Source: Deltaproteobacteria bacterium
GTDB taxonomy: Bacteria; Myxococcota_A; Polyangia; Polyangiales; JADJMO01
NCBI GenBank assembly: GCA_022843175.1
Contig: JALHOE010000070.1
Coordinates: 1 to 39,761 of the forward strand
DNA length: 39,761 nucleotides
Direction: 5' to 3'
The first letter of the stretch is position 1, and each line of letters starts with the position of its first letter. The notes beneath the pieces are model-generated. The model was given only the letters and a program-made list of their open reading frames with translations. It searched no databases and was not told the DNA's origin. This document shows positions 1 through 39,761 of this stretch, in pieces. The translations under genes and the position numbers were made by a program.

Positions 1-2
1 CG

Positions 3-665
3 CTCGCCGCGGTCGACGCGCTCGCGCTGCAGGATCCGCTCGTCACCGCGCGCGCGGCCGAGGCGCGGACCGCGGTCGCCGAGCAGAGCAACGTCGCGCT
101 GCCCGTCTTCGTCGCCGACGCGCGCGCCGCGCACCAGGCGCTCTACGAGGCGGTCGCGCCCTACACGCTCGATCTCCGGTCGCTGCGTCGCGCACAGATC
201 CGCCGCGCCCTCGCGATCGTCTTCTTCGCGTTCGCCGCGCTGTGGAGCGCCGTCTGGTACCTGCGTCGGCCCCCCGCGCTGCACGCCGAGGCGTCGGCGG
301 TGTACAGCCCGCAGTTCTTCCCGTTCCGCGCCGTCGACGGCGACACCACCAGCGAGTGGCTCCTCCCCGACCGCACCCCGGGCTGGATCGAGATCACCCT
401 CTCGCCCCCGCGCCCCGTCCACAAAGTGCGTCTGATGAACGCGCGCAACTCGCCGTACAACGACCGCGCCACCGGCCTGTTCCGCGTCGAGGCGTTCCTC
501 GGCGCAGACGCGCTCGACGGCGCGGACGGCACCTTCGACGGATTCCACCCCGAGCCCACCTGGCGCGAGGTCACGCTCGACGGTCGCAAGGCCGACCGGA
601 TCAAGGTCTGGATCAAGACCTACACGTCGTCGGGCGGCGGCTTCGCCGAGATCACCATCGAATAG
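3..665 (+). CDS. Membrane-anchored discoidin (F5/8 type C-like) protein, 3' part only
   Basis: The reading frame is open from the left edge and stops at 665, so the N-terminus lies outside the window. The visible part has an Ala-rich helical stretch, one transmembrane segment (IVFFAFAALWSAVWYL, coded near 220-268) and then a beta-rich C-terminal domain of about 120 residues. That domain (VDGDTTSEWLLPD, then WIEITL, then VHKVRLMNARN, with WREVTLDGRKADRIKVWI near the end) matches the discoidin/F5-8C pattern of a galactose-binding jelly roll, a fold that often binds sugars or ligands at the surface. Which ligand it binds cannot be told. The last 14 bases overlap the 3' end of the convergent membrane-protein gene. 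Domain call is moderate; partial status is certain. Confidence 0.7.
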   Translation, partial: LAAVDALALQDPLVTARAAEARTAVAEQSNVALPVFVADARAAHQALYEAVAPYTLDLRSLRRAQIRRALAIVFFAFAALWSAVWYLRRPPALHAEASAVYSPQFFPFRAVDGDTTSEWLLPDRTPGWIEITLSPPRPVHKVRLMNARNSPYNDRATGLFRVEAFLGADALDGADGTFDGFHPEPTWREVTLDGRKADRIKVWIKTYTSSGGGFAEITIE

Positions 666-2469
666 CGGCCCAGCGCGCGCGGAACGCGCGGAGTCGGAGC
701 CGGGCCTCGCGGACGCCGAGGACCGCGATCGCGAGCAGCGTGACCACGGAGATGCCGAGCCCGGTGCGGAGCAGCCGATCGCGGTAGCGGAGCACGATGC
801 GGTGCTCGCCGGGCGGCACCTGGAGCGCGAGCAGCCCGTCGCGGGCGTAGGTGGTGCCGACGTTGGTGCGCCAGGCGCGATGGTAGTTCTGGTTCACGAG
901 CACCGTCGTCGTGACGTAGGCCTTCACCTGCAGGGTGATCTCGTTGGGCGTCCACTTCTCGCGGACGACCTTGGCGTGGTTGGGATCGATCGGGCGCTCC
1001 TCCTGCTTCGCGTCGCCGGTCAGCGCCGCGGACATCGGGAACTCGGTCTCCTCGAAGCACTGCAGGCTCCCGAGGCTCGCCCGCGCCCACACCTGCGCGT
1101 CCCAGCGGTTGCCGCGCGACTGGTGGAACTCGCCCGCGCGCGCGATCGGCGCGTCCATCACGTAGAGCGTCTCGACGTAGCTGTCCTTGGCGAAGCCGTC
1201 CCACACGTACAACGCGACCTTCGCCGCCAGGATCGTCCCGAACGCGCCGAAGGCGAGTCGGGCTGCGGGCGAGAGCTCGCCGAGCGGCCTGATCACGGTC
1301 GCGTCGCGGAGCACCTGTCCGATCCGCGGCATGACGTCCTCGAGCTTGCTGACCGCGATCGCGGCGCCCACGCAGGCGAAGAGCGCGACCATCACGATGA
1401 ACCGGTGCGGGAACCGCAGCTGCCCGAACACCGGCAGCTTGTGGAGCAGCGTGTTCGGCGCCCAGTCCGCGTAGTCGCCGAGGGCGAGGCAGAAAAAGAC
1501 GACGGTGAGCGCGAGGACCCGCGCGCCGTTCTTGTCGAACGTGGCCCCGAGCAGCGCGAGCGCGAGCACGAACTGCCCGACGAAGGCGTTCTGCCCCTCG
1601 ATCGGCGGCGGACGCCCCACCATCCGGGTCATGATCTCGGCGAGCGTCTGCGCCTCGCCGCCCTCCCAGATGCGCGGGTGATCGATGATCACCTTGAGCA
1701 TCGGGAGCAGCTTCACCGCCGACACGCACGCCGACACCACGCCGATCACCACGAAGGTGAGCAGCGGCGCGAACCAGCGCGGTCGGTCGTCTCGCCGGGG
1801 CCCGAGCAGCAGCTCGCCGGTCGTCATCGCGGTCAGCAGCATCAACATCAGGACGGTATACGGGACGGTATAGAGCCCCCCCTGGAGCACCATCCACGCG
1901 ATGAACAGGCCGCCGCCGACTCGCCACGGCCAGGAGCGGATGCCGTGGAGGAACGCGAGCGCGACCCAGGGCACGAGCTGGAAGCTGAAGAAGTTGAGCC
2001 AGCCGAGCCGCATCACGTCCATGAAGAACCCGGACAGGCCGAACACCGCGCCCGCGAGGATCGCGCCGACGGCGCCGGCGTCGAGGCGGCGCGCGAGGCG
2101 GTAGCAGCCCTCCATGCCGAGTACGAACAGCAGCAGGTACGCGAGCCGCCGCCCCGGGCCGACGCCGTACCAGAGCTTGAGGAGGAACTCGGGGGCGAAG
2201 GTGGAGTCCTGCGGGTTGGCGATGCCGGGGATGCCGCCGCAGTAATAGGGGTTCCACGCCGGGAGCTGCTTGAACTGCGCGATCGTGATCCGCGCGGCGT
2301 CCTCGTGCGCGAAATAGAAGTGCTCGTCGTGATAGTGGGCGAGCTTGAACGGGTTCTCGAAGAGCGCTGGGCACACCGTGCGCACCGCCCACAGCCACAG
2401 GATCACGCGCACGCCGAAGAACGCGAAGAACGGATCGGAGAACCGTCGCGTGCGCGGCTCGTCGATCAC
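652..2469 (-). CDS. YfhO/GT-C-like polytopic membrane protein
   Basis: A 605-residue protein with about 10-12 hydrophobic segments. The first is followed by an acidic loop, HYHDEHFYFAHED (Asp48-Glu49), placed like the catalytic acidic motif in the first outer loop of GT-C glycosyltransferases. The C-terminal ~150 residues are a soluble beta-rich domain ending in a motif of the type QVPPGEHRIVLRYRD followed by a last membrane helix, which is characteristic of YfhO-family proteins that act in lipid-linked glycosylation of cell-wall polymers. GT-C enzymes use polyprenyl-phosphate sugars at the outer face of the membrane. The start codon overlaps the stop of the upstream gene by ATGA, so the two are translationally coupled. 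Substrate unknown; the family call is by architecture. Confidence 0.72.
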   Translation of the reverse strand: MIDEPRTRRFSDPFFAFFGVRVILWLWAVRTVCPALFENPFKLAHYHDEHFYFAHEDAARITIAQFKQLPAWNPYYCGGIPGIANPQDSTFAPEFLLKLWYGVGPGRRLAYLLLFVLGMEGCYRLARRLDAGAVGAILAGAVFGLSGFFMDVMRLGWLNFFSFQLVPWVALAFLHGIRSWPWRVGGGLFIAWMVLQGGLYTVPYTVLMLMLLTAMTTGELLLGPRRDDRPRWFAPLLTFVVIGVVSACVSAVKLLPMLKVIIDHPRIWEGGEAQTLAEIMTRMVGRPPPIEGQNAFVGQFVLALALLGATFDKNGARVLALTVVFFCLALGDYADWAPNTLLHKLPVFGQLRFPHRFIVMVALFACVGAAIAVSKLEDVMPRIGQVLRDATVIRPLGELSPAARLAFGAFGTILAAKVALYVWDGFAKDSYVETLYVMDAPIARAGEFHQSRGNRWDAQVWARASLGSLQCFEETEFPMSAALTGDAKQEERPIDPNHAKVVREKWTPNEITLQVKAYVTTTVLVNQNYHRAWRTNVGTTYARDGLLALQVPPGEHRIVLRYRDRLLRTGLGISVVTLLAIAVLGVREARLRLRAFRARWAAIRW

Positions 2470-2948
2470 TTACGCCTCGGGAGCAGCGGAACGGTCTTCG
2501 GGTGAAGCGGCTTGCCGTCCGCGCCCGGCCACTTCTCGCGGATGCCCTCGTCGAGCACGAGGTAGATCTGGGTGAGCGAGACGCCCCGGCGAATCGCCAT
2601 GGCGCGGGCGGTCTCGCGCTCGAAGGCGCAGCGGTGGTCCTCCTGCGACCACGGCAGCCCGGGGAACCCCGCGACGCCTCCCGCGCGCGCCGCCGGCTCG
2701 GCCGCGGCGAGCTCCGCGAAGATCTCCTTGCGCGTGGGCTCTGGGAGCCCGAACCGGACGCCGTTCGGCTCGCTGTCGAGGACGGCAGCGGGCGCGGGCT
2801 CCGAGGTGATCGGCCGCGCCGTCCGCACCACCCAGACGCCCGCATAGAGGGTCGCGATGAGCGAAGCCGTCGCCCAAGCCACCAAGTGCGTGCGGGTCGC
2901 GCGCTCGGCCTCGGTCCAGGCGGCGAGGGCGTCCGAGAGCGCGCGCAT
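2466..2948 (-). CDS. Single-pass membrane protein of unknown function
   Basis: This 160-residue protein has one predicted transmembrane helix near residues 22-42 (LVAWATASLIATLYAGVWVV) after a short N-terminal helix, and then a soluble C-terminal region with two Trp residues and an acidic/basic mix (PGLPWSQEDHRCAFERETARAMAIRRG). I recognise no family. It is the first gene of a two-gene unit: its TGA stop overlaps the ATG of the YfhO-like protein (ATGA), so an accessory role for that protein is a reasonable inference. A GATAAT hexamer (minus strand, 2963-2958) lies 9 nt upstream of its ATG. Confidence 0.7.
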   Translation of the reverse strand: MRALSDALAAWTEAERATRTHLVAWATASLIATLYAGVWVVRTARPITSEPAPAAVLDSEPNGVRFGLPEPTRKEIFAELAAAEPAARAGGVAGFPGLPWSQEDHRCAFERETARAMAIRRGVSLTQIYLVLDEGIREKWPGADGKPLHPKTVPLLPRRK

Positions 2949-2995
2949 CGCCGACCTATTATCACAGAGGCGGTCCGCGCTACGATGGCGCCAGC
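2949..2995. promoter_or_regulatory. Divergent promoter region, YfhO unit / mlaD
   Basis: Only 47 bp separate the divergent starts. On the minus strand GATAAT (2963-2958) is a 5/6 match to the -10 consensus, 9 nt before the ATG at 2948. On the plus strand TACGAT (2981-2986) sits 9 nt before the mlaD ATG, and TATTAT (2957-2962) lies further upstream. No convincing -35 or Shine-Dalgarno sequence is visible. Prediction from sequence only. Confidence 0.4.
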
Positions 2996-4015
2996 ATGGC
3001 GGCTGCCAAGAACATCGAGGTCAAGGTCGGGGCGCTCATCCTGATCTCGATGGTGCTCCTCGCGGGGTTTATCATCGTCATGGGCGGCCTCTCGCTCGCC
3101 CGGGTCTACAACCTCTACGTCGACTTCGACAACCCGAGCGGCCTGCAGATCGGCGCGCCGGTGAAGATCGCCGGCGTGAAGGTCGGCAAGGTCGACAGCC
3201 TCGAGTTCCTCGGCGGCAAAAAGGACGAGAAGGTGCCCTGGCGCGCGCTCGTTCGGGTGAAGCTGTCCGTCGAGGAGAAGGTCAAGGACGCGATCCACGA
3301 GGACGCGTCGTTCATCATCACCACCCAGGGCGTGCTCGGCGAGCCGTTCATCGCCATCGTCCCCGGCGATCCCGACAAGCCGCCGATGCCCAAGGACTCG
3401 GTCCGCCAGGGCAAGGATCCGCCCCGCCTCGACCTGTTCCTCGCGCAGGCCTCCGACCTCCTCGCCATGGCGCACAAGGCGCTCACCCGCGAGGACGGCC
3501 CGCTGCAGGACATCGCCAAGCACGGCGCGTCGCTGATCAAGGGGGTCGACCTCCTCATCATCGACAACAAGGACACCATCACCCGCATCACCAAGAACAC
3601 CGAGAAGCTCTCGGCGGCCGCGGTGGAGCTCGTGCAGGCCACCAAGGACAAGGTCGACGGCCCGCAGGTGAAGCGCATCCTCCACAACGTCGACGTGCTC
3701 ACGGCGACGCTGGCCAAGGACACGGGCCCGCTCCTCAAGAAGACGCAGGACACGCTCACCAACCTCGACACCATCGCGACCGACACCCTCGGCCCCGATC
3801 AGCGCGCGAGCATCAAAAAGACGCTCAAAGAGGTCGAGGCCATCGCGATGTCCGCCAACAAGACGGCGGCCGACGTGCAGGGCATCGTCAAGCACATCAA
3901 GGCCGGCAACGGCACGGTGGGCGCGCTCGTGATGGACGAGGAGATCTACGACGACCTCCAGGAGATGCTCCGCGACATCAAGCACAACCCCTGGAAGCTC
4001 TTCTGGCGCGAGTAG
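2996..4015 (+). CDS. MlaD/MCE-family lipid-transport protein
   Basis: A 339-residue MCE protein: short basic N-terminus (MAAAKNIEVKVG), one membrane anchor (about residues 12-33) and an MCE domain at about 38-120 with the typical signature SGLQIGAPVKIAGVKVGKV. MCE proteins form hexameric rings that pass phospholipids between inner and outer membranes for an ABC transporter. The remaining ~190 residues are helical (TKDKVDGPQVKRILHNVDVL and similar), as in MCE proteins with a C-terminal alpha tunnel. No MlaE permease, MlaF ATPase or MlaC carrier is in the window, so the partners must be elsewhere. No Shine-Dalgarno precedes the ATG. The next gene starts 7 nt after its stop. Confidence 0.88.
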   Translation: MAAAKNIEVKVGALILISMVLLAGFIIVMGGLSLARVYNLYVDFDNPSGLQIGAPVKIAGVKVGKVDSLEFLGGKKDEKVPWRALVRVKLSVEEKVKDAIHEDASFIITTQGVLGEPFIAIVPGDPDKPPMPKDSVRQGKDPPRLDLFLAQASDLLAMAHKALTREDGPLQDIAKHGASLIKGVDLLIIDNKDTITRITKNTEKLSAAAVELVQATKDKVDGPQVKRILHNVDVLTATLAKDTGPLLKKTQDTLTNLDTIATDTLGPDQRASIKKTLKEVEAIAMSANKTAADVQGIVKHIKAGNGTVGALVMDEEIYDDLQEMLRDIKHNPWKLFWRE

Positions 4016-4022
4016 CGCGCCG

Positions 4023-4364
4023 ATGATCCGCGAGGACTTCCTCCTCCGCATGATCCAGCGCCTGGCCGAGATCATCGGGCGGGTTCTCGGTCTCGCCAAA
4101 GAGGGGCGCATCGACGAAGCGACCGCGGCCCTCGAGGACGCGATGCGGGCGCAGCTCGGGATGCCGAGCGAGATGCTCGATCGCCTCCCGTCCGACGAGG
4201 TCGCGCGCGTCCTCGGCCCCGAGAAGTCGATGATCCTCGCCGCCCTCCTCGACGCCGAAGCCGAGCTCGCGGGGATGCGCAAGGATCCGGCGCGCGCCCG
4301 GGAACGAAACGAGCGCGCCGACGCCGTCCGCGTCTCCGCCGGCCTCCCCGCGTTGCGTCCCTAG
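4023..4364 (+). CDS. Small helical DUF6483-like protein
   Basis: This 113-residue, mostly alpha-helical protein opens with MIREDFLLRMIQRLAEIIGR, the style of the DUF6483 family (small bacterial proteins of unknown function whose N-termini combine an aromatic/acidic opening with a membrane-facing helix). The middle (AKEGRIDEATAALEDAMRAQ) looks like a single TPR-like hairpin. It starts 7 nt after mlaD and is probably co-transcribed with it. Its TAG stop forms one CTAG with the stop of the convergent membrane protein. Family assignment is from memory of the N-terminal pattern and is tentative; that it is a real gene is more certain. Confidence 0.65.
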   Translation: MIREDFLLRMIQRLAEIIGRVLGLAKEGRIDEATAALEDAMRAQLGMPSEMLDRLPSDEVARVLGPEKSMILAALLDAEAELAGMRKDPARARERNERADAVRVSAGLPALRP

Positions 4365-6391
4365 AGCTGGCAGGCCGTGAGGTCGACGACGATGAAGGTG
4401 CCGTCGTCGTAGCGCTTCGGGCACTTGTTCCCGAGCGCCGAGATCCGATCGAGCCACGGCACCACCACCTCGGCCAGCGTGCGCCACGCGTCGGACTCGC
4501 CGGTGCGGGTCTGCCACGGCTGATGCCCCCACAGGTTGGTGAGCCACGTGCTCCTGCGATACGTGTCGCCGGCGCGGTCCGGCCGCACCAGCGCGAGGTA
4601 GCCGTAGCCCCAGCGCTTGAACAGGTGCAGCGCCTGCGCCTCGGTCTCGACCTGCATCATCTCGCCGCGCGGCGACGACGCGCCGGGGAGATCGAGCGAC
4701 GCGATGCGGTTGCGCTTGAAATCGAAGCGGTAGGCCTCGTCGACCATCACCACCATCTTCGCGCCCGGCGGCACCGTGAGCTGCATGGCGTCGTAGGGCA
4801 TCTGCGCGGCCGGCTCCGCGAGCGGCTCCGTCTTGCCGTAGTACACGTACGTGTCGTAGCGCCCGACGATGCGCGCGAACTTGTTGATCGACGGATCGCC
4901 GACCCACCACCCGGTGGTGTACATCATGGCGAACGCGACGACGCCGATCGCGACCCACTCGTCGTAGCGGCGACGCGCGGCGTTCGCCGGGCGACCGAGC
5001 GCGCTGCCGATCGTCATGCCCACCGCGAGGACGCCCGCGACCTGGAAGGCGGCCGAGTAGCGCGCGGCGTCCTTGGGCGCGGAGTTGGCGACCGTCCAGG
5101 TGGTGACGAGCCAGGCCAGCGTGGCGGCGGTCACGAAGCGGCGCATCTCGCGCGCCTCCTCGAAGTCGCCGATGAAGCCCGCCGCCGCGAAGACGAGGAG
5201 GAACACGCGGATCGGCTCGGCGAACGCCGTGGTCGGGAGCGAGCCGAGCGCGTCGAGGAGTCGTTTGCCGCCGAACGCGTTGAACCGCGGATCGATCCAG
5301 CCCCGAAACAGCGGGAACAGCGGAGTGCCGTTCGACTTCCAGGCGACACCCATCCAGGCTGCGAGGAACGCGAACGTCGCGACGGTGACGAGCGCGGCCT
5401 CGGTCAGCGCGCGTCGCGAACGGGTGCGGTAGTAGAGGGCGCCGTAGGAGATGCCGATGACCGCCGCGTAGAACGCGAGGTAGTTCTGGCGCAGCGTGCA
5501 CGCTGCCGCGCCGACGAGCGCGACCAACGTGGCGTTGCGCGTCGTCTCCGCGGGGAACCGGCGGACGAACACCAACGTGCGGAACAGCCCGAGGAACGCG
5601 AACGCGCCCGACATCAGGCTGGCGCTGTTGAGGCGTGCGTCGGGGAGCACCACGTAGAAGACGACCAGCACCATGCCGAACGTGCGCGGCGCGCGCCGGT
5701 CGCTGCGAAAGTGGCCGACGAGGAGGAGCACCACCCCGATCAGACAGATGCCGCGATCGACGACGTTGAGGTACCGCACCGGCGCCGTCTCGAGCATCAC
5801 CGCATGGAGCAGCGTCTGCCCCCCGTAGCTGGCGATCCGCCGCAGGCTGAAGGGCTCGATGAGCGTGCCGTTGGCGAAGAGCTTCTTGGCGTGGAGGAAG
5901 TAGGCGGTGTAGTCGTCGGGCGGCTGGAACTTGTCGTCGACGATCGAGTCGCCGTAGTAGAAGAGCACGAGCAGCGCGATCACCACGCCGAGCACCCACG
6001 CCGCCGGGCGAACCCCGGAGAGCACGGCCACCCGGCGTCGGAGCGCGCGCTTCGAGGTGGGGAACATCAGCGCGAGCCCGACCAAACCGGCGCACACGGT
6101 GCCGGCGATCGTCTTCGGCCCGAGCACCCGCGCGCCCTCGAGCGCGCCGCCGATGGCGAGGAACGCGCCGAACCCCCACGCCGCGCGAAGGCCGAGGTCC
6201 ACGTCGCGTCGAGGCGCCACGAAGTAGGCGATGAGCGAGCCGTAGCCGACGAACGAGGCGAGCACCGCGAGACCCCACCAGGCGGTCGCCCAGAACGGGC
6301 GCATGGCCGGCGCGGCGCGGAGGAACAACGCGAGGGTCGCGATCACGAGGACCGCCCAGGCGAGGACGATCGCCGTGCGACTTCGCGACAT
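4361..6391 (-). CDS. GT-C-like polytopic membrane protein
   Basis: The start is the ATG at 6391-6389, which overlaps the TGA of the aldo/keto reductase (TGATG), so translation is coupled; the open frame further upstream is only a shadow of that gene. The 676-residue product (MSRSRTAIVLAWAVLVIATL at the N-terminus) has about a dozen hydrophobic helices and, after the first group, an outer acidic loop (DSIVDDKFQPPDDYTAYFLH) that could be the GT-C acidic motif. The last ~140 residues are a soluble domain ending in TFIVVDLTACQL. GT-C proteins move sugars from polyprenyl carriers, but this one lacks a diagnostic signature I can name, so 'GT-C-like' rests on topology. Last gene of a four-gene coupled cluster. 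Confidence 0.68.
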   Translation of the reverse strand: MSRSRTAIVLAWAVLVIATLALFLRAAPAMRPFWATAWWGLAVLASFVGYGSLIAYFVAPRRDVDLGLRAAWGFGAFLAIGGALEGARVLGPKTIAGTVCAGLVGLALMFPTSKRALRRRVAVLSGVRPAAWVLGVVIALLVLFYYGDSIVDDKFQPPDDYTAYFLHAKKLFANGTLIEPFSLRRIASYGGQTLLHAVMLETAPVRYLNVVDRGICLIGVVLLLVGHFRSDRRAPRTFGMVLVVFYVVLPDARLNSASLMSGAFAFLGLFRTLVFVRRFPAETTRNATLVALVGAAACTLRQNYLAFYAAVIGISYGALYYRTRSRRALTEAALVTVATFAFLAAWMGVAWKSNGTPLFPLFRGWIDPRFNAFGGKRLLDALGSLPTTAFAEPIRVFLLVFAAAGFIGDFEEAREMRRFVTAATLAWLVTTWTVANSAPKDAARYSAAFQVAGVLAVGMTIGSALGRPANAARRRYDEWVAIGVVAFAMMYTTGWWVGDPSINKFARIVGRYDTYVYYGKTEPLAEPAAQMPYDAMQLTVPPGAKMVVMVDEAYRFDFKRNRIASLDLPGASSPRGEMMQVETEAQALHLFKRWGYGYLALVRPDRAGDTYRRSTWLTNLWGHQPWQTRTGESDAWRTLAEVVVPWLDRISALGNKCPKRYDDGTFIVVDLTACQL

Positions 6392-7347
6392 CAAGCCACC
6401 TTGACCCCCGCCTCGGCGAGCAAGCCCGGGATCCGCGCGAGATCTTCGTCGGATAGATACGGCGGCTCCTTGCCGACTGCGCGGACGTTGGACTCGACGT
6501 GCCCGGCGCTGCGCACACCGACCACGCACGACGTCACCAGCTGGTTGGCGAGCACGAACCGCAGCGCGGCGCTGCGCAGCGTGTGGATCTCCTCCTTGAC
6601 GAGACTGCGCATCGCCGCGACCTGCCGCAGGCGCTCGGTGAGCTCGCTCGGCGTCCACCGTTCGCGGCGATGGTCGTCGGGCTCGAAGGTGCGGTCGGCG
6701 GGCCAGGTGCCGCAGAGCAGCCCGTGGGCGAGCGGAGAGCGCGCGAGGACGCCGACGTTCGAGGCCTTCACGTCCTCGATGCACCCCATCAGATCGTGCT
6801 GATGGAACAGGTTGTAGGCGACCTCGATCACCGGTGCGCCGAGCTCGATCGCGACCTTGGCGACCTCGCTGTCACCACACGAGACCCCCCATCGCTTGAT
6901 GATCTTCTCCTGGATCAGCTCCTCGAGCGTGCCGATCGCCTCGCCGCGGCGCAGCGTCTCGACGAGCGGATTGTGCAGGAGGTAGAGGTCCGGCGGCCGT
7001 CGCAGGCGCTCCGCGGAGCGCGCCGCCGAGCGATGGAGGAACATGCGGTCGAAGCGCTTGCGTGGCGGGACGCCGTGGACGTCGTTGCCGCCCTTGGTCA
7101 CCACGTAGCACTGGTCGTCGCGATCGATCAGCCGACCGATGCGCGACTCCATCGGCTCCTTGCCCTCGGCGGAGCCGTAGACGTCTGCGGTCTCGATGAG
7201 CGTGATGCCCAGCTCTCGCGCGCGCGTGATCGCCTTGTCGGCGTCCTCGTCCTCGACGTTGCCGTAGGCCTCGCCGGCGAGGCCCCAGGTGCCGAGCGCG
7301 AGCTCCGACACGATGAGACCGCTCTTTCCGAGTGTTCGGGTGCGCAC
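6391..7347 (-). CDS. Aldo/keto reductase
   Basis: 318 residues with the full (alpha/beta)8 aldo/keto reductase pattern: MRTRTLGKSGLIVSELALGT at the start, ETADVYGSAEG, VVTKGG and LYLLHNP. The catalytic set is Tyr57, Lys85 and His125. The position normally held by the catalytic Asp (DTAxxYG) is Glu52 here (ETADVYG). The NADPH-binding region near the C-terminus (VVGVRSAGHVESNV) is present, so it should be an NAD(P)H-dependent oxidoreductase of the YajO/YghZ-type group. Substrate unknown. The start is GTG at 7347, 3 nt after the stop of the Pro/Glu-rich gene, with no strong ribosome site, consistent with coupling. Confidence 0.9.
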   Translation of the reverse strand: MRTRTLGKSGLIVSELALGTWGLAGEAYGNVEDEDADKAITRARELGITLIETADVYGSAEGKEPMESRIGRLIDRDDQCYVVTKGGNDVHGVPPRKRFDRMFLHRSAARSAERLRRPPDLYLLHNPLVETLRRGEAIGTLEELIQEKIIKRWGVSCGDSEVAKVAIELGAPVIEVAYNLFHQHDLMGCIEDVKASNVGVLARSPLAHGLLCGTWPADRTFEPDDHRRERWTPSELTERLRQVAAMRSLVKEEIHTLRSAALRFVLANQLVTSCVVGVRSAGHVESNVRAVGKEPPYLSDEDLARIPGLLAEAGVKVA

Positions 7348-7350
7348 GGT

Positions 7351-8247
7351 TCAGAGATCGAGGGCTGCGTCGAGGAGGACCCCGAACGTTTCGGGGCGGG
7401 GGCTGCGCGAGGCTTCGATGTACGCGGCGACATCGGCGGCCATCACCACGGGGCGCACGATGTCGACCAGCTTCTCGGGCGCGAAGGGCAGGGGCGGGGG
7501 CCCGGGCTCGACGCGGACGGGCGGCTCGAGATCGAACACGTCGCTCGTCTGCGGCGTGGCCGGCGCGACCTTGAGGTTGCGCGACGATTCGGGCGGCGGC
7601 GCGTGCTCCTCGGTGAGCAGCTCGAGGGCGTTGGGGTCGGGCGTGGCGGGCGCGGCGACGGCCATGCGCGCGCTCTCGTGCGGCGCGGCGACGAGCTCGC
7701 GACCGGACTCGGGCGGCTGCTCGGTGCGCTCGACCTCGGGCACCGGAGGCGGCGGCGCGGGCTCGCTGATCGGCGGGGCCGCCTTCATCGGCGCCGAGAT
7801 GTGGATGTCGTGCACGACCTCTTCTTCGTCGGCCGGGCCGAGCTCCTCGAGCTCCATCGGGACCTCGGCCACCGCGAACTCGCCGCTGATCGCCTCGACG
7901 ACCTCTTCGCGCTGCGGCTCGCGATACTCGGGGACGTGGGCGCCGACGGTGACCGGCGGCTGCTCCTCGGGCTCGGGCACCGGCACGGGCTCGGGCGTCG
8001 CGAACACCGGTTCGGCGACCTCGATCGCGACCTCTTCGACCTCGGACTCCATGACCTCGGGCTCGGTGACCCGCTCGGGCTCGGGCTCGGGCTCGGCGAA
8101 ATGGGCGATCGTCGGCTCCGCGAGCGGCGGCTCGGAGATCGGCTTCGCGGTGAACCTCGGCGCGCGCGCGACCCGCGGCTCGGCGGCGCGCTCTTGAATG
8201 CGCGCGAGCAGCGCCTCGAGGCGACCGATGATCTCGGCTTTGGCCAT
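7351..8247 (-). CDS. Acidic Pro/Glu-rich protein, unknown function
   Basis: The ATG at 8247-8245 overlaps the stop of the preceding gene (TGATG). The 298-residue product has a short helical N-terminus (MAKAEIIGRLEALLARIQER), a long low-complexity acidic middle full of EPEPEPE, PVPEPEE and APPPPVPE tracts (roughly residues 40-260) and a compact helical C-terminus (PFAPEKLVDIVRPVVMAADV, then ASRSPRPETFGVLLDAALDL). It has no signal peptide or membrane segment, so it is probably cytoplasmic. This arrangement suggests a flexible scaffold joining two interaction patches, but no family is recognised. Its place between two coupled genes argues that it is a real gene rather than a shadow frame. Confidence 0.68.
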   Translation of the reverse strand: MAKAEIIGRLEALLARIQERAAEPRVARAPRFTAKPISEPPLAEPTIAHFAEPEPEPERVTEPEVMESEVEEVAIEVAEPVFATPEPVPVPEPEEQPPVTVGAHVPEYREPQREEVVEAISGEFAVAEVPMELEELGPADEEEVVHDIHISAPMKAAPPISEPAPPPPVPEVERTEQPPESGRELVAAPHESARMAVAAPATPDPNALELLTEEHAPPPESSRNLKVAPATPQTSDVFDLEPPVRVEPGPPPLPFAPEKLVDIVRPVVMAADVAAYIEASRSPRPETFGVLLDAALDL

Positions 8248-8825
8248 CACGACGCCTCCCCTCGCGGCGCGTGCAGCCGTGTGAGCGCTTCGCCCCAGGC
8301 GATGCCCTCGTGGATCCAGGCGACGACGCGCTCGATCGAGGCCATATTGCCGACGAGGACCCGCAGGCGACCGCCCTCGCGCGCGAGCGGCGCGGTGCGG
8401 AGCTCGCGGCCCGACGCGGCGGCCAGCATCCCCTCGACGAGCGCGGCGAGGAAGCCGTCGTGGTCGATCGGCGCGTGGTCGACGCTCACCACCAGCGCGC
8501 GACCCCACCGTTCGATGGCGAGCGTGCCGAGGCCGACGATGGCCAGCTCGGTGGCGAGCTCGTGGAGGACGTCGTCGAGCTTGGCCTCGCGGACGTTGCC
8601 CATCCGGCCCGCGACGCGGCCCCCGAGCGTGCGGCCCAGCGTGCGGCCGAGGTCGCGCGAGGCGGTGTCCCCGGCGGCGACCACGACCGCGGCGAGGGCG
8701 GCCGCGGGAACGATCACGGCGCGCTCGTTGTCGCTCGCTTCGGTCAGGCGTACTTGACCGTTGGGAAGGTCAAACGTAACCGCCTTCTTCGGGTCGAACG
8801 AAGAGTGTTCCACGGGCGAATTCAT
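8247..8825 (-). CDS. Conserved-looking soluble protein, unknown function
   Basis: 192 residues from the ATG at 8825 (MNSPVEHSSFDPKKAVTFDL). A hydrophobic stretch (AVIVPAAALAAVVVAAG) is followed by a short internal repeat, RTLGRTLGGR, and an alpha/beta domain (DDVLHELATELAIVGLGTLA, then ALVVSVDHAP) with a helical end (VVAWIHEGIAWGEALTRLH). The layout recalls small ligand-binding V4R- or roadblock-type domains, but I cannot assign one. It is the first gene of the 8825-4361 cluster. Its 5' end overlaps the 5' end of the divergent secreted protein by about 21 bp if that gene starts at GTG 8805. Confidence 0.68.
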   Translation of the reverse strand: MNSPVEHSSFDPKKAVTFDLPNGQVRLTEASDNERAVIVPAAALAAVVVAAGDTASRDLGRTLGRTLGGRVAGRMGNVREAKLDDVLHELATELAIVGLGTLAIERWGRALVVSVDHAPIDHDGFLAALVEGMLAAASGRELRTAPLAREGGRLRVLVGNMASIERVVAWIHEGIAWGEALTRLHAPRGEAS

Positions 8826-10073
8826 ATCACGACGGCCCTTTTGCTGCTCTGCATCCTCGGATGGGGACGCGGGGCGCGCGCCGCGAAGCTCAAGTTCCCG
8901 ACCACCGCGGGCGCGCCGGTCGGCCCGGTCTTCGACCGCCCGAGCCTCCCGCTGCGGAGCTGCGGTCCGAGCGTGTGTGTCCACGCCTCCAACGAGGCGC
9001 TCACCCCCGCGCGCCGCGCGTTCAACGACGCCTGGGACCTGGTCGTCGACACGCTCCGCGTCACCCCCCCCCTGCTCGACGGCCCCGCGGGCGGCGATCC
9101 CCGGCTCGACGTCTACGTCGTGCGCGGTCTCGAGGACGACATCGCGATCGGGCGCGAGCCGCTCGACCGCACGCTCGATCGCGACGGCGCACCCGCGTTC
9201 GTGTTGATCAGGGAAGAGGTCGTGCTGCGTGGCGGCTGCTCGCTCGCGTGGAACGCCGCCCGCGCGCTGGCGCGCGCCTCGGCCGCGGGCGTCGACGTGG
9301 CCGAGACCCCGACGATGGTCGATGGCTTCGCGCGCCGCATCGCCGATCTCGCGTGTCCCGTCGCGCCGCCGATGGCCGAGCTGCAGCGCACGCCGTGGAA
9401 GGGGATCACCACCTCCGGCGCCGGCGCGGCGCTCCTCGCGCGCACGCTCGATCTCGAATACGGCCACGGCTACGGCGCGATCGGCCCGGCCGTCCTCTCG
9501 ATGGCGATCAACCACCGCGGCGTGATCGTCCCTCAACCCGACGACGAGCTCGGCCCCGCGCACTTCCACAACCACACCACCGTGTTCGACGTGCTGAGCA
9601 CGACGCTCTCCGACGCCGCGAGCTCGCTCGACAAGGTGTTGCTCGATGTCGCGGCCGCGCGCGCGACCCACGCCGTGGGGCCGGCGTGGGAATGGGAGAT
9701 CCCGGCCTCGACCCTGCCGCGCCGCTTCGCGATCCGCCGCGGCATCGAGCCGATGGGCATGACCTTCGTGAAGATCGACGTCGACGCGCCGCCGCCGGGC
9801 GACGGCATCGAGCTCGATGTCGCGTGGGACATGGGCTCGCGCTTCGTGTGGCACGTGCTCAAGCTCGACGCGGCGGGCAAGCGCGTGGGCGAGGTCCCGG
9901 TGCCCGCGCTCGACACCGAGCGCAAGCTCACCATCGACGTGCGCCGCCTCTCCGGGGTCAAGACGCTGATGCTCGTCGGCGTGAACACCGGCGATCCGCT
10001 CAACCCGTTCCACCCCGACGAGCCGCCCTCGCACGCGCACGGCTACGAGCTCGGAGTATTCCCGGGATCGTGA
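8805..10073 (+). CDS. Secreted protein of unknown function
   Basis: No ATG occurs early in this frame. GTG at 8805 gives a good type I signal peptide (MFHGRIHITTALLLLCILGW, then GRGARA as cleavage region), so I take it as the start; the product is 422 residues. The mature part begins AKLKFPTTAGAPVGPVF. It has Cys pairs (SCGPSVCVH; GGCS; LACPV), a region DPRLDVYVVRGLEDD, and a C-terminal beta-rich domain ending in HAHGYELGVFPGS. No HEXXH or other catalytic motif was found. It looks like an exported myxobacterial protein with an alpha/beta catalytic-like core of unknown activity. Its 3' end overlaps the convergent subtilase by 74 nt. Confidence 0.68.
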   Translation: MFHGRIHITTALLLLCILGWGRGARAAKLKFPTTAGAPVGPVFDRPSLPLRSCGPSVCVHASNEALTPARRAFNDAWDLVVDTLRVTPPLLDGPAGGDPRLDVYVVRGLEDDIAIGREPLDRTLDRDGAPAFVLIREEVVLRGGCSLAWNAARALARASAAGVDVAETPTMVDGFARRIADLACPVAPPMAELQRTPWKGITTSGAGAALLARTLDLEYGHGYGAIGPAVLSMAINHRGVIVPQPDDELGPAHFHNHTTVFDVLSTTLSDAASSLDKVLLDVAAARATHAVGPAWEWEIPASTLPRRFAIRRGIEPMGMTFVKIDVDAPPPGDGIELDVAWDMGSRFVWHVLKLDAAGKRVGEVPVPALDTERKLTIDVRRLSGVKTLMLVGVNTGDPLNPFHPDEPPSHAHGYELGVFPGS

Positions 10074-12279
10074 GCAGCGCGAGCGCGAACACCGGCGGCG
10101 TGCTCTCCGAGGCGGCCATCGAGCAGCCGCCGCCCGCGTGGATGCCGTCGCGTGCGTCCCACTTGTCGGCCGCGATCGGCACGTCGCGCGACAGCGAGAG
10201 GCCTCCGCGCACGCCCACCGTCGCCCGTTTTCCGCCGAGCCCCGGCTCGGCGACGACAGAGAACCGATAGAGCCCGACCGCAGGGTGCTCGAGCGCCGAC
10301 TGCACACGCGCGCCGGAGAGCGCGAGCGAGAGGCCGCCCTCGACGTCGGCCGGCCGCCCGGCGCCGTCGCGCGCGAGGAGGAGAGCTTGCAGGGGCTTTC
10401 CCCCGTCGGCCGCGAGGTAGCTCGCGCCGAGGCGCATGAAGAGCGAGCTCGCGCGCGGCGGCGCGCCCTTTCGATCGAGCGCGGCGAGCGCACCCTCGAG
10501 GTCGAGGATGCCGGCGCCGTTCGCGTAGTCGCGCGGGCTCCCGCCCTCCTTCGGATCGTCGGCGAGCGGACGCGCGCCCGCCTGCAGGAGCGCGCGCACG
10601 TCCTCTTGCGTGAGCGAGGGGGCCTTCTGGAACATCAGCGCGATCGCGCCGGCGGCGAACGGCGAGGACATGCTCGTGCCGGCGAGCGCGCCGTGGTTGG
10701 CGTCGATCACCTGGTCCTCGCTGAACTGACCGTCGGGCACCGCGAGGAACGCCGACCGCGCGAGCGCCGAGATCACGAAGTGCCCGGGCGCGAGGATGTC
10801 CGGGCGGAGCACGCCGTTCGCCGAGGGACCGGCGCTCGAGAAGTACGACCGGGTGCCGATCACGGCGTCCTCGATCGTGAGCTTGGTGCCGCCGCGCTGC
10901 TCGTAGAACGTGCGCGCGCTGACCGAGCCCACGCTGATCAGGCCCGGCGCGCTCGCGGGCACGCCGATGCTCCCCTCGATCTGACCGCCGCGAACGAACA
11001 GCGGCATGCCCGGACCGTCGATCGCCTGCGCGCTCCCCTGGAGCCAGATCTCGGTCGCGGTGTCGCCCTCGAGCTCGAGCTCGAACACGCCGACCGGCAG
11101 AGCGCCGGTGAGCCAGACCACCGCGCCGCTGGTGTCGCGCGTCTTGAGCACCTCCTGCTTCTCGTTGCCCACCGTGACGGTGAGGTTCGGCGCCGGCTTG
11201 CTCTGGAACATCCCGCCCTTCGCCACCGGATCGAGCCACGCGTCGCCGCCCGGTCCGCGCAAGCCGACGCGGAGCTCGCCGCGGTCGCGCGCGTTGATCC
11301 AGACGTAGACCTGACCGTTGCTGTACGGGGCGCCGCGCCCGTCGGCGCCGAGCAGGCGGATCGGGATGCGATACTTCGCCCCGGGGGTCACCCGCACGCT
11401 GGTGTGGATCGGCAGCGCGCCCTCGTTGGACGCCGCCACCACGACCGCGCGGCCCCTGCCGGCGGCGAGCGCGGTGAGGCCCTGCTCGAAGGCCGACGTG
11501 CCGTCGTGCGCGCCGTACTGCGTGCCGAGCGAGAGGTTCACCACCGCAGGCTTTCCCGCGGCGGTCGCGCGATCGAACACGAACTTCGCGCCGAGGATCG
11601 CCGCGGGCTCCGCGATGCCGCCGTCCTTGCCGATCGCGCGGACGATGACGAGCTCCGCGCCCGGCGCGATCCCGAGGTACTTCTCGTCGGGTCCGCCCGA
11701 GCCGGCGGCGATTCCGGCGACGTGGGTGCCGTGGCCGTCGTTGTCGGTCGGCGCGTTGTCGATCGTGGTGCCGGCGAGCAGGCCGTTGAGCTCCGCGGCC
11801 GACCACACCCGCCCGCCGTACTGCTCGTCGTCCTTGTTGCCGGGCCTCGCCGTGCCCATCATGTCGAGGAACCACGCGATCCGAGTGGTGCCGTCGGGCC
11901 TGCGGAACGCGCGGTGGGTGATGTCGGCCCCGGTGTCGACGACGCCGACGTACGTGCCCGTGCCGTCGAGCCCCGCGGCGCGCGGCGCGGCGACCCCGAT
12001 GAATGGCGCCGACACGTCGAGCTTGAGCAGCAGCGGTGGGTGCAGCTCGACGTCGACCTCGGGGTGAGCGCGCGCGTAGGCGAGCGGATCCCCGGCCACG
12101 ACCGAGATGCCGGGGACGAGCTCGCGCGCGCCGGGCGCGACGCCGCGGACCAGCGTGAGGCCCGCGCGAAAGGGGACCTCGGGGATCACGCGCGCCAAAA
12201 ACGCGTTCGGCTCCGCGTGGGCCGACCGCGCTCCGAGGAGCGCGATCGCCGCGAAGCCGAGCGCGGCGAAGCGATGCAC
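10000..12279 (-). CDS. Subtilisin-like serine protease (S8) with MYXO-CTERM sorting signal
   Basis: 759 residues. A type I signal peptide (ALGFAAIALLGARSAHA) is followed by a propeptide-like region and the S8 catalytic domain. The triad is visible: Asp115 (GVVDTGADI), His183 (DGHGTHVAG) and Ser536 (AGTSMSSPFAAG), with the oxyanion Asn in VAASNEG. A beta-rich insert of about 180 residues (near 290-470) lies between the Asn and Ser blocks. The C-terminus has Cys719 (GGGCSMAAS), a hydrophobic stretch (VFALALLTIPGIL) and an Arg-rich tail, which is the MYXO-CTERM pattern processed by myxosortases and thought to give lipid-anchored surface proteins. It starts 9 nt after the stop of the Kelch gene and is very likely in its operon. 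Confidence 0.92.
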   Translation of the reverse strand: MHRFAALGFAAIALLGARSAHAEPNAFLARVIPEVPFRAGLTLVRGVAPGARELVPGISVVAGDPLAYARAHPEVDVELHPPLLLKLDVSAPFIGVAAPRAAGLDGTGTYVGVVDTGADITHRAFRRPDGTTRIAWFLDMMGTARPGNKDDEQYGGRVWSAAELNGLLAGTTIDNAPTDNDGHGTHVAGIAAGSGGPDEKYLGIAPGAELVIVRAIGKDGGIAEPAAILGAKFVFDRATAAGKPAVVNLSLGTQYGAHDGTSAFEQGLTALAAGRGRAVVVAASNEGALPIHTSVRVTPGAKYRIPIRLLGADGRGAPYSNGQVYVWINARDRGELRVGLRGPGGDAWLDPVAKGGMFQSKPAPNLTVTVGNEKQEVLKTRDTSGAVVWLTGALPVGVFELELEGDTATEIWLQGSAQAIDGPGMPLFVRGGQIEGSIGVPASAPGLISVGSVSARTFYEQRGGTKLTIEDAVIGTRSYFSSAGPSANGVLRPDILAPGHFVISALARSAFLAVPDGQFSEDQVIDANHGALAGTSMSSPFAAGAIALMFQKAPSLTQEDVRALLQAGARPLADDPKEGGSPRDYANGAGILDLEGALAALDRKGAPPRASSLFMRLGASYLAADGGKPLQALLLARDGAGRPADVEGGLSLALSGARVQSALEHPAVGLYRFSVVAEPGLGGKRATVGVRGGLSLSRDVPIAADKWDARDGIHAGGGCSMAASESTPPVFALALLTIPGILRARSRARARAARRGGTG

Positions 12280-12288
12280 GCTTCTTAT

Positions 12289-15138
12289 TTACTTGCGGCG
12301 ACGGCGGGCGGCGACCGCAAGTGCGATCCCGAGCGCGGCGAAGGCCGCCGGGGGCGCGGTGGTGCTGCCACCGGGGGTGCGGCAGCTGCAGGTGCTCACC
12401 TCGGGGAGATCGCTGCCGATCGCGGCGTCGGCGCTGGCGTCCTCCACGGTCGTGCCGGTGTCGTCGCCGGTGGTGCCGGTGTCGTCGCCGGTCGAGCCGG
12501 TGTCGTCGGCGGTGCCGGTGTCGTCGCCGCTCGAACCGGTGTCCGAGACGCCGGTGTCCTCGGTGCCGGTGTCGACCGAGCCGTCCATGCAGCTCACCGC
12601 GGTCGACCACGCGGTCTTCGACGACGGCGGATCGCAGACCTTGCACGAGTCGGTCGGGTTGATGTCACCGTACGAGTAGCACTTGGCGTCGATCACGCAG
12701 AAGCCGGCCTTGATGCCCGCCGCCGACGGCGTGCAGGTCTTGGTGGCCTCGTTGCAGGTGACCGAGGTGGTGCAGGTGAGCCCGCAGTTGTTGGTGGTGG
12801 TGAGGCAGGAGCCGCCACCACTGCAAGCCTGCGTGCTGCAGAACGTTCCGGTGCCCGCGTCGGTCGCCGAGGCGCCGCACTTGGTGCCCGAGGCGATGTA
12901 GCTGCTCGTGCACGTGCCGGTCGCGTCGCAGGTCCGCCCGCACTCGGTCTGACCCTGGCAGATCTTCCCCGCGGGAGTGTTGCTGCATTTGCCGGTCGCG
13001 TCGCAGCTGCGGCACGTGCCGGTGCACGCCGACTCGCAGCAGAAGCCACCGACGCAGTAGCCCGAGGCGCACTCGTTGTTGCCCCCGCACGTGGAGCCGG
13101 CCGGTTTGGTGCACACACCCTCGCGGCCGGTCGCGTTGCACTTCTGTCCAGCGGGGCAGCTCGACGTCAAACAGCAGACGCCGTCCACGCAGGTGGTGCC
13201 GGCGGCGCACCCGGTGCCGCACGCACCGCCGACCTTGGTGTTGAAGAGCTCGGAGCCCGTGGTCTCGGTGGACCCCGAGATGCCGCCCGCGATGAGCACG
13301 CCGAGCGTCGGGATGGTCACGGCCGCGTGGAACGTGCGCTCCTTGATCATCGACCCGCCGCCGATCATCGTGCCGGTGCCCGGGTCGGAGCCCGGATCGA
13401 AGAGGTCGGCTACCGCGCTCTGCATCGTGAGGAAGACCGGAGTTCCCTCGTAGTACTGCCCGCCGACGAACAGCACCTTGCCGTCCGGGAGCTTCGCCGA
13501 TGCGAACTGCCAGCGCGCCTGCGACAGCGTCGCGGTCAACGTCTTCCAGCTGGTGCCATCGAAGTACTCGACGCTGTTGACCGCCGTGCTCGCGCTCGTT
13601 CCCGTAGCGCCGCCCGCGACGATCGCGCCGGTGCCGACCGCGACGAGCTCGGGCTGCGTGCGCGCCACGGCCATGCTCGCCACCGTGGTCCAGCTCTTGG
13701 TCGCGGGCGTAAAGATCTCCGCGGAGGTCATCGTGCTGGAGAAGGTCGCTCCCTCGCCGCCGACGACGAGGATGCGGCCGTCGGCCATGCGGACCCCGCG
13801 ACCCTTGTGACGCGGCGCCGCCATGCTGAACGCGGTCGTCCAGTTGTCGGTTGCGGGATCGTAGTACTGCGCGGTCTTGACCGCGCCGGAGTAAGACGAC
13901 GTCTGCGTGCCGCCGGCGACGAAGACCTGCTCCTTGCCGTCGATCGTTGCGGTGGTCATGACGTGCCACGCGCGCGACTCCATCGCCGCCTTGAGCGTCC
14001 ACTCGCCCGTCGCGGGGTTGCGCAGCGCCGTCGTGGCCTGGGCCGTGGACGTGAGGGTGGTCACGCCGAGGCCGCCCGCGATGAACACGGCGCCGTTGGC
14101 GAGCCCGACTGCGTTGGTGCCGATGCCGAAACCGCCGGTCGACAGTGTCGTCGGGAAGTTGGTGGACGCGGCCCACGTCTGCGTGGCCGGATCGAACAGC
14201 TCGGTGCCCATCGGCACGGTGCCGGTTCCGCCGACGGTGAGGACCTTGCCGCTGTCGGCGCCGGCCGCGATGTAGATGAGCTTGTGGTAGGCGTGGGACT
14301 GCTTGGTGTTGCCCGTGCCCTGCCAGGCCGGATCGACGAGGACCGGGTAGGCGAGCTCGGTGCCGTCGAACGACGCAGTGACCGTGCACGAGGACGCGCC
14401 GGGCGCGGTGACCGGGCGACCCCACGGACCGATGCCCTTGGTGTCGACCGCGCAGCCGGAGACCCGCAACGTCCCGAGGCGCTGCTTACCGCGCGAGTCG
14501 AGGAGCATCGGCGTGGGCATGCGCAGACGGGGCGCGCCACCCGCGTCGAGGAGCTCGAGCGTGTCGGCGACGAGCCGCAAGCCGGCTACGTTCGTGAGCT
14601 GAAGCTCGTAGGAGAAGCTGAGGTTGTTGCGCGGCTGATCGACGAGGTAGAAATCCTCGATTCCATCGACGTTGGCGACGCGGAAGACGTCGATCTTGTC
14701 GCCGGCGTTGCGGTAGACGGCGGTGCGATCGGCCCACTCGAGGTTCGAAGCGCCGAAGCCCTTGGGCCGGACGTCTGCGCGCATGCCGCCCGCGAACACG
14801 CTGAGGGTGCCCGACGCGGTCTGCGGGAAGTGCGCCTTCAGCGGCGTAGCCTGATTCTTCGGCGCGCTCGGGACGACCTCGAAGCTCTCGCCCACGCGAC
14901 GGAAGGTGTCGACGTCGGCTTGCGGCAGGAGCGCGCGGAGCGTGCCGTCGGCTTGCTTCAGAGTGAAGCGGGCTCGAACGGCGTCGGTCCGCTCGTCGGC
15001 CGCGGGGGAGCTCAACGGCTGGAACAGCTCGCCGGGCTCGGAGACCACCCCGCGGGTGTTGGTCTGGCTCGGTGCTTCGCTGCGCGAACAACCGACCACC
15101 GCCAGGACCGCGCCAATGCCGAAAGAAAGCCGATTCAT
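12289..15138 (-). CDS. Kelch-repeat/Cys-rich surface lipoprotein with MYXO-CTERM tail
   Basis: Start ATG at 15138, chosen because AGAGGAG lies 7 nt upstream on the minus strand and a lipoprotein signal follows (Cys17 in AVVGC). The 949-residue product has an N-terminal beta domain (40-275), a Kelch-type propeller (about 290-635; blades such as VFIAGGLGV, VFVAGGTQT, ILVVGGEGA, VLFVGGQYY), a Cys-rich region (640-850; CVDGVCCLTSSCPAGQKC and similar), an Asp/Thr/Gly linker (854-900; repeated DDTGT) and a MYXO-CTERM end (Cys917-Ser-Cys919-Arg, hydrophobic stretch, RRRRK). It therefore seems to carry both an N-terminal lipobox and a C-terminal sorting signal. Paralogue of the gene at 27000-29840. 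Ligand unknown; an adhesin or matrix role is inference. Confidence 0.9.
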   Translation of the reverse strand: MNRLSFGIGAVLAVVGCSRSEAPSQTNTRGVVSEPGELFQPLSSPAADERTDAVRARFTLKQADGTLRALLPQADVDTFRRVGESFEVVPSAPKNQATPLKAHFPQTASGTLSVFAGGMRADVRPKGFGASNLEWADRTAVYRNAGDKIDVFRVANVDGIEDFYLVDQPRNNLSFSYELQLTNVAGLRLVADTLELLDAGGAPRLRMPTPMLLDSRGKQRLGTLRVSGCAVDTKGIGPWGRPVTAPGASSCTVTASFDGTELAYPVLVDPAWQGTGNTKQSHAYHKLIYIAAGADSGKVLTVGGTGTVPMGTELFDPATQTWAASTNFPTTLSTGGFGIGTNAVGLANGAVFIAGGLGVTTLTSTAQATTALRNPATGEWTLKAAMESRAWHVMTTATIDGKEQVFVAGGTQTSSYSGAVKTAQYYDPATDNWTTAFSMAAPRHKGRGVRMADGRILVVGGEGATFSSTMTSAEIFTPATKSWTTVASMAVARTQPELVAVGTGAIVAGGATGTSASTAVNSVEYFDGTSWKTLTATLSQARWQFASAKLPDGKVLFVGGQYYEGTPVFLTMQSAVADLFDPGSDPGTGTMIGGGSMIKERTFHAAVTIPTLGVLIAGGISGSTETTGSELFNTKVGGACGTGCAAGTTCVDGVCCLTSSCPAGQKCNATGREGVCTKPAGSTCGGNNECASGYCVGGFCCESACTGTCRSCDATGKCSNTPAGKICQGQTECGRTCDATGTCTSSYIASGTKCGASATDAGTGTFCSTQACSGGGSCLTTTNNCGLTCTTSVTCNEATKTCTPSAAGIKAGFCVIDAKCYSYGDINPTDSCKVCDPPSSKTAWSTAVSCMDGSVDTGTEDTGVSDTGSSGDDTGTADDTGSTGDDTGTTGDDTGTTVEDASADAAIGSDLPEVSTCSCRTPGGSTTAPPAAFAALGIALAVAARRRRK

Positions 15139-15263
15139 GACTTCGCTCCTCTCGGCCGGTGACCGAGCTCGTGTCACACCCATGTAGGAGAGTGCCCTAC
15201 CTCGCCGCTTTTCCGGCGGACGTCAAGGCTCGGCAGTGTGAAGCAGGGCCGGGCCACACGCCA

Positions 15264-16970
15264 CTAGAAGCAAGCGTGCGAGCGGATCACCATCGCCGGG
15301 ACGAAGGCCAGGCTGGAATACGAATCGGTGGACGTGGAGCGAGCGCCGAACTCGGCGAACCCGGTGGGCGAGCCGGTCGCGGTTCCGTAAAGGTAATACG
15401 GCTCCGAGCCCGACGGCGTGATCAGGTACGTGACCGGCTCGCTGTTGAGCGTGGTCGTCGGCGCCGGTGACCAAGTGATCGTCGTAAAGCCGGGGGCGCC
15501 CACGTCGTCGGTCGGGACCGAGGCGCGCGCCAGGTACACCGAGCCCAGCGGGGTGCCGAGCGCATTCGGGAAGCCGCGGTAGGCCGCGATCGTGACGCCG
15601 CCGGTGCCGCCCGCCGACTGCTGACGCGCGATCCGTAGCTGAATCGAGAGCAGCCGCTGGTTCGTCGTGACATGCGTGAGGATCGCCAAACCCCCCGGGT
15701 CGATCTGCCCGAAGCGTGTCGACGTTCCGTCCCAGGAGACGACCGTACCGTCGCCCTCGGCAGCCCAAACCTTGCACGACGTCGACTTCTTGTCGGCGGC
15801 GCACTCGTAGTACGCGCAGAACCCGCACTCGGTGTACTCCGCCGGTGTCGTGACCGGATCGACGCACGCCAGGAGGGTCGCGCCCGAGCATTCGTACGTC
15901 GCGCTGCCGCACTTGCCGCCGCAGGGATCGCCCTTGTTGGGGGTGAGCACGTTGCAGCCGCCGCACGCGTTGGTCGGCATCGAGCCGTTGCACTTGAGCG
16001 CGTTGGCGCCGTCGCAGGCGAACATTCCGCCGCACGTTCCGCACGCCCCGCCGACGGCGCCGGGAAGGGTGGTGCAGCCGCCGCAGGCGTTCGTCGGCGT
16101 GGCGCCGTTGCACTTGAGCGCGGTGGTGCCGTCACACCCGAGCGTGCCCCCGCCGCAGGTGCCGCACGACGCGCCGACCGTGCCGCCGAGCACGTTGCAG
16201 CCGCCGCAGGCGTTGGTCGGCATCGAGCCCGTGCACTTGAGCGCCTCGGTGCCGTCGCACGCGAGCATTCCGCCGCACGTGCCGCACGCGGCGCCGACGG
16301 TGTTGCCGAGCACGGTGCAACCCCCGCAGGCGTTGGTCGGCATCGAGCCCTCGCACTTGAGCGCCTCGGTGCCGTCGCAGGCGAGCTTTCCGCCGCAGGT
16401 GCCGCACGCCGCGCCGAGGGTGCCGCTGAGGGCGCCGCAACCGCCGCACGCGTTGGCCGACGTCGAGCCCTCGCACTTGAGCGCCTCGGTGCCGTTGCAC
16501 GCGAGCTTTCCGCCGCAGGTGCCGCACGACGCGCCGGGGGTGCCGCCGAGCGCGCTGCAGCCGCCGCACGCGTTGACGACGCAGGTGTCGACCGGCGTCG
16601 TGTCCGGTGTCGCGGTGTCGGGGGGCGTCGAGGTGTCGGCGGGTGTCGAGGTGTCGGGCTTGCCGGTGTCGGTTCCGCTGTCGGTCGTGCTGTCGACCGC
16701 GGTGTCGATCGCGCCGCTGTCGACCGCGGTGTCGATCGCGCCGCTGTCGACCGCGGTGTCGATCGCGCCGCTGTCGGCCTCGATCGTCTCACCCGCTGAC
16801 GTGTCGGGCGCCTCGGTGTCGGGCACCTCGGCCTCCGGCGTCGCCGAATCCGGCGTCTCCTCGACCGCGTCCGGCGTCGCGTCCTCGGCGCCCTGCGTGT
16901 CGCCCAGATCCGGGTCGTTGGAGCAGGCAGTGAGGCAGGCGAGGAGCGCGAGGAGCGTGAGGGGGCGCAT
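15264..16970 (-). CDS. Lipoprotein with 40-residue Cys-rich tandem repeats
   Basis: 568 residues. Lipobox LTAC with Cys16, then an Asp/Thr/Glu-rich linker to about residue 130 that includes three exact DSGAIDTAV copies, then about six 40-residue repeats from residue 133 to about 372. Consensus: NACGGCxxL, GAxCGTCGG, LxCDGTxALKC, six Cys per unit. The last unit is diverged. The ~190-residue C-terminal domain is beta-rich, with Cys near the start and at the end (SHACF), and may be a carbohydrate- or ligand-binding sandwich. Its ATG is 15 nt after the nnr stop, with GGGGAG upstream, so the two may be co-transcribed. Surface display is expected; function unknown. Confidence 0.85.
   Translation of the reverse strand: MRPLTLLALLACLTACSNDPDLGDTQGAEDATPDAVEETPDSATPEAEVPDTEAPDTSAGETIEADSGAIDTAVDSGAIDTAVDSGAIDTAVDSTTDSGTDTGKPDTSTPADTSTPPDTATPDTTPVDTCVVNACGGCSALGGTPGASCGTCGGKLACNGTEALKCEGSTSANACGGCGALSGTLGAACGTCGGKLACDGTEALKCEGSMPTNACGGCTVLGNTVGAACGTCGGMLACDGTEALKCTGSMPTNACGGCNVLGGTVGASCGTCGGGTLGCDGTTALKCNGATPTNACGGCTTLPGAVGGACGTCGGMFACDGANALKCNGSMPTNACGGCNVLTPNKGDPCGGKCGSATYECSGATLLACVDPVTTPAEYTECGFCAYYECAADKKSTSCKVWAAEGDGTVVSWDGTSTRFGQIDPGGLAILTHVTTNQRLLSIQLRIARQQSAGGTGGVTIAAYRGFPNALGTPLGSVYLARASVPTDDVGAPGFTTITWSPAPTTTLNSEPVTYLITPSGSEPYYLYGTATGSPTGFAEFGARSTSTDSYSSLAFVPAMVIRSHACF
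15850..16574 (-). repeat. Tandem 120-bp coding repeats (six units, last diverged)
   Basis: Inside the lipoprotein gene the sequence repeats with a 120-bp period: the phrase ccgccgca(c/g)gcgtt recurs at 16561, 16441, 16321, 16201, 16078 and 15958. One interval is 123 bp because that unit has an extra Gly codon. Adjacent units are highly similar in DNA as well as protein, which indicates recent duplication or gene conversion and makes copy-number change by recombination possible. Confidence 0.9.
16690..16770 (-). repeat. Three perfect 27-bp tandem copies (DSGAIDTAV linker)
   Basis: The 27-bp unit starting ctgtcgaccgcggtgtcg is repeated exactly at 16690, 16717 and 16744, encoding three copies of the nine-residue linker. 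Identity in the DNA itself suggests slippage-prone expansion of the stalk that separates the lipid anchor from the Cys-rich domain. Confidence 0.93.
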
Positions 16971-16985
16971 GGGACGGTGCTCCCC

Positions 16986-18530
16986 TTACTCCAGCTTCAG
17001 GAGTCCCTCTATAACCCTCGGCACTTCGTCGGCGATTTCCGAGGCGAACACCCCGCGATCCCCGACGCGCGCGCGGAGCTCGTCGGCCACCACCCCGTGC
17101 ACGTAGACGGCCGAGGCCGCCGCGTCGAACGGGCTCATCGAGCAGAGGAGCCCGCCGACCATGCCGGCGAGCACGTCGCCCGACCCGGCGGTGGCGAGGA
17201 CGGGGTTGCCGGTGGTGTTCACGGCGACCCGGCCGTCCGGCGACGCGATGATGGTGCGCGCGCCCTTGAGGACCACGACGGCGCCGGTCACCTCGACGAG
17301 CTTGCGAACGGCGCCGAAGCGGTCGCGCTCGACCTGCTCGGCGGGGATGCCGAGCAAGCGCCCCATCTCGCCGGCGTGCGGCGTGAGCACCAGCGGGCCG
17401 CGCGCCTTCGCGAAGCGCTGCGGCTTGTCCTTGAAGAGGGTGATCGCGTCCGCGTCCACGACGACCGGGCCGGCGAAGGTGTCGAGCACCCGGTCGACGA
17501 CCTTGCGCGCAGCGTCGTCGAGCCCGAACCCCGGGCCGACGACGACGGCGCGCCGCCGATCCAGCAGCGTTTCGAGCTTCACCACGGGCGCGTCGCGATC
17601 GAGGCCGACCGCCATCACCTCGGGCATGCGGGCATCGACGACCGAGAGCGCCTCGGGCCACGTGGCGATCGTGACGACGCCCGCGCCCGCGCGGAACGCG
17701 CCGCGCGCCGAGAGCAGCGCCGCGCCCGACTTGCCGGTCGAGCCCGCGCACACGAGCACGGCGCCGACCGAGAACTTGTGGGCGTCGGCCTCGCGCGCGC
17801 TGAGCGCGCTGGCCACCGCGCGCCGTTCCACGACCTCGGCGACGTGACCGACCTTCTCGAGGATGACGTCGGGCACGCCGAGATCGCACACGTGCACGCG
17901 GCCGGCGAAGCGCGCGCCCTGCGGGGTGAGCAGGCCGACCTTGAGGTGGCCGAAGCACACCGTGTCGTGCGCCTCGACACACGTGCCGAGCGGCGCGCCC
18001 GAGTCGGCGTCGAGGCCGCTCGGGATGTCGAGCGCGAGGCGGCGACCGGGAGCGCGGTTGATCGCTGCGATGATCTCGGCCATGGGCGCTGCGATCTGGC
18101 GATCGAGGCCGGTGCCGAAGAGCGCGTCGACGACGAGATCGGCGAGCCCGAGCGCGGCCTCGAGCTCGGACAGGATCATGTCGTCCGTCGGTCTCACCAC
18201 GGTGACCTGGCCGCCGAGATCGAGGTAGGCGTCGTGGTTGATGCGCGCGTCGCCGAAGACGCGCTCCGGCGAGCCGGCGAGGAAGACCCGCACGTCGGCC
18301 CCTCGCGACCAGAGGTGCCGCGCGACGACGAAGCCGTCGCCGCCGTTGTTCCCGGCCCCGCAGACCACGACCACCCGCGCCCCGTTGAGGCCGCCGGCGA
18401 GCACCCGCGCCGCCACGTCGGCCGCGCCGCGCCCGGCGTTCTCCATGAGCACGACGCCCGGAACATGACAGGTCTCAATCGCGTAGCGATCGTAGGCCCG
18501 CATTTGCGCGCGCGAGAGAATCGGTATCAC
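16986..18530 (-). CDS. nnr: Bifunctional NAD(P)HX epimerase/dehydratase
   Basis: 514 residues covering both halves of Nnr. The N-terminal YjeF epimerase domain (about 1-215) shows MENAGRGAADVA and the signature GAGNNGGDGFVVARHL. The C-terminal dehydratase, a ribokinase-like domain (about 225-510), shows VVVGPGFGLDD, LTPHAGEMGRLLG, VVVLKGARTII and the catalytic block GNPVLATAGSGDVLAGMVGG. The enzyme repairs NADHX/NADPHX, damaged hydrated cofactors, using ADP or ATP. GTG start at 18530 preceded by AGGAGG with 5-nt spacing, which supports it over later codons. Divergent from the phosphoesterase; followed after 15 nt by the Cys-repeat lipoprotein, with no functional link evident. Confidence 0.95.
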   Translation of the reverse strand: MIPILSRAQMRAYDRYAIETCHVPGVVLMENAGRGAADVAARVLAGGLNGARVVVVCGAGNNGGDGFVVARHLWSRGADVRVFLAGSPERVFGDARINHDAYLDLGGQVTVVRPTDDMILSELEAALGLADLVVDALFGTGLDRQIAAPMAEIIAAINRAPGRRLALDIPSGLDADSGAPLGTCVEAHDTVCFGHLKVGLLTPQGARFAGRVHVCDLGVPDVILEKVGHVAEVVERRAVASALSAREADAHKFSVGAVLVCAGSTGKSGAALLSARGAFRAGAGVVTIATWPEALSVVDARMPEVMAVGLDRDAPVVKLETLLDRRRAVVVGPGFGLDDAARKVVDRVLDTFAGPVVVDADAITLFKDKPQRFAKARGPLVLTPHAGEMGRLLGIPAEQVERDRFGAVRKLVEVTGAVVVLKGARTIIASPDGRVAVNTTGNPVLATAGSGDVLAGMVGGLLCSMSPFDAAASAVYVHGVVADELRARVGDRGVFASEIADEVPRVIEGLLKLE

Positions 18531-18568
18531 GGCGCCCTCCTCTACTAGAGGATCGGCCGGGCCGGTCG

Positions 18569-18580
18569 TAGGATTTCGCC
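18569..18580 (+). promoter_or_regulatory. -10-like TAGGAT, possible leaderless start
   Basis: TAGGAT (18569-18574) lies 6 nt before the ATG at 18581, and no Shine-Dalgarno is present. Transcription from it would begin at or next to the start codon. The same GTAGGAT string precedes the CcmB-like gene. Predicted only. Confidence 0.35.
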
Positions 18581-21289
18581 ATGCGCGCAGCCCTTGCTTG
18601 TGTCCTCGTCGTGCTCGCCGGCTGCAGCAGCAAGGACGAGGAGGCGCCCGCGGCCGACACCGGTCTGTCGAGCGATCCCGAGGACTACCGCGAGGCGCCG
18701 CAGTCCTGCGCGCTCGCGTGCCCGCCGATCGCGGGCTGCGAGCCGGAGGGCTACCAGTGTCCCGCGATGCTCCCGTGGTCGCAGCTGCCCCACGCCAGCA
18801 CGTGCAAGCCCTGGGACGGCAAGTACCCGGCGGTCGTGGCCGGCAAGTGTACGGCCTCCGCCCCCACGGGCGCGGCAGCCAAGAAGACCGGCGTCGATCC
18901 CGACGACGCCGCGACCACGATCCTCCCGACCGGCTACCGCGCCAAACCGGCCGGCAAGTCGATCTCCCTCGCCGACACCTCGGGCGGCTTCGCCAGCCAC
19001 GTACTCCCGATCGACGGCACCGACCTGGTCGTGGTGATCGACACCGGCATCCGCGACCATGCGGTGCGGCTCGTCGACACGCGGGCGATCGAGACCGGCG
19101 GCGAGAAGCCGATCAAGAGCCTCGTTAAATACGGCAGCGGCGAGAACCTCACCCACGGCGCGGTGCTCGTCGCCGGCGCCTCGCCCACCGCCAAGCGCCT
19201 CTACGTCGGCGCGGGCTACGGCCCGGGCGCGAAGTTGTTCGCGTTCGACATCGACACCGCGATGGGCACGCTCGCCGCCAACGCCGCCGGCAACATCCCG
19301 CTGCCGATCGCCGGCAACGGCCGCCCGATGCCGAGCGGCATGGCGGTTCGACCGGACGGCAAGCTGGTCGTGGCCACCCAGGCCAACGGCGGCGGGAGCA
19401 AGCTGTTCCTCGTCGATCCCGTGGCCAAGACGGCGGCCCCCCCGATCATCCTCGCCAACAACGATCTGTTCACCGTCTTCATCCACCCGGCGGACACCGC
19501 GGGAAAGTACGCCTACGTCAGCGTGTGGGACGGCGAGCGCGTCGACGTCGTCGACCTCGATGCGAGCAAGGTCGTCAAATCGATCCCGGTGGCCAAGGCG
19601 CCCCAGGCGTTCGCCGCGCTCGACAACCGCTACATGGCGCTCGTCTCCTCGGACGCCGACGTGATCACCGTCTTCGACACGCTCCCCGACGGCTGGGCGA
19701 AGGTGTCCGAGCTGAAGATCGTCGAGGGCTCGGGGTATGGCTGGGCCCCGAGCGGCGTCGCCTACAACGCCGCGGAGAAGCGCCTCTACGTCACCCTCGC
19801 CGGCCTCAACGCGCTCGCGGTGTTCGACGTGGTCACCGGCGCCGGCGCGCCGAGCCTCTCGCTCAAGGGAATGCTCGGCACCGAGTGGTGGCCGACCAGC
19901 GTGACCTTCCGCACCGACGGCGCCGTGGTGGTGGTCAACGGCAAGGGCCGCGGCACCGGCGCCAACCCGATCGCCTTCAAGCCGAGCGACGGCAACATCA
20001 CCCAGCTGATGAAGGGGTCGGTCCAGGTTGTGCCCGCGGCGGACGTCGCCGCGGCGAACAAGACCGCGATCGACGCGCTCACCGACCTCGGCAAGCTCGA
20101 GGGCGCCTCCAAGGTCGACTGCGCCGGCGCGCCCTACGACTTCCCCGTCCCCGCCACCAATAAGGAGGGGCCGTCGAAGCAGATCAAGAAGATCGTCTTC
20201 GCCATCAAGGAGAACAAGACGTTCGACGCGGTCTTCGGCGATCTCCCGGGCGTCGAGGGCGATCCGAAGCTGGTGATGGCGCCCGGCCAGATGGAGGTGC
20301 TGTTCCCCAATCAGCGCAAGGCCGCGAAGACGTTCACGAACTTCGACAACTACTACACCTCGGCCGAGCAATCGATTCAGGGCCACGTGTGGACGGCGTA
20401 CGGGCGCAGCACCGACTTCATCGAGCGCACCTGGCTCGTCGCCTGGGGCCGCGGCATCCGGCTGCCGGTGATGGGCGTCTCGCAGGGCAAGCCGGTCGAG
20501 GGCTCGCTCTTCAACTGGTTCCAGCGCGAGAAGGTCCTCTTCGACAACATGGGGGAGCTCGCCGGCGCGGCGGACGACGACAAGAAGCAGCCGAAGAACT
20601 GCTGCCTCGACTCGCTCTACCCGGGGCAGTTCTACGCGCAGGACGAGTCCGACGCGCGCAAGGCCTGCTACATCGCCGCGCGTTCGCGCGTCACCTGCGA
20701 TCTCAAGCAGTTCACCTACGCGGTCATGCCCAACGACCACACCGCGGGCGGTTCGGCCGGGCAGCCGCGGGTCGAGGTCTACATCGCCGTCGGCGACGAG
20801 GGGACGGGCAAGCTCATCGACGCCCTCTCCCACGGCCCCGATTGGGCCGAGACCCTGGTGGTCGTCACGATGGACGACCCGCAGGACGGTGGCGATCACG
20901 TCGACGCCCACCGCACGCCGCTGTTCTTCGCCGGTCCGTGGGTGAAGCGGGGCTACGTGTCGAAGGGGCATTACGACACGACGTCGCTGCACAAGCTGTT
21001 CGCCCATATCTACGGCATCCCGTACCCGAACGAGATCGTCGCCCGCGCGTCGCTGCCGCTCGACGCGTTCACCTCCACCCCCGACTACACGCCGTACGAC
21101 GCCGTGAAGAGGACGGTCGTCCTCGCCTGCAACCCGAAGGAGACGTCCTTCGCCACCGAGGCGGCCATGTCCAAGTGGGACCTCAGCCAGCCCGACCAGG
21201 CGCCGGGCATCGGCCGTCAGGTCTGGGAGATCCTCCACGAGGGACAGGCTCCGCCCGCCGGCTACGGCGACGGGGACGACGACGACTGA
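18581..21289 (+). CDS. Beta-propeller / phosphoesterase fusion lipoprotein
   Basis: 902 residues. Lipobox LAGC (Cys15), a Cys-rich leader segment (CALACPPIAGCEPEGYQC), then a YVTN/YncE-like seven-bladed propeller (about 110-480; blades such as KLVVATQANGGG and YAYVSVWDGERVDVVDLD), then a phosphoesterase of the alkaline-phosphatase superfamily (about 540-830). Diagnostic motifs of the latter are KENKTFDAVFGDL near its start, MPNDHTAGG and MDDPQDGGDHVDAHRTPLFF with metal-binding Asp/His residues. This order is known for the 'bifunctional YncE/alkaline phosphatase' family. It should hydrolyse a phosphate ester or diester outside the cytoplasm; substrate unknown. The acidic tail ends GDGDDDD. Confidence 0.9.
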   Translation: MRAALACVLVVLAGCSSKDEEAPAADTGLSSDPEDYREAPQSCALACPPIAGCEPEGYQCPAMLPWSQLPHASTCKPWDGKYPAVVAGKCTASAPTGAAAKKTGVDPDDAATTILPTGYRAKPAGKSISLADTSGGFASHVLPIDGTDLVVVIDTGIRDHAVRLVDTRAIETGGEKPIKSLVKYGSGENLTHGAVLVAGASPTAKRLYVGAGYGPGAKLFAFDIDTAMGTLAANAAGNIPLPIAGNGRPMPSGMAVRPDGKLVVATQANGGGSKLFLVDPVAKTAAPPIILANNDLFTVFIHPADTAGKYAYVSVWDGERVDVVDLDASKVVKSIPVAKAPQAFAALDNRYMALVSSDADVITVFDTLPDGWAKVSELKIVEGSGYGWAPSGVAYNAAEKRLYVTLAGLNALAVFDVVTGAGAPSLSLKGMLGTEWWPTSVTFRTDGAVVVVNGKGRGTGANPIAFKPSDGNITQLMKGSVQVVPAADVAAANKTAIDALTDLGKLEGASKVDCAGAPYDFPVPATNKEGPSKQIKKIVFAIKENKTFDAVFGDLPGVEGDPKLVMAPGQMEVLFPNQRKAAKTFTNFDNYYTSAEQSIQGHVWTAYGRSTDFIERTWLVAWGRGIRLPVMGVSQGKPVEGSLFNWFQREKVLFDNMGELAGAADDDKKQPKNCCLDSLYPGQFYAQDESDARKACYIAARSRVTCDLKQFTYAVMPNDHTAGGSAGQPRVEVYIAVGDEGTGKLIDALSHGPDWAETLVVVTMDDPQDGGDHVDAHRTPLFFAGPWVKRGYVSKGHYDTTSLHKLFAHIYGIPYPNEIVARASLPLDAFTSTPDYTPYDAVKRTVVLACNPKETSFATEAAMSKWDLSQPDQAPGIGRQVWEILHEGQAPPAGYGDGDDDD

Positions 21290-21313
21290 TCGCACCGTCC
21301 GCTACGCCAGCGT

Positions 21314-21343
21314 TTGACTCGCCTGTTGCCAGATTGCTACATT
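21314..21343 (+). promoter_or_regulatory. Sigma70-like promoter for the 79-residue protein
   Basis: TTGACT (21314-21319), an 18-bp spacer and TACATT (21338-21343) form a plausible promoter in the 145-bp gap after the phosphoesterase gene. The start site would be near 21350, giving a leader of about 85 nt. Confidence 0.4.
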
Positions 21344-21434
21344 CGGCACCGCCTCAACGGAGCGCTTGCGCGACGAGTGGGGCGGCCCAAGGGGGGTCTG
21401 CGGGGTTTCCTGCTTGGCTCGAGGGTTGATTCGC

Positions 21435-21674
21435 ATGGTCGGTTCCGTGAAGTGGTCCGAGCTCATTGCTTCGGAGGAGTTCCATGGTCGCTGGGTCGCT
21501 CTCGACCAGTGCCGGTACGACGCGGCGGCCAAGCCGGTCGAGGGAACCCTGATCGACGCCGACGACGACCTCGTCGCGCTCTGCAACCGCATCCGTTCGA
21601 GCGGCTCGCACAACTGCGCCATCCTCTTCATCGAGGAGCGTCTCCCCCCCTCGCAGCCCCGCGCGCTGCACTAA
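21435..21674 (+). CDS. Small DUF5678-like protein
   Basis: 79 residues from the ATG at 21435; a TTG further upstream (21366) would add residues unlike the family. The sequence SEEFHGRWVALDQCRYD, then VEGTLIDADDDLVALCNRIR, then HNCAILFIEE follows the DUF5678 style: small alpha/beta proteins with an opening WVAL strand and a closing hydrophobic strand. No catalytic residues stand out; the three Cys are not in a metal-binding spacing. GAGG lies about 10 nt upstream of the ATG. It is followed by a long structured intergenic stretch, and its role is unknown. Confidence 0.65.
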   Translation: MVGSVKWSELIASEEFHGRWVALDQCRYDAAAKPVEGTLIDADDDLVALCNRIRSSGSHNCAILFIEERLPPSQPRALH

Positions 21675-21693
21675 CCGCGGGGCCGCGCACGAC

Positions 21694-21778
21694 GGGGCCG
21701 CGCGCGTAAGCGCGCGGTTGCCCTCCGAACCCCCAAACCGGTCCAAACCGGCAACCGCGGGCTCACGCCCGCGGCCCC
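21694..21778. repeat. 85-bp nested palindromic element (three-way-junction fold)
   Basis: The ends GGGGCCGCG (21694-21702) and CGCGGCCCC (21770-21778) are exact inverted copies. Inside are two perfect 8-bp hairpins with 4-nt loops: 21698-21717 (loop GTAA) and 21755-21774 (loop TCAC). GGTTGCC/GGCAACC (21716-21722 with 21750-21756) closes a third arm holding direct CCAAACCGG repeats. The outer pair and the hairpins compete, so two alternative folds exist. It resembles a REP/BIME or MITE-type element; no second full copy is in this window. Confidence 0.6.
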
Positions 21779-21891
21779 TTCGAGTGGACCAATCCCCCGA
21801 AATCAAGGCGATTTCGGTCCGTCCTCGGGTGAATCCGTCCGAGCCCTTCACCCGGAATATCAATGGGTTGGGCTGTGGAAAACCCGCTTTC

Positions 21892-21920
21892 TTGACACCG
21901 AGGGGGGGGGCTTCTACCCC
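21892..21920 (+). promoter_or_regulatory. Possible promoter with a nine-G spacer tract
   Basis: A perfect -35 TTGACA (21892-21897) is followed at 17 bp by TACCCC (21915-21920), a weak -10. The spacer contains an uninterrupted run of nine G (21902-21910). It lies just upstream of the SprT-like gene. The weak -10 makes the promoter call uncertain. Confidence 0.3.
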
Positions 21921-21934
21921 CATTGGCATCCCCC

Positions 21935-22855
21935 ATGCCCTCCGAGCGCTCCGAGCAGCCCAAGAACGCCTCGCTGGCGTTGCTCGCGCGGGCGCCGAAC
22001 CTCCAGGCGCTGATGCCCTTCCTCCGCGGCTCGGTCGCGAAGAAGTCGAGGGCCAAGGACTCCGCGCTCGTTGGCCGCGTGGCGCGCCCGGCGATCTCGC
22101 TGTCGCACCACGCCATCCAGCAGGTGGTCGAGCAGCTCGAGCTGCGATTCTTCCCCCGCAGCCCCAACGTCTACGTCCACGAGGGCGCGCGCCAGGCGCT
22201 CGAGCGCCGGCTCTCGCTCGTCGGCCGCCAGCCGATCCTCGTCTCGATCACCGACAACCGCCACTCGATGATCCACGCCACCCGTAAGGGCGGGCTCCTG
22301 CGGGCGCGGCTCCATCACATGTTCCTCGACGCGCCGGTCTCGGTGGTCGAGGCGCTCGCCCGCTTCCTGCTGTTCCGCGACCGAGACGCCTCGCAGACGG
22401 TCGGTCGTTACATCGACCTCAACACGCAGCGGATCCGCAGCCTCGAGCCGCACCGTCGCTCCCTCAAGGACAACCGCGGCGACTACCACGACCTCGACGA
22501 GCTCTTCGCCGAGGTCAACAACCTCTACTTCGACGGCCTGGTCGACGCCCGCATCTGCTGGGGCAACGAGGGCCGGGCGCGCGGGCGCAAGCGCTCCACC
22601 ATCAAGCTCGGGTCCTACTCGGCGCAGGAGCAGCTGGTCCGCATCCACCCGCGGCTCGATCAGCCGTTCGTCCCCCGGTACTTCATCTCGTTCGTCATCT
22701 TCCACGAGATGCTCCACCACGTGATGCCGGCCACCCGCGTCGCCGGCCGCCGCAAGCTCCACCCCCCCGAGTTCCGCGTTCGCGAGCGCCGCTACCGCCA
22801 GTACGACCGGGCGATCGCCTGGGAGAACGCGAACCTCGACCGTCTCCTCAAGTAG
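21935..22855 (+). CDS. SprT-like zinc metalloprotease
   Basis: 306 residues from ATG 21935; TTG at 21923 would add four residues. The C-terminal half carries the zinc-site motif HEMLHH (His257-Glu258, His261), followed by HPPEFRVRERRYRQYDRAI, where the Glu or a His can serve as the third ligand, as in SprT/M48-type gluzincins. Upstream are LFAEVNNLYFDGLVDARICW and STIKLGSYS, both typical of SprT-like proteases (Wss1/SPRTN/SprT fold). The N-terminal ~150 residues are basic and not recognised. There is no signal peptide, so it is probably cytoplasmic. A DNA-protein crosslink or protein quality-control role would be family-based inference. Confidence 0.83.
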   Translation: MPSERSEQPKNASLALLARAPNLQALMPFLRGSVAKKSRAKDSALVGRVARPAISLSHHAIQQVVEQLELRFFPRSPNVYVHEGARQALERRLSLVGRQPILVSITDNRHSMIHATRKGGLLRARLHHMFLDAPVSVVEALARFLLFRDRDASQTVGRYIDLNTQRIRSLEPHRRSLKDNRGDYHDLDELFAEVNNLYFDGLVDARICWGNEGRARGRKRSTIKLGSYSAQEQLVRIHPRLDQPFVPRYFISFVIFHEMLHHVMPATRVAGRRKLHPPEFRVRERRYRQYDRAIAWENANLDRLLK

Positions 22856-22930
22856 CTGTCAGCGACGACCGCCTCGGCGCTCGGCGCCGAAAACTGGCCT
22901 TTGGCACCCGATCCGTGATGGGAAGGTCCC

Positions 22931-24094
22931 GTGCGGTACCTCCTCGCGGTCATGGTCCTCCTCGCCGGCTGCCGGCGCCCGTCGTCCGGTGCCCCGCGCG
23001 AGGGCTCGACCCCGGTGCCCACCGCGGCGAGCGTCCAGGTCGCGGCCGGCGCGGGGCGTCGGGCGGGCGGTGAGAAGGCGGGCGAGACGATCGCCATCCC
23101 GCCCGGCCGCTTCTTCGCCGGCAGCGTCCCCGGCGACGACGGTCGCGATCCGACCCTCGAGCCGATCGCTGCGGCCTACGATCTGCCGGGCTTCTCGATC
23201 GACGCGCTCCCCTACCCGAACAAGCCGGGAGAGCCCCCGCGCTCCGGCGCCTCGCAGCTCGAGGCGGCGCGGCTGTGCAGCGAGAAGGGCGCAAGGCTCT
23301 GCACCGAGCTCGAGTGGGAGCGGGCGTGTCGCGGGCCGAACGGCGATCTCTTCTCCGCGGGCGCCGCGTGGGATCCGACGTGCAGCAAGACCCCCGAGCA
23401 GTGCGTCTCCGGGTTCGGCGTGCGCTCGATGGGCGCGGCGATCCAGGAGTGGACCGCGAGCGTGGTCGCCGACGGCGGCCCCAAGCGCGTCGCGGTGAAG
23501 GGCGCGTTCGGCGGCGCCTCCGCCGCCAGCCACCGCTGCGCCGCGCGGCACGGGATGGAGCCGGGGGTCAGCGGTAAGCCGATCGGGTTCCGCTGCTGCA
23601 GCGGTCCCGCGCCCTCGGTCTCGATCGCGGCCATCGAGAGCGCGCCCACGTTCCGCAAGGCGACGCTCGATCTCAGTCGCCTCTCCGAAGTGCTCGGGTC
23701 CATGCCCGAGCTCGCGCGCCTTCGCGGCGGGATCCGTCTGTTCAAGGAGACCGACGTCGCCGAGGTGACCGAGAAGGCCAAGACCCCGCCCGGCCCGGCG
23801 TGGAACGTGACGATCGACCCGATCCTCTGGAGCCCGGAGACCGGCACCGACATCGTGGTGGTCACCGGACGCGCGAAGGGCGGCTCGTTCGTCGTGGCGC
23901 TCCACCAGCTCCCCGAGAACAAGTTCCGCCTCGCGTCCTCGATGGTGTTCGCCAACGAGCAGGGACCGGTGGTGCTCGCCTACCAGAGCAACCTCCGGCG
24001 CGAGATCCTATGGACGATGGCGTGGGGCGCGCCCGGCGAGGGCGGGGCGATCACCTATCGCGACGATCACCGCGTCGTCATCGTGCAGCGCTGA
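22931..24094 (+). CDS. Lipoprotein with FGE/SUMF1-like domain, catalytic Cys absent
   Basis: 387 residues from GTG 22931, with GGAAGG just upstream. Lipobox LAGC (Cys14), a Pro/Ala linker, then a formylglycine-generating-enzyme-type domain (about 53-235): IAIPPGRFFAGSVPGDD, SQLEAARLCSEKGARLCTELEWERACRG and IGFRCC. In true FGE two Cys lie 5 and 10 residues before the Cys of RCAAR; here those positions are Ala and Phe, so formylglycine synthesis is unlikely. The remaining ~150 residues form a beta-rich domain (TDIVVVTGRAKGGSFVVALH) of unknown type. This is like many bacterial SUMF1-fold proteins that act as binding or structural modules. The last 17 bp overlap the convergent [2Fe-2S] gene. Confidence 0.8.
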   Translation: MRYLLAVMVLLAGCRRPSSGAPREGSTPVPTAASVQVAAGAGRRAGGEKAGETIAIPPGRFFAGSVPGDDGRDPTLEPIAAAYDLPGFSIDALPYPNKPGEPPRSGASQLEAARLCSEKGARLCTELEWERACRGPNGDLFSAGAAWDPTCSKTPEQCVSGFGVRSMGAAIQEWTASVVADGGPKRVAVKGAFGGASAASHRCAARHGMEPGVSGKPIGFRCCSGPAPSVSIAAIESAPTFRKATLDLSRLSEVLGSMPELARLRGGIRLFKETDVAEVTEKAKTPPGPAWNVTIDPILWSPETGTDIVVVTGRAKGGSFVVALHQLPENKFRLASSMVFANEQGPVVLAYQSNLRREILWTMAWGAPGEGGAITYRDDHRVVIVQR

Positions 24095-24356
24095 GCACTT
24101 CGTCGACGTCGGCCGGCTCGACCTCGATCAGGTATTGCATCGCCGGTGCGATCGCCACGGTGCAGCCGCGCTGAGGGCACAGGCCGAGGCAGCTCGAGCG
24201 CGCGACCCACACCGAGCTCCCGCGCGTGCGCTCCTTGAGCGCGGCGAACACCTCTTCGCCACGCGCGCCGCAGCCGCCGCCGAGCGGATCGGAGGCCGTC
24301 CGCAGGTGGGTGCAGACGAGCAGCTGCGCGTGCGGTCGATACGGCGAGGGCTTCAC
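24078..24356 (-). CDS. Small thioredoxin-like [2Fe-2S] ferredoxin-type protein
   Basis: Start GTG at 24356 forms a GTGA overlap with the Nudix stop. The 92-residue product has Cys15, then Cys29 after 13 residues, then Cys56 and Cys60 (SSCLGLCP), the spacing of thioredoxin-like [2Fe-2S] proteins, plus Cys65. The frame extends upstream only as a shadow of the Nudix gene. Such proteins carry one electron for unknown partners or serve in metal handling. The translational coupling to a Nudix hydrolase is clear; a functional tie is not. Confidence 0.83.
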   Translation of the reverse strand: MKPSPYRPHAQLLVCTHLRTASDPLGGGCGARGEEVFAALKERTRGSSVWVARSSCLGLCPQRGCTVAIAPAMQYLIEVEPADVDEVLSAAR

Positions 24357-24889
24357 TGCACCCGCAGCGCGTGAAACGCCGTCCACACCAGCGCGTGGGT
24401 GATCTCGCCGCGCCGGAGCAGCGCGTCGATCTCCGAGAGGGGCACGAGCACGACCTCGCAGTCCTCGAGCTCGTCGAGCTGCTGACCGCCCGGCGCGGGG
24501 CGACAGTTGCGGGCGACGAACATGTGGAGGCGAGTGGGCTGGAGCGCCGGGTTCGCGTGCACCACGCCGAGCGGGCTGACCTCGTCGCTCTCGTACCCCG
24601 ACTCCTCGCGCAGCTCCCGGCGCGCGGCGTCGATCGGCTGCTCGCCGGGATCGATGAGGCCACCCGGGATCTCGAGCGACGGCGCGTCGATGCCGAAGCG
24701 ATGGAGGCGGATCAGCACCACGTCGCCGCTCGGTGTGATCGGAACGACGTTGCACCATTCGAGGGGTGTCTCGAGCGTGTGGATGCGGCGCGCGGGGTCG
24801 CCGTCGTCGCGCCGCACCTCGTGGGCGAGCACGTCGAACACGCCAAACGCGCCCACTCGGCTGGTTCCGCTGCGATGCCAACGAGCCAT
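24353..24889 (-). CDS. Nudix hydrolase (ADP-ribose pyrophosphatase-like)
   Basis: 178 residues. The Nudix box is complete at residues 77-99: GLIDPGEQPIDAARRELREE, with Glu83, Arg91, Glu92, Glu95 and Glu96 in the Gx5Ex7REUxEExGU pattern that binds Mg2+. The flanking sequence (EWCNVVPITPSGDVVLIRLHRFG before, LHMFVARNC after) resembles ADP-ribose pyrophosphatases of the NudF type, which cut ADP-ribose to AMP and ribose 5-phosphate. Sugar specificity is not shown by the sequence. First gene of a two-gene unit with the [2Fe-2S] protein; divergent from surE with a 36-bp gap. Confidence 0.92.
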   Translation of the reverse strand: MARWHRSGTSRVGAFGVFDVLAHEVRRDDGDPARRIHTLETPLEWCNVVPITPSGDVVLIRLHRFGIDAPSLEIPGGLIDPGEQPIDAARRELREESGYESDEVSPLGVVHANPALQPTRLHMFVARNCRPAPGGQQLDELEDCEVVLVPLSEIDALLRRGEITHALVWTAFHALRVQ

Positions 24890-24925
24890 GGGGCGTCTTT
24901 ACCACCGCCGTGATACGGACGCGCC

Positions 24926-25735
24926 GTGAGCGACGACCGACCGCTGATCCTCTGCGCGAACGACGACGGCTTCTACTCCAAGGGCCTGCGCGCGGTCGCC
25001 GACGCGCTGTCCGAGCTCGGCCGCGTGATCGTCGTCGCGCCCGAGACCGAGCAGAGCGCGATGAGCCACTCCCTCACGCTGCACCGCCCGCTGCGGCTCC
25101 GTCGGATCGAGGAGGACCGGTACGCGCTCGACGGCACCCCGGCCGACTGCGTCTACCTCGCGCTCCACCTCGGGGAGCATGGCCACGCGAGGGCCGTCGT
25201 GCCGCGCAAGCCCGACCTCGTGGTCAGCGGCATCAACCGCGGCATCAACCTCGGGCAGGACATCTTCTACAGCGGCACCGTCGCCGCCGCGCGCGAGGGC
25301 GCGCTCCGCGGCATCCCGTCGATCGCCGCGTCGGTCGACGTCGTCGCCAACGACTCCGGGTCGGTCGTGTTCGAGCCCGCGCCCACCGCCGCCCTCGTGG
25401 CGTCGATCGCGCGAAGCGTGCTCGGGCTCCCGCGCGCCCGCGGTCCGGCGTTGCTCTTCAACCTCAACGTGCCCGCGGGGCCGGTGAAGGGCCTTCGCGC
25501 CACCAAGCTCGGCACGCGGCTGTGGACCGAGACGGTCGACGCGCGGATCGATCCACGCGGTCGCGCCTACTACTGGCTCGGGGGCAGCGGCGTGTCGCAC
25601 GACCAAATCCCGGGGAGCGACACCGAGGCGCACGACGCGGGCCTCGCGTCGCTCACGGTCCTCAACCTCGATCTCGCTCGCCACGACGAAGCGGCCCACG
25701 CTGCGGTGAGGGCCGTCGTGGAGTCGGTGGGTTGA
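24926..25735 (+). CDS. surE: 5'-nucleotidase SurE
   Basis: 269 residues from GTG 24926. It opens with the SurE signature ILCANDDGFYSKGL (Asp13 and Asp14 are metal ligands), then ETEQSAMSHSLTL (Ser ligand region), GTPADCVYLAL and VVSGINRGINLGQDIFYSGT (Asn ligand). SurE removes phosphate from nucleoside 5'- and 3'-monophosphates and is linked to stationary-phase survival. Length and motif order match the family; no defect was seen. It ends 68 bp before the cold-shock gene, converging on a shared hairpin. Confidence 0.96.
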   Translation: MSDDRPLILCANDDGFYSKGLRAVADALSELGRVIVVAPETEQSAMSHSLTLHRPLRLRRIEEDRYALDGTPADCVYLALHLGEHGHARAVVPRKPDLVVSGINRGINLGQDIFYSGTVAAAREGALRGIPSIAASVDVVANDSGSVVFEPAPTAALVASIARSVLGLPRARGPALLFNLNVPAGPVKGLRATKLGTRLWTETVDARIDPRGRAYYWLGGSGVSHDQIPGSDTEAHDAGLASLTVLNLDLARHDEAAHAAVRAVVESVG

Positions 25736-25740
25736 GCTAC

Positions 25741-25776
25741 AAAAGCGAAAACCCCCCTTCCGTGAGGAAGAGGGGT
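25741..25776 (-). terminator. Rho-independent terminator of the cold-shock gene
   Basis: On the minus strand an 11-bp stem with one mismatch (25776-25766 with 25761-25751, TCAC loop) is followed by TTTTCGCTTTTG. It ends the cold-shock transcript. A second perfect 6-bp hairpin (25781-25794) lies just before it. On the plus strand the same hairpin follows surE but has no T tract. Confidence 0.8.
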
Positions 25777-25803
25777 CTTGCCGCTCTTGAGCGGTGAAGC
25801 GAA

Positions 25804-26022
25804 TCAGCCCGCGGTGGCTTCGGCGATACGGCGCACGTTGAGCGCCTGGAGGCCCTTCGGGCCCTCCTTGATCTCGAACTCCACGGTCTCGTTCTCGAAG
25901 AGCTGCTTGCGGCCCTCGCCCTCGATCTGCGTGTAGTGGACGAAGACGTCCGGGCCATCGGACTGCTTGATGAATCCGAAACCCTTGTCGTTGTAGAAAC
26001 GCTTCACCTTACCGACGGCCAT
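25804..26022 (-). CDS. Cold-shock protein (CspA family)
   Basis: A 72-residue cold-shock domain protein: [20 protein letters not shown], then [17 protein letters not shown] and [20 protein letters not shown]1 (KGFGFI) and RNP2 (VFVHY) are intact, so it should bind single-stranded RNA/DNA as a five-strand barrel and act as an RNA chaperone. The start ATG at 26022 is preceded by GGAGG with 7-nt spacing. It is full length for CspA (about 70 residues), with an unremarkable Ala/Gly tail. Single gene, bounded by its own promoter (26106-26135) and terminator. Confidence 0.96.
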
Positions 26023-26105
26023 TTTCAACCTCCACTGCTTCTTCGAGTAGCGCGGGTCTCTCTCTTTACGAACTTCCGAAGACGAGCGACCGACGAACGG
26101 GGCGC

Positions 26106-26135
26106 ACCGTAGTCGCTTACAAACCTCGCGGTCAA
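26106..26135 (-). promoter_or_regulatory. Sigma70-like promoter of the cold-shock gene
   Basis: Minus strand TTGACC (26135-26130), 18-bp spacer and TACGGT (26111-26106). The expected start near 26099 leaves a leader of about 77 nt. A leader is common for cold-shock genes, but I see no clear cold-box. Confidence 0.45.
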
Positions 26136-26177
26136 CGAGTTTGAGCGGGGCAGGTTTTTCCCTCGCACGCGCCCGCA

Positions 26178-26190
26178 TATACTGCTGCGA
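26178..26190 (+). promoter_or_regulatory. -10 element TATACT for a possibly leaderless pssA
   Basis: TATACT (26178-26183) is a good -10, 7 nt before GTG 26191; the start site would coincide with the GTG. No Shine-Dalgarno is visible and the -35 is weak (TTTTTC). Confidence 0.4.
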
Positions 26191-26976
26191 GTGAACCTGA
26201 AGAAGAGCCTGTTCCTGCTGCCGAACGCGATCACGCTCGCGAGCATCTTCTGCGGGTTCGACGCGATTCGCCTCTCTGCCGATGCGCGCTCGGACGACGA
26301 CTTCTTCCGCGCCGCGCTCCTGATCATCTTCGCGATGATCTTCGACACGCTCGACGGTCGCGTCGCGCGCGCGACCAAGACGCAGAGCGCGTTCGGCTTG
26401 CAGATCGACTCGCTCGCCGACGTGGTGTCGTTCGGGCTCGCGCCCGCCATCCTCGTCTACAAGTGGTCGCTGCATCAGCTCGGCGGCGTGGGGCTGTTCG
26501 TCTCGTTCGCGTTCACTGCTTGCGGCGCGATCCGCCTTGCGCGGTTCAACGTGCTGTCGATGCGCGAAGAGGGCAAGCCCGCCAAGCCGGGCAAGTACAT
26601 CGTCGGGCTGCCGATCCCCGGCGCGGCCGCGGTGCTCATCTCGCTCGTCGTCGCGAACCACGCGATCGCGGGCGACCTCCCCTCGCGCAAGCACGCGTAC
26701 CTGCTGATGGCGATCGTCATCGCGCTGAGCGCGTTCATGGTGTCGACCATCAAGTTCCGCTCCTTCAAGGAGCTGAAGCTCAACGCGCGGACGGTGGCCG
26801 TCGTCACCTTCGTCGTCGTGTCGTCGGCGGTCGTCAGCACCTACGGCAAACCCGCGTTTGTGTTGGTCTGGTTGCTCGCTGGCTACATCCTCATCGGCGT
26901 GCTCGAGTCTCTGTTCGGGGTCGCCCGCGCCATCGCGCGCCGGCGGCGCGCCGACGAGCGATCGTTGCGGGACTGA
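26191..26976 (+). CDS. pssA: CDP-diacylglycerol-serine O-phosphatidyltransferase
   Basis: 261 residues from GTG 26191. The CDP-alcohol phosphatidyltransferase motif is complete: [18 protein letters not shown], then LQIDSLAD, giving D-x2-DG-x2-AR-x8-G-x3-D-x3-D. About six to eight membrane helices follow. The start [20 protein letters not shown] and the [14 protein letters not shown] stretch are typical of type II PssA, which makes phosphatidylserine, the precursor of phosphatidylethanolamine. No Psd decarboxylase is adjacent. The stop is 23 nt before the second Kelch gene, so the two may share a transcript. Confidence 0.93.
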
Positions 26977-26999
26977 CGCCCTCACAGTACGGAGCAGTT

Positions 27000-29840
27000 A
27001 TGCGAGCCTTCCTTCGCGCGTTCTCAGTCGTTCCGTTCGCGCTCCTCGGTTGCCGCGGCGACGCGTCGCCGCCGCCCTCGCCCGAGCAGGCGGCGCTCGC
27101 GCCGGTCGAGTCCACGCCGCGGGGCGGGGCGCTGATCCGCGAGGTGCACCGGCGCTTCCGCGGCAAGGACAAGCGCGTCCCGTTCCTCGAGCACGCCGGG
27201 GTCGAGGGCTTCGCGCGCGCGGGCGAGGAGTTCGTCGCGCTCCAGCGCGCGCCGCGCGGCAAGGTGCCCGCCACACGCGTCACGCTCCCCGCTTTCGCCG
27301 ACGGCGCCGCCAAGATCGGCGCCGCGGAGCTCGACGTCACGATCAAGCCGCGCGTCGCCCACGCCGGCGTCGAGTGGGCGCAGCACTTCGCGATCCACCC
27401 CGAGGTCATGCCCGGCGTCACCCTGTTCCGTCGCGTCGACAGCGACGGCCTCGACGACGTCTACGAGGTCACCGAGCCGCGCGACACGCTCGAGCTCGTC
27501 TACGACCTGTCGCTCGGAAACACCGCGGGCCTCCGCGCGGTCGACGGCACCCTCGAGCTGCTCGACGCCAAGGGCACCCCGCGCCTCCGCGTCCCCGCGC
27601 CCGAGCTCGTCGACAGCCGCGGCGTCCGTCGCGCGGGCGCGATCGGCGTGAGCGGCTGCGCGGTCGATCGCGATCCGCGCGGTCCGTGGGGGCGCCCGGT
27701 GGTCGCCCCCGGCGAGAAGAGCTGCGTCGTCACCGCCACGCTCGACGGTCGCGGCCTCGCGTTCCCGGTGCTCGTCGATCCGGCGTGGGTCGGCACCGGC
27801 AACACCAAGCAGACGCACGCGTATCACAAGATCGTGGCGATCGCGGCCGGCACCGACGCCGGCAAGCTCCTCCTGGTCGGCGGCACCGGCACCGTCCCCA
27901 CCAGCACCGAGCTGTACGATTCCGCGACGTCCACCTGGGCCGCGTCGTCGGCGCTCCCCGAGCAGCTCGGCAAGGGCGTCGGCGTGGCGGCGATGCCCAA
28001 CGGCTCGGTCGTGGTCACCGGCGGCTTCCCCGCGGTCTCCACCGGCGTCCCCAAGAGCAACACCTACGTGCGCAGCGCCGCGGGCGCGTGGACGGCGGGC
28101 GCGGCGATGAGCAGCGGCCGCGCGTGGCACGCCGTCGCCCCCACGAAGATCGACGGCAAGGACGTGGTGTTCGTCGCCGGCGGCATGCCCGCCGCGTCGA
28201 TCAAGACCAAGCCGCTCAAGACCGCGGAGTACTACGAGCCGGCGACCGACAACTGGTTCACCGCCACGTCGATGACCGCCGAACGCTCGCACACCGCGCA
28301 CGCGCTCCTGCCCGACGGTCGGCTGATGGTCGCCGGCGGTCACGGCGTCGACGCGAGCGGCTTCTCGGCGCAGCTGAGCAGCGTCGAGCTGTTCTCTCCC
28401 GCCACCAAGACGTGGGCCACGGGCGGGTCGATGACCACCGACCGCTCCGACGGCGTGCTCGTGCCCATCCCCGGCGCGACGCCGCGCGCGATCGTCGCCG
28501 GCGGCTGGAACGACTTCGACTACACGCTCTCGACGATCGAGTACTGGGACGGCACGGCGTGGAGCAAGCTCACGCCGAAGATGACCCAGCCGCGCATGTT
28601 CCACGTCGGCGCGCGCCTCACCGACGGTCGCATCCTCCTCGCGGCCGGCAACGTCGAGAACGACGACCCGATCTACGCGATGACCCCGACCGGCACCGCC
28701 GATCTCCTCGACCTCGGGGCCGATCCCAAGACCACCGCGAAGCTTCTCTCGAGCGCCGGCATGGCGACCGCGCGTCTGCTCCCGGCGTGGGCCGCGCTCG
28801 GCGACAAGGTGCTCGTCACCGGCGGCCTCACCAGCGACACCGACGGCACCGAGACCACCGCGAGCGAGCTGTTCGACGGCACCATCGGCGCCGCCTGCTC
28901 GGCGACGATGGCCTGCCCCGGTGGCTTGTTCTGCACCGAGGGCGTGTGCTGCAAGACCGCTTCGTGCCCCGAGGGACAGACCTGCGCCGCGCCGGGCTTC
29001 GAGGGCGTGTGCACCAAGCCCAAGGGCGCGGGTTGCACCTCGAACACGGAGTGCGCGACGGGCTTCTGCGTGACCGGGGTGTGCTGCACCACCGCCTGCG
29101 CGGGCGACTGTCAGAGCTGCAACCTGCCCGGCAAGGTCGGCGACTGCGTCAACGCGGCGGTCGGCACCGACCCGAAGAAGGCGTGCGGCGGCGACCCGTC
29201 GTGCGGTCCCTTCTGCGACTCGTTCGGCGACTGCTTCGAGTACGCGGCCGTCGGCACCAAGTGCGGCGCGTCCGCGAGCGACGCGGGCACCGGCAGCTAC
29301 TGCGCCGCCTACGCGTGCGACGACTGGGGCGACTGCCTCAAGACCACCAACAACTGCGGCCTCACCTGCACCACCACGGTGTCGTGCGACGAGGCCACCA
29401 AGACCTGCACGGCCACCGCGAGCGGCATCAAGGCCGGCAAGTGCGTCATCGACGGCAAGTGCTGGGACTACGGCGAGCTCAAGCCGGGCGACAGCTGCCA
29501 GCTCTGCGATCCGCCGGCGTCGAAGACCGCCTGGTCCGTCGCGTCGTCGTGCGCGGACGGCGGCACCGACACCGGCACGGTCGACGACACCGGCGCGGTC
29601 GACGACACCGGCGCGGTCGAGGACACCGGTGCAGCCGTCGACGACACCGGAGCAGCCGTCGACGACACCGGGACCGCGATCGAGGACGCCTCGGCCGACG
29701 CCTCGGTCGCCGCCGATCTGCCCGAGGCCTCGACGTGCGGCTGCCGCACCCCGGGCTCGAGCAGGACGAACGCTCCGGCGTTCGCGCTGCTCGCGCTCGT
29801 GTGGGGCCTCGCCCGGCGCGCGCGCAAGCGAGCGCCCTGA
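27000..29840 (+). CDS. Kelch-repeat/Cys-rich surface lipoprotein with MYXO-CTERM tail (second paralogue)
   Basis: 946 residues; GGAG precedes the ATG at 27000 by 6 nt. Same architecture as the minus-strand gene at 12289-15138: lipobox LLGC (Cys18), N-terminal beta domain, Kelch blades (LLLVGGTGT, VVVTGGFPA, VVFVAGGMPA, LMVAGGHGV, VLVTGGLTS), Cys-rich region starting CSATMACPGGLFCTEGVC, Asp/Thr linker with DDTGAVDDTGA repeats, and a C-terminal CGCRTPG (Cys913, Cys915) + hydrophobic + RRARKR. Many stretches match, for example WxGTGNTKQxHAYHK and CGASASDAGTGSYC. Surface location expected; ligand unknown. The stop is 4 bp from the convergent acs stop. Confidence 0.9.
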   Translation: MRAFLRAFSVVPFALLGCRGDASPPPSPEQAALAPVESTPRGGALIREVHRRFRGKDKRVPFLEHAGVEGFARAGEEFVALQRAPRGKVPATRVTLPAFADGAAKIGAAELDVTIKPRVAHAGVEWAQHFAIHPEVMPGVTLFRRVDSDGLDDVYEVTEPRDTLELVYDLSLGNTAGLRAVDGTLELLDAKGTPRLRVPAPELVDSRGVRRAGAIGVSGCAVDRDPRGPWGRPVVAPGEKSCVVTATLDGRGLAFPVLVDPAWVGTGNTKQTHAYHKIVAIAAGTDAGKLLLVGGTGTVPTSTELYDSATSTWAASSALPEQLGKGVGVAAMPNGSVVVTGGFPAVSTGVPKSNTYVRSAAGAWTAGAAMSSGRAWHAVAPTKIDGKDVVFVAGGMPAASIKTKPLKTAEYYEPATDNWFTATSMTAERSHTAHALLPDGRLMVAGGHGVDASGFSAQLSSVELFSPATKTWATGGSMTTDRSDGVLVPIPGATPRAIVAGGWNDFDYTLSTIEYWDGTAWSKLTPKMTQPRMFHVGARLTDGRILLAAGNVENDDPIYAMTPTGTADLLDLGADPKTTAKLLSSAGMATARLLPAWAALGDKVLVTGGLTSDTDGTETTASELFDGTIGAACSATMACPGGLFCTEGVCCKTASCPEGQTCAAPGFEGVCTKPKGAGCTSNTECATGFCVTGVCCTTACAGDCQSCNLPGKVGDCVNAAVGTDPKKACGGDPSCGPFCDSFGDCFEYAAVGTKCGASASDAGTGSYCAAYACDDWGDCLKTTNNCGLTCTTTVSCDEATKTCTATASGIKAGKCVIDGKCWDYGELKPGDSCQLCDPPASKTAWSVASSCADGGTDTGTVDDTGAVDDTGAVEDTGAAVDDTGAAVDDTGTAIEDASADASVAADLPEASTCGCRTPGSSRTNAPAFALLALVWGLARRARKRAP

Positions 29841-29844
29841 ACGC

Positions 29845-31848
<2,004 letters not shown>

Positions 31849-31888
31849 GGGGACGCCGGGAATACCGCGTCCGCCGTCGCGCCTCTAG

Positions 31889-32080
31889 CTACGCCGACTC
31901 GGCGCGTCCGCTGCGCTGCGTCGAAGGCGTGGCGTCGACCACGACGATCGGGTGGACCCCGGAAGCGTTCCTCAGGATGCCGCGCGGATGGTGGTTGGGG
32001 CGCGTGGCCGGCTCCTTCGGCTCCCACGTTGCGTCCGGAACCGGCAGGGCGGCGAGCAAGCGAAGCGAGGTCTTTTCCAT
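31889..32080 (-). CDS. Possible 63-residue small protein
   Basis: ATG at 32080 has a good Shine-Dalgarno (AAGGAG, 6-nt spacing). The product begins MEKTSLRLLAALPVPDATWE and ends VVDATPSTQRSGRAESA; it is Pro-rich in the middle (EPATRPNHHPRG) and has no Cys, signal peptide or membrane helix. I recognise no family. It lies between acs and the lipoprotein operon. The leader-like N-terminus makes a processed peptide conceivable, but no modification enzyme is nearby. Moderate-to-low confidence. Confidence 0.45.
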   Translation of the reverse strand: MEKTSLRLLAALPVPDATWEPKEPATRPNHHPRGILRNASGVHPIVVVDATPSTQRSGRAESA

Positions 32081-32148
32081 GGAGGACTCCTTGTAGTGCG
32101 TCTTCGGGTGTCCGCAAACGAAAGCGCGTCCGCGGTGGCATTGTGCAG

Positions 32149-32586
32149 TCAGTCCGCGATCGTCAGCTCCACGGTCCGTTCCTCGCCGCCCTTGATCTCG
32201 ACGGCCGCGGACGTCGCGCTCCGGTCCTCGGTGCCCGGTCGCACGCTCGCGCCGCTGTACGGCTCGACGTCGAGCAGGGCGATGACCCAGTAGGTCCCTG
32301 GTTCGAGGGCGCGCAGCTCGCCCTGGTAGGGGAAGACGGGCGACTTGGTGGTGTCGAACGTGACCGGGGGTTGGGTCTTCGGCTCCGGCTCGGTGAACGC
32401 GCCGATCGCCAGCTGCCCCTTGCGGGTGCCGGTGTAGCGGACGCTGACCTTGATCTTGCCGAGCGTGGCCGTCGTCGACGACGTGTCGGCCACGGCGGTG
32501 CCGGTGTCGGTCACCGCCGGTGCCTCGGTGCCCTCGCTGCCGCACCCGAGGAGCGCGGCGCAGAGCGCGAACCTCAGAACGGACAC
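32149..32586 (-). CDS. Small beta-sandwich lipoprotein
   Basis: The start is taken as GTG 32586, which makes VSVLRFALCAALLGCGSEG a lipoprotein signal (Cys15, LLGC); a CTG four codons later is another possible start. The start overlaps the 3' end of the Cys-rich gene (stop at 32574). After a Thr/Asp stretch (TDTGTAVADTSSTT) the ~110-residue domain (KIKVSVRYTGTRKGQLAIGA, ELRALEPGTYWVIALLDVEP, ERTVELTIAD) has the shape of a prealbumin-like or carboxypeptidase-regulatory beta sandwich. 145 residues; fourth gene of the MerR-led run. Function unknown. Confidence 0.72.
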   Translation of the reverse strand: MSVLRFALCAALLGCGSEGTEAPAVTDTGTAVADTSSTTATLGKIKVSVRYTGTRKGQLAIGAFTEPEPKTQPPVTFDTTKSPVFPYQGELRALEPGTYWVIALLDVEPYSGASVRPGTEDRSATSAAVEIKGGEERTVELTIAD

Positions 32587-33173
32587 TTGCCGCCCGCGAC
32601 ACAGAACTTCATCGCCGGCCCACCGCCCGGCGTCGTGCACTCCTTGCAGGTCTTGCCGCCGGTGCAGTCGCTCGTGGTGTGACACATGTCCTGCTCGCTC
32701 GTCCCGCACGTGGCCTTGCACTGCGCGCCCGAGGGGAAGCCGGAGCAGCAGCGCTGCCCGCCGCTGCAGTCCTCGGGGCCGTCGCACTTGGCCGCGGCCG
32801 AGAGACCGCTGCACATCGCCTCGCACTTGTAGCTCGCGCCGCCGGCGAAGCCGATGCAGCACACCTGCGGGATCGTGCACTTGAGCGTCGGGCCGCAGTT
32901 CACCTTGCCGGCCTCGCCGCCGCCGCCGCCGCCGCCGGTGTCGGTCGCGGGGGTGCCAGTGTCGGTCGCGGGGGTGCCGGTCTCGCTCGCGGTGCCGCTG
33001 TCGGCGGCGGGCGCCTCGCTGTCGGTCGCGGGCGCGGTCCCGCTGTCCGCGGGCGTCGTCGTCGTGCCCGTGTCGACGACGGCGCTGTCGGTGCCATCGA
33101 ACGACTCCGACTCGGTCGAACCGCCGCAGGCGGTCAGCACGCACACCAAAGCTAGGACTTGTGCAGTCTTCAT
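32574..33173 (-). CDS. Cys-rich lipoprotein
   Basis: 199 residues with lipobox LTAC (Cys16), an Asp/Thr/Ala linker with TPATDTGTPATDTG and a seven-Gly run, then about 110 residues holding some 17 Cys with pairs such as VCCIG, RCCSG and TCKEC. The spacing recalls knottin/WAP-like or EGF-like disulphide modules but no named domain is assigned. It starts 18 nt after the hydrolase gene and its stop lies inside the next gene's start region, so it belongs to the operon. Expected outside the cytoplasm, disulphide-bonded and lipid-anchored. Ligand unknown. Confidence 0.8.
   Translation of the reverse strand: MKTAQVLALVCVLTACGGSTESESFDGTDSAVVDTGTTTTPADSGTAPATDSEAPAADSGTASETGTPATDTGTPATDTGGGGGGGEAGKVNCGPTLKCTIPQVCCIGFAGGASYKCEAMCSGLSAAAKCDGPEDCSGGQRCCSGFPSGAQCKATCGTSEQDMCHTTSDCTGGKTCKECTTPGGGPAMKFCVAGGKCPF
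32917..32937 (-). repeat. Trinucleotide (GCC)n tract coding for Gly
   Basis: About seven GCC/CCG units in a row inside the Cys-rich lipoprotein gene code for its Gly run. Such tracts can change length by slippage without a frameshift. The flanking 21-bp imperfect repeats (TPATDTG) show the same tendency. Confidence 0.7.
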
Positions 33174-33191
33174 GGGAGAGCCTCTTCTCGG

Positions 33192-34271
33192 TTACTTCGT
33201 GGTCAGCGTGGCGACGCGGTCGCCGAAGCAGGTCTTGGTCGCCGGATCGAACGTGTTCTGCAGGTGCGCGGTGACGTAGTGGTTGATCACCGGCCACCCG
33301 TCCTCCGGCGCGAGGTAGTCCGCTCCGCCCGGCTGCTTGCCGCAGCCGTCGCTGGCGAGCGTCTTCACCAGGTCCTCGACCTTGATCCCAGCGTCGCTCG
33401 CGATCTGCAGAACGCCGCCGCGATCGCGTCCGATGACGCAGAGATCGGTGAACGCCATGTGGCCGGCCTGCTGCACCCCGACGCCGCGGGTGCCGGGGGG
33501 CTGCTTCTCGAACGCCTGTTCGATCGTCGACGCCTTGGCCACGCGGTCGGCGGTGCCCCACATCATCAGCGCCGATTTGCCCGGCGGGCTCTCGCCGAAA
33601 CCACCGCTCGCGAGCCACACGCCGGTCGCGATGCGCGGGTCGTCGATCACGGTCGACACCGCGGCGCCGCCCATCGAGTGACCGATCGCCGCGATCTTGG
33701 TGAGGTCGAGGGAGCCCGCGAACCGCGGCTCCTTCTCGAGGTACGAGAGCGCGCCCTTCAGCTGGTCGGCCGCCTTGTCCTCGATCTTGGAGAGATCGCC
33801 GGCGAGCACCAGCGCGAGGCCGCGCTCGACGTGATCGGGCGCGGCGACCACGTAGCCCCACGAGGCGAGGTGCGTCATGAGGAACGACGACTGCAGGCGG
33901 TAGCCGCCGAGCCCGTGGCTGAAGAGCACCACCGGGTACTTCCCCGCCTTGAGCGGCACGTCGCGGTAGGCGTCCGTCGTGTGGAGCGGGGTCTTGTCGT
34001 CGGTGATCTTCGAGCGCTCCCCCTCCGGGAGCCAGTTGCGCATGTCGTAGACGTCGCGCTTCGCACCCGCGGCGGTGGCCGGGTACCAGATCTCGGTGAT
34101 GGTGCCGTTGATCGTCACCGTGGTGACGCCGGCGACGTGGGGGCCGGGCTTGCTGAAGAGCGCGGCGCACGCCGTCGACGTCGCGGCGTCGTTTCCGGCG
34201 TCCGGCGTGGCCCCTTGCTCGGTGGACGAGCCGCATCCGATGGCCAGCGCAACGAGGAGCAGCTTCTTCAT
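33192..34271 (-). CDS. Alpha/beta-hydrolase lipoprotein (PAF-acetylhydrolase/PETase-like)
   Basis: 359 residues. Cys13 in ALAIGC serves as lipobox (Ala at -3, slightly atypical). The hydrolase core has VVLFSHGLGGYR (oxyanion region), nucleophile Ser199 in AIGHSMGGAA, Asp242 in MMWGTADRV and His271 in QQAGHMAFTD: a full triad. The closest named groups by motif are the PAF-acetylhydrolase-like and dienelactone/cutinase-like esterases. The start (ATG 34271) overlaps the MerR stop by ATGA, so this gene is directly coupled to the regulator. Likely an extracytoplasmic esterase or lipase; substrate unknown. Confidence 0.88.
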   Translation of the reverse strand: MKKLLLVALAIGCGSSTEQGATPDAGNDAATSTACAALFSKPGPHVAGVTTVTINGTITEIWYPATAAGAKRDVYDMRNWLPEGERSKITDDKTPLHTTDAYRDVPLKAGKYPVVLFSHGLGGYRLQSSFLMTHLASWGYVVAAPDHVERGLALVLAGDLSKIEDKAADQLKGALSYLEKEPRFAGSLDLTKIAAIGHSMGGAAVSTVIDDPRIATGVWLASGGFGESPPGKSALMMWGTADRVAKASTIEQAFEKQPPGTRGVGVQQAGHMAFTDLCVIGRDRGGVLQIASDAGIKVEDLVKTLASDGCGKQPGGADYLAPEDGWPVINHYVTAHLQNTFDPATKTCFGDRVATLTTK

Positions 34272-35020
34272 CGCTTCTTCTTTCCGGTGCGCTTCTTCGG
34301 CGCGTCGTTGGCGGGGATTTCCTGCTCGCGGTTGGCGAGCTGTCGCAGCGTCGGGAGGATCAACTTGCGGCGCAGCACGACCACGAGCTGCTCGGAGAGC
34401 TTGGTCGCGACCTCGGCCAGCTCGCGCACGTTCTCGCCGGCCCGCGGGATGACGCCCTCGCGAAACATCCGCAGCTCGGTGCGCACGAGCTCGCGGATGG
34501 CGCGCGCGTAGGGCTCGAGGATCTGCGGCGGCAGCATGTCCGGCGTGATGCCGGCGCGCCGCGACTCGCCGAGGATGCGCAGGAGCTGGAGGTCGTCGCC
34601 GACGTAGACCTCCTCGCCCGCCTCGACGGTCGGCTCGAGGAGCCCGAGGTTCTTGAAGAAGTCGAGCTCCGCTTCGGGCAGCCCCGACTCGAGGAGCTGC
34701 TTGCGCGTGCGCGCCTCGAGGGGCGCCATCTCGTCGAGCGCCCGGCGGATGGCCTGGGACGTCTCCGCATCGGTGTCCGGCTGGATGCCGTCGAGCACGC
34801 CCTTGATCACCTTGAGCGGGAGGAACTTGGTGCGCTGCAGCTCCTTGATGGCGCGGACGCGCTCGATCAGCCGCATGTCATAGAGCGCCATGTTCTTGCT
34901 GCTCTTGATGTGCGCGCCGGGGAGCAGCCCCTCGCGGAGGTAGTGCTTGATGGTCGCCGCCGGCACGCCGCTGCGGCGCGCGAGGGCGGACATCTTCAGG
35001 AGCTCGGGTTGGGCGGCCAT
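34268..35020 (-). CDS. MerR-family transcription regulator
   Basis: 250 residues from ATG 35020; the frame continues upstream without gene-like features, so the shorter start is used. The N-terminal ~75 residues are a MerR winged helix (KMSALARRSGVPAATIKHYL, then SKNMALYDMRLIERVRAIKE). The rest, about 175 residues, is a helical effector domain (LDEMAPLEARTRKQLLESGL, then VYVGDDLQLLRILGESRR) ending in a basic Lys/Arg tail (KKRTGKKKR). The conserved Cys of metal-sensing MerR proteins are absent, so an organic ligand is more likely. It heads the lipoprotein operon and is divergent from the histidine phosphatase. Palindromes lie between them. Confidence 0.88.
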   Translation of the reverse strand: MAAQPELLKMSALARRSGVPAATIKHYLREGLLPGAHIKSSKNMALYDMRLIERVRAIKELQRTKFLPLKVIKGVLDGIQPDTDAETSQAIRRALDEMAPLEARTRKQLLESGLPEAELDFFKNLGLLEPTVEAGEEVYVGDDLQLLRILGESRRAGITPDMLPPQILEPYARAIRELVRTELRMFREGVIPRAGENVRELAEVATKLSEQLVVVLRRKLILPTLRQLANREQEIPANDAPKKRTGKKKR

Positions 35021-35166
35021 TTCGGGGGTTTCCGTGAGTTGGAAGTGCGACTTCCTACTTTCTAGCGATCGTTTAGCTCCATAGCAAATCGTTTCGCGTG
35101 CGAAACGTTCGGGCGGCAGCGATCCGGTACGGGTGGACTCCGACTCGTGCGAGACTCCGCCCCGCA
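35021..35166. promoter_or_regulatory. MerR/histidine-phosphatase divergent region with two palindromes
   Basis: Two inverted repeats stand out in a comparatively AT-rich stretch: GGAAGT-GCG-ACTTCC (35041-35055) and CGTTTCGC-GT-GCGAAACG (35090-35107). ATCGTTT is repeated at about 35068 and 35088. These are candidate operators for the MerR protein. No confident -35/-10 pair was chosen. Confidence 0.5.
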
Positions 35167-35928
35167 ATGCCGCAGAAGTGGCCCGGTTATGTGTGGATCG
35201 TTCGGCACGGCGAGAGCGCGGGCAACGTCGCGCGCCACGCCGCGGAGGCCGCGAGGGCGTCACGGGTGGACATCGCCACCCGCGACTGCGACGTGACGCT
35301 GTCGGCGCTCGGCGAGCGCCAGGCCGACGCGCTCGGGTGCTGGTTCGCCAAGCTGAGCGCGGACCGACAACCCACGGTGATCCTCTCGTCGCCGTACGTC
35401 CGCGCGGTGGAGACCGCCGAGCGGATCCGCGCGCAGCTCGGCGAGTCCGCGCCGCAGCTCGTCACCGACGAGCGCCTCCGCGAGCGCGAGTTCGGCATCC
35501 TCGACCGGCTCACCAAGCACGGAATCGCGCAGCTGCACCCCGATCAAGCGGAGCTGCGGCAGCTGCTCGGCAAGTTCTATCACCGCCCCCCGGGCGGCGA
35601 GTCGTGGTGCGACATCATCCTGCGCCTCCGCTCGGTGATCGACAGCATGTCGATTGAGTACGCGGGCGAGCGCGTGTTGATCGTGTGCCACTCGGTGGTG
35701 GTGCACTGCTTCCGCTACCTGTTCGAGCGGATGACCGAAGAGGAGATCCTCGCTGTCGATCGCACCCACGAGGTCGCGAACTGCTCGGTCACCGCCTACG
35801 CCAACGATCCCGCGCGCGCGCCGCGCGGGGGCGAGATGGCGCTCGACACGTTCAACTTCTGTGCGCCGCTCGAGGAGGCCGGCGAGCGCGTCACCCTCGC
35901 CCCCGACCACCCGCTCAAGCCGCGGTGA
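35167..35928 (+). CDS. Histidine phosphatase (phosphoglycerate mutase-like)
   Basis: 253 residues from ATG 35167; the longer open frame from 35098 crosses the palindrome and adds unlikely residues. The RHG motif is VWIVRHGESAGN (His14 is phosphorylated in the reaction). Other parts are SSPYVRAVETAERIR, LREREFG (general acid Glu) and LIVCHSVVVHCF (second His). This is the branch 1 histidine-phosphatase fold. The specific substrate (sugar phosphate, nucleotide or protein) is not decided by the motifs. No signal peptide. Divergent from the MerR operon, with about 146 bp between. Confidence 0.92.
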   Translation: MPQKWPGYVWIVRHGESAGNVARHAAEAARASRVDIATRDCDVTLSALGERQADALGCWFAKLSADRQPTVILSSPYVRAVETAERIRAQLGESAPQLVTDERLREREFGILDRLTKHGIAQLHPDQAELRQLLGKFYHRPPGGESWCDIILRLRSVIDSMSIEYAGERVLIVCHSVVVHCFRYLFERMTEEEILAVDRTHEVANCSVTAYANDPARAPRGGEMALDTFNFCAPLEEAGERVTLAPDHPLKPR

Positions 35929-35940
35929 TTGGTGTTTCTG

Positions 35941-35964
35941 CCCGTGCCCGTGCCCGTGCTCGTG
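35941..35964. repeat. Hexanucleotide microsatellite (CCCGTG)4
   Basis: Three exact CCCGTG units and one CTCGTG follow one another in the 58-bp gap between the convergent histidine-phosphatase and enoyl-CoA hydratase stops. It is non-coding and may affect the transcript ends; it is a likely site of slippage. Confidence 0.85.
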
Positions 35965-35986
35965 CCCGGACTGACTGCCAGTAGAT

Positions 35987-36784
35987 CTAACGAGCCTTGA
36001 ACTGCGGGGTGCGCTTGCCGATGTACGCGGCGAGGCCCTCGCGGGCGTCGTCGGAGCCGAAGAGCTCGGCCTGCAGCTCGCGCTCGAACGCGAGGCCGTA
36101 CTCGAGCGGCAGCTCGGCGCCCGTTTGCACCGCGCGCTTGATGCGGCCGACGGCGAAGGACGGCTTGTTGGGCGGGGTGAACTGCTTGGCGTAGTCCTGC
36201 ACCTTGGCGAGGAACTGCTCGCGCGACTCGGCGTCCCACGCGTAGTTGAGCAGGCCGGCGTCGAGCGCCTCGCCGGCTTCGAACGTGGTGCCCTCGACCA
36301 TCAGCTGGATCGCGCGCGGCTTGCCGATCAGGCGCGCGAGGCGCTGGGTGCCGCCGGTGCCGGGGAGCACGCCGAGGTTCACCTCCGGGAGGCCGAGCTT
36401 GCCGGCGCCGCGCCGGGCGATGCGGAGATCGCAGGCCATCGCGATCTCGAGGCCGCCGCCGACGCAGTGGCCGTTGATCGCGGCGATGACCAGCTTCGGC
36501 GTTTGCTCGAGGCGCGAGATGGTCTCGTTGGCGTGGAGGCAGAAGTAGTATTTATAGGTCTCGTCGACCTCGGACAGCATCCGGATGTTGGCGCCGGCGC
36601 AGAAGAACTTCTCGCCGTGACCGGTGACGACGAGGACGTGGACGTCGTTGTCGAAGCGAGCCTCGAGGATCGCCGCGTCGAGGTCCTTCATCATCTCGTG
36701 CGTGTACGCGTTCATCGGCGGATCGTTGAGCGCGATGGTCGCGACGCCTTCGGACACGCTGTAGTCGACGAGATGGGTCGCCAT
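35987..36784 (-). CDS. Enoyl-CoA hydratase/isomerase
   Basis: 265 residues of the crotonase superfamily. The oxyanion hole and catalytic elements are all there: FCAGANIRML, GHCVGGGLEIAMACDLRIA with Glu113, and LGLPEVNLGVLPGTGGTQRL with Glu134, the two acidic residues used for syn hydration of trans-2-enoyl-CoA. The end RTPQFKAR is typical. It should act in fatty-acid or amino-acid beta-oxidation, alone or with unlinked dehydrogenases. TATCGT lies 8 nt before the ATG on the minus strand, and the VOC gene ends 16 nt upstream, so both read-through and own transcription are possible. Confidence 0.95.
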   Translation of the reverse strand: MATHLVDYSVSEGVATIALNDPPMNAYTHEMMKDLDAAILEARFDNDVHVLVVTGHGEKFFCAGANIRMLSEVDETYKYYFCLHANETISRLEQTPKLVIAAINGHCVGGGLEIAMACDLRIARRGAGKLGLPEVNLGVLPGTGGTQRLARLIGKPRAIQLMVEGTTFEAGEALDAGLLNYAWDAESREQFLAKVQDYAKQFTPPNKPSFAVGRIKRAVQTGAELPLEYGLAFERELQAELFGSDDAREGLAAYIGKRTPQFKAR

Positions 36785-36798
36785 GGCGGGAGACGATA
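36785..36798 (-). promoter_or_regulatory. -10-like TATCGT before the enoyl-CoA hydratase gene
   Basis: TATCGT on the minus strand (36798-36793) is 8 nt before the ATG and would give a near-leaderless transcript. No Shine-Dalgarno is visible. Prediction only. Confidence 0.33.
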
Positions 36799-36800
36799 CC

Positions 36801-37154
36801 TCAGTCCGGGTAGTGGCTGAGAGCGATCAGGTTGCCGTCGGGGTCGCGAAAATAAAGTGTGTACGGGCTCTCGCGTTCCACCTCGACGCGCGCGCGCCAG
36901 CTCTCGCGCTCGGACTTGGGGATCCGGAGCGCCACGCAGTGGAGGCCCGGCGCCTCGTCGCTTCGCTTGGGGCCGCCGCGGGCGGCGCGCTCGATCGCCA
37001 GGAAGGCCCCTCCACCCAGCGAAATCCAGGTGGAGCGGTGCTCGCCGCGTTCGTCCTCCCACCGCCGGAGCACGGAGAGACCGAGCACCCCGCAATAGAA
37101 CCGCTCGGCGCGCCCGAGATCCTCGACCACGACCGCCAGATGGTGGAGCTCCAC
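36801..37154 (-). CDS. VOC-family (glyoxalase/bleomycin-resistance) protein
   Basis: Start GTG 37154 gives VELHHLAVVVEDLGRAERFY, the classic VOC opening; the longer frame upstream is a shadow of the methyltransferase. The 117-residue product has GLHCVALRIPKSERE in the middle and PYTLYFRDPDGNLIALSHYP at the end. His4/5, His in GLHCVAL and a Glu/Asp near the end match the metal-site pattern of dioxygenase or glyoxalase types. Activity cannot be fixed. The methyltransferase stop is 13 nt upstream, so they form a unit. Confidence 0.86.
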   Translation of the reverse strand: MELHHLAVVVEDLGRAERFYCGVLGLSVLRRWEDERGEHRSTWISLGGGAFLAIERAARGGPKRSDEAPGLHCVALRIPKSERESWRARVEVERESPYTLYFRDPDGNLIALSHYPD

Positions 37155-37167
37155 CCCTGCGAGCAGA

Positions 37168-37860
37168 TCAGACCTTGCGCAGGCGCGCGAGCAGGATCCG
37201 ACCGAACGCTGGCGACCGGGGGAGCGGGTTGAGCCGCCAGGGGAGCCCGGGCAGCCATGCGCGCGAGTAGGCGAACGCCTCGACCTCGAACCCGGCGTCG
37301 CGGGCGTGGTGGGAGAGGAGCCAGGAGGGCAGGGGTGTGATGTGCCCCTGCACATGCTCGCTGTAGGGATCGCGCAGGCGCCACGGGTGGTTGAAGAACA
37401 GGTCCCATTGGCCGGCGGTCACGAACATCGCGCGCGACATCGCGCTGGTGATGTTCGGGGTGGACACGACGGCGACCCCGCGTGGGCGCAGCACGCGCGA
37501 CAGCTCGCGAAAGAAGCCGCGCGGGTTCTCGAGGTGCTCGAGGATCTCGACGGCCATCGCGATCTGGAATGCGCCGTCGTCGAAGGGCCACCGCTGGTTG
37601 AGGTCGGCGTCGATGAGCGGGACCTTGGCGCGGAACTGCTCGAGGTAGCGCTCGACGGCGACGACGTCGTGGCCGCGTTCGAGGAGCCGCTCGCTCAGGT
37701 CGCCGCGGCCGGCGGCGAGATCGAGGACGCGGCACGGTGGCGCGCCGGCGATGAGGTCGAGCGCGACGGTGTGGGTATCGGCGTAGGCGCGGGGGCCGCT
37801 GCGCGTCAGTCGCTGTTCGAGCCAGGCGACCGCGCGCGCGAAAGGAAGGGCGATGTCCAT
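37168..37860 (-). CDS. Class I SAM-dependent methyltransferase
   Basis: 230 residues from ATG 37860; GAGGGG lies 6 nt upstream and decides the start over the longer frame. SAM-binding motif I is VLDLAAGRGDLSERL, an acidic end of beta2 is VVAVERYLEQFR, motif III is FQIAMAVEILEHLENPRGFF and the post-motif is VLRPRGVAVVSTPN. This is the Methyltransf_11/UbiE-like type, with a C-terminal ~70-residue cap (EHVQGHITPLPSWLLSHHAR). Target unknown: small molecule, sugar or lipid are all possible. First gene of the unit with the VOC protein. Confidence 0.9.
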   Translation of the reverse strand: MDIALPFARAVAWLEQRLTRSGPRAYADTHTVALDLIAGAPPCRVLDLAAGRGDLSERLLERGHDVVAVERYLEQFRAKVPLIDADLNQRWPFDDGAFQIAMAVEILEHLENPRGFFRELSRVLRPRGVAVVSTPNITSAMSRAMFVTAGQWDLFFNHPWRLRDPYSEHVQGHITPLPSWLLSHHARDAGFEVEAFAYSRAWLPGLPWRLNPLPRSPAFGRILLARLRKV

Positions 37861-37973
37861 GCGAACCCCTCTTCGCAACGCGCATACCAGTGCGCGATCC
37901 GCGGCTTTGCGCCGCGATCGCGTGCGTGCACTGTGGCGATGCAGCATCACCGCAGCAAACGCGCGACACGTTG

Positions 37974-37988
37974 TAGGATGCGATCGCG
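37974..37988 (+). promoter_or_regulatory. -10-like TAGGAT before the CcmB-like gene
   Basis: TAGGAT (37974-37979) lies 9 nt before the ATG. The same GTAGGAT string precedes the phosphoesterase gene. No Shine-Dalgarno is visible. Confidence 0.35.
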
Positions 37989-38681
37989 ATGACCGAACGC
38001 TCGCCGAGCGCGTGGACGCAGGCGTGGCTCATCGCCCGGAAAGACCTGGCGATCGAGCGGCGCACCGGCGAGATCGTCGTCACCGGCGGCTTCTTCGGCG
38101 CGCTCCTCGCCATCCTCACCTCGGTCGCGTTCTACGAGGGACCGGCCGGGGCCCACCACCTCGCGCCGGGGGCGATCTGGATCGCGACCGCGTTCTCCGC
38201 CGTCCTCGCGCTCGGGCGCACCTGGCAGCGCGAACGCGAGGACGGCGCGCTCGACGCGCTCCTCGCCGGCCCGGTATCCCGACCGGCCGTCTTCTTCGGC
38301 AAGGCGATTGGGGTCGCCGTGTTCCTGGTGGCGATCGAGCTCGTCGTGGTGCCGCTCGTGTCGCTGATGCTGCACGTGAACCTGGGCGCGATCGTCGGCC
38401 CGCTCGCGCTGCTCCTCGGCCTCGCCACGGTCGGCGTCGCCGCGAGCGGCACGCTGTTCGGAGCGATGACGGTGCGCACCCGCGCGCGCGAGCTGATCCT
38501 CGCCGCGGTGCTGTTCCCGCTCCTGACGCCCACGCTCATCGTCGGCGTCGCAGCCACCCGCGACCTCATCGACGGCGCGACGGTCAGCGAGCTCGGCGAC
38601 TGGATCAAGCTCCTCGCGATGTTCGACTTCGTCTTCGTCGTCGGCGGCGCAGTGGTGTTCGGCCCGGTGATCGAAGCCTAG
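37989..38681 (+). CDS. ccmB: CcmB-like haem-exporter ABC permease
   Basis: 230 residues with six hydrophobic segments and the start AWLIARKDLAIERRTGEIVV, which is typical of CcmB (cytochrome c maturation): a cytoplasmic amphipathic start with RKDLxxExR, then helices. WQREREDGALDALLAGPVSR and LFPLLTPTLIVGV are also CcmB-like. CcmB is the membrane part of the CcmAB transporter that acts with CcmC and CcmE. No CcmA ATPase or CcmC lies within the window, so the partners must be elsewhere, or just downstream of the convergent E2 region. Its stop is in the stem of the hairpin at 38679-38704. Confidence 0.82.
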   Translation: MTERSPSAWTQAWLIARKDLAIERRTGEIVVTGGFFGALLAILTSVAFYEGPAGAHHLAPGAIWIATAFSAVLALGRTWQREREDGALDALLAGPVSRPAVFFGKAIGVAVFLVAIELVVVPLVSLMLHVNLGAIVGPLALLLGLATVGVAASGTLFGAMTVRTRARELILAAVLFPLLTPTLIVGVAATRDLIDGATVSELGDWIKLLAMFDFVFVVGGAVVFGPVIEA

Positions 38682-38704
38682 GCGCGCGCGTAAGCGAGCG
38701 CCTA
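38679..38704 (+). terminator. Hairpin at the end of the CcmB-like gene
   Basis: TAGGCGC (38679-38685) and GCGCCTA (38698-38704) form a perfect 7-bp stem enclosing CGC-GTAA-GCG with one G/A mismatch. The TAG stop is part of the stem. No T tract follows, so classical rho-independent termination is uncertain. The loop motif CGCGTAAGCG also occurs in the 21698-21717 hairpin. Confidence 0.5.
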
Positions 38705-38728
38705 AACGCCCACCCTCCGTCAAACGCG

Positions 38729-39761
38729 TTAAACCTCGAACTCGCCCTTCTCGAGGAGCTCGCGCACGCGCCAGAGGAAGCTGTTGGCGGCGACGCCGTC
38801 GACGATGCGATGGTCGTAGCTGAGCGCCATGTACATGACCGGGTGGATGGCGATCGTGTCGGCGCCGTCGGTCTCGACGACCACCACGCGCTTCTTGAGC
38901 TCGCCGATGCGGAGGATGCCGACGTTGGGCTGGTTGATGATCGCGCCGCCGAACAGGTTGCCCTTGAGGCCGGGGTTGGTGACGCTGAACGACGCGCCGG
39001 CGAGGTCGTCCGGGGTGAGCTTGCCGTCGCGCGCCTTCTTCGCGGCGTCGTCGATCGCCTGCGCGATGCCGCGCACGTTGAGGCCGTCGGCGCGCTTGAT
39101 CACCGGGACGACGAGGCCGTCCTTCGTGTCGACCGCGACGCCGAGGTTGATGTCGCGGAGGAGTACGTAAGCGTCGTCGAGCACGCGCGCGTTGAGCGAC
39201 GGGTTCTCCTTGAGCGCGATCGCCGTCGCGTGGACGATGAAGGCGAGGTAGGTGAGACCGACGCCCTCTTTCTTGTAGCGGTCCTTGTGCGCGTCGCGCA
39301 GGCGTGCCGTGAGCTGCATGTCGCACTCGGCGACCGTGACGACCTGCGGCGAGGTCTGCTTGGAATAGACCATGTGCGCCGCAGTGATGCGGCGACGGCG
39401 CGAGAACGGGATGAGCTGGTCGCCCGGCTTCTCGTTGTACGGCGGGACCTTGAAGGCGCCGAACCCGACGTTGGGGATCGGCGGGACGTAGACCTGCTTG
39501 CCCTCGGCGAGCGCGGCGTTGATCAGGTTCTGCAGCTCGGCGCTGTTGCCGCCGTTGGCGCGGGGCTGCGCGGGGGACTGCACGTCTTTGCGCTCGCGGA
39601 CCGAGGGCGGCGAGGGCGTGGCGCCGACGGCCGGCGGCTTCGGCGTGGTCTGCGGAGTGGCGGCGCGGAGCACGTCGTCGCGCGTGACGCGGCCGAATTC
39701 ACCGGAGCCGGCGACGGTGGCGGGATCGACGCCGACCTCGCGCGCGACCTCGCGGGTCTCG
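38729..39761 (-). CDS. 2-oxoacid dehydrogenase dihydrolipoamide acyltransferase (E2), C-terminal part
   Basis: The gene enters from the right edge; the lipoyl domain(s) are outside. Visible are the peripheral subunit-binding (E3-binding) domain (REVAREVGVDPATVAGSGEF, then GRVTRDDVLRAA), a Pro/Ala/Ser linker, an extra segment QVYVPPIPNVGFGAFKVPPY and the catalytic acyltransferase domain with the active site SYDHRIVDG (His and Asp) near the end. The domain begins PFSRRRRITAAHMVYSKQTS. It carries acyl groups from lipoamide to CoA in the pyruvate, 2-oxoglutarate or branched-chain complex; which one cannot be told without the neighbours. The first GTG in the visible part (39673) lies inside the subunit-binding domain and is not a start. 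Confidence 0.93.
   Translation of the reverse strand, partial: ETREVAREVGVDPATVAGSGEFGRVTRDDVLRAATPQTTPKPPAVGATPSPPSVRERKDVQSPAQPRANGGNSAELQNLINAALAEGKQVYVPPIPNVGFGAFKVPPYNEKPGDQLIPFSRRRRITAAHMVYSKQTSPQVVTVAECDMQLTARLRDAHKDRYKKEGVGLTYLAFIVHATAIALKENPSLNARVLDDAYVLLRDINLGVAVDTKDGLVVPVIKRADGLNVRGIAQAIDDAAKKARDGKLTPDDLAGASFSVTNPGLKGNLFGGAIINQPNVGILRIGELKKRVVVVETDGADTIAIHPVMYMALSYDHRIVDGVAANSFLWRVRELLEKGEFEV

Follow-up and report, generated by a model that had tools for sequence, protein, structure and literature searches.

The region between positions 21675 and 21934 of the window (the whole stretch of 39,761 nucleotides that was analysed) separates two genes of the forward strand. The upstream gene (21435–21674), called like all genes in this work with a purpose-made codon-model gene finder (90% coding) and not with a published tool, codes for a small protein of 79 amino acids that is 64 per cent identical over its length to its counterpart in the same-genus genome G001. 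It matches no Pfam or NCBIfam family, and the description 'DUF5678-like' given in a sequence-only reading of this DNA is unsupported. The description of the downstream gene (21935–22855, forward strand) as SprT-like is partly borne out: the protein matches PF10263 (E 8.5e-5), but under the curated cut-off (22.8 versus 25.6 bits). Matches with 64–75 per cent identity are present in all four family genomes searched. A block upstream of this gene (21818–21945, forward strand) is conserved in four family genomes (TCCGTCC ... TTGAC ... CTACCCC), with TTGAC invariant in five of five sequences and present here as TTGACA (21892–21897). The block is likely to be the promoter region of the SprT-like gene.

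This block and the stop codon of the small gene enclose a nested palindromic element of 85 bp (21694–21778, no strand assigned), which lies just outside the block. The element is composed of two inverted copies of one repeat unit, here called REP-A (21694–21722, plus strand, and 21750–21778, minus strand), each with a CGAC or CGAA tag before it, and the pair is termed a REPIN. Unit 1 with its tag (21690–21722, plus strand) begins 15 nt past the stop codon of the upstream gene and consists of the tag CGAC (21690–21693) and a bulged hairpin with a GTAA loop. Unit 2 (21750–21782, minus strand) has the tag CGAA (21782–21779 on the minus strand) and a GTGA-loop hairpin with a differing mid-stem, so that the arms of the pair are unlike. 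A spacer of 27 nt (21723–21749) separates the two units.

The inverted repeats that had been pointed out in this region are all present: the outer 9-bp inverted ends (21679–21687/21770–21778), the perfect 8-bp hairpins with 4-nt loops (21698–21705/21710–21717 and 21755–21762/21767–21774), the GGTTGCC/GGCAACC arm, which is included in a single 33-nt inverted pair with 88 per cent identity (21690–21722/21750–21782), and two additional downstream repeats (21797–21817 and 21826–21854). The left outer arm, GGGGCCGCG at 21679–21687 on the plus strand, resembles the 5' part of the REP-A unit and may be a truncated extra copy of it. The two alternative folds proposed for the nested element, one long hairpin or a separate hairpin for each arm, are both feasible, and the long hairpin is the RNA minimum-energy fold (−76 kcal/mol, z −4.9; DNA z −4.25). 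The two short hairpins are unremarkable for the base composition (2 seen versus 0.45 expected, P 0.10). Since hairpins of such size are not rare by composition, the decisive evidence is recurrence across the genome, with 92 units of REP-A against none for the reversed pattern. The two downstream 8-bp inverted repeats (neither assigned to a strand) are weakly above chance (P 0.04). That at 21826–21854 has no further copy in 761 kb of sequence from the same genome, and that at 21797–21817 has just six matches there, each with 4–5 of 21 bases wrong. Neither is conserved in the orthologous region of G001, where the latter falls in an alignment gap and the arms of the former are unconserved. By these comparisons, both lie outside the REP-A element and family.

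The 92 REP-A units were found at three or fewer mismatches in the 9.75 Mb (470 contigs) of the genome of origin, with a strand distribution of 54 to 38. The consensus, of about 33 nt, is CGA(C/A)-GGGGCCGCG-SS-C-GTNA-G-SS-CGCGG-TTGCC, spelled out as CGA(C/A) GGGG CCGCG SS C GTNA G SS CGCGG TTGC(C) with a variable last C; the lower stem includes a bulged G and G–U pairs. Conservation extends to the tag on one flank and ceases past the unit on the other. The tag positions are C in 84, G in 77, A in 83 and C or A in 91 of the 92 units, and the third position of the loop is a purine (A or G) in 73. A few degenerate units (that of locus L105 and some others) were retained in all counts. When neighbouring units are merged there are 74 elements: 57 singlets, 16 inverted pairs and one triple. 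Of the 19 cases of neighbouring units separated by less than 200 nt, 18 are inverted, their tags pointing outward, and one is direct.

Covariance analysis shows that the stem positions covary. Over the 92 rows, 96.7 per cent of the stem cells are paired, and both-sided changes affect 47 cells, as against 17.8 in shuffled and 1–6 in slid alignments; they are found mainly at the mid-stem G–C/C–G pair (38 of 92). The covariance model gives at least 103 matches in the genome of origin, the weakest few being REP-B-type (see below) or partial. This number is possibly a lower bound, as the best 150 candidates per genome were scored (of 38,357 in this genome).

The family is restricted to one species in the genomes compared. 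At one mismatch or fewer, the REP-A pattern is present in the genome of origin and in none of the 55 others searched, including same-genus G001, same-family G002–G004 and other relatives. The covariance model matches 2 of 23 genomes, the genome of origin and, by one marginal match (E 8e-4), G009; G001 has no match. Given the limit of 150 candidates per genome, the zeros in relatives rest on the pattern search as well as on the model. When 377 genomes sampled from the phylum were searched at two or fewer mismatches, 88 matches fell in the genome of origin and two other genomes had one match each; the reversed pattern gave three single matches in the same sample. The exact pattern was not found in a wider collection of genome contigs, which possibly does not include the genome of origin.

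An empty site is present in G001, where 27 nt separate the aligned flanks, versus 141 nt including the REPIN in the window. The flanking proteins are just 64 and 75 per cent identical between the two genomes, and the exact insertion junctions therefore cannot be called. This is the one empty site shown: 25 of the 146 flank proteins of REP-bearing gaps had any match in G001, and for 1 of 73 such gaps the two flanks were neighbours in the G001 stretches examined. At the REPIN loci L046 and L058, the G001 locus examined lacks the second flank next to the orthologue. About 17 nt past the mgtE stop codon at L046, where the genome of origin has a REP-A pair, G001 carries a palindrome of its own; in this one case the two species have differing repeats at the corresponding gene end. 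This G001 palindrome, CCCCGG-NN-TGAA-NN-CCGGGGCACCGA, also covaries and has 13 matches in 845 kb of G001 versus 1 in 761 kb of the genome of origin (G001 loci L188, L199, L200, L203, L219 and L270:2946). Several copies form inverted pairs about 200–350 bp apart, and the palindrome could be a MITE.

Two sister families were identified in the genome of origin. REP-B, GGAGCCGCG NN CGTNAG N GAGCGGGTTGTC, has 231 units at two or fewer mismatches and was not found in any of 22 relatives. It has the architecture of REP-A, with core, loop and 3'-end placement in common, and is devoid of the CGA(C/A) tag. Its placement and pairing were analysed for 128 of the 231 units, in which position 10 covaries with position 17 (GC in 64, CG in 61). 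The 74 REP-B elements are located between convergent (35), tandem (30) or divergent (3) genes, inside genes (3) or at edges (3), at a median distance of 10 nt from gene 3' ends. REP-B often adjoins REP-A, for example at L111:10058-10125, L084:2924-2989 and L091:3070-3137. REP-C, AGGCGC N CGCGTNAGCG N GCGCCT, shares the core CGTNAGC with REP-A and REP-B. There are 45 distinct REP-C sites at one mismatch or fewer in 761 kb of stretches of the genome of origin (none for the reversed control) and none in 845 kb of G001; 27 of the 34 placed sites are between convergent genes. Examples are L054:2427-2564, L100:138-338 and L068:3335-3402, some of them short tandem arrays, and one copy is present in the window (38680–38703), overlapping the end of a predicted gene (37989–38681).

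The unlike arms of the window REPIN follow a general rule. Of 50 inverted REP-B pairs, 47 have arms that are unlike at the position 10/17 pair (25.3 expected; none of 20,000 shuffles as high). Of the 16 REP-A pairs, defined as non-overlapping with a spacer of 6–31 nt, 14 are unlike over four mid-stem bases (10.9 expected, P 0.02); an alternative count of 17 pairs, one of them overlapping, gives 12 with a difference at a single stem base, versus 8.8 expected (P 0.048). The REP-A tag and the mid-stem base are weakly associated (Fisher P 0.03). When one arm is replaced in silico by a copy of the other, the long hairpin gains relative stability in 16 of 16 REP-A and 49 of 50 REP-B pairs. With the arms as found, the long hairpin nevertheless remains preferable to two separate ones in all 16 and all 50, respectively; thus, the unlike arms weaken the long fold without abolishing it. 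In the sections of PMC3733652 on this subject, several REP families are described as preferring unlike-arm pairs, protection from SbcCD-type removal is suggested and the reason for the preference is posed as an open question. By weakening the long palindrome, unlike arms could likewise allow REP-A and REP-B pairs to escape palindrome-specific removal. The 47 of 50 rule of REP-B constitutes a clean data set for the question of why REP pairs favour unlike arms.

The element is very probably a REPIN of REP-A, a non-autonomous, species-restricted REP family that is probably copied in trans by a RAYT-like Y1/HUH transposase. Its identity as REP and REPIN is well supported; its mobilisation, and any role as RNA, we infer. 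Copy number and absence in relatives together suggest that REP-A is mobile. Copying would proceed via single-stranded DNA, with the CGA(C/A) tag acting as a guide at the hairpin foot, like GTAG in known REPs. Against this explanation count the tag, which is not GTAG and is exact in 67 of the 92 units, the single empty site, the 57 singlets among 74 elements, and several properties of the candidate transposases described next: their scores below the family cut-off, the lack of REP-A and REP-B beside their genes, and the 28 matches in G001, a genome with neither repeat.

The candidate transposases are five RAYT-like genes in the genome of origin; there are 28 matches (some partial) in G001 and none in G002–G004. 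These genes have multiplied in G001. The NHVH and YV motifs are invariant in the three proteins aligned out of the five. The proteins match NCBIfam NF047646 with E values of 5e-10 to 2e-11 (39–44 bits, below the 80-bit cut-off), and a profile compared with solved structures matched transposase entries only (2xm3, 2xo6 and 2xma; E 0.005, 51 positions). By blastn, among the matches listed for eight query loci, the sequence shared between RAYT loci is mainly the gene itself and low-complexity repeats. None of the five genes has REP-A or REP-B within 1.5 kb, as a REPtron would. The nearest copies are at about 1.63 kb (REP-A) and 1.55 kb (REP-B) from the C139 gene and at about 2.95 kb (REP-B) from the C15 gene; neither family is recognizable in the stretches around the C367, C187 and C46 genes. 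At 194 nt from the C15 gene there is a degenerate palindrome resembling REP-C, with 4 mismatches, and the C187 gene has an exact REP-C at 1.7 kb. The C15 gene has 228-bp direct repeats on both sides (81% identical; L110:4943-5168 and 5794-6019). A separate IS200-like Y1 protein is encoded in C128 (L009:1441-1875); its HUH motif reads EVH, with the first His lost, and it may be inactive or domesticated.

Because neither REP-A nor REP-B flanks any of these RAYT-like genes, the link between repeat and enzyme is one that we infer. It is possible, if the less favoured view, that the copies spread independently of RAYT, through recombination, slippage during replication or another enzyme unrelated to it, and that the presence of RAYT-like genes is a coincidence. 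Such a spread would agree with the distance between genes and repeats, with the richness of G001 in RAYT-like genes and its lack of REP-A and REP-B, and with the CGTC REPs, described in the relevant part of PMC3733652 as having no dedicated transposase. However, the dispersed copies, their unrelated flanks and the conservation that ends at the tag resemble transposition more than slippage. PMC6006769 includes, in its account of these groups, two RAYT subclasses with no REP found near their genes.

REP-A is mainly extragenic and close to gene 3' ends. In called gaps there are 82 of the 92 units, with 8 within predicted genes and 2 at edges. The 74 elements are distributed between convergent (31), tandem (30) and divergent (5) genes, the insides of predicted genes (6) and edges (2); random placement, drawn from the same REP-centred stretches, predicts 16 per cent convergent and 31 per cent divergent. 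The median distance past gene 3' ends is 14 nt, versus 110 nt for random placement, and 19 of the 23 tandem singlets are oriented with the tag end to the stop codon upstream (binomial P 0.0026). Most likely, this placement reflects tolerance of insertions at gene 3' ends; where REP-A is transcribed, the mRNA of the upstream gene would acquire a 3' hairpin. That REP-A is itself a functional 3'-end element, a GNRA-capped mRNA hairpin that protects or terminates transcripts and is spread by copying and kept by selection, seems unlikely to us. Its short distance to stop codons, its orientation, the purine preference at the third loop base and the covarying stem all agree with such a role, but an insertion mechanism could also produce the orientation, REP-B has no strand bias among its 16 tandem singlets (8 versus 8), G001 lacks REP-A at the orthologous position, and no T-run follows the hairpins. 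No intrinsic terminator was found in 21400–22000, and that reading of the element was rejected. It is very improbable that the 260-bp stretch is a structured RNA in its own right or a riboregulator acting on the SprT-like gene, as its strong fold might suggest: the fold strength results from a repeat present in 74 elements, the G001 orthologue has no REPIN in front of it, its conserved block beginning only past the REPIN position, and Rfam gave chance-level microRNA matches only (E 0.5 and 0.92). The other proposal of the sequence-only reading, a BIME/REP-type palindrome, is upheld by copy number, covariation, inverted pairs, 3'-end placement and the one empty site.

Like REPs in the broad sense, REP-A is a palindrome of 20–40 bp with a conserved unpaired tag at one end and many dispersed copies; like REPINs, the window pair and the 16 non-overlapping REP-A pairs consist of two REPs in inverse orientation, separated by a short spacer. 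The GTAG REPs and REPINs of Escherichia coli and Pseudomonas, associated with RAYT (TnpA-REP), are similar in their bulged palindrome with an unpaired tetranucleotide at the hairpin foot, their inverted pairs, their intergenic location near gene 3' ends, their many copies and the RAYT-like genes of the genome. REP-A differs from them by its tag, CGA(C/A) and not GTAG or GTRG, by RAYT-like genes that it does not flank and by the excess of singlets. With the CGTC-tagged REPs, as outlined in excerpts of Di Nocera 2013 (PMC3733652), it shares the lack of an associated transposase gene, the common unlike-arm inverted pairs and the location between convergent and unidirectional genes; the same excerpts give those REPs a CGTC tag, an AT-starting stem of 8–9 bp and a CCA-like tail, whereas REP-A has CGA(C/A), a GC-only core stem and TTGCC. 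The atypical structures of subclass 2.6 and class 3 TnpA-Y1, in the portion of PMC6006769 that deals with them, are also non-GTAG hairpins copied in the host genome, but they flank their own transposase gene and REP-A copies do not. A bolder picture, in which REP-A and REP-B are two-ended, near-obligate heterodimers with distinct arms, REP-A has a third kind of guide tag, unlinked RAYT-like enzymes act in trans and oriented GNRA-capped hairpins follow stop codons throughout the genome, is in our opinion improbable as a whole.

As a kind of repeat REP-A is ordinary; what sets it apart are its unusual tag and the strong rule of unlike arms. A limited literature search found no study of REPs in Myxococcota; the relevant lines of PMC3733652 place GTAG repeats in all proteobacterial divisions from alpha to epsilon, which then included the present group. 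REP-A and REP-B add species-restricted REP/REPIN families in Myxococcota, and the tag of REP-A is outside the two described super-families. The genus pair, one genome with REP-A, REP-B and five RAYT-like genes and the other, G001, with neither repeat and 28 matches to such genes, would permit testing of the link between repeat and enzyme.
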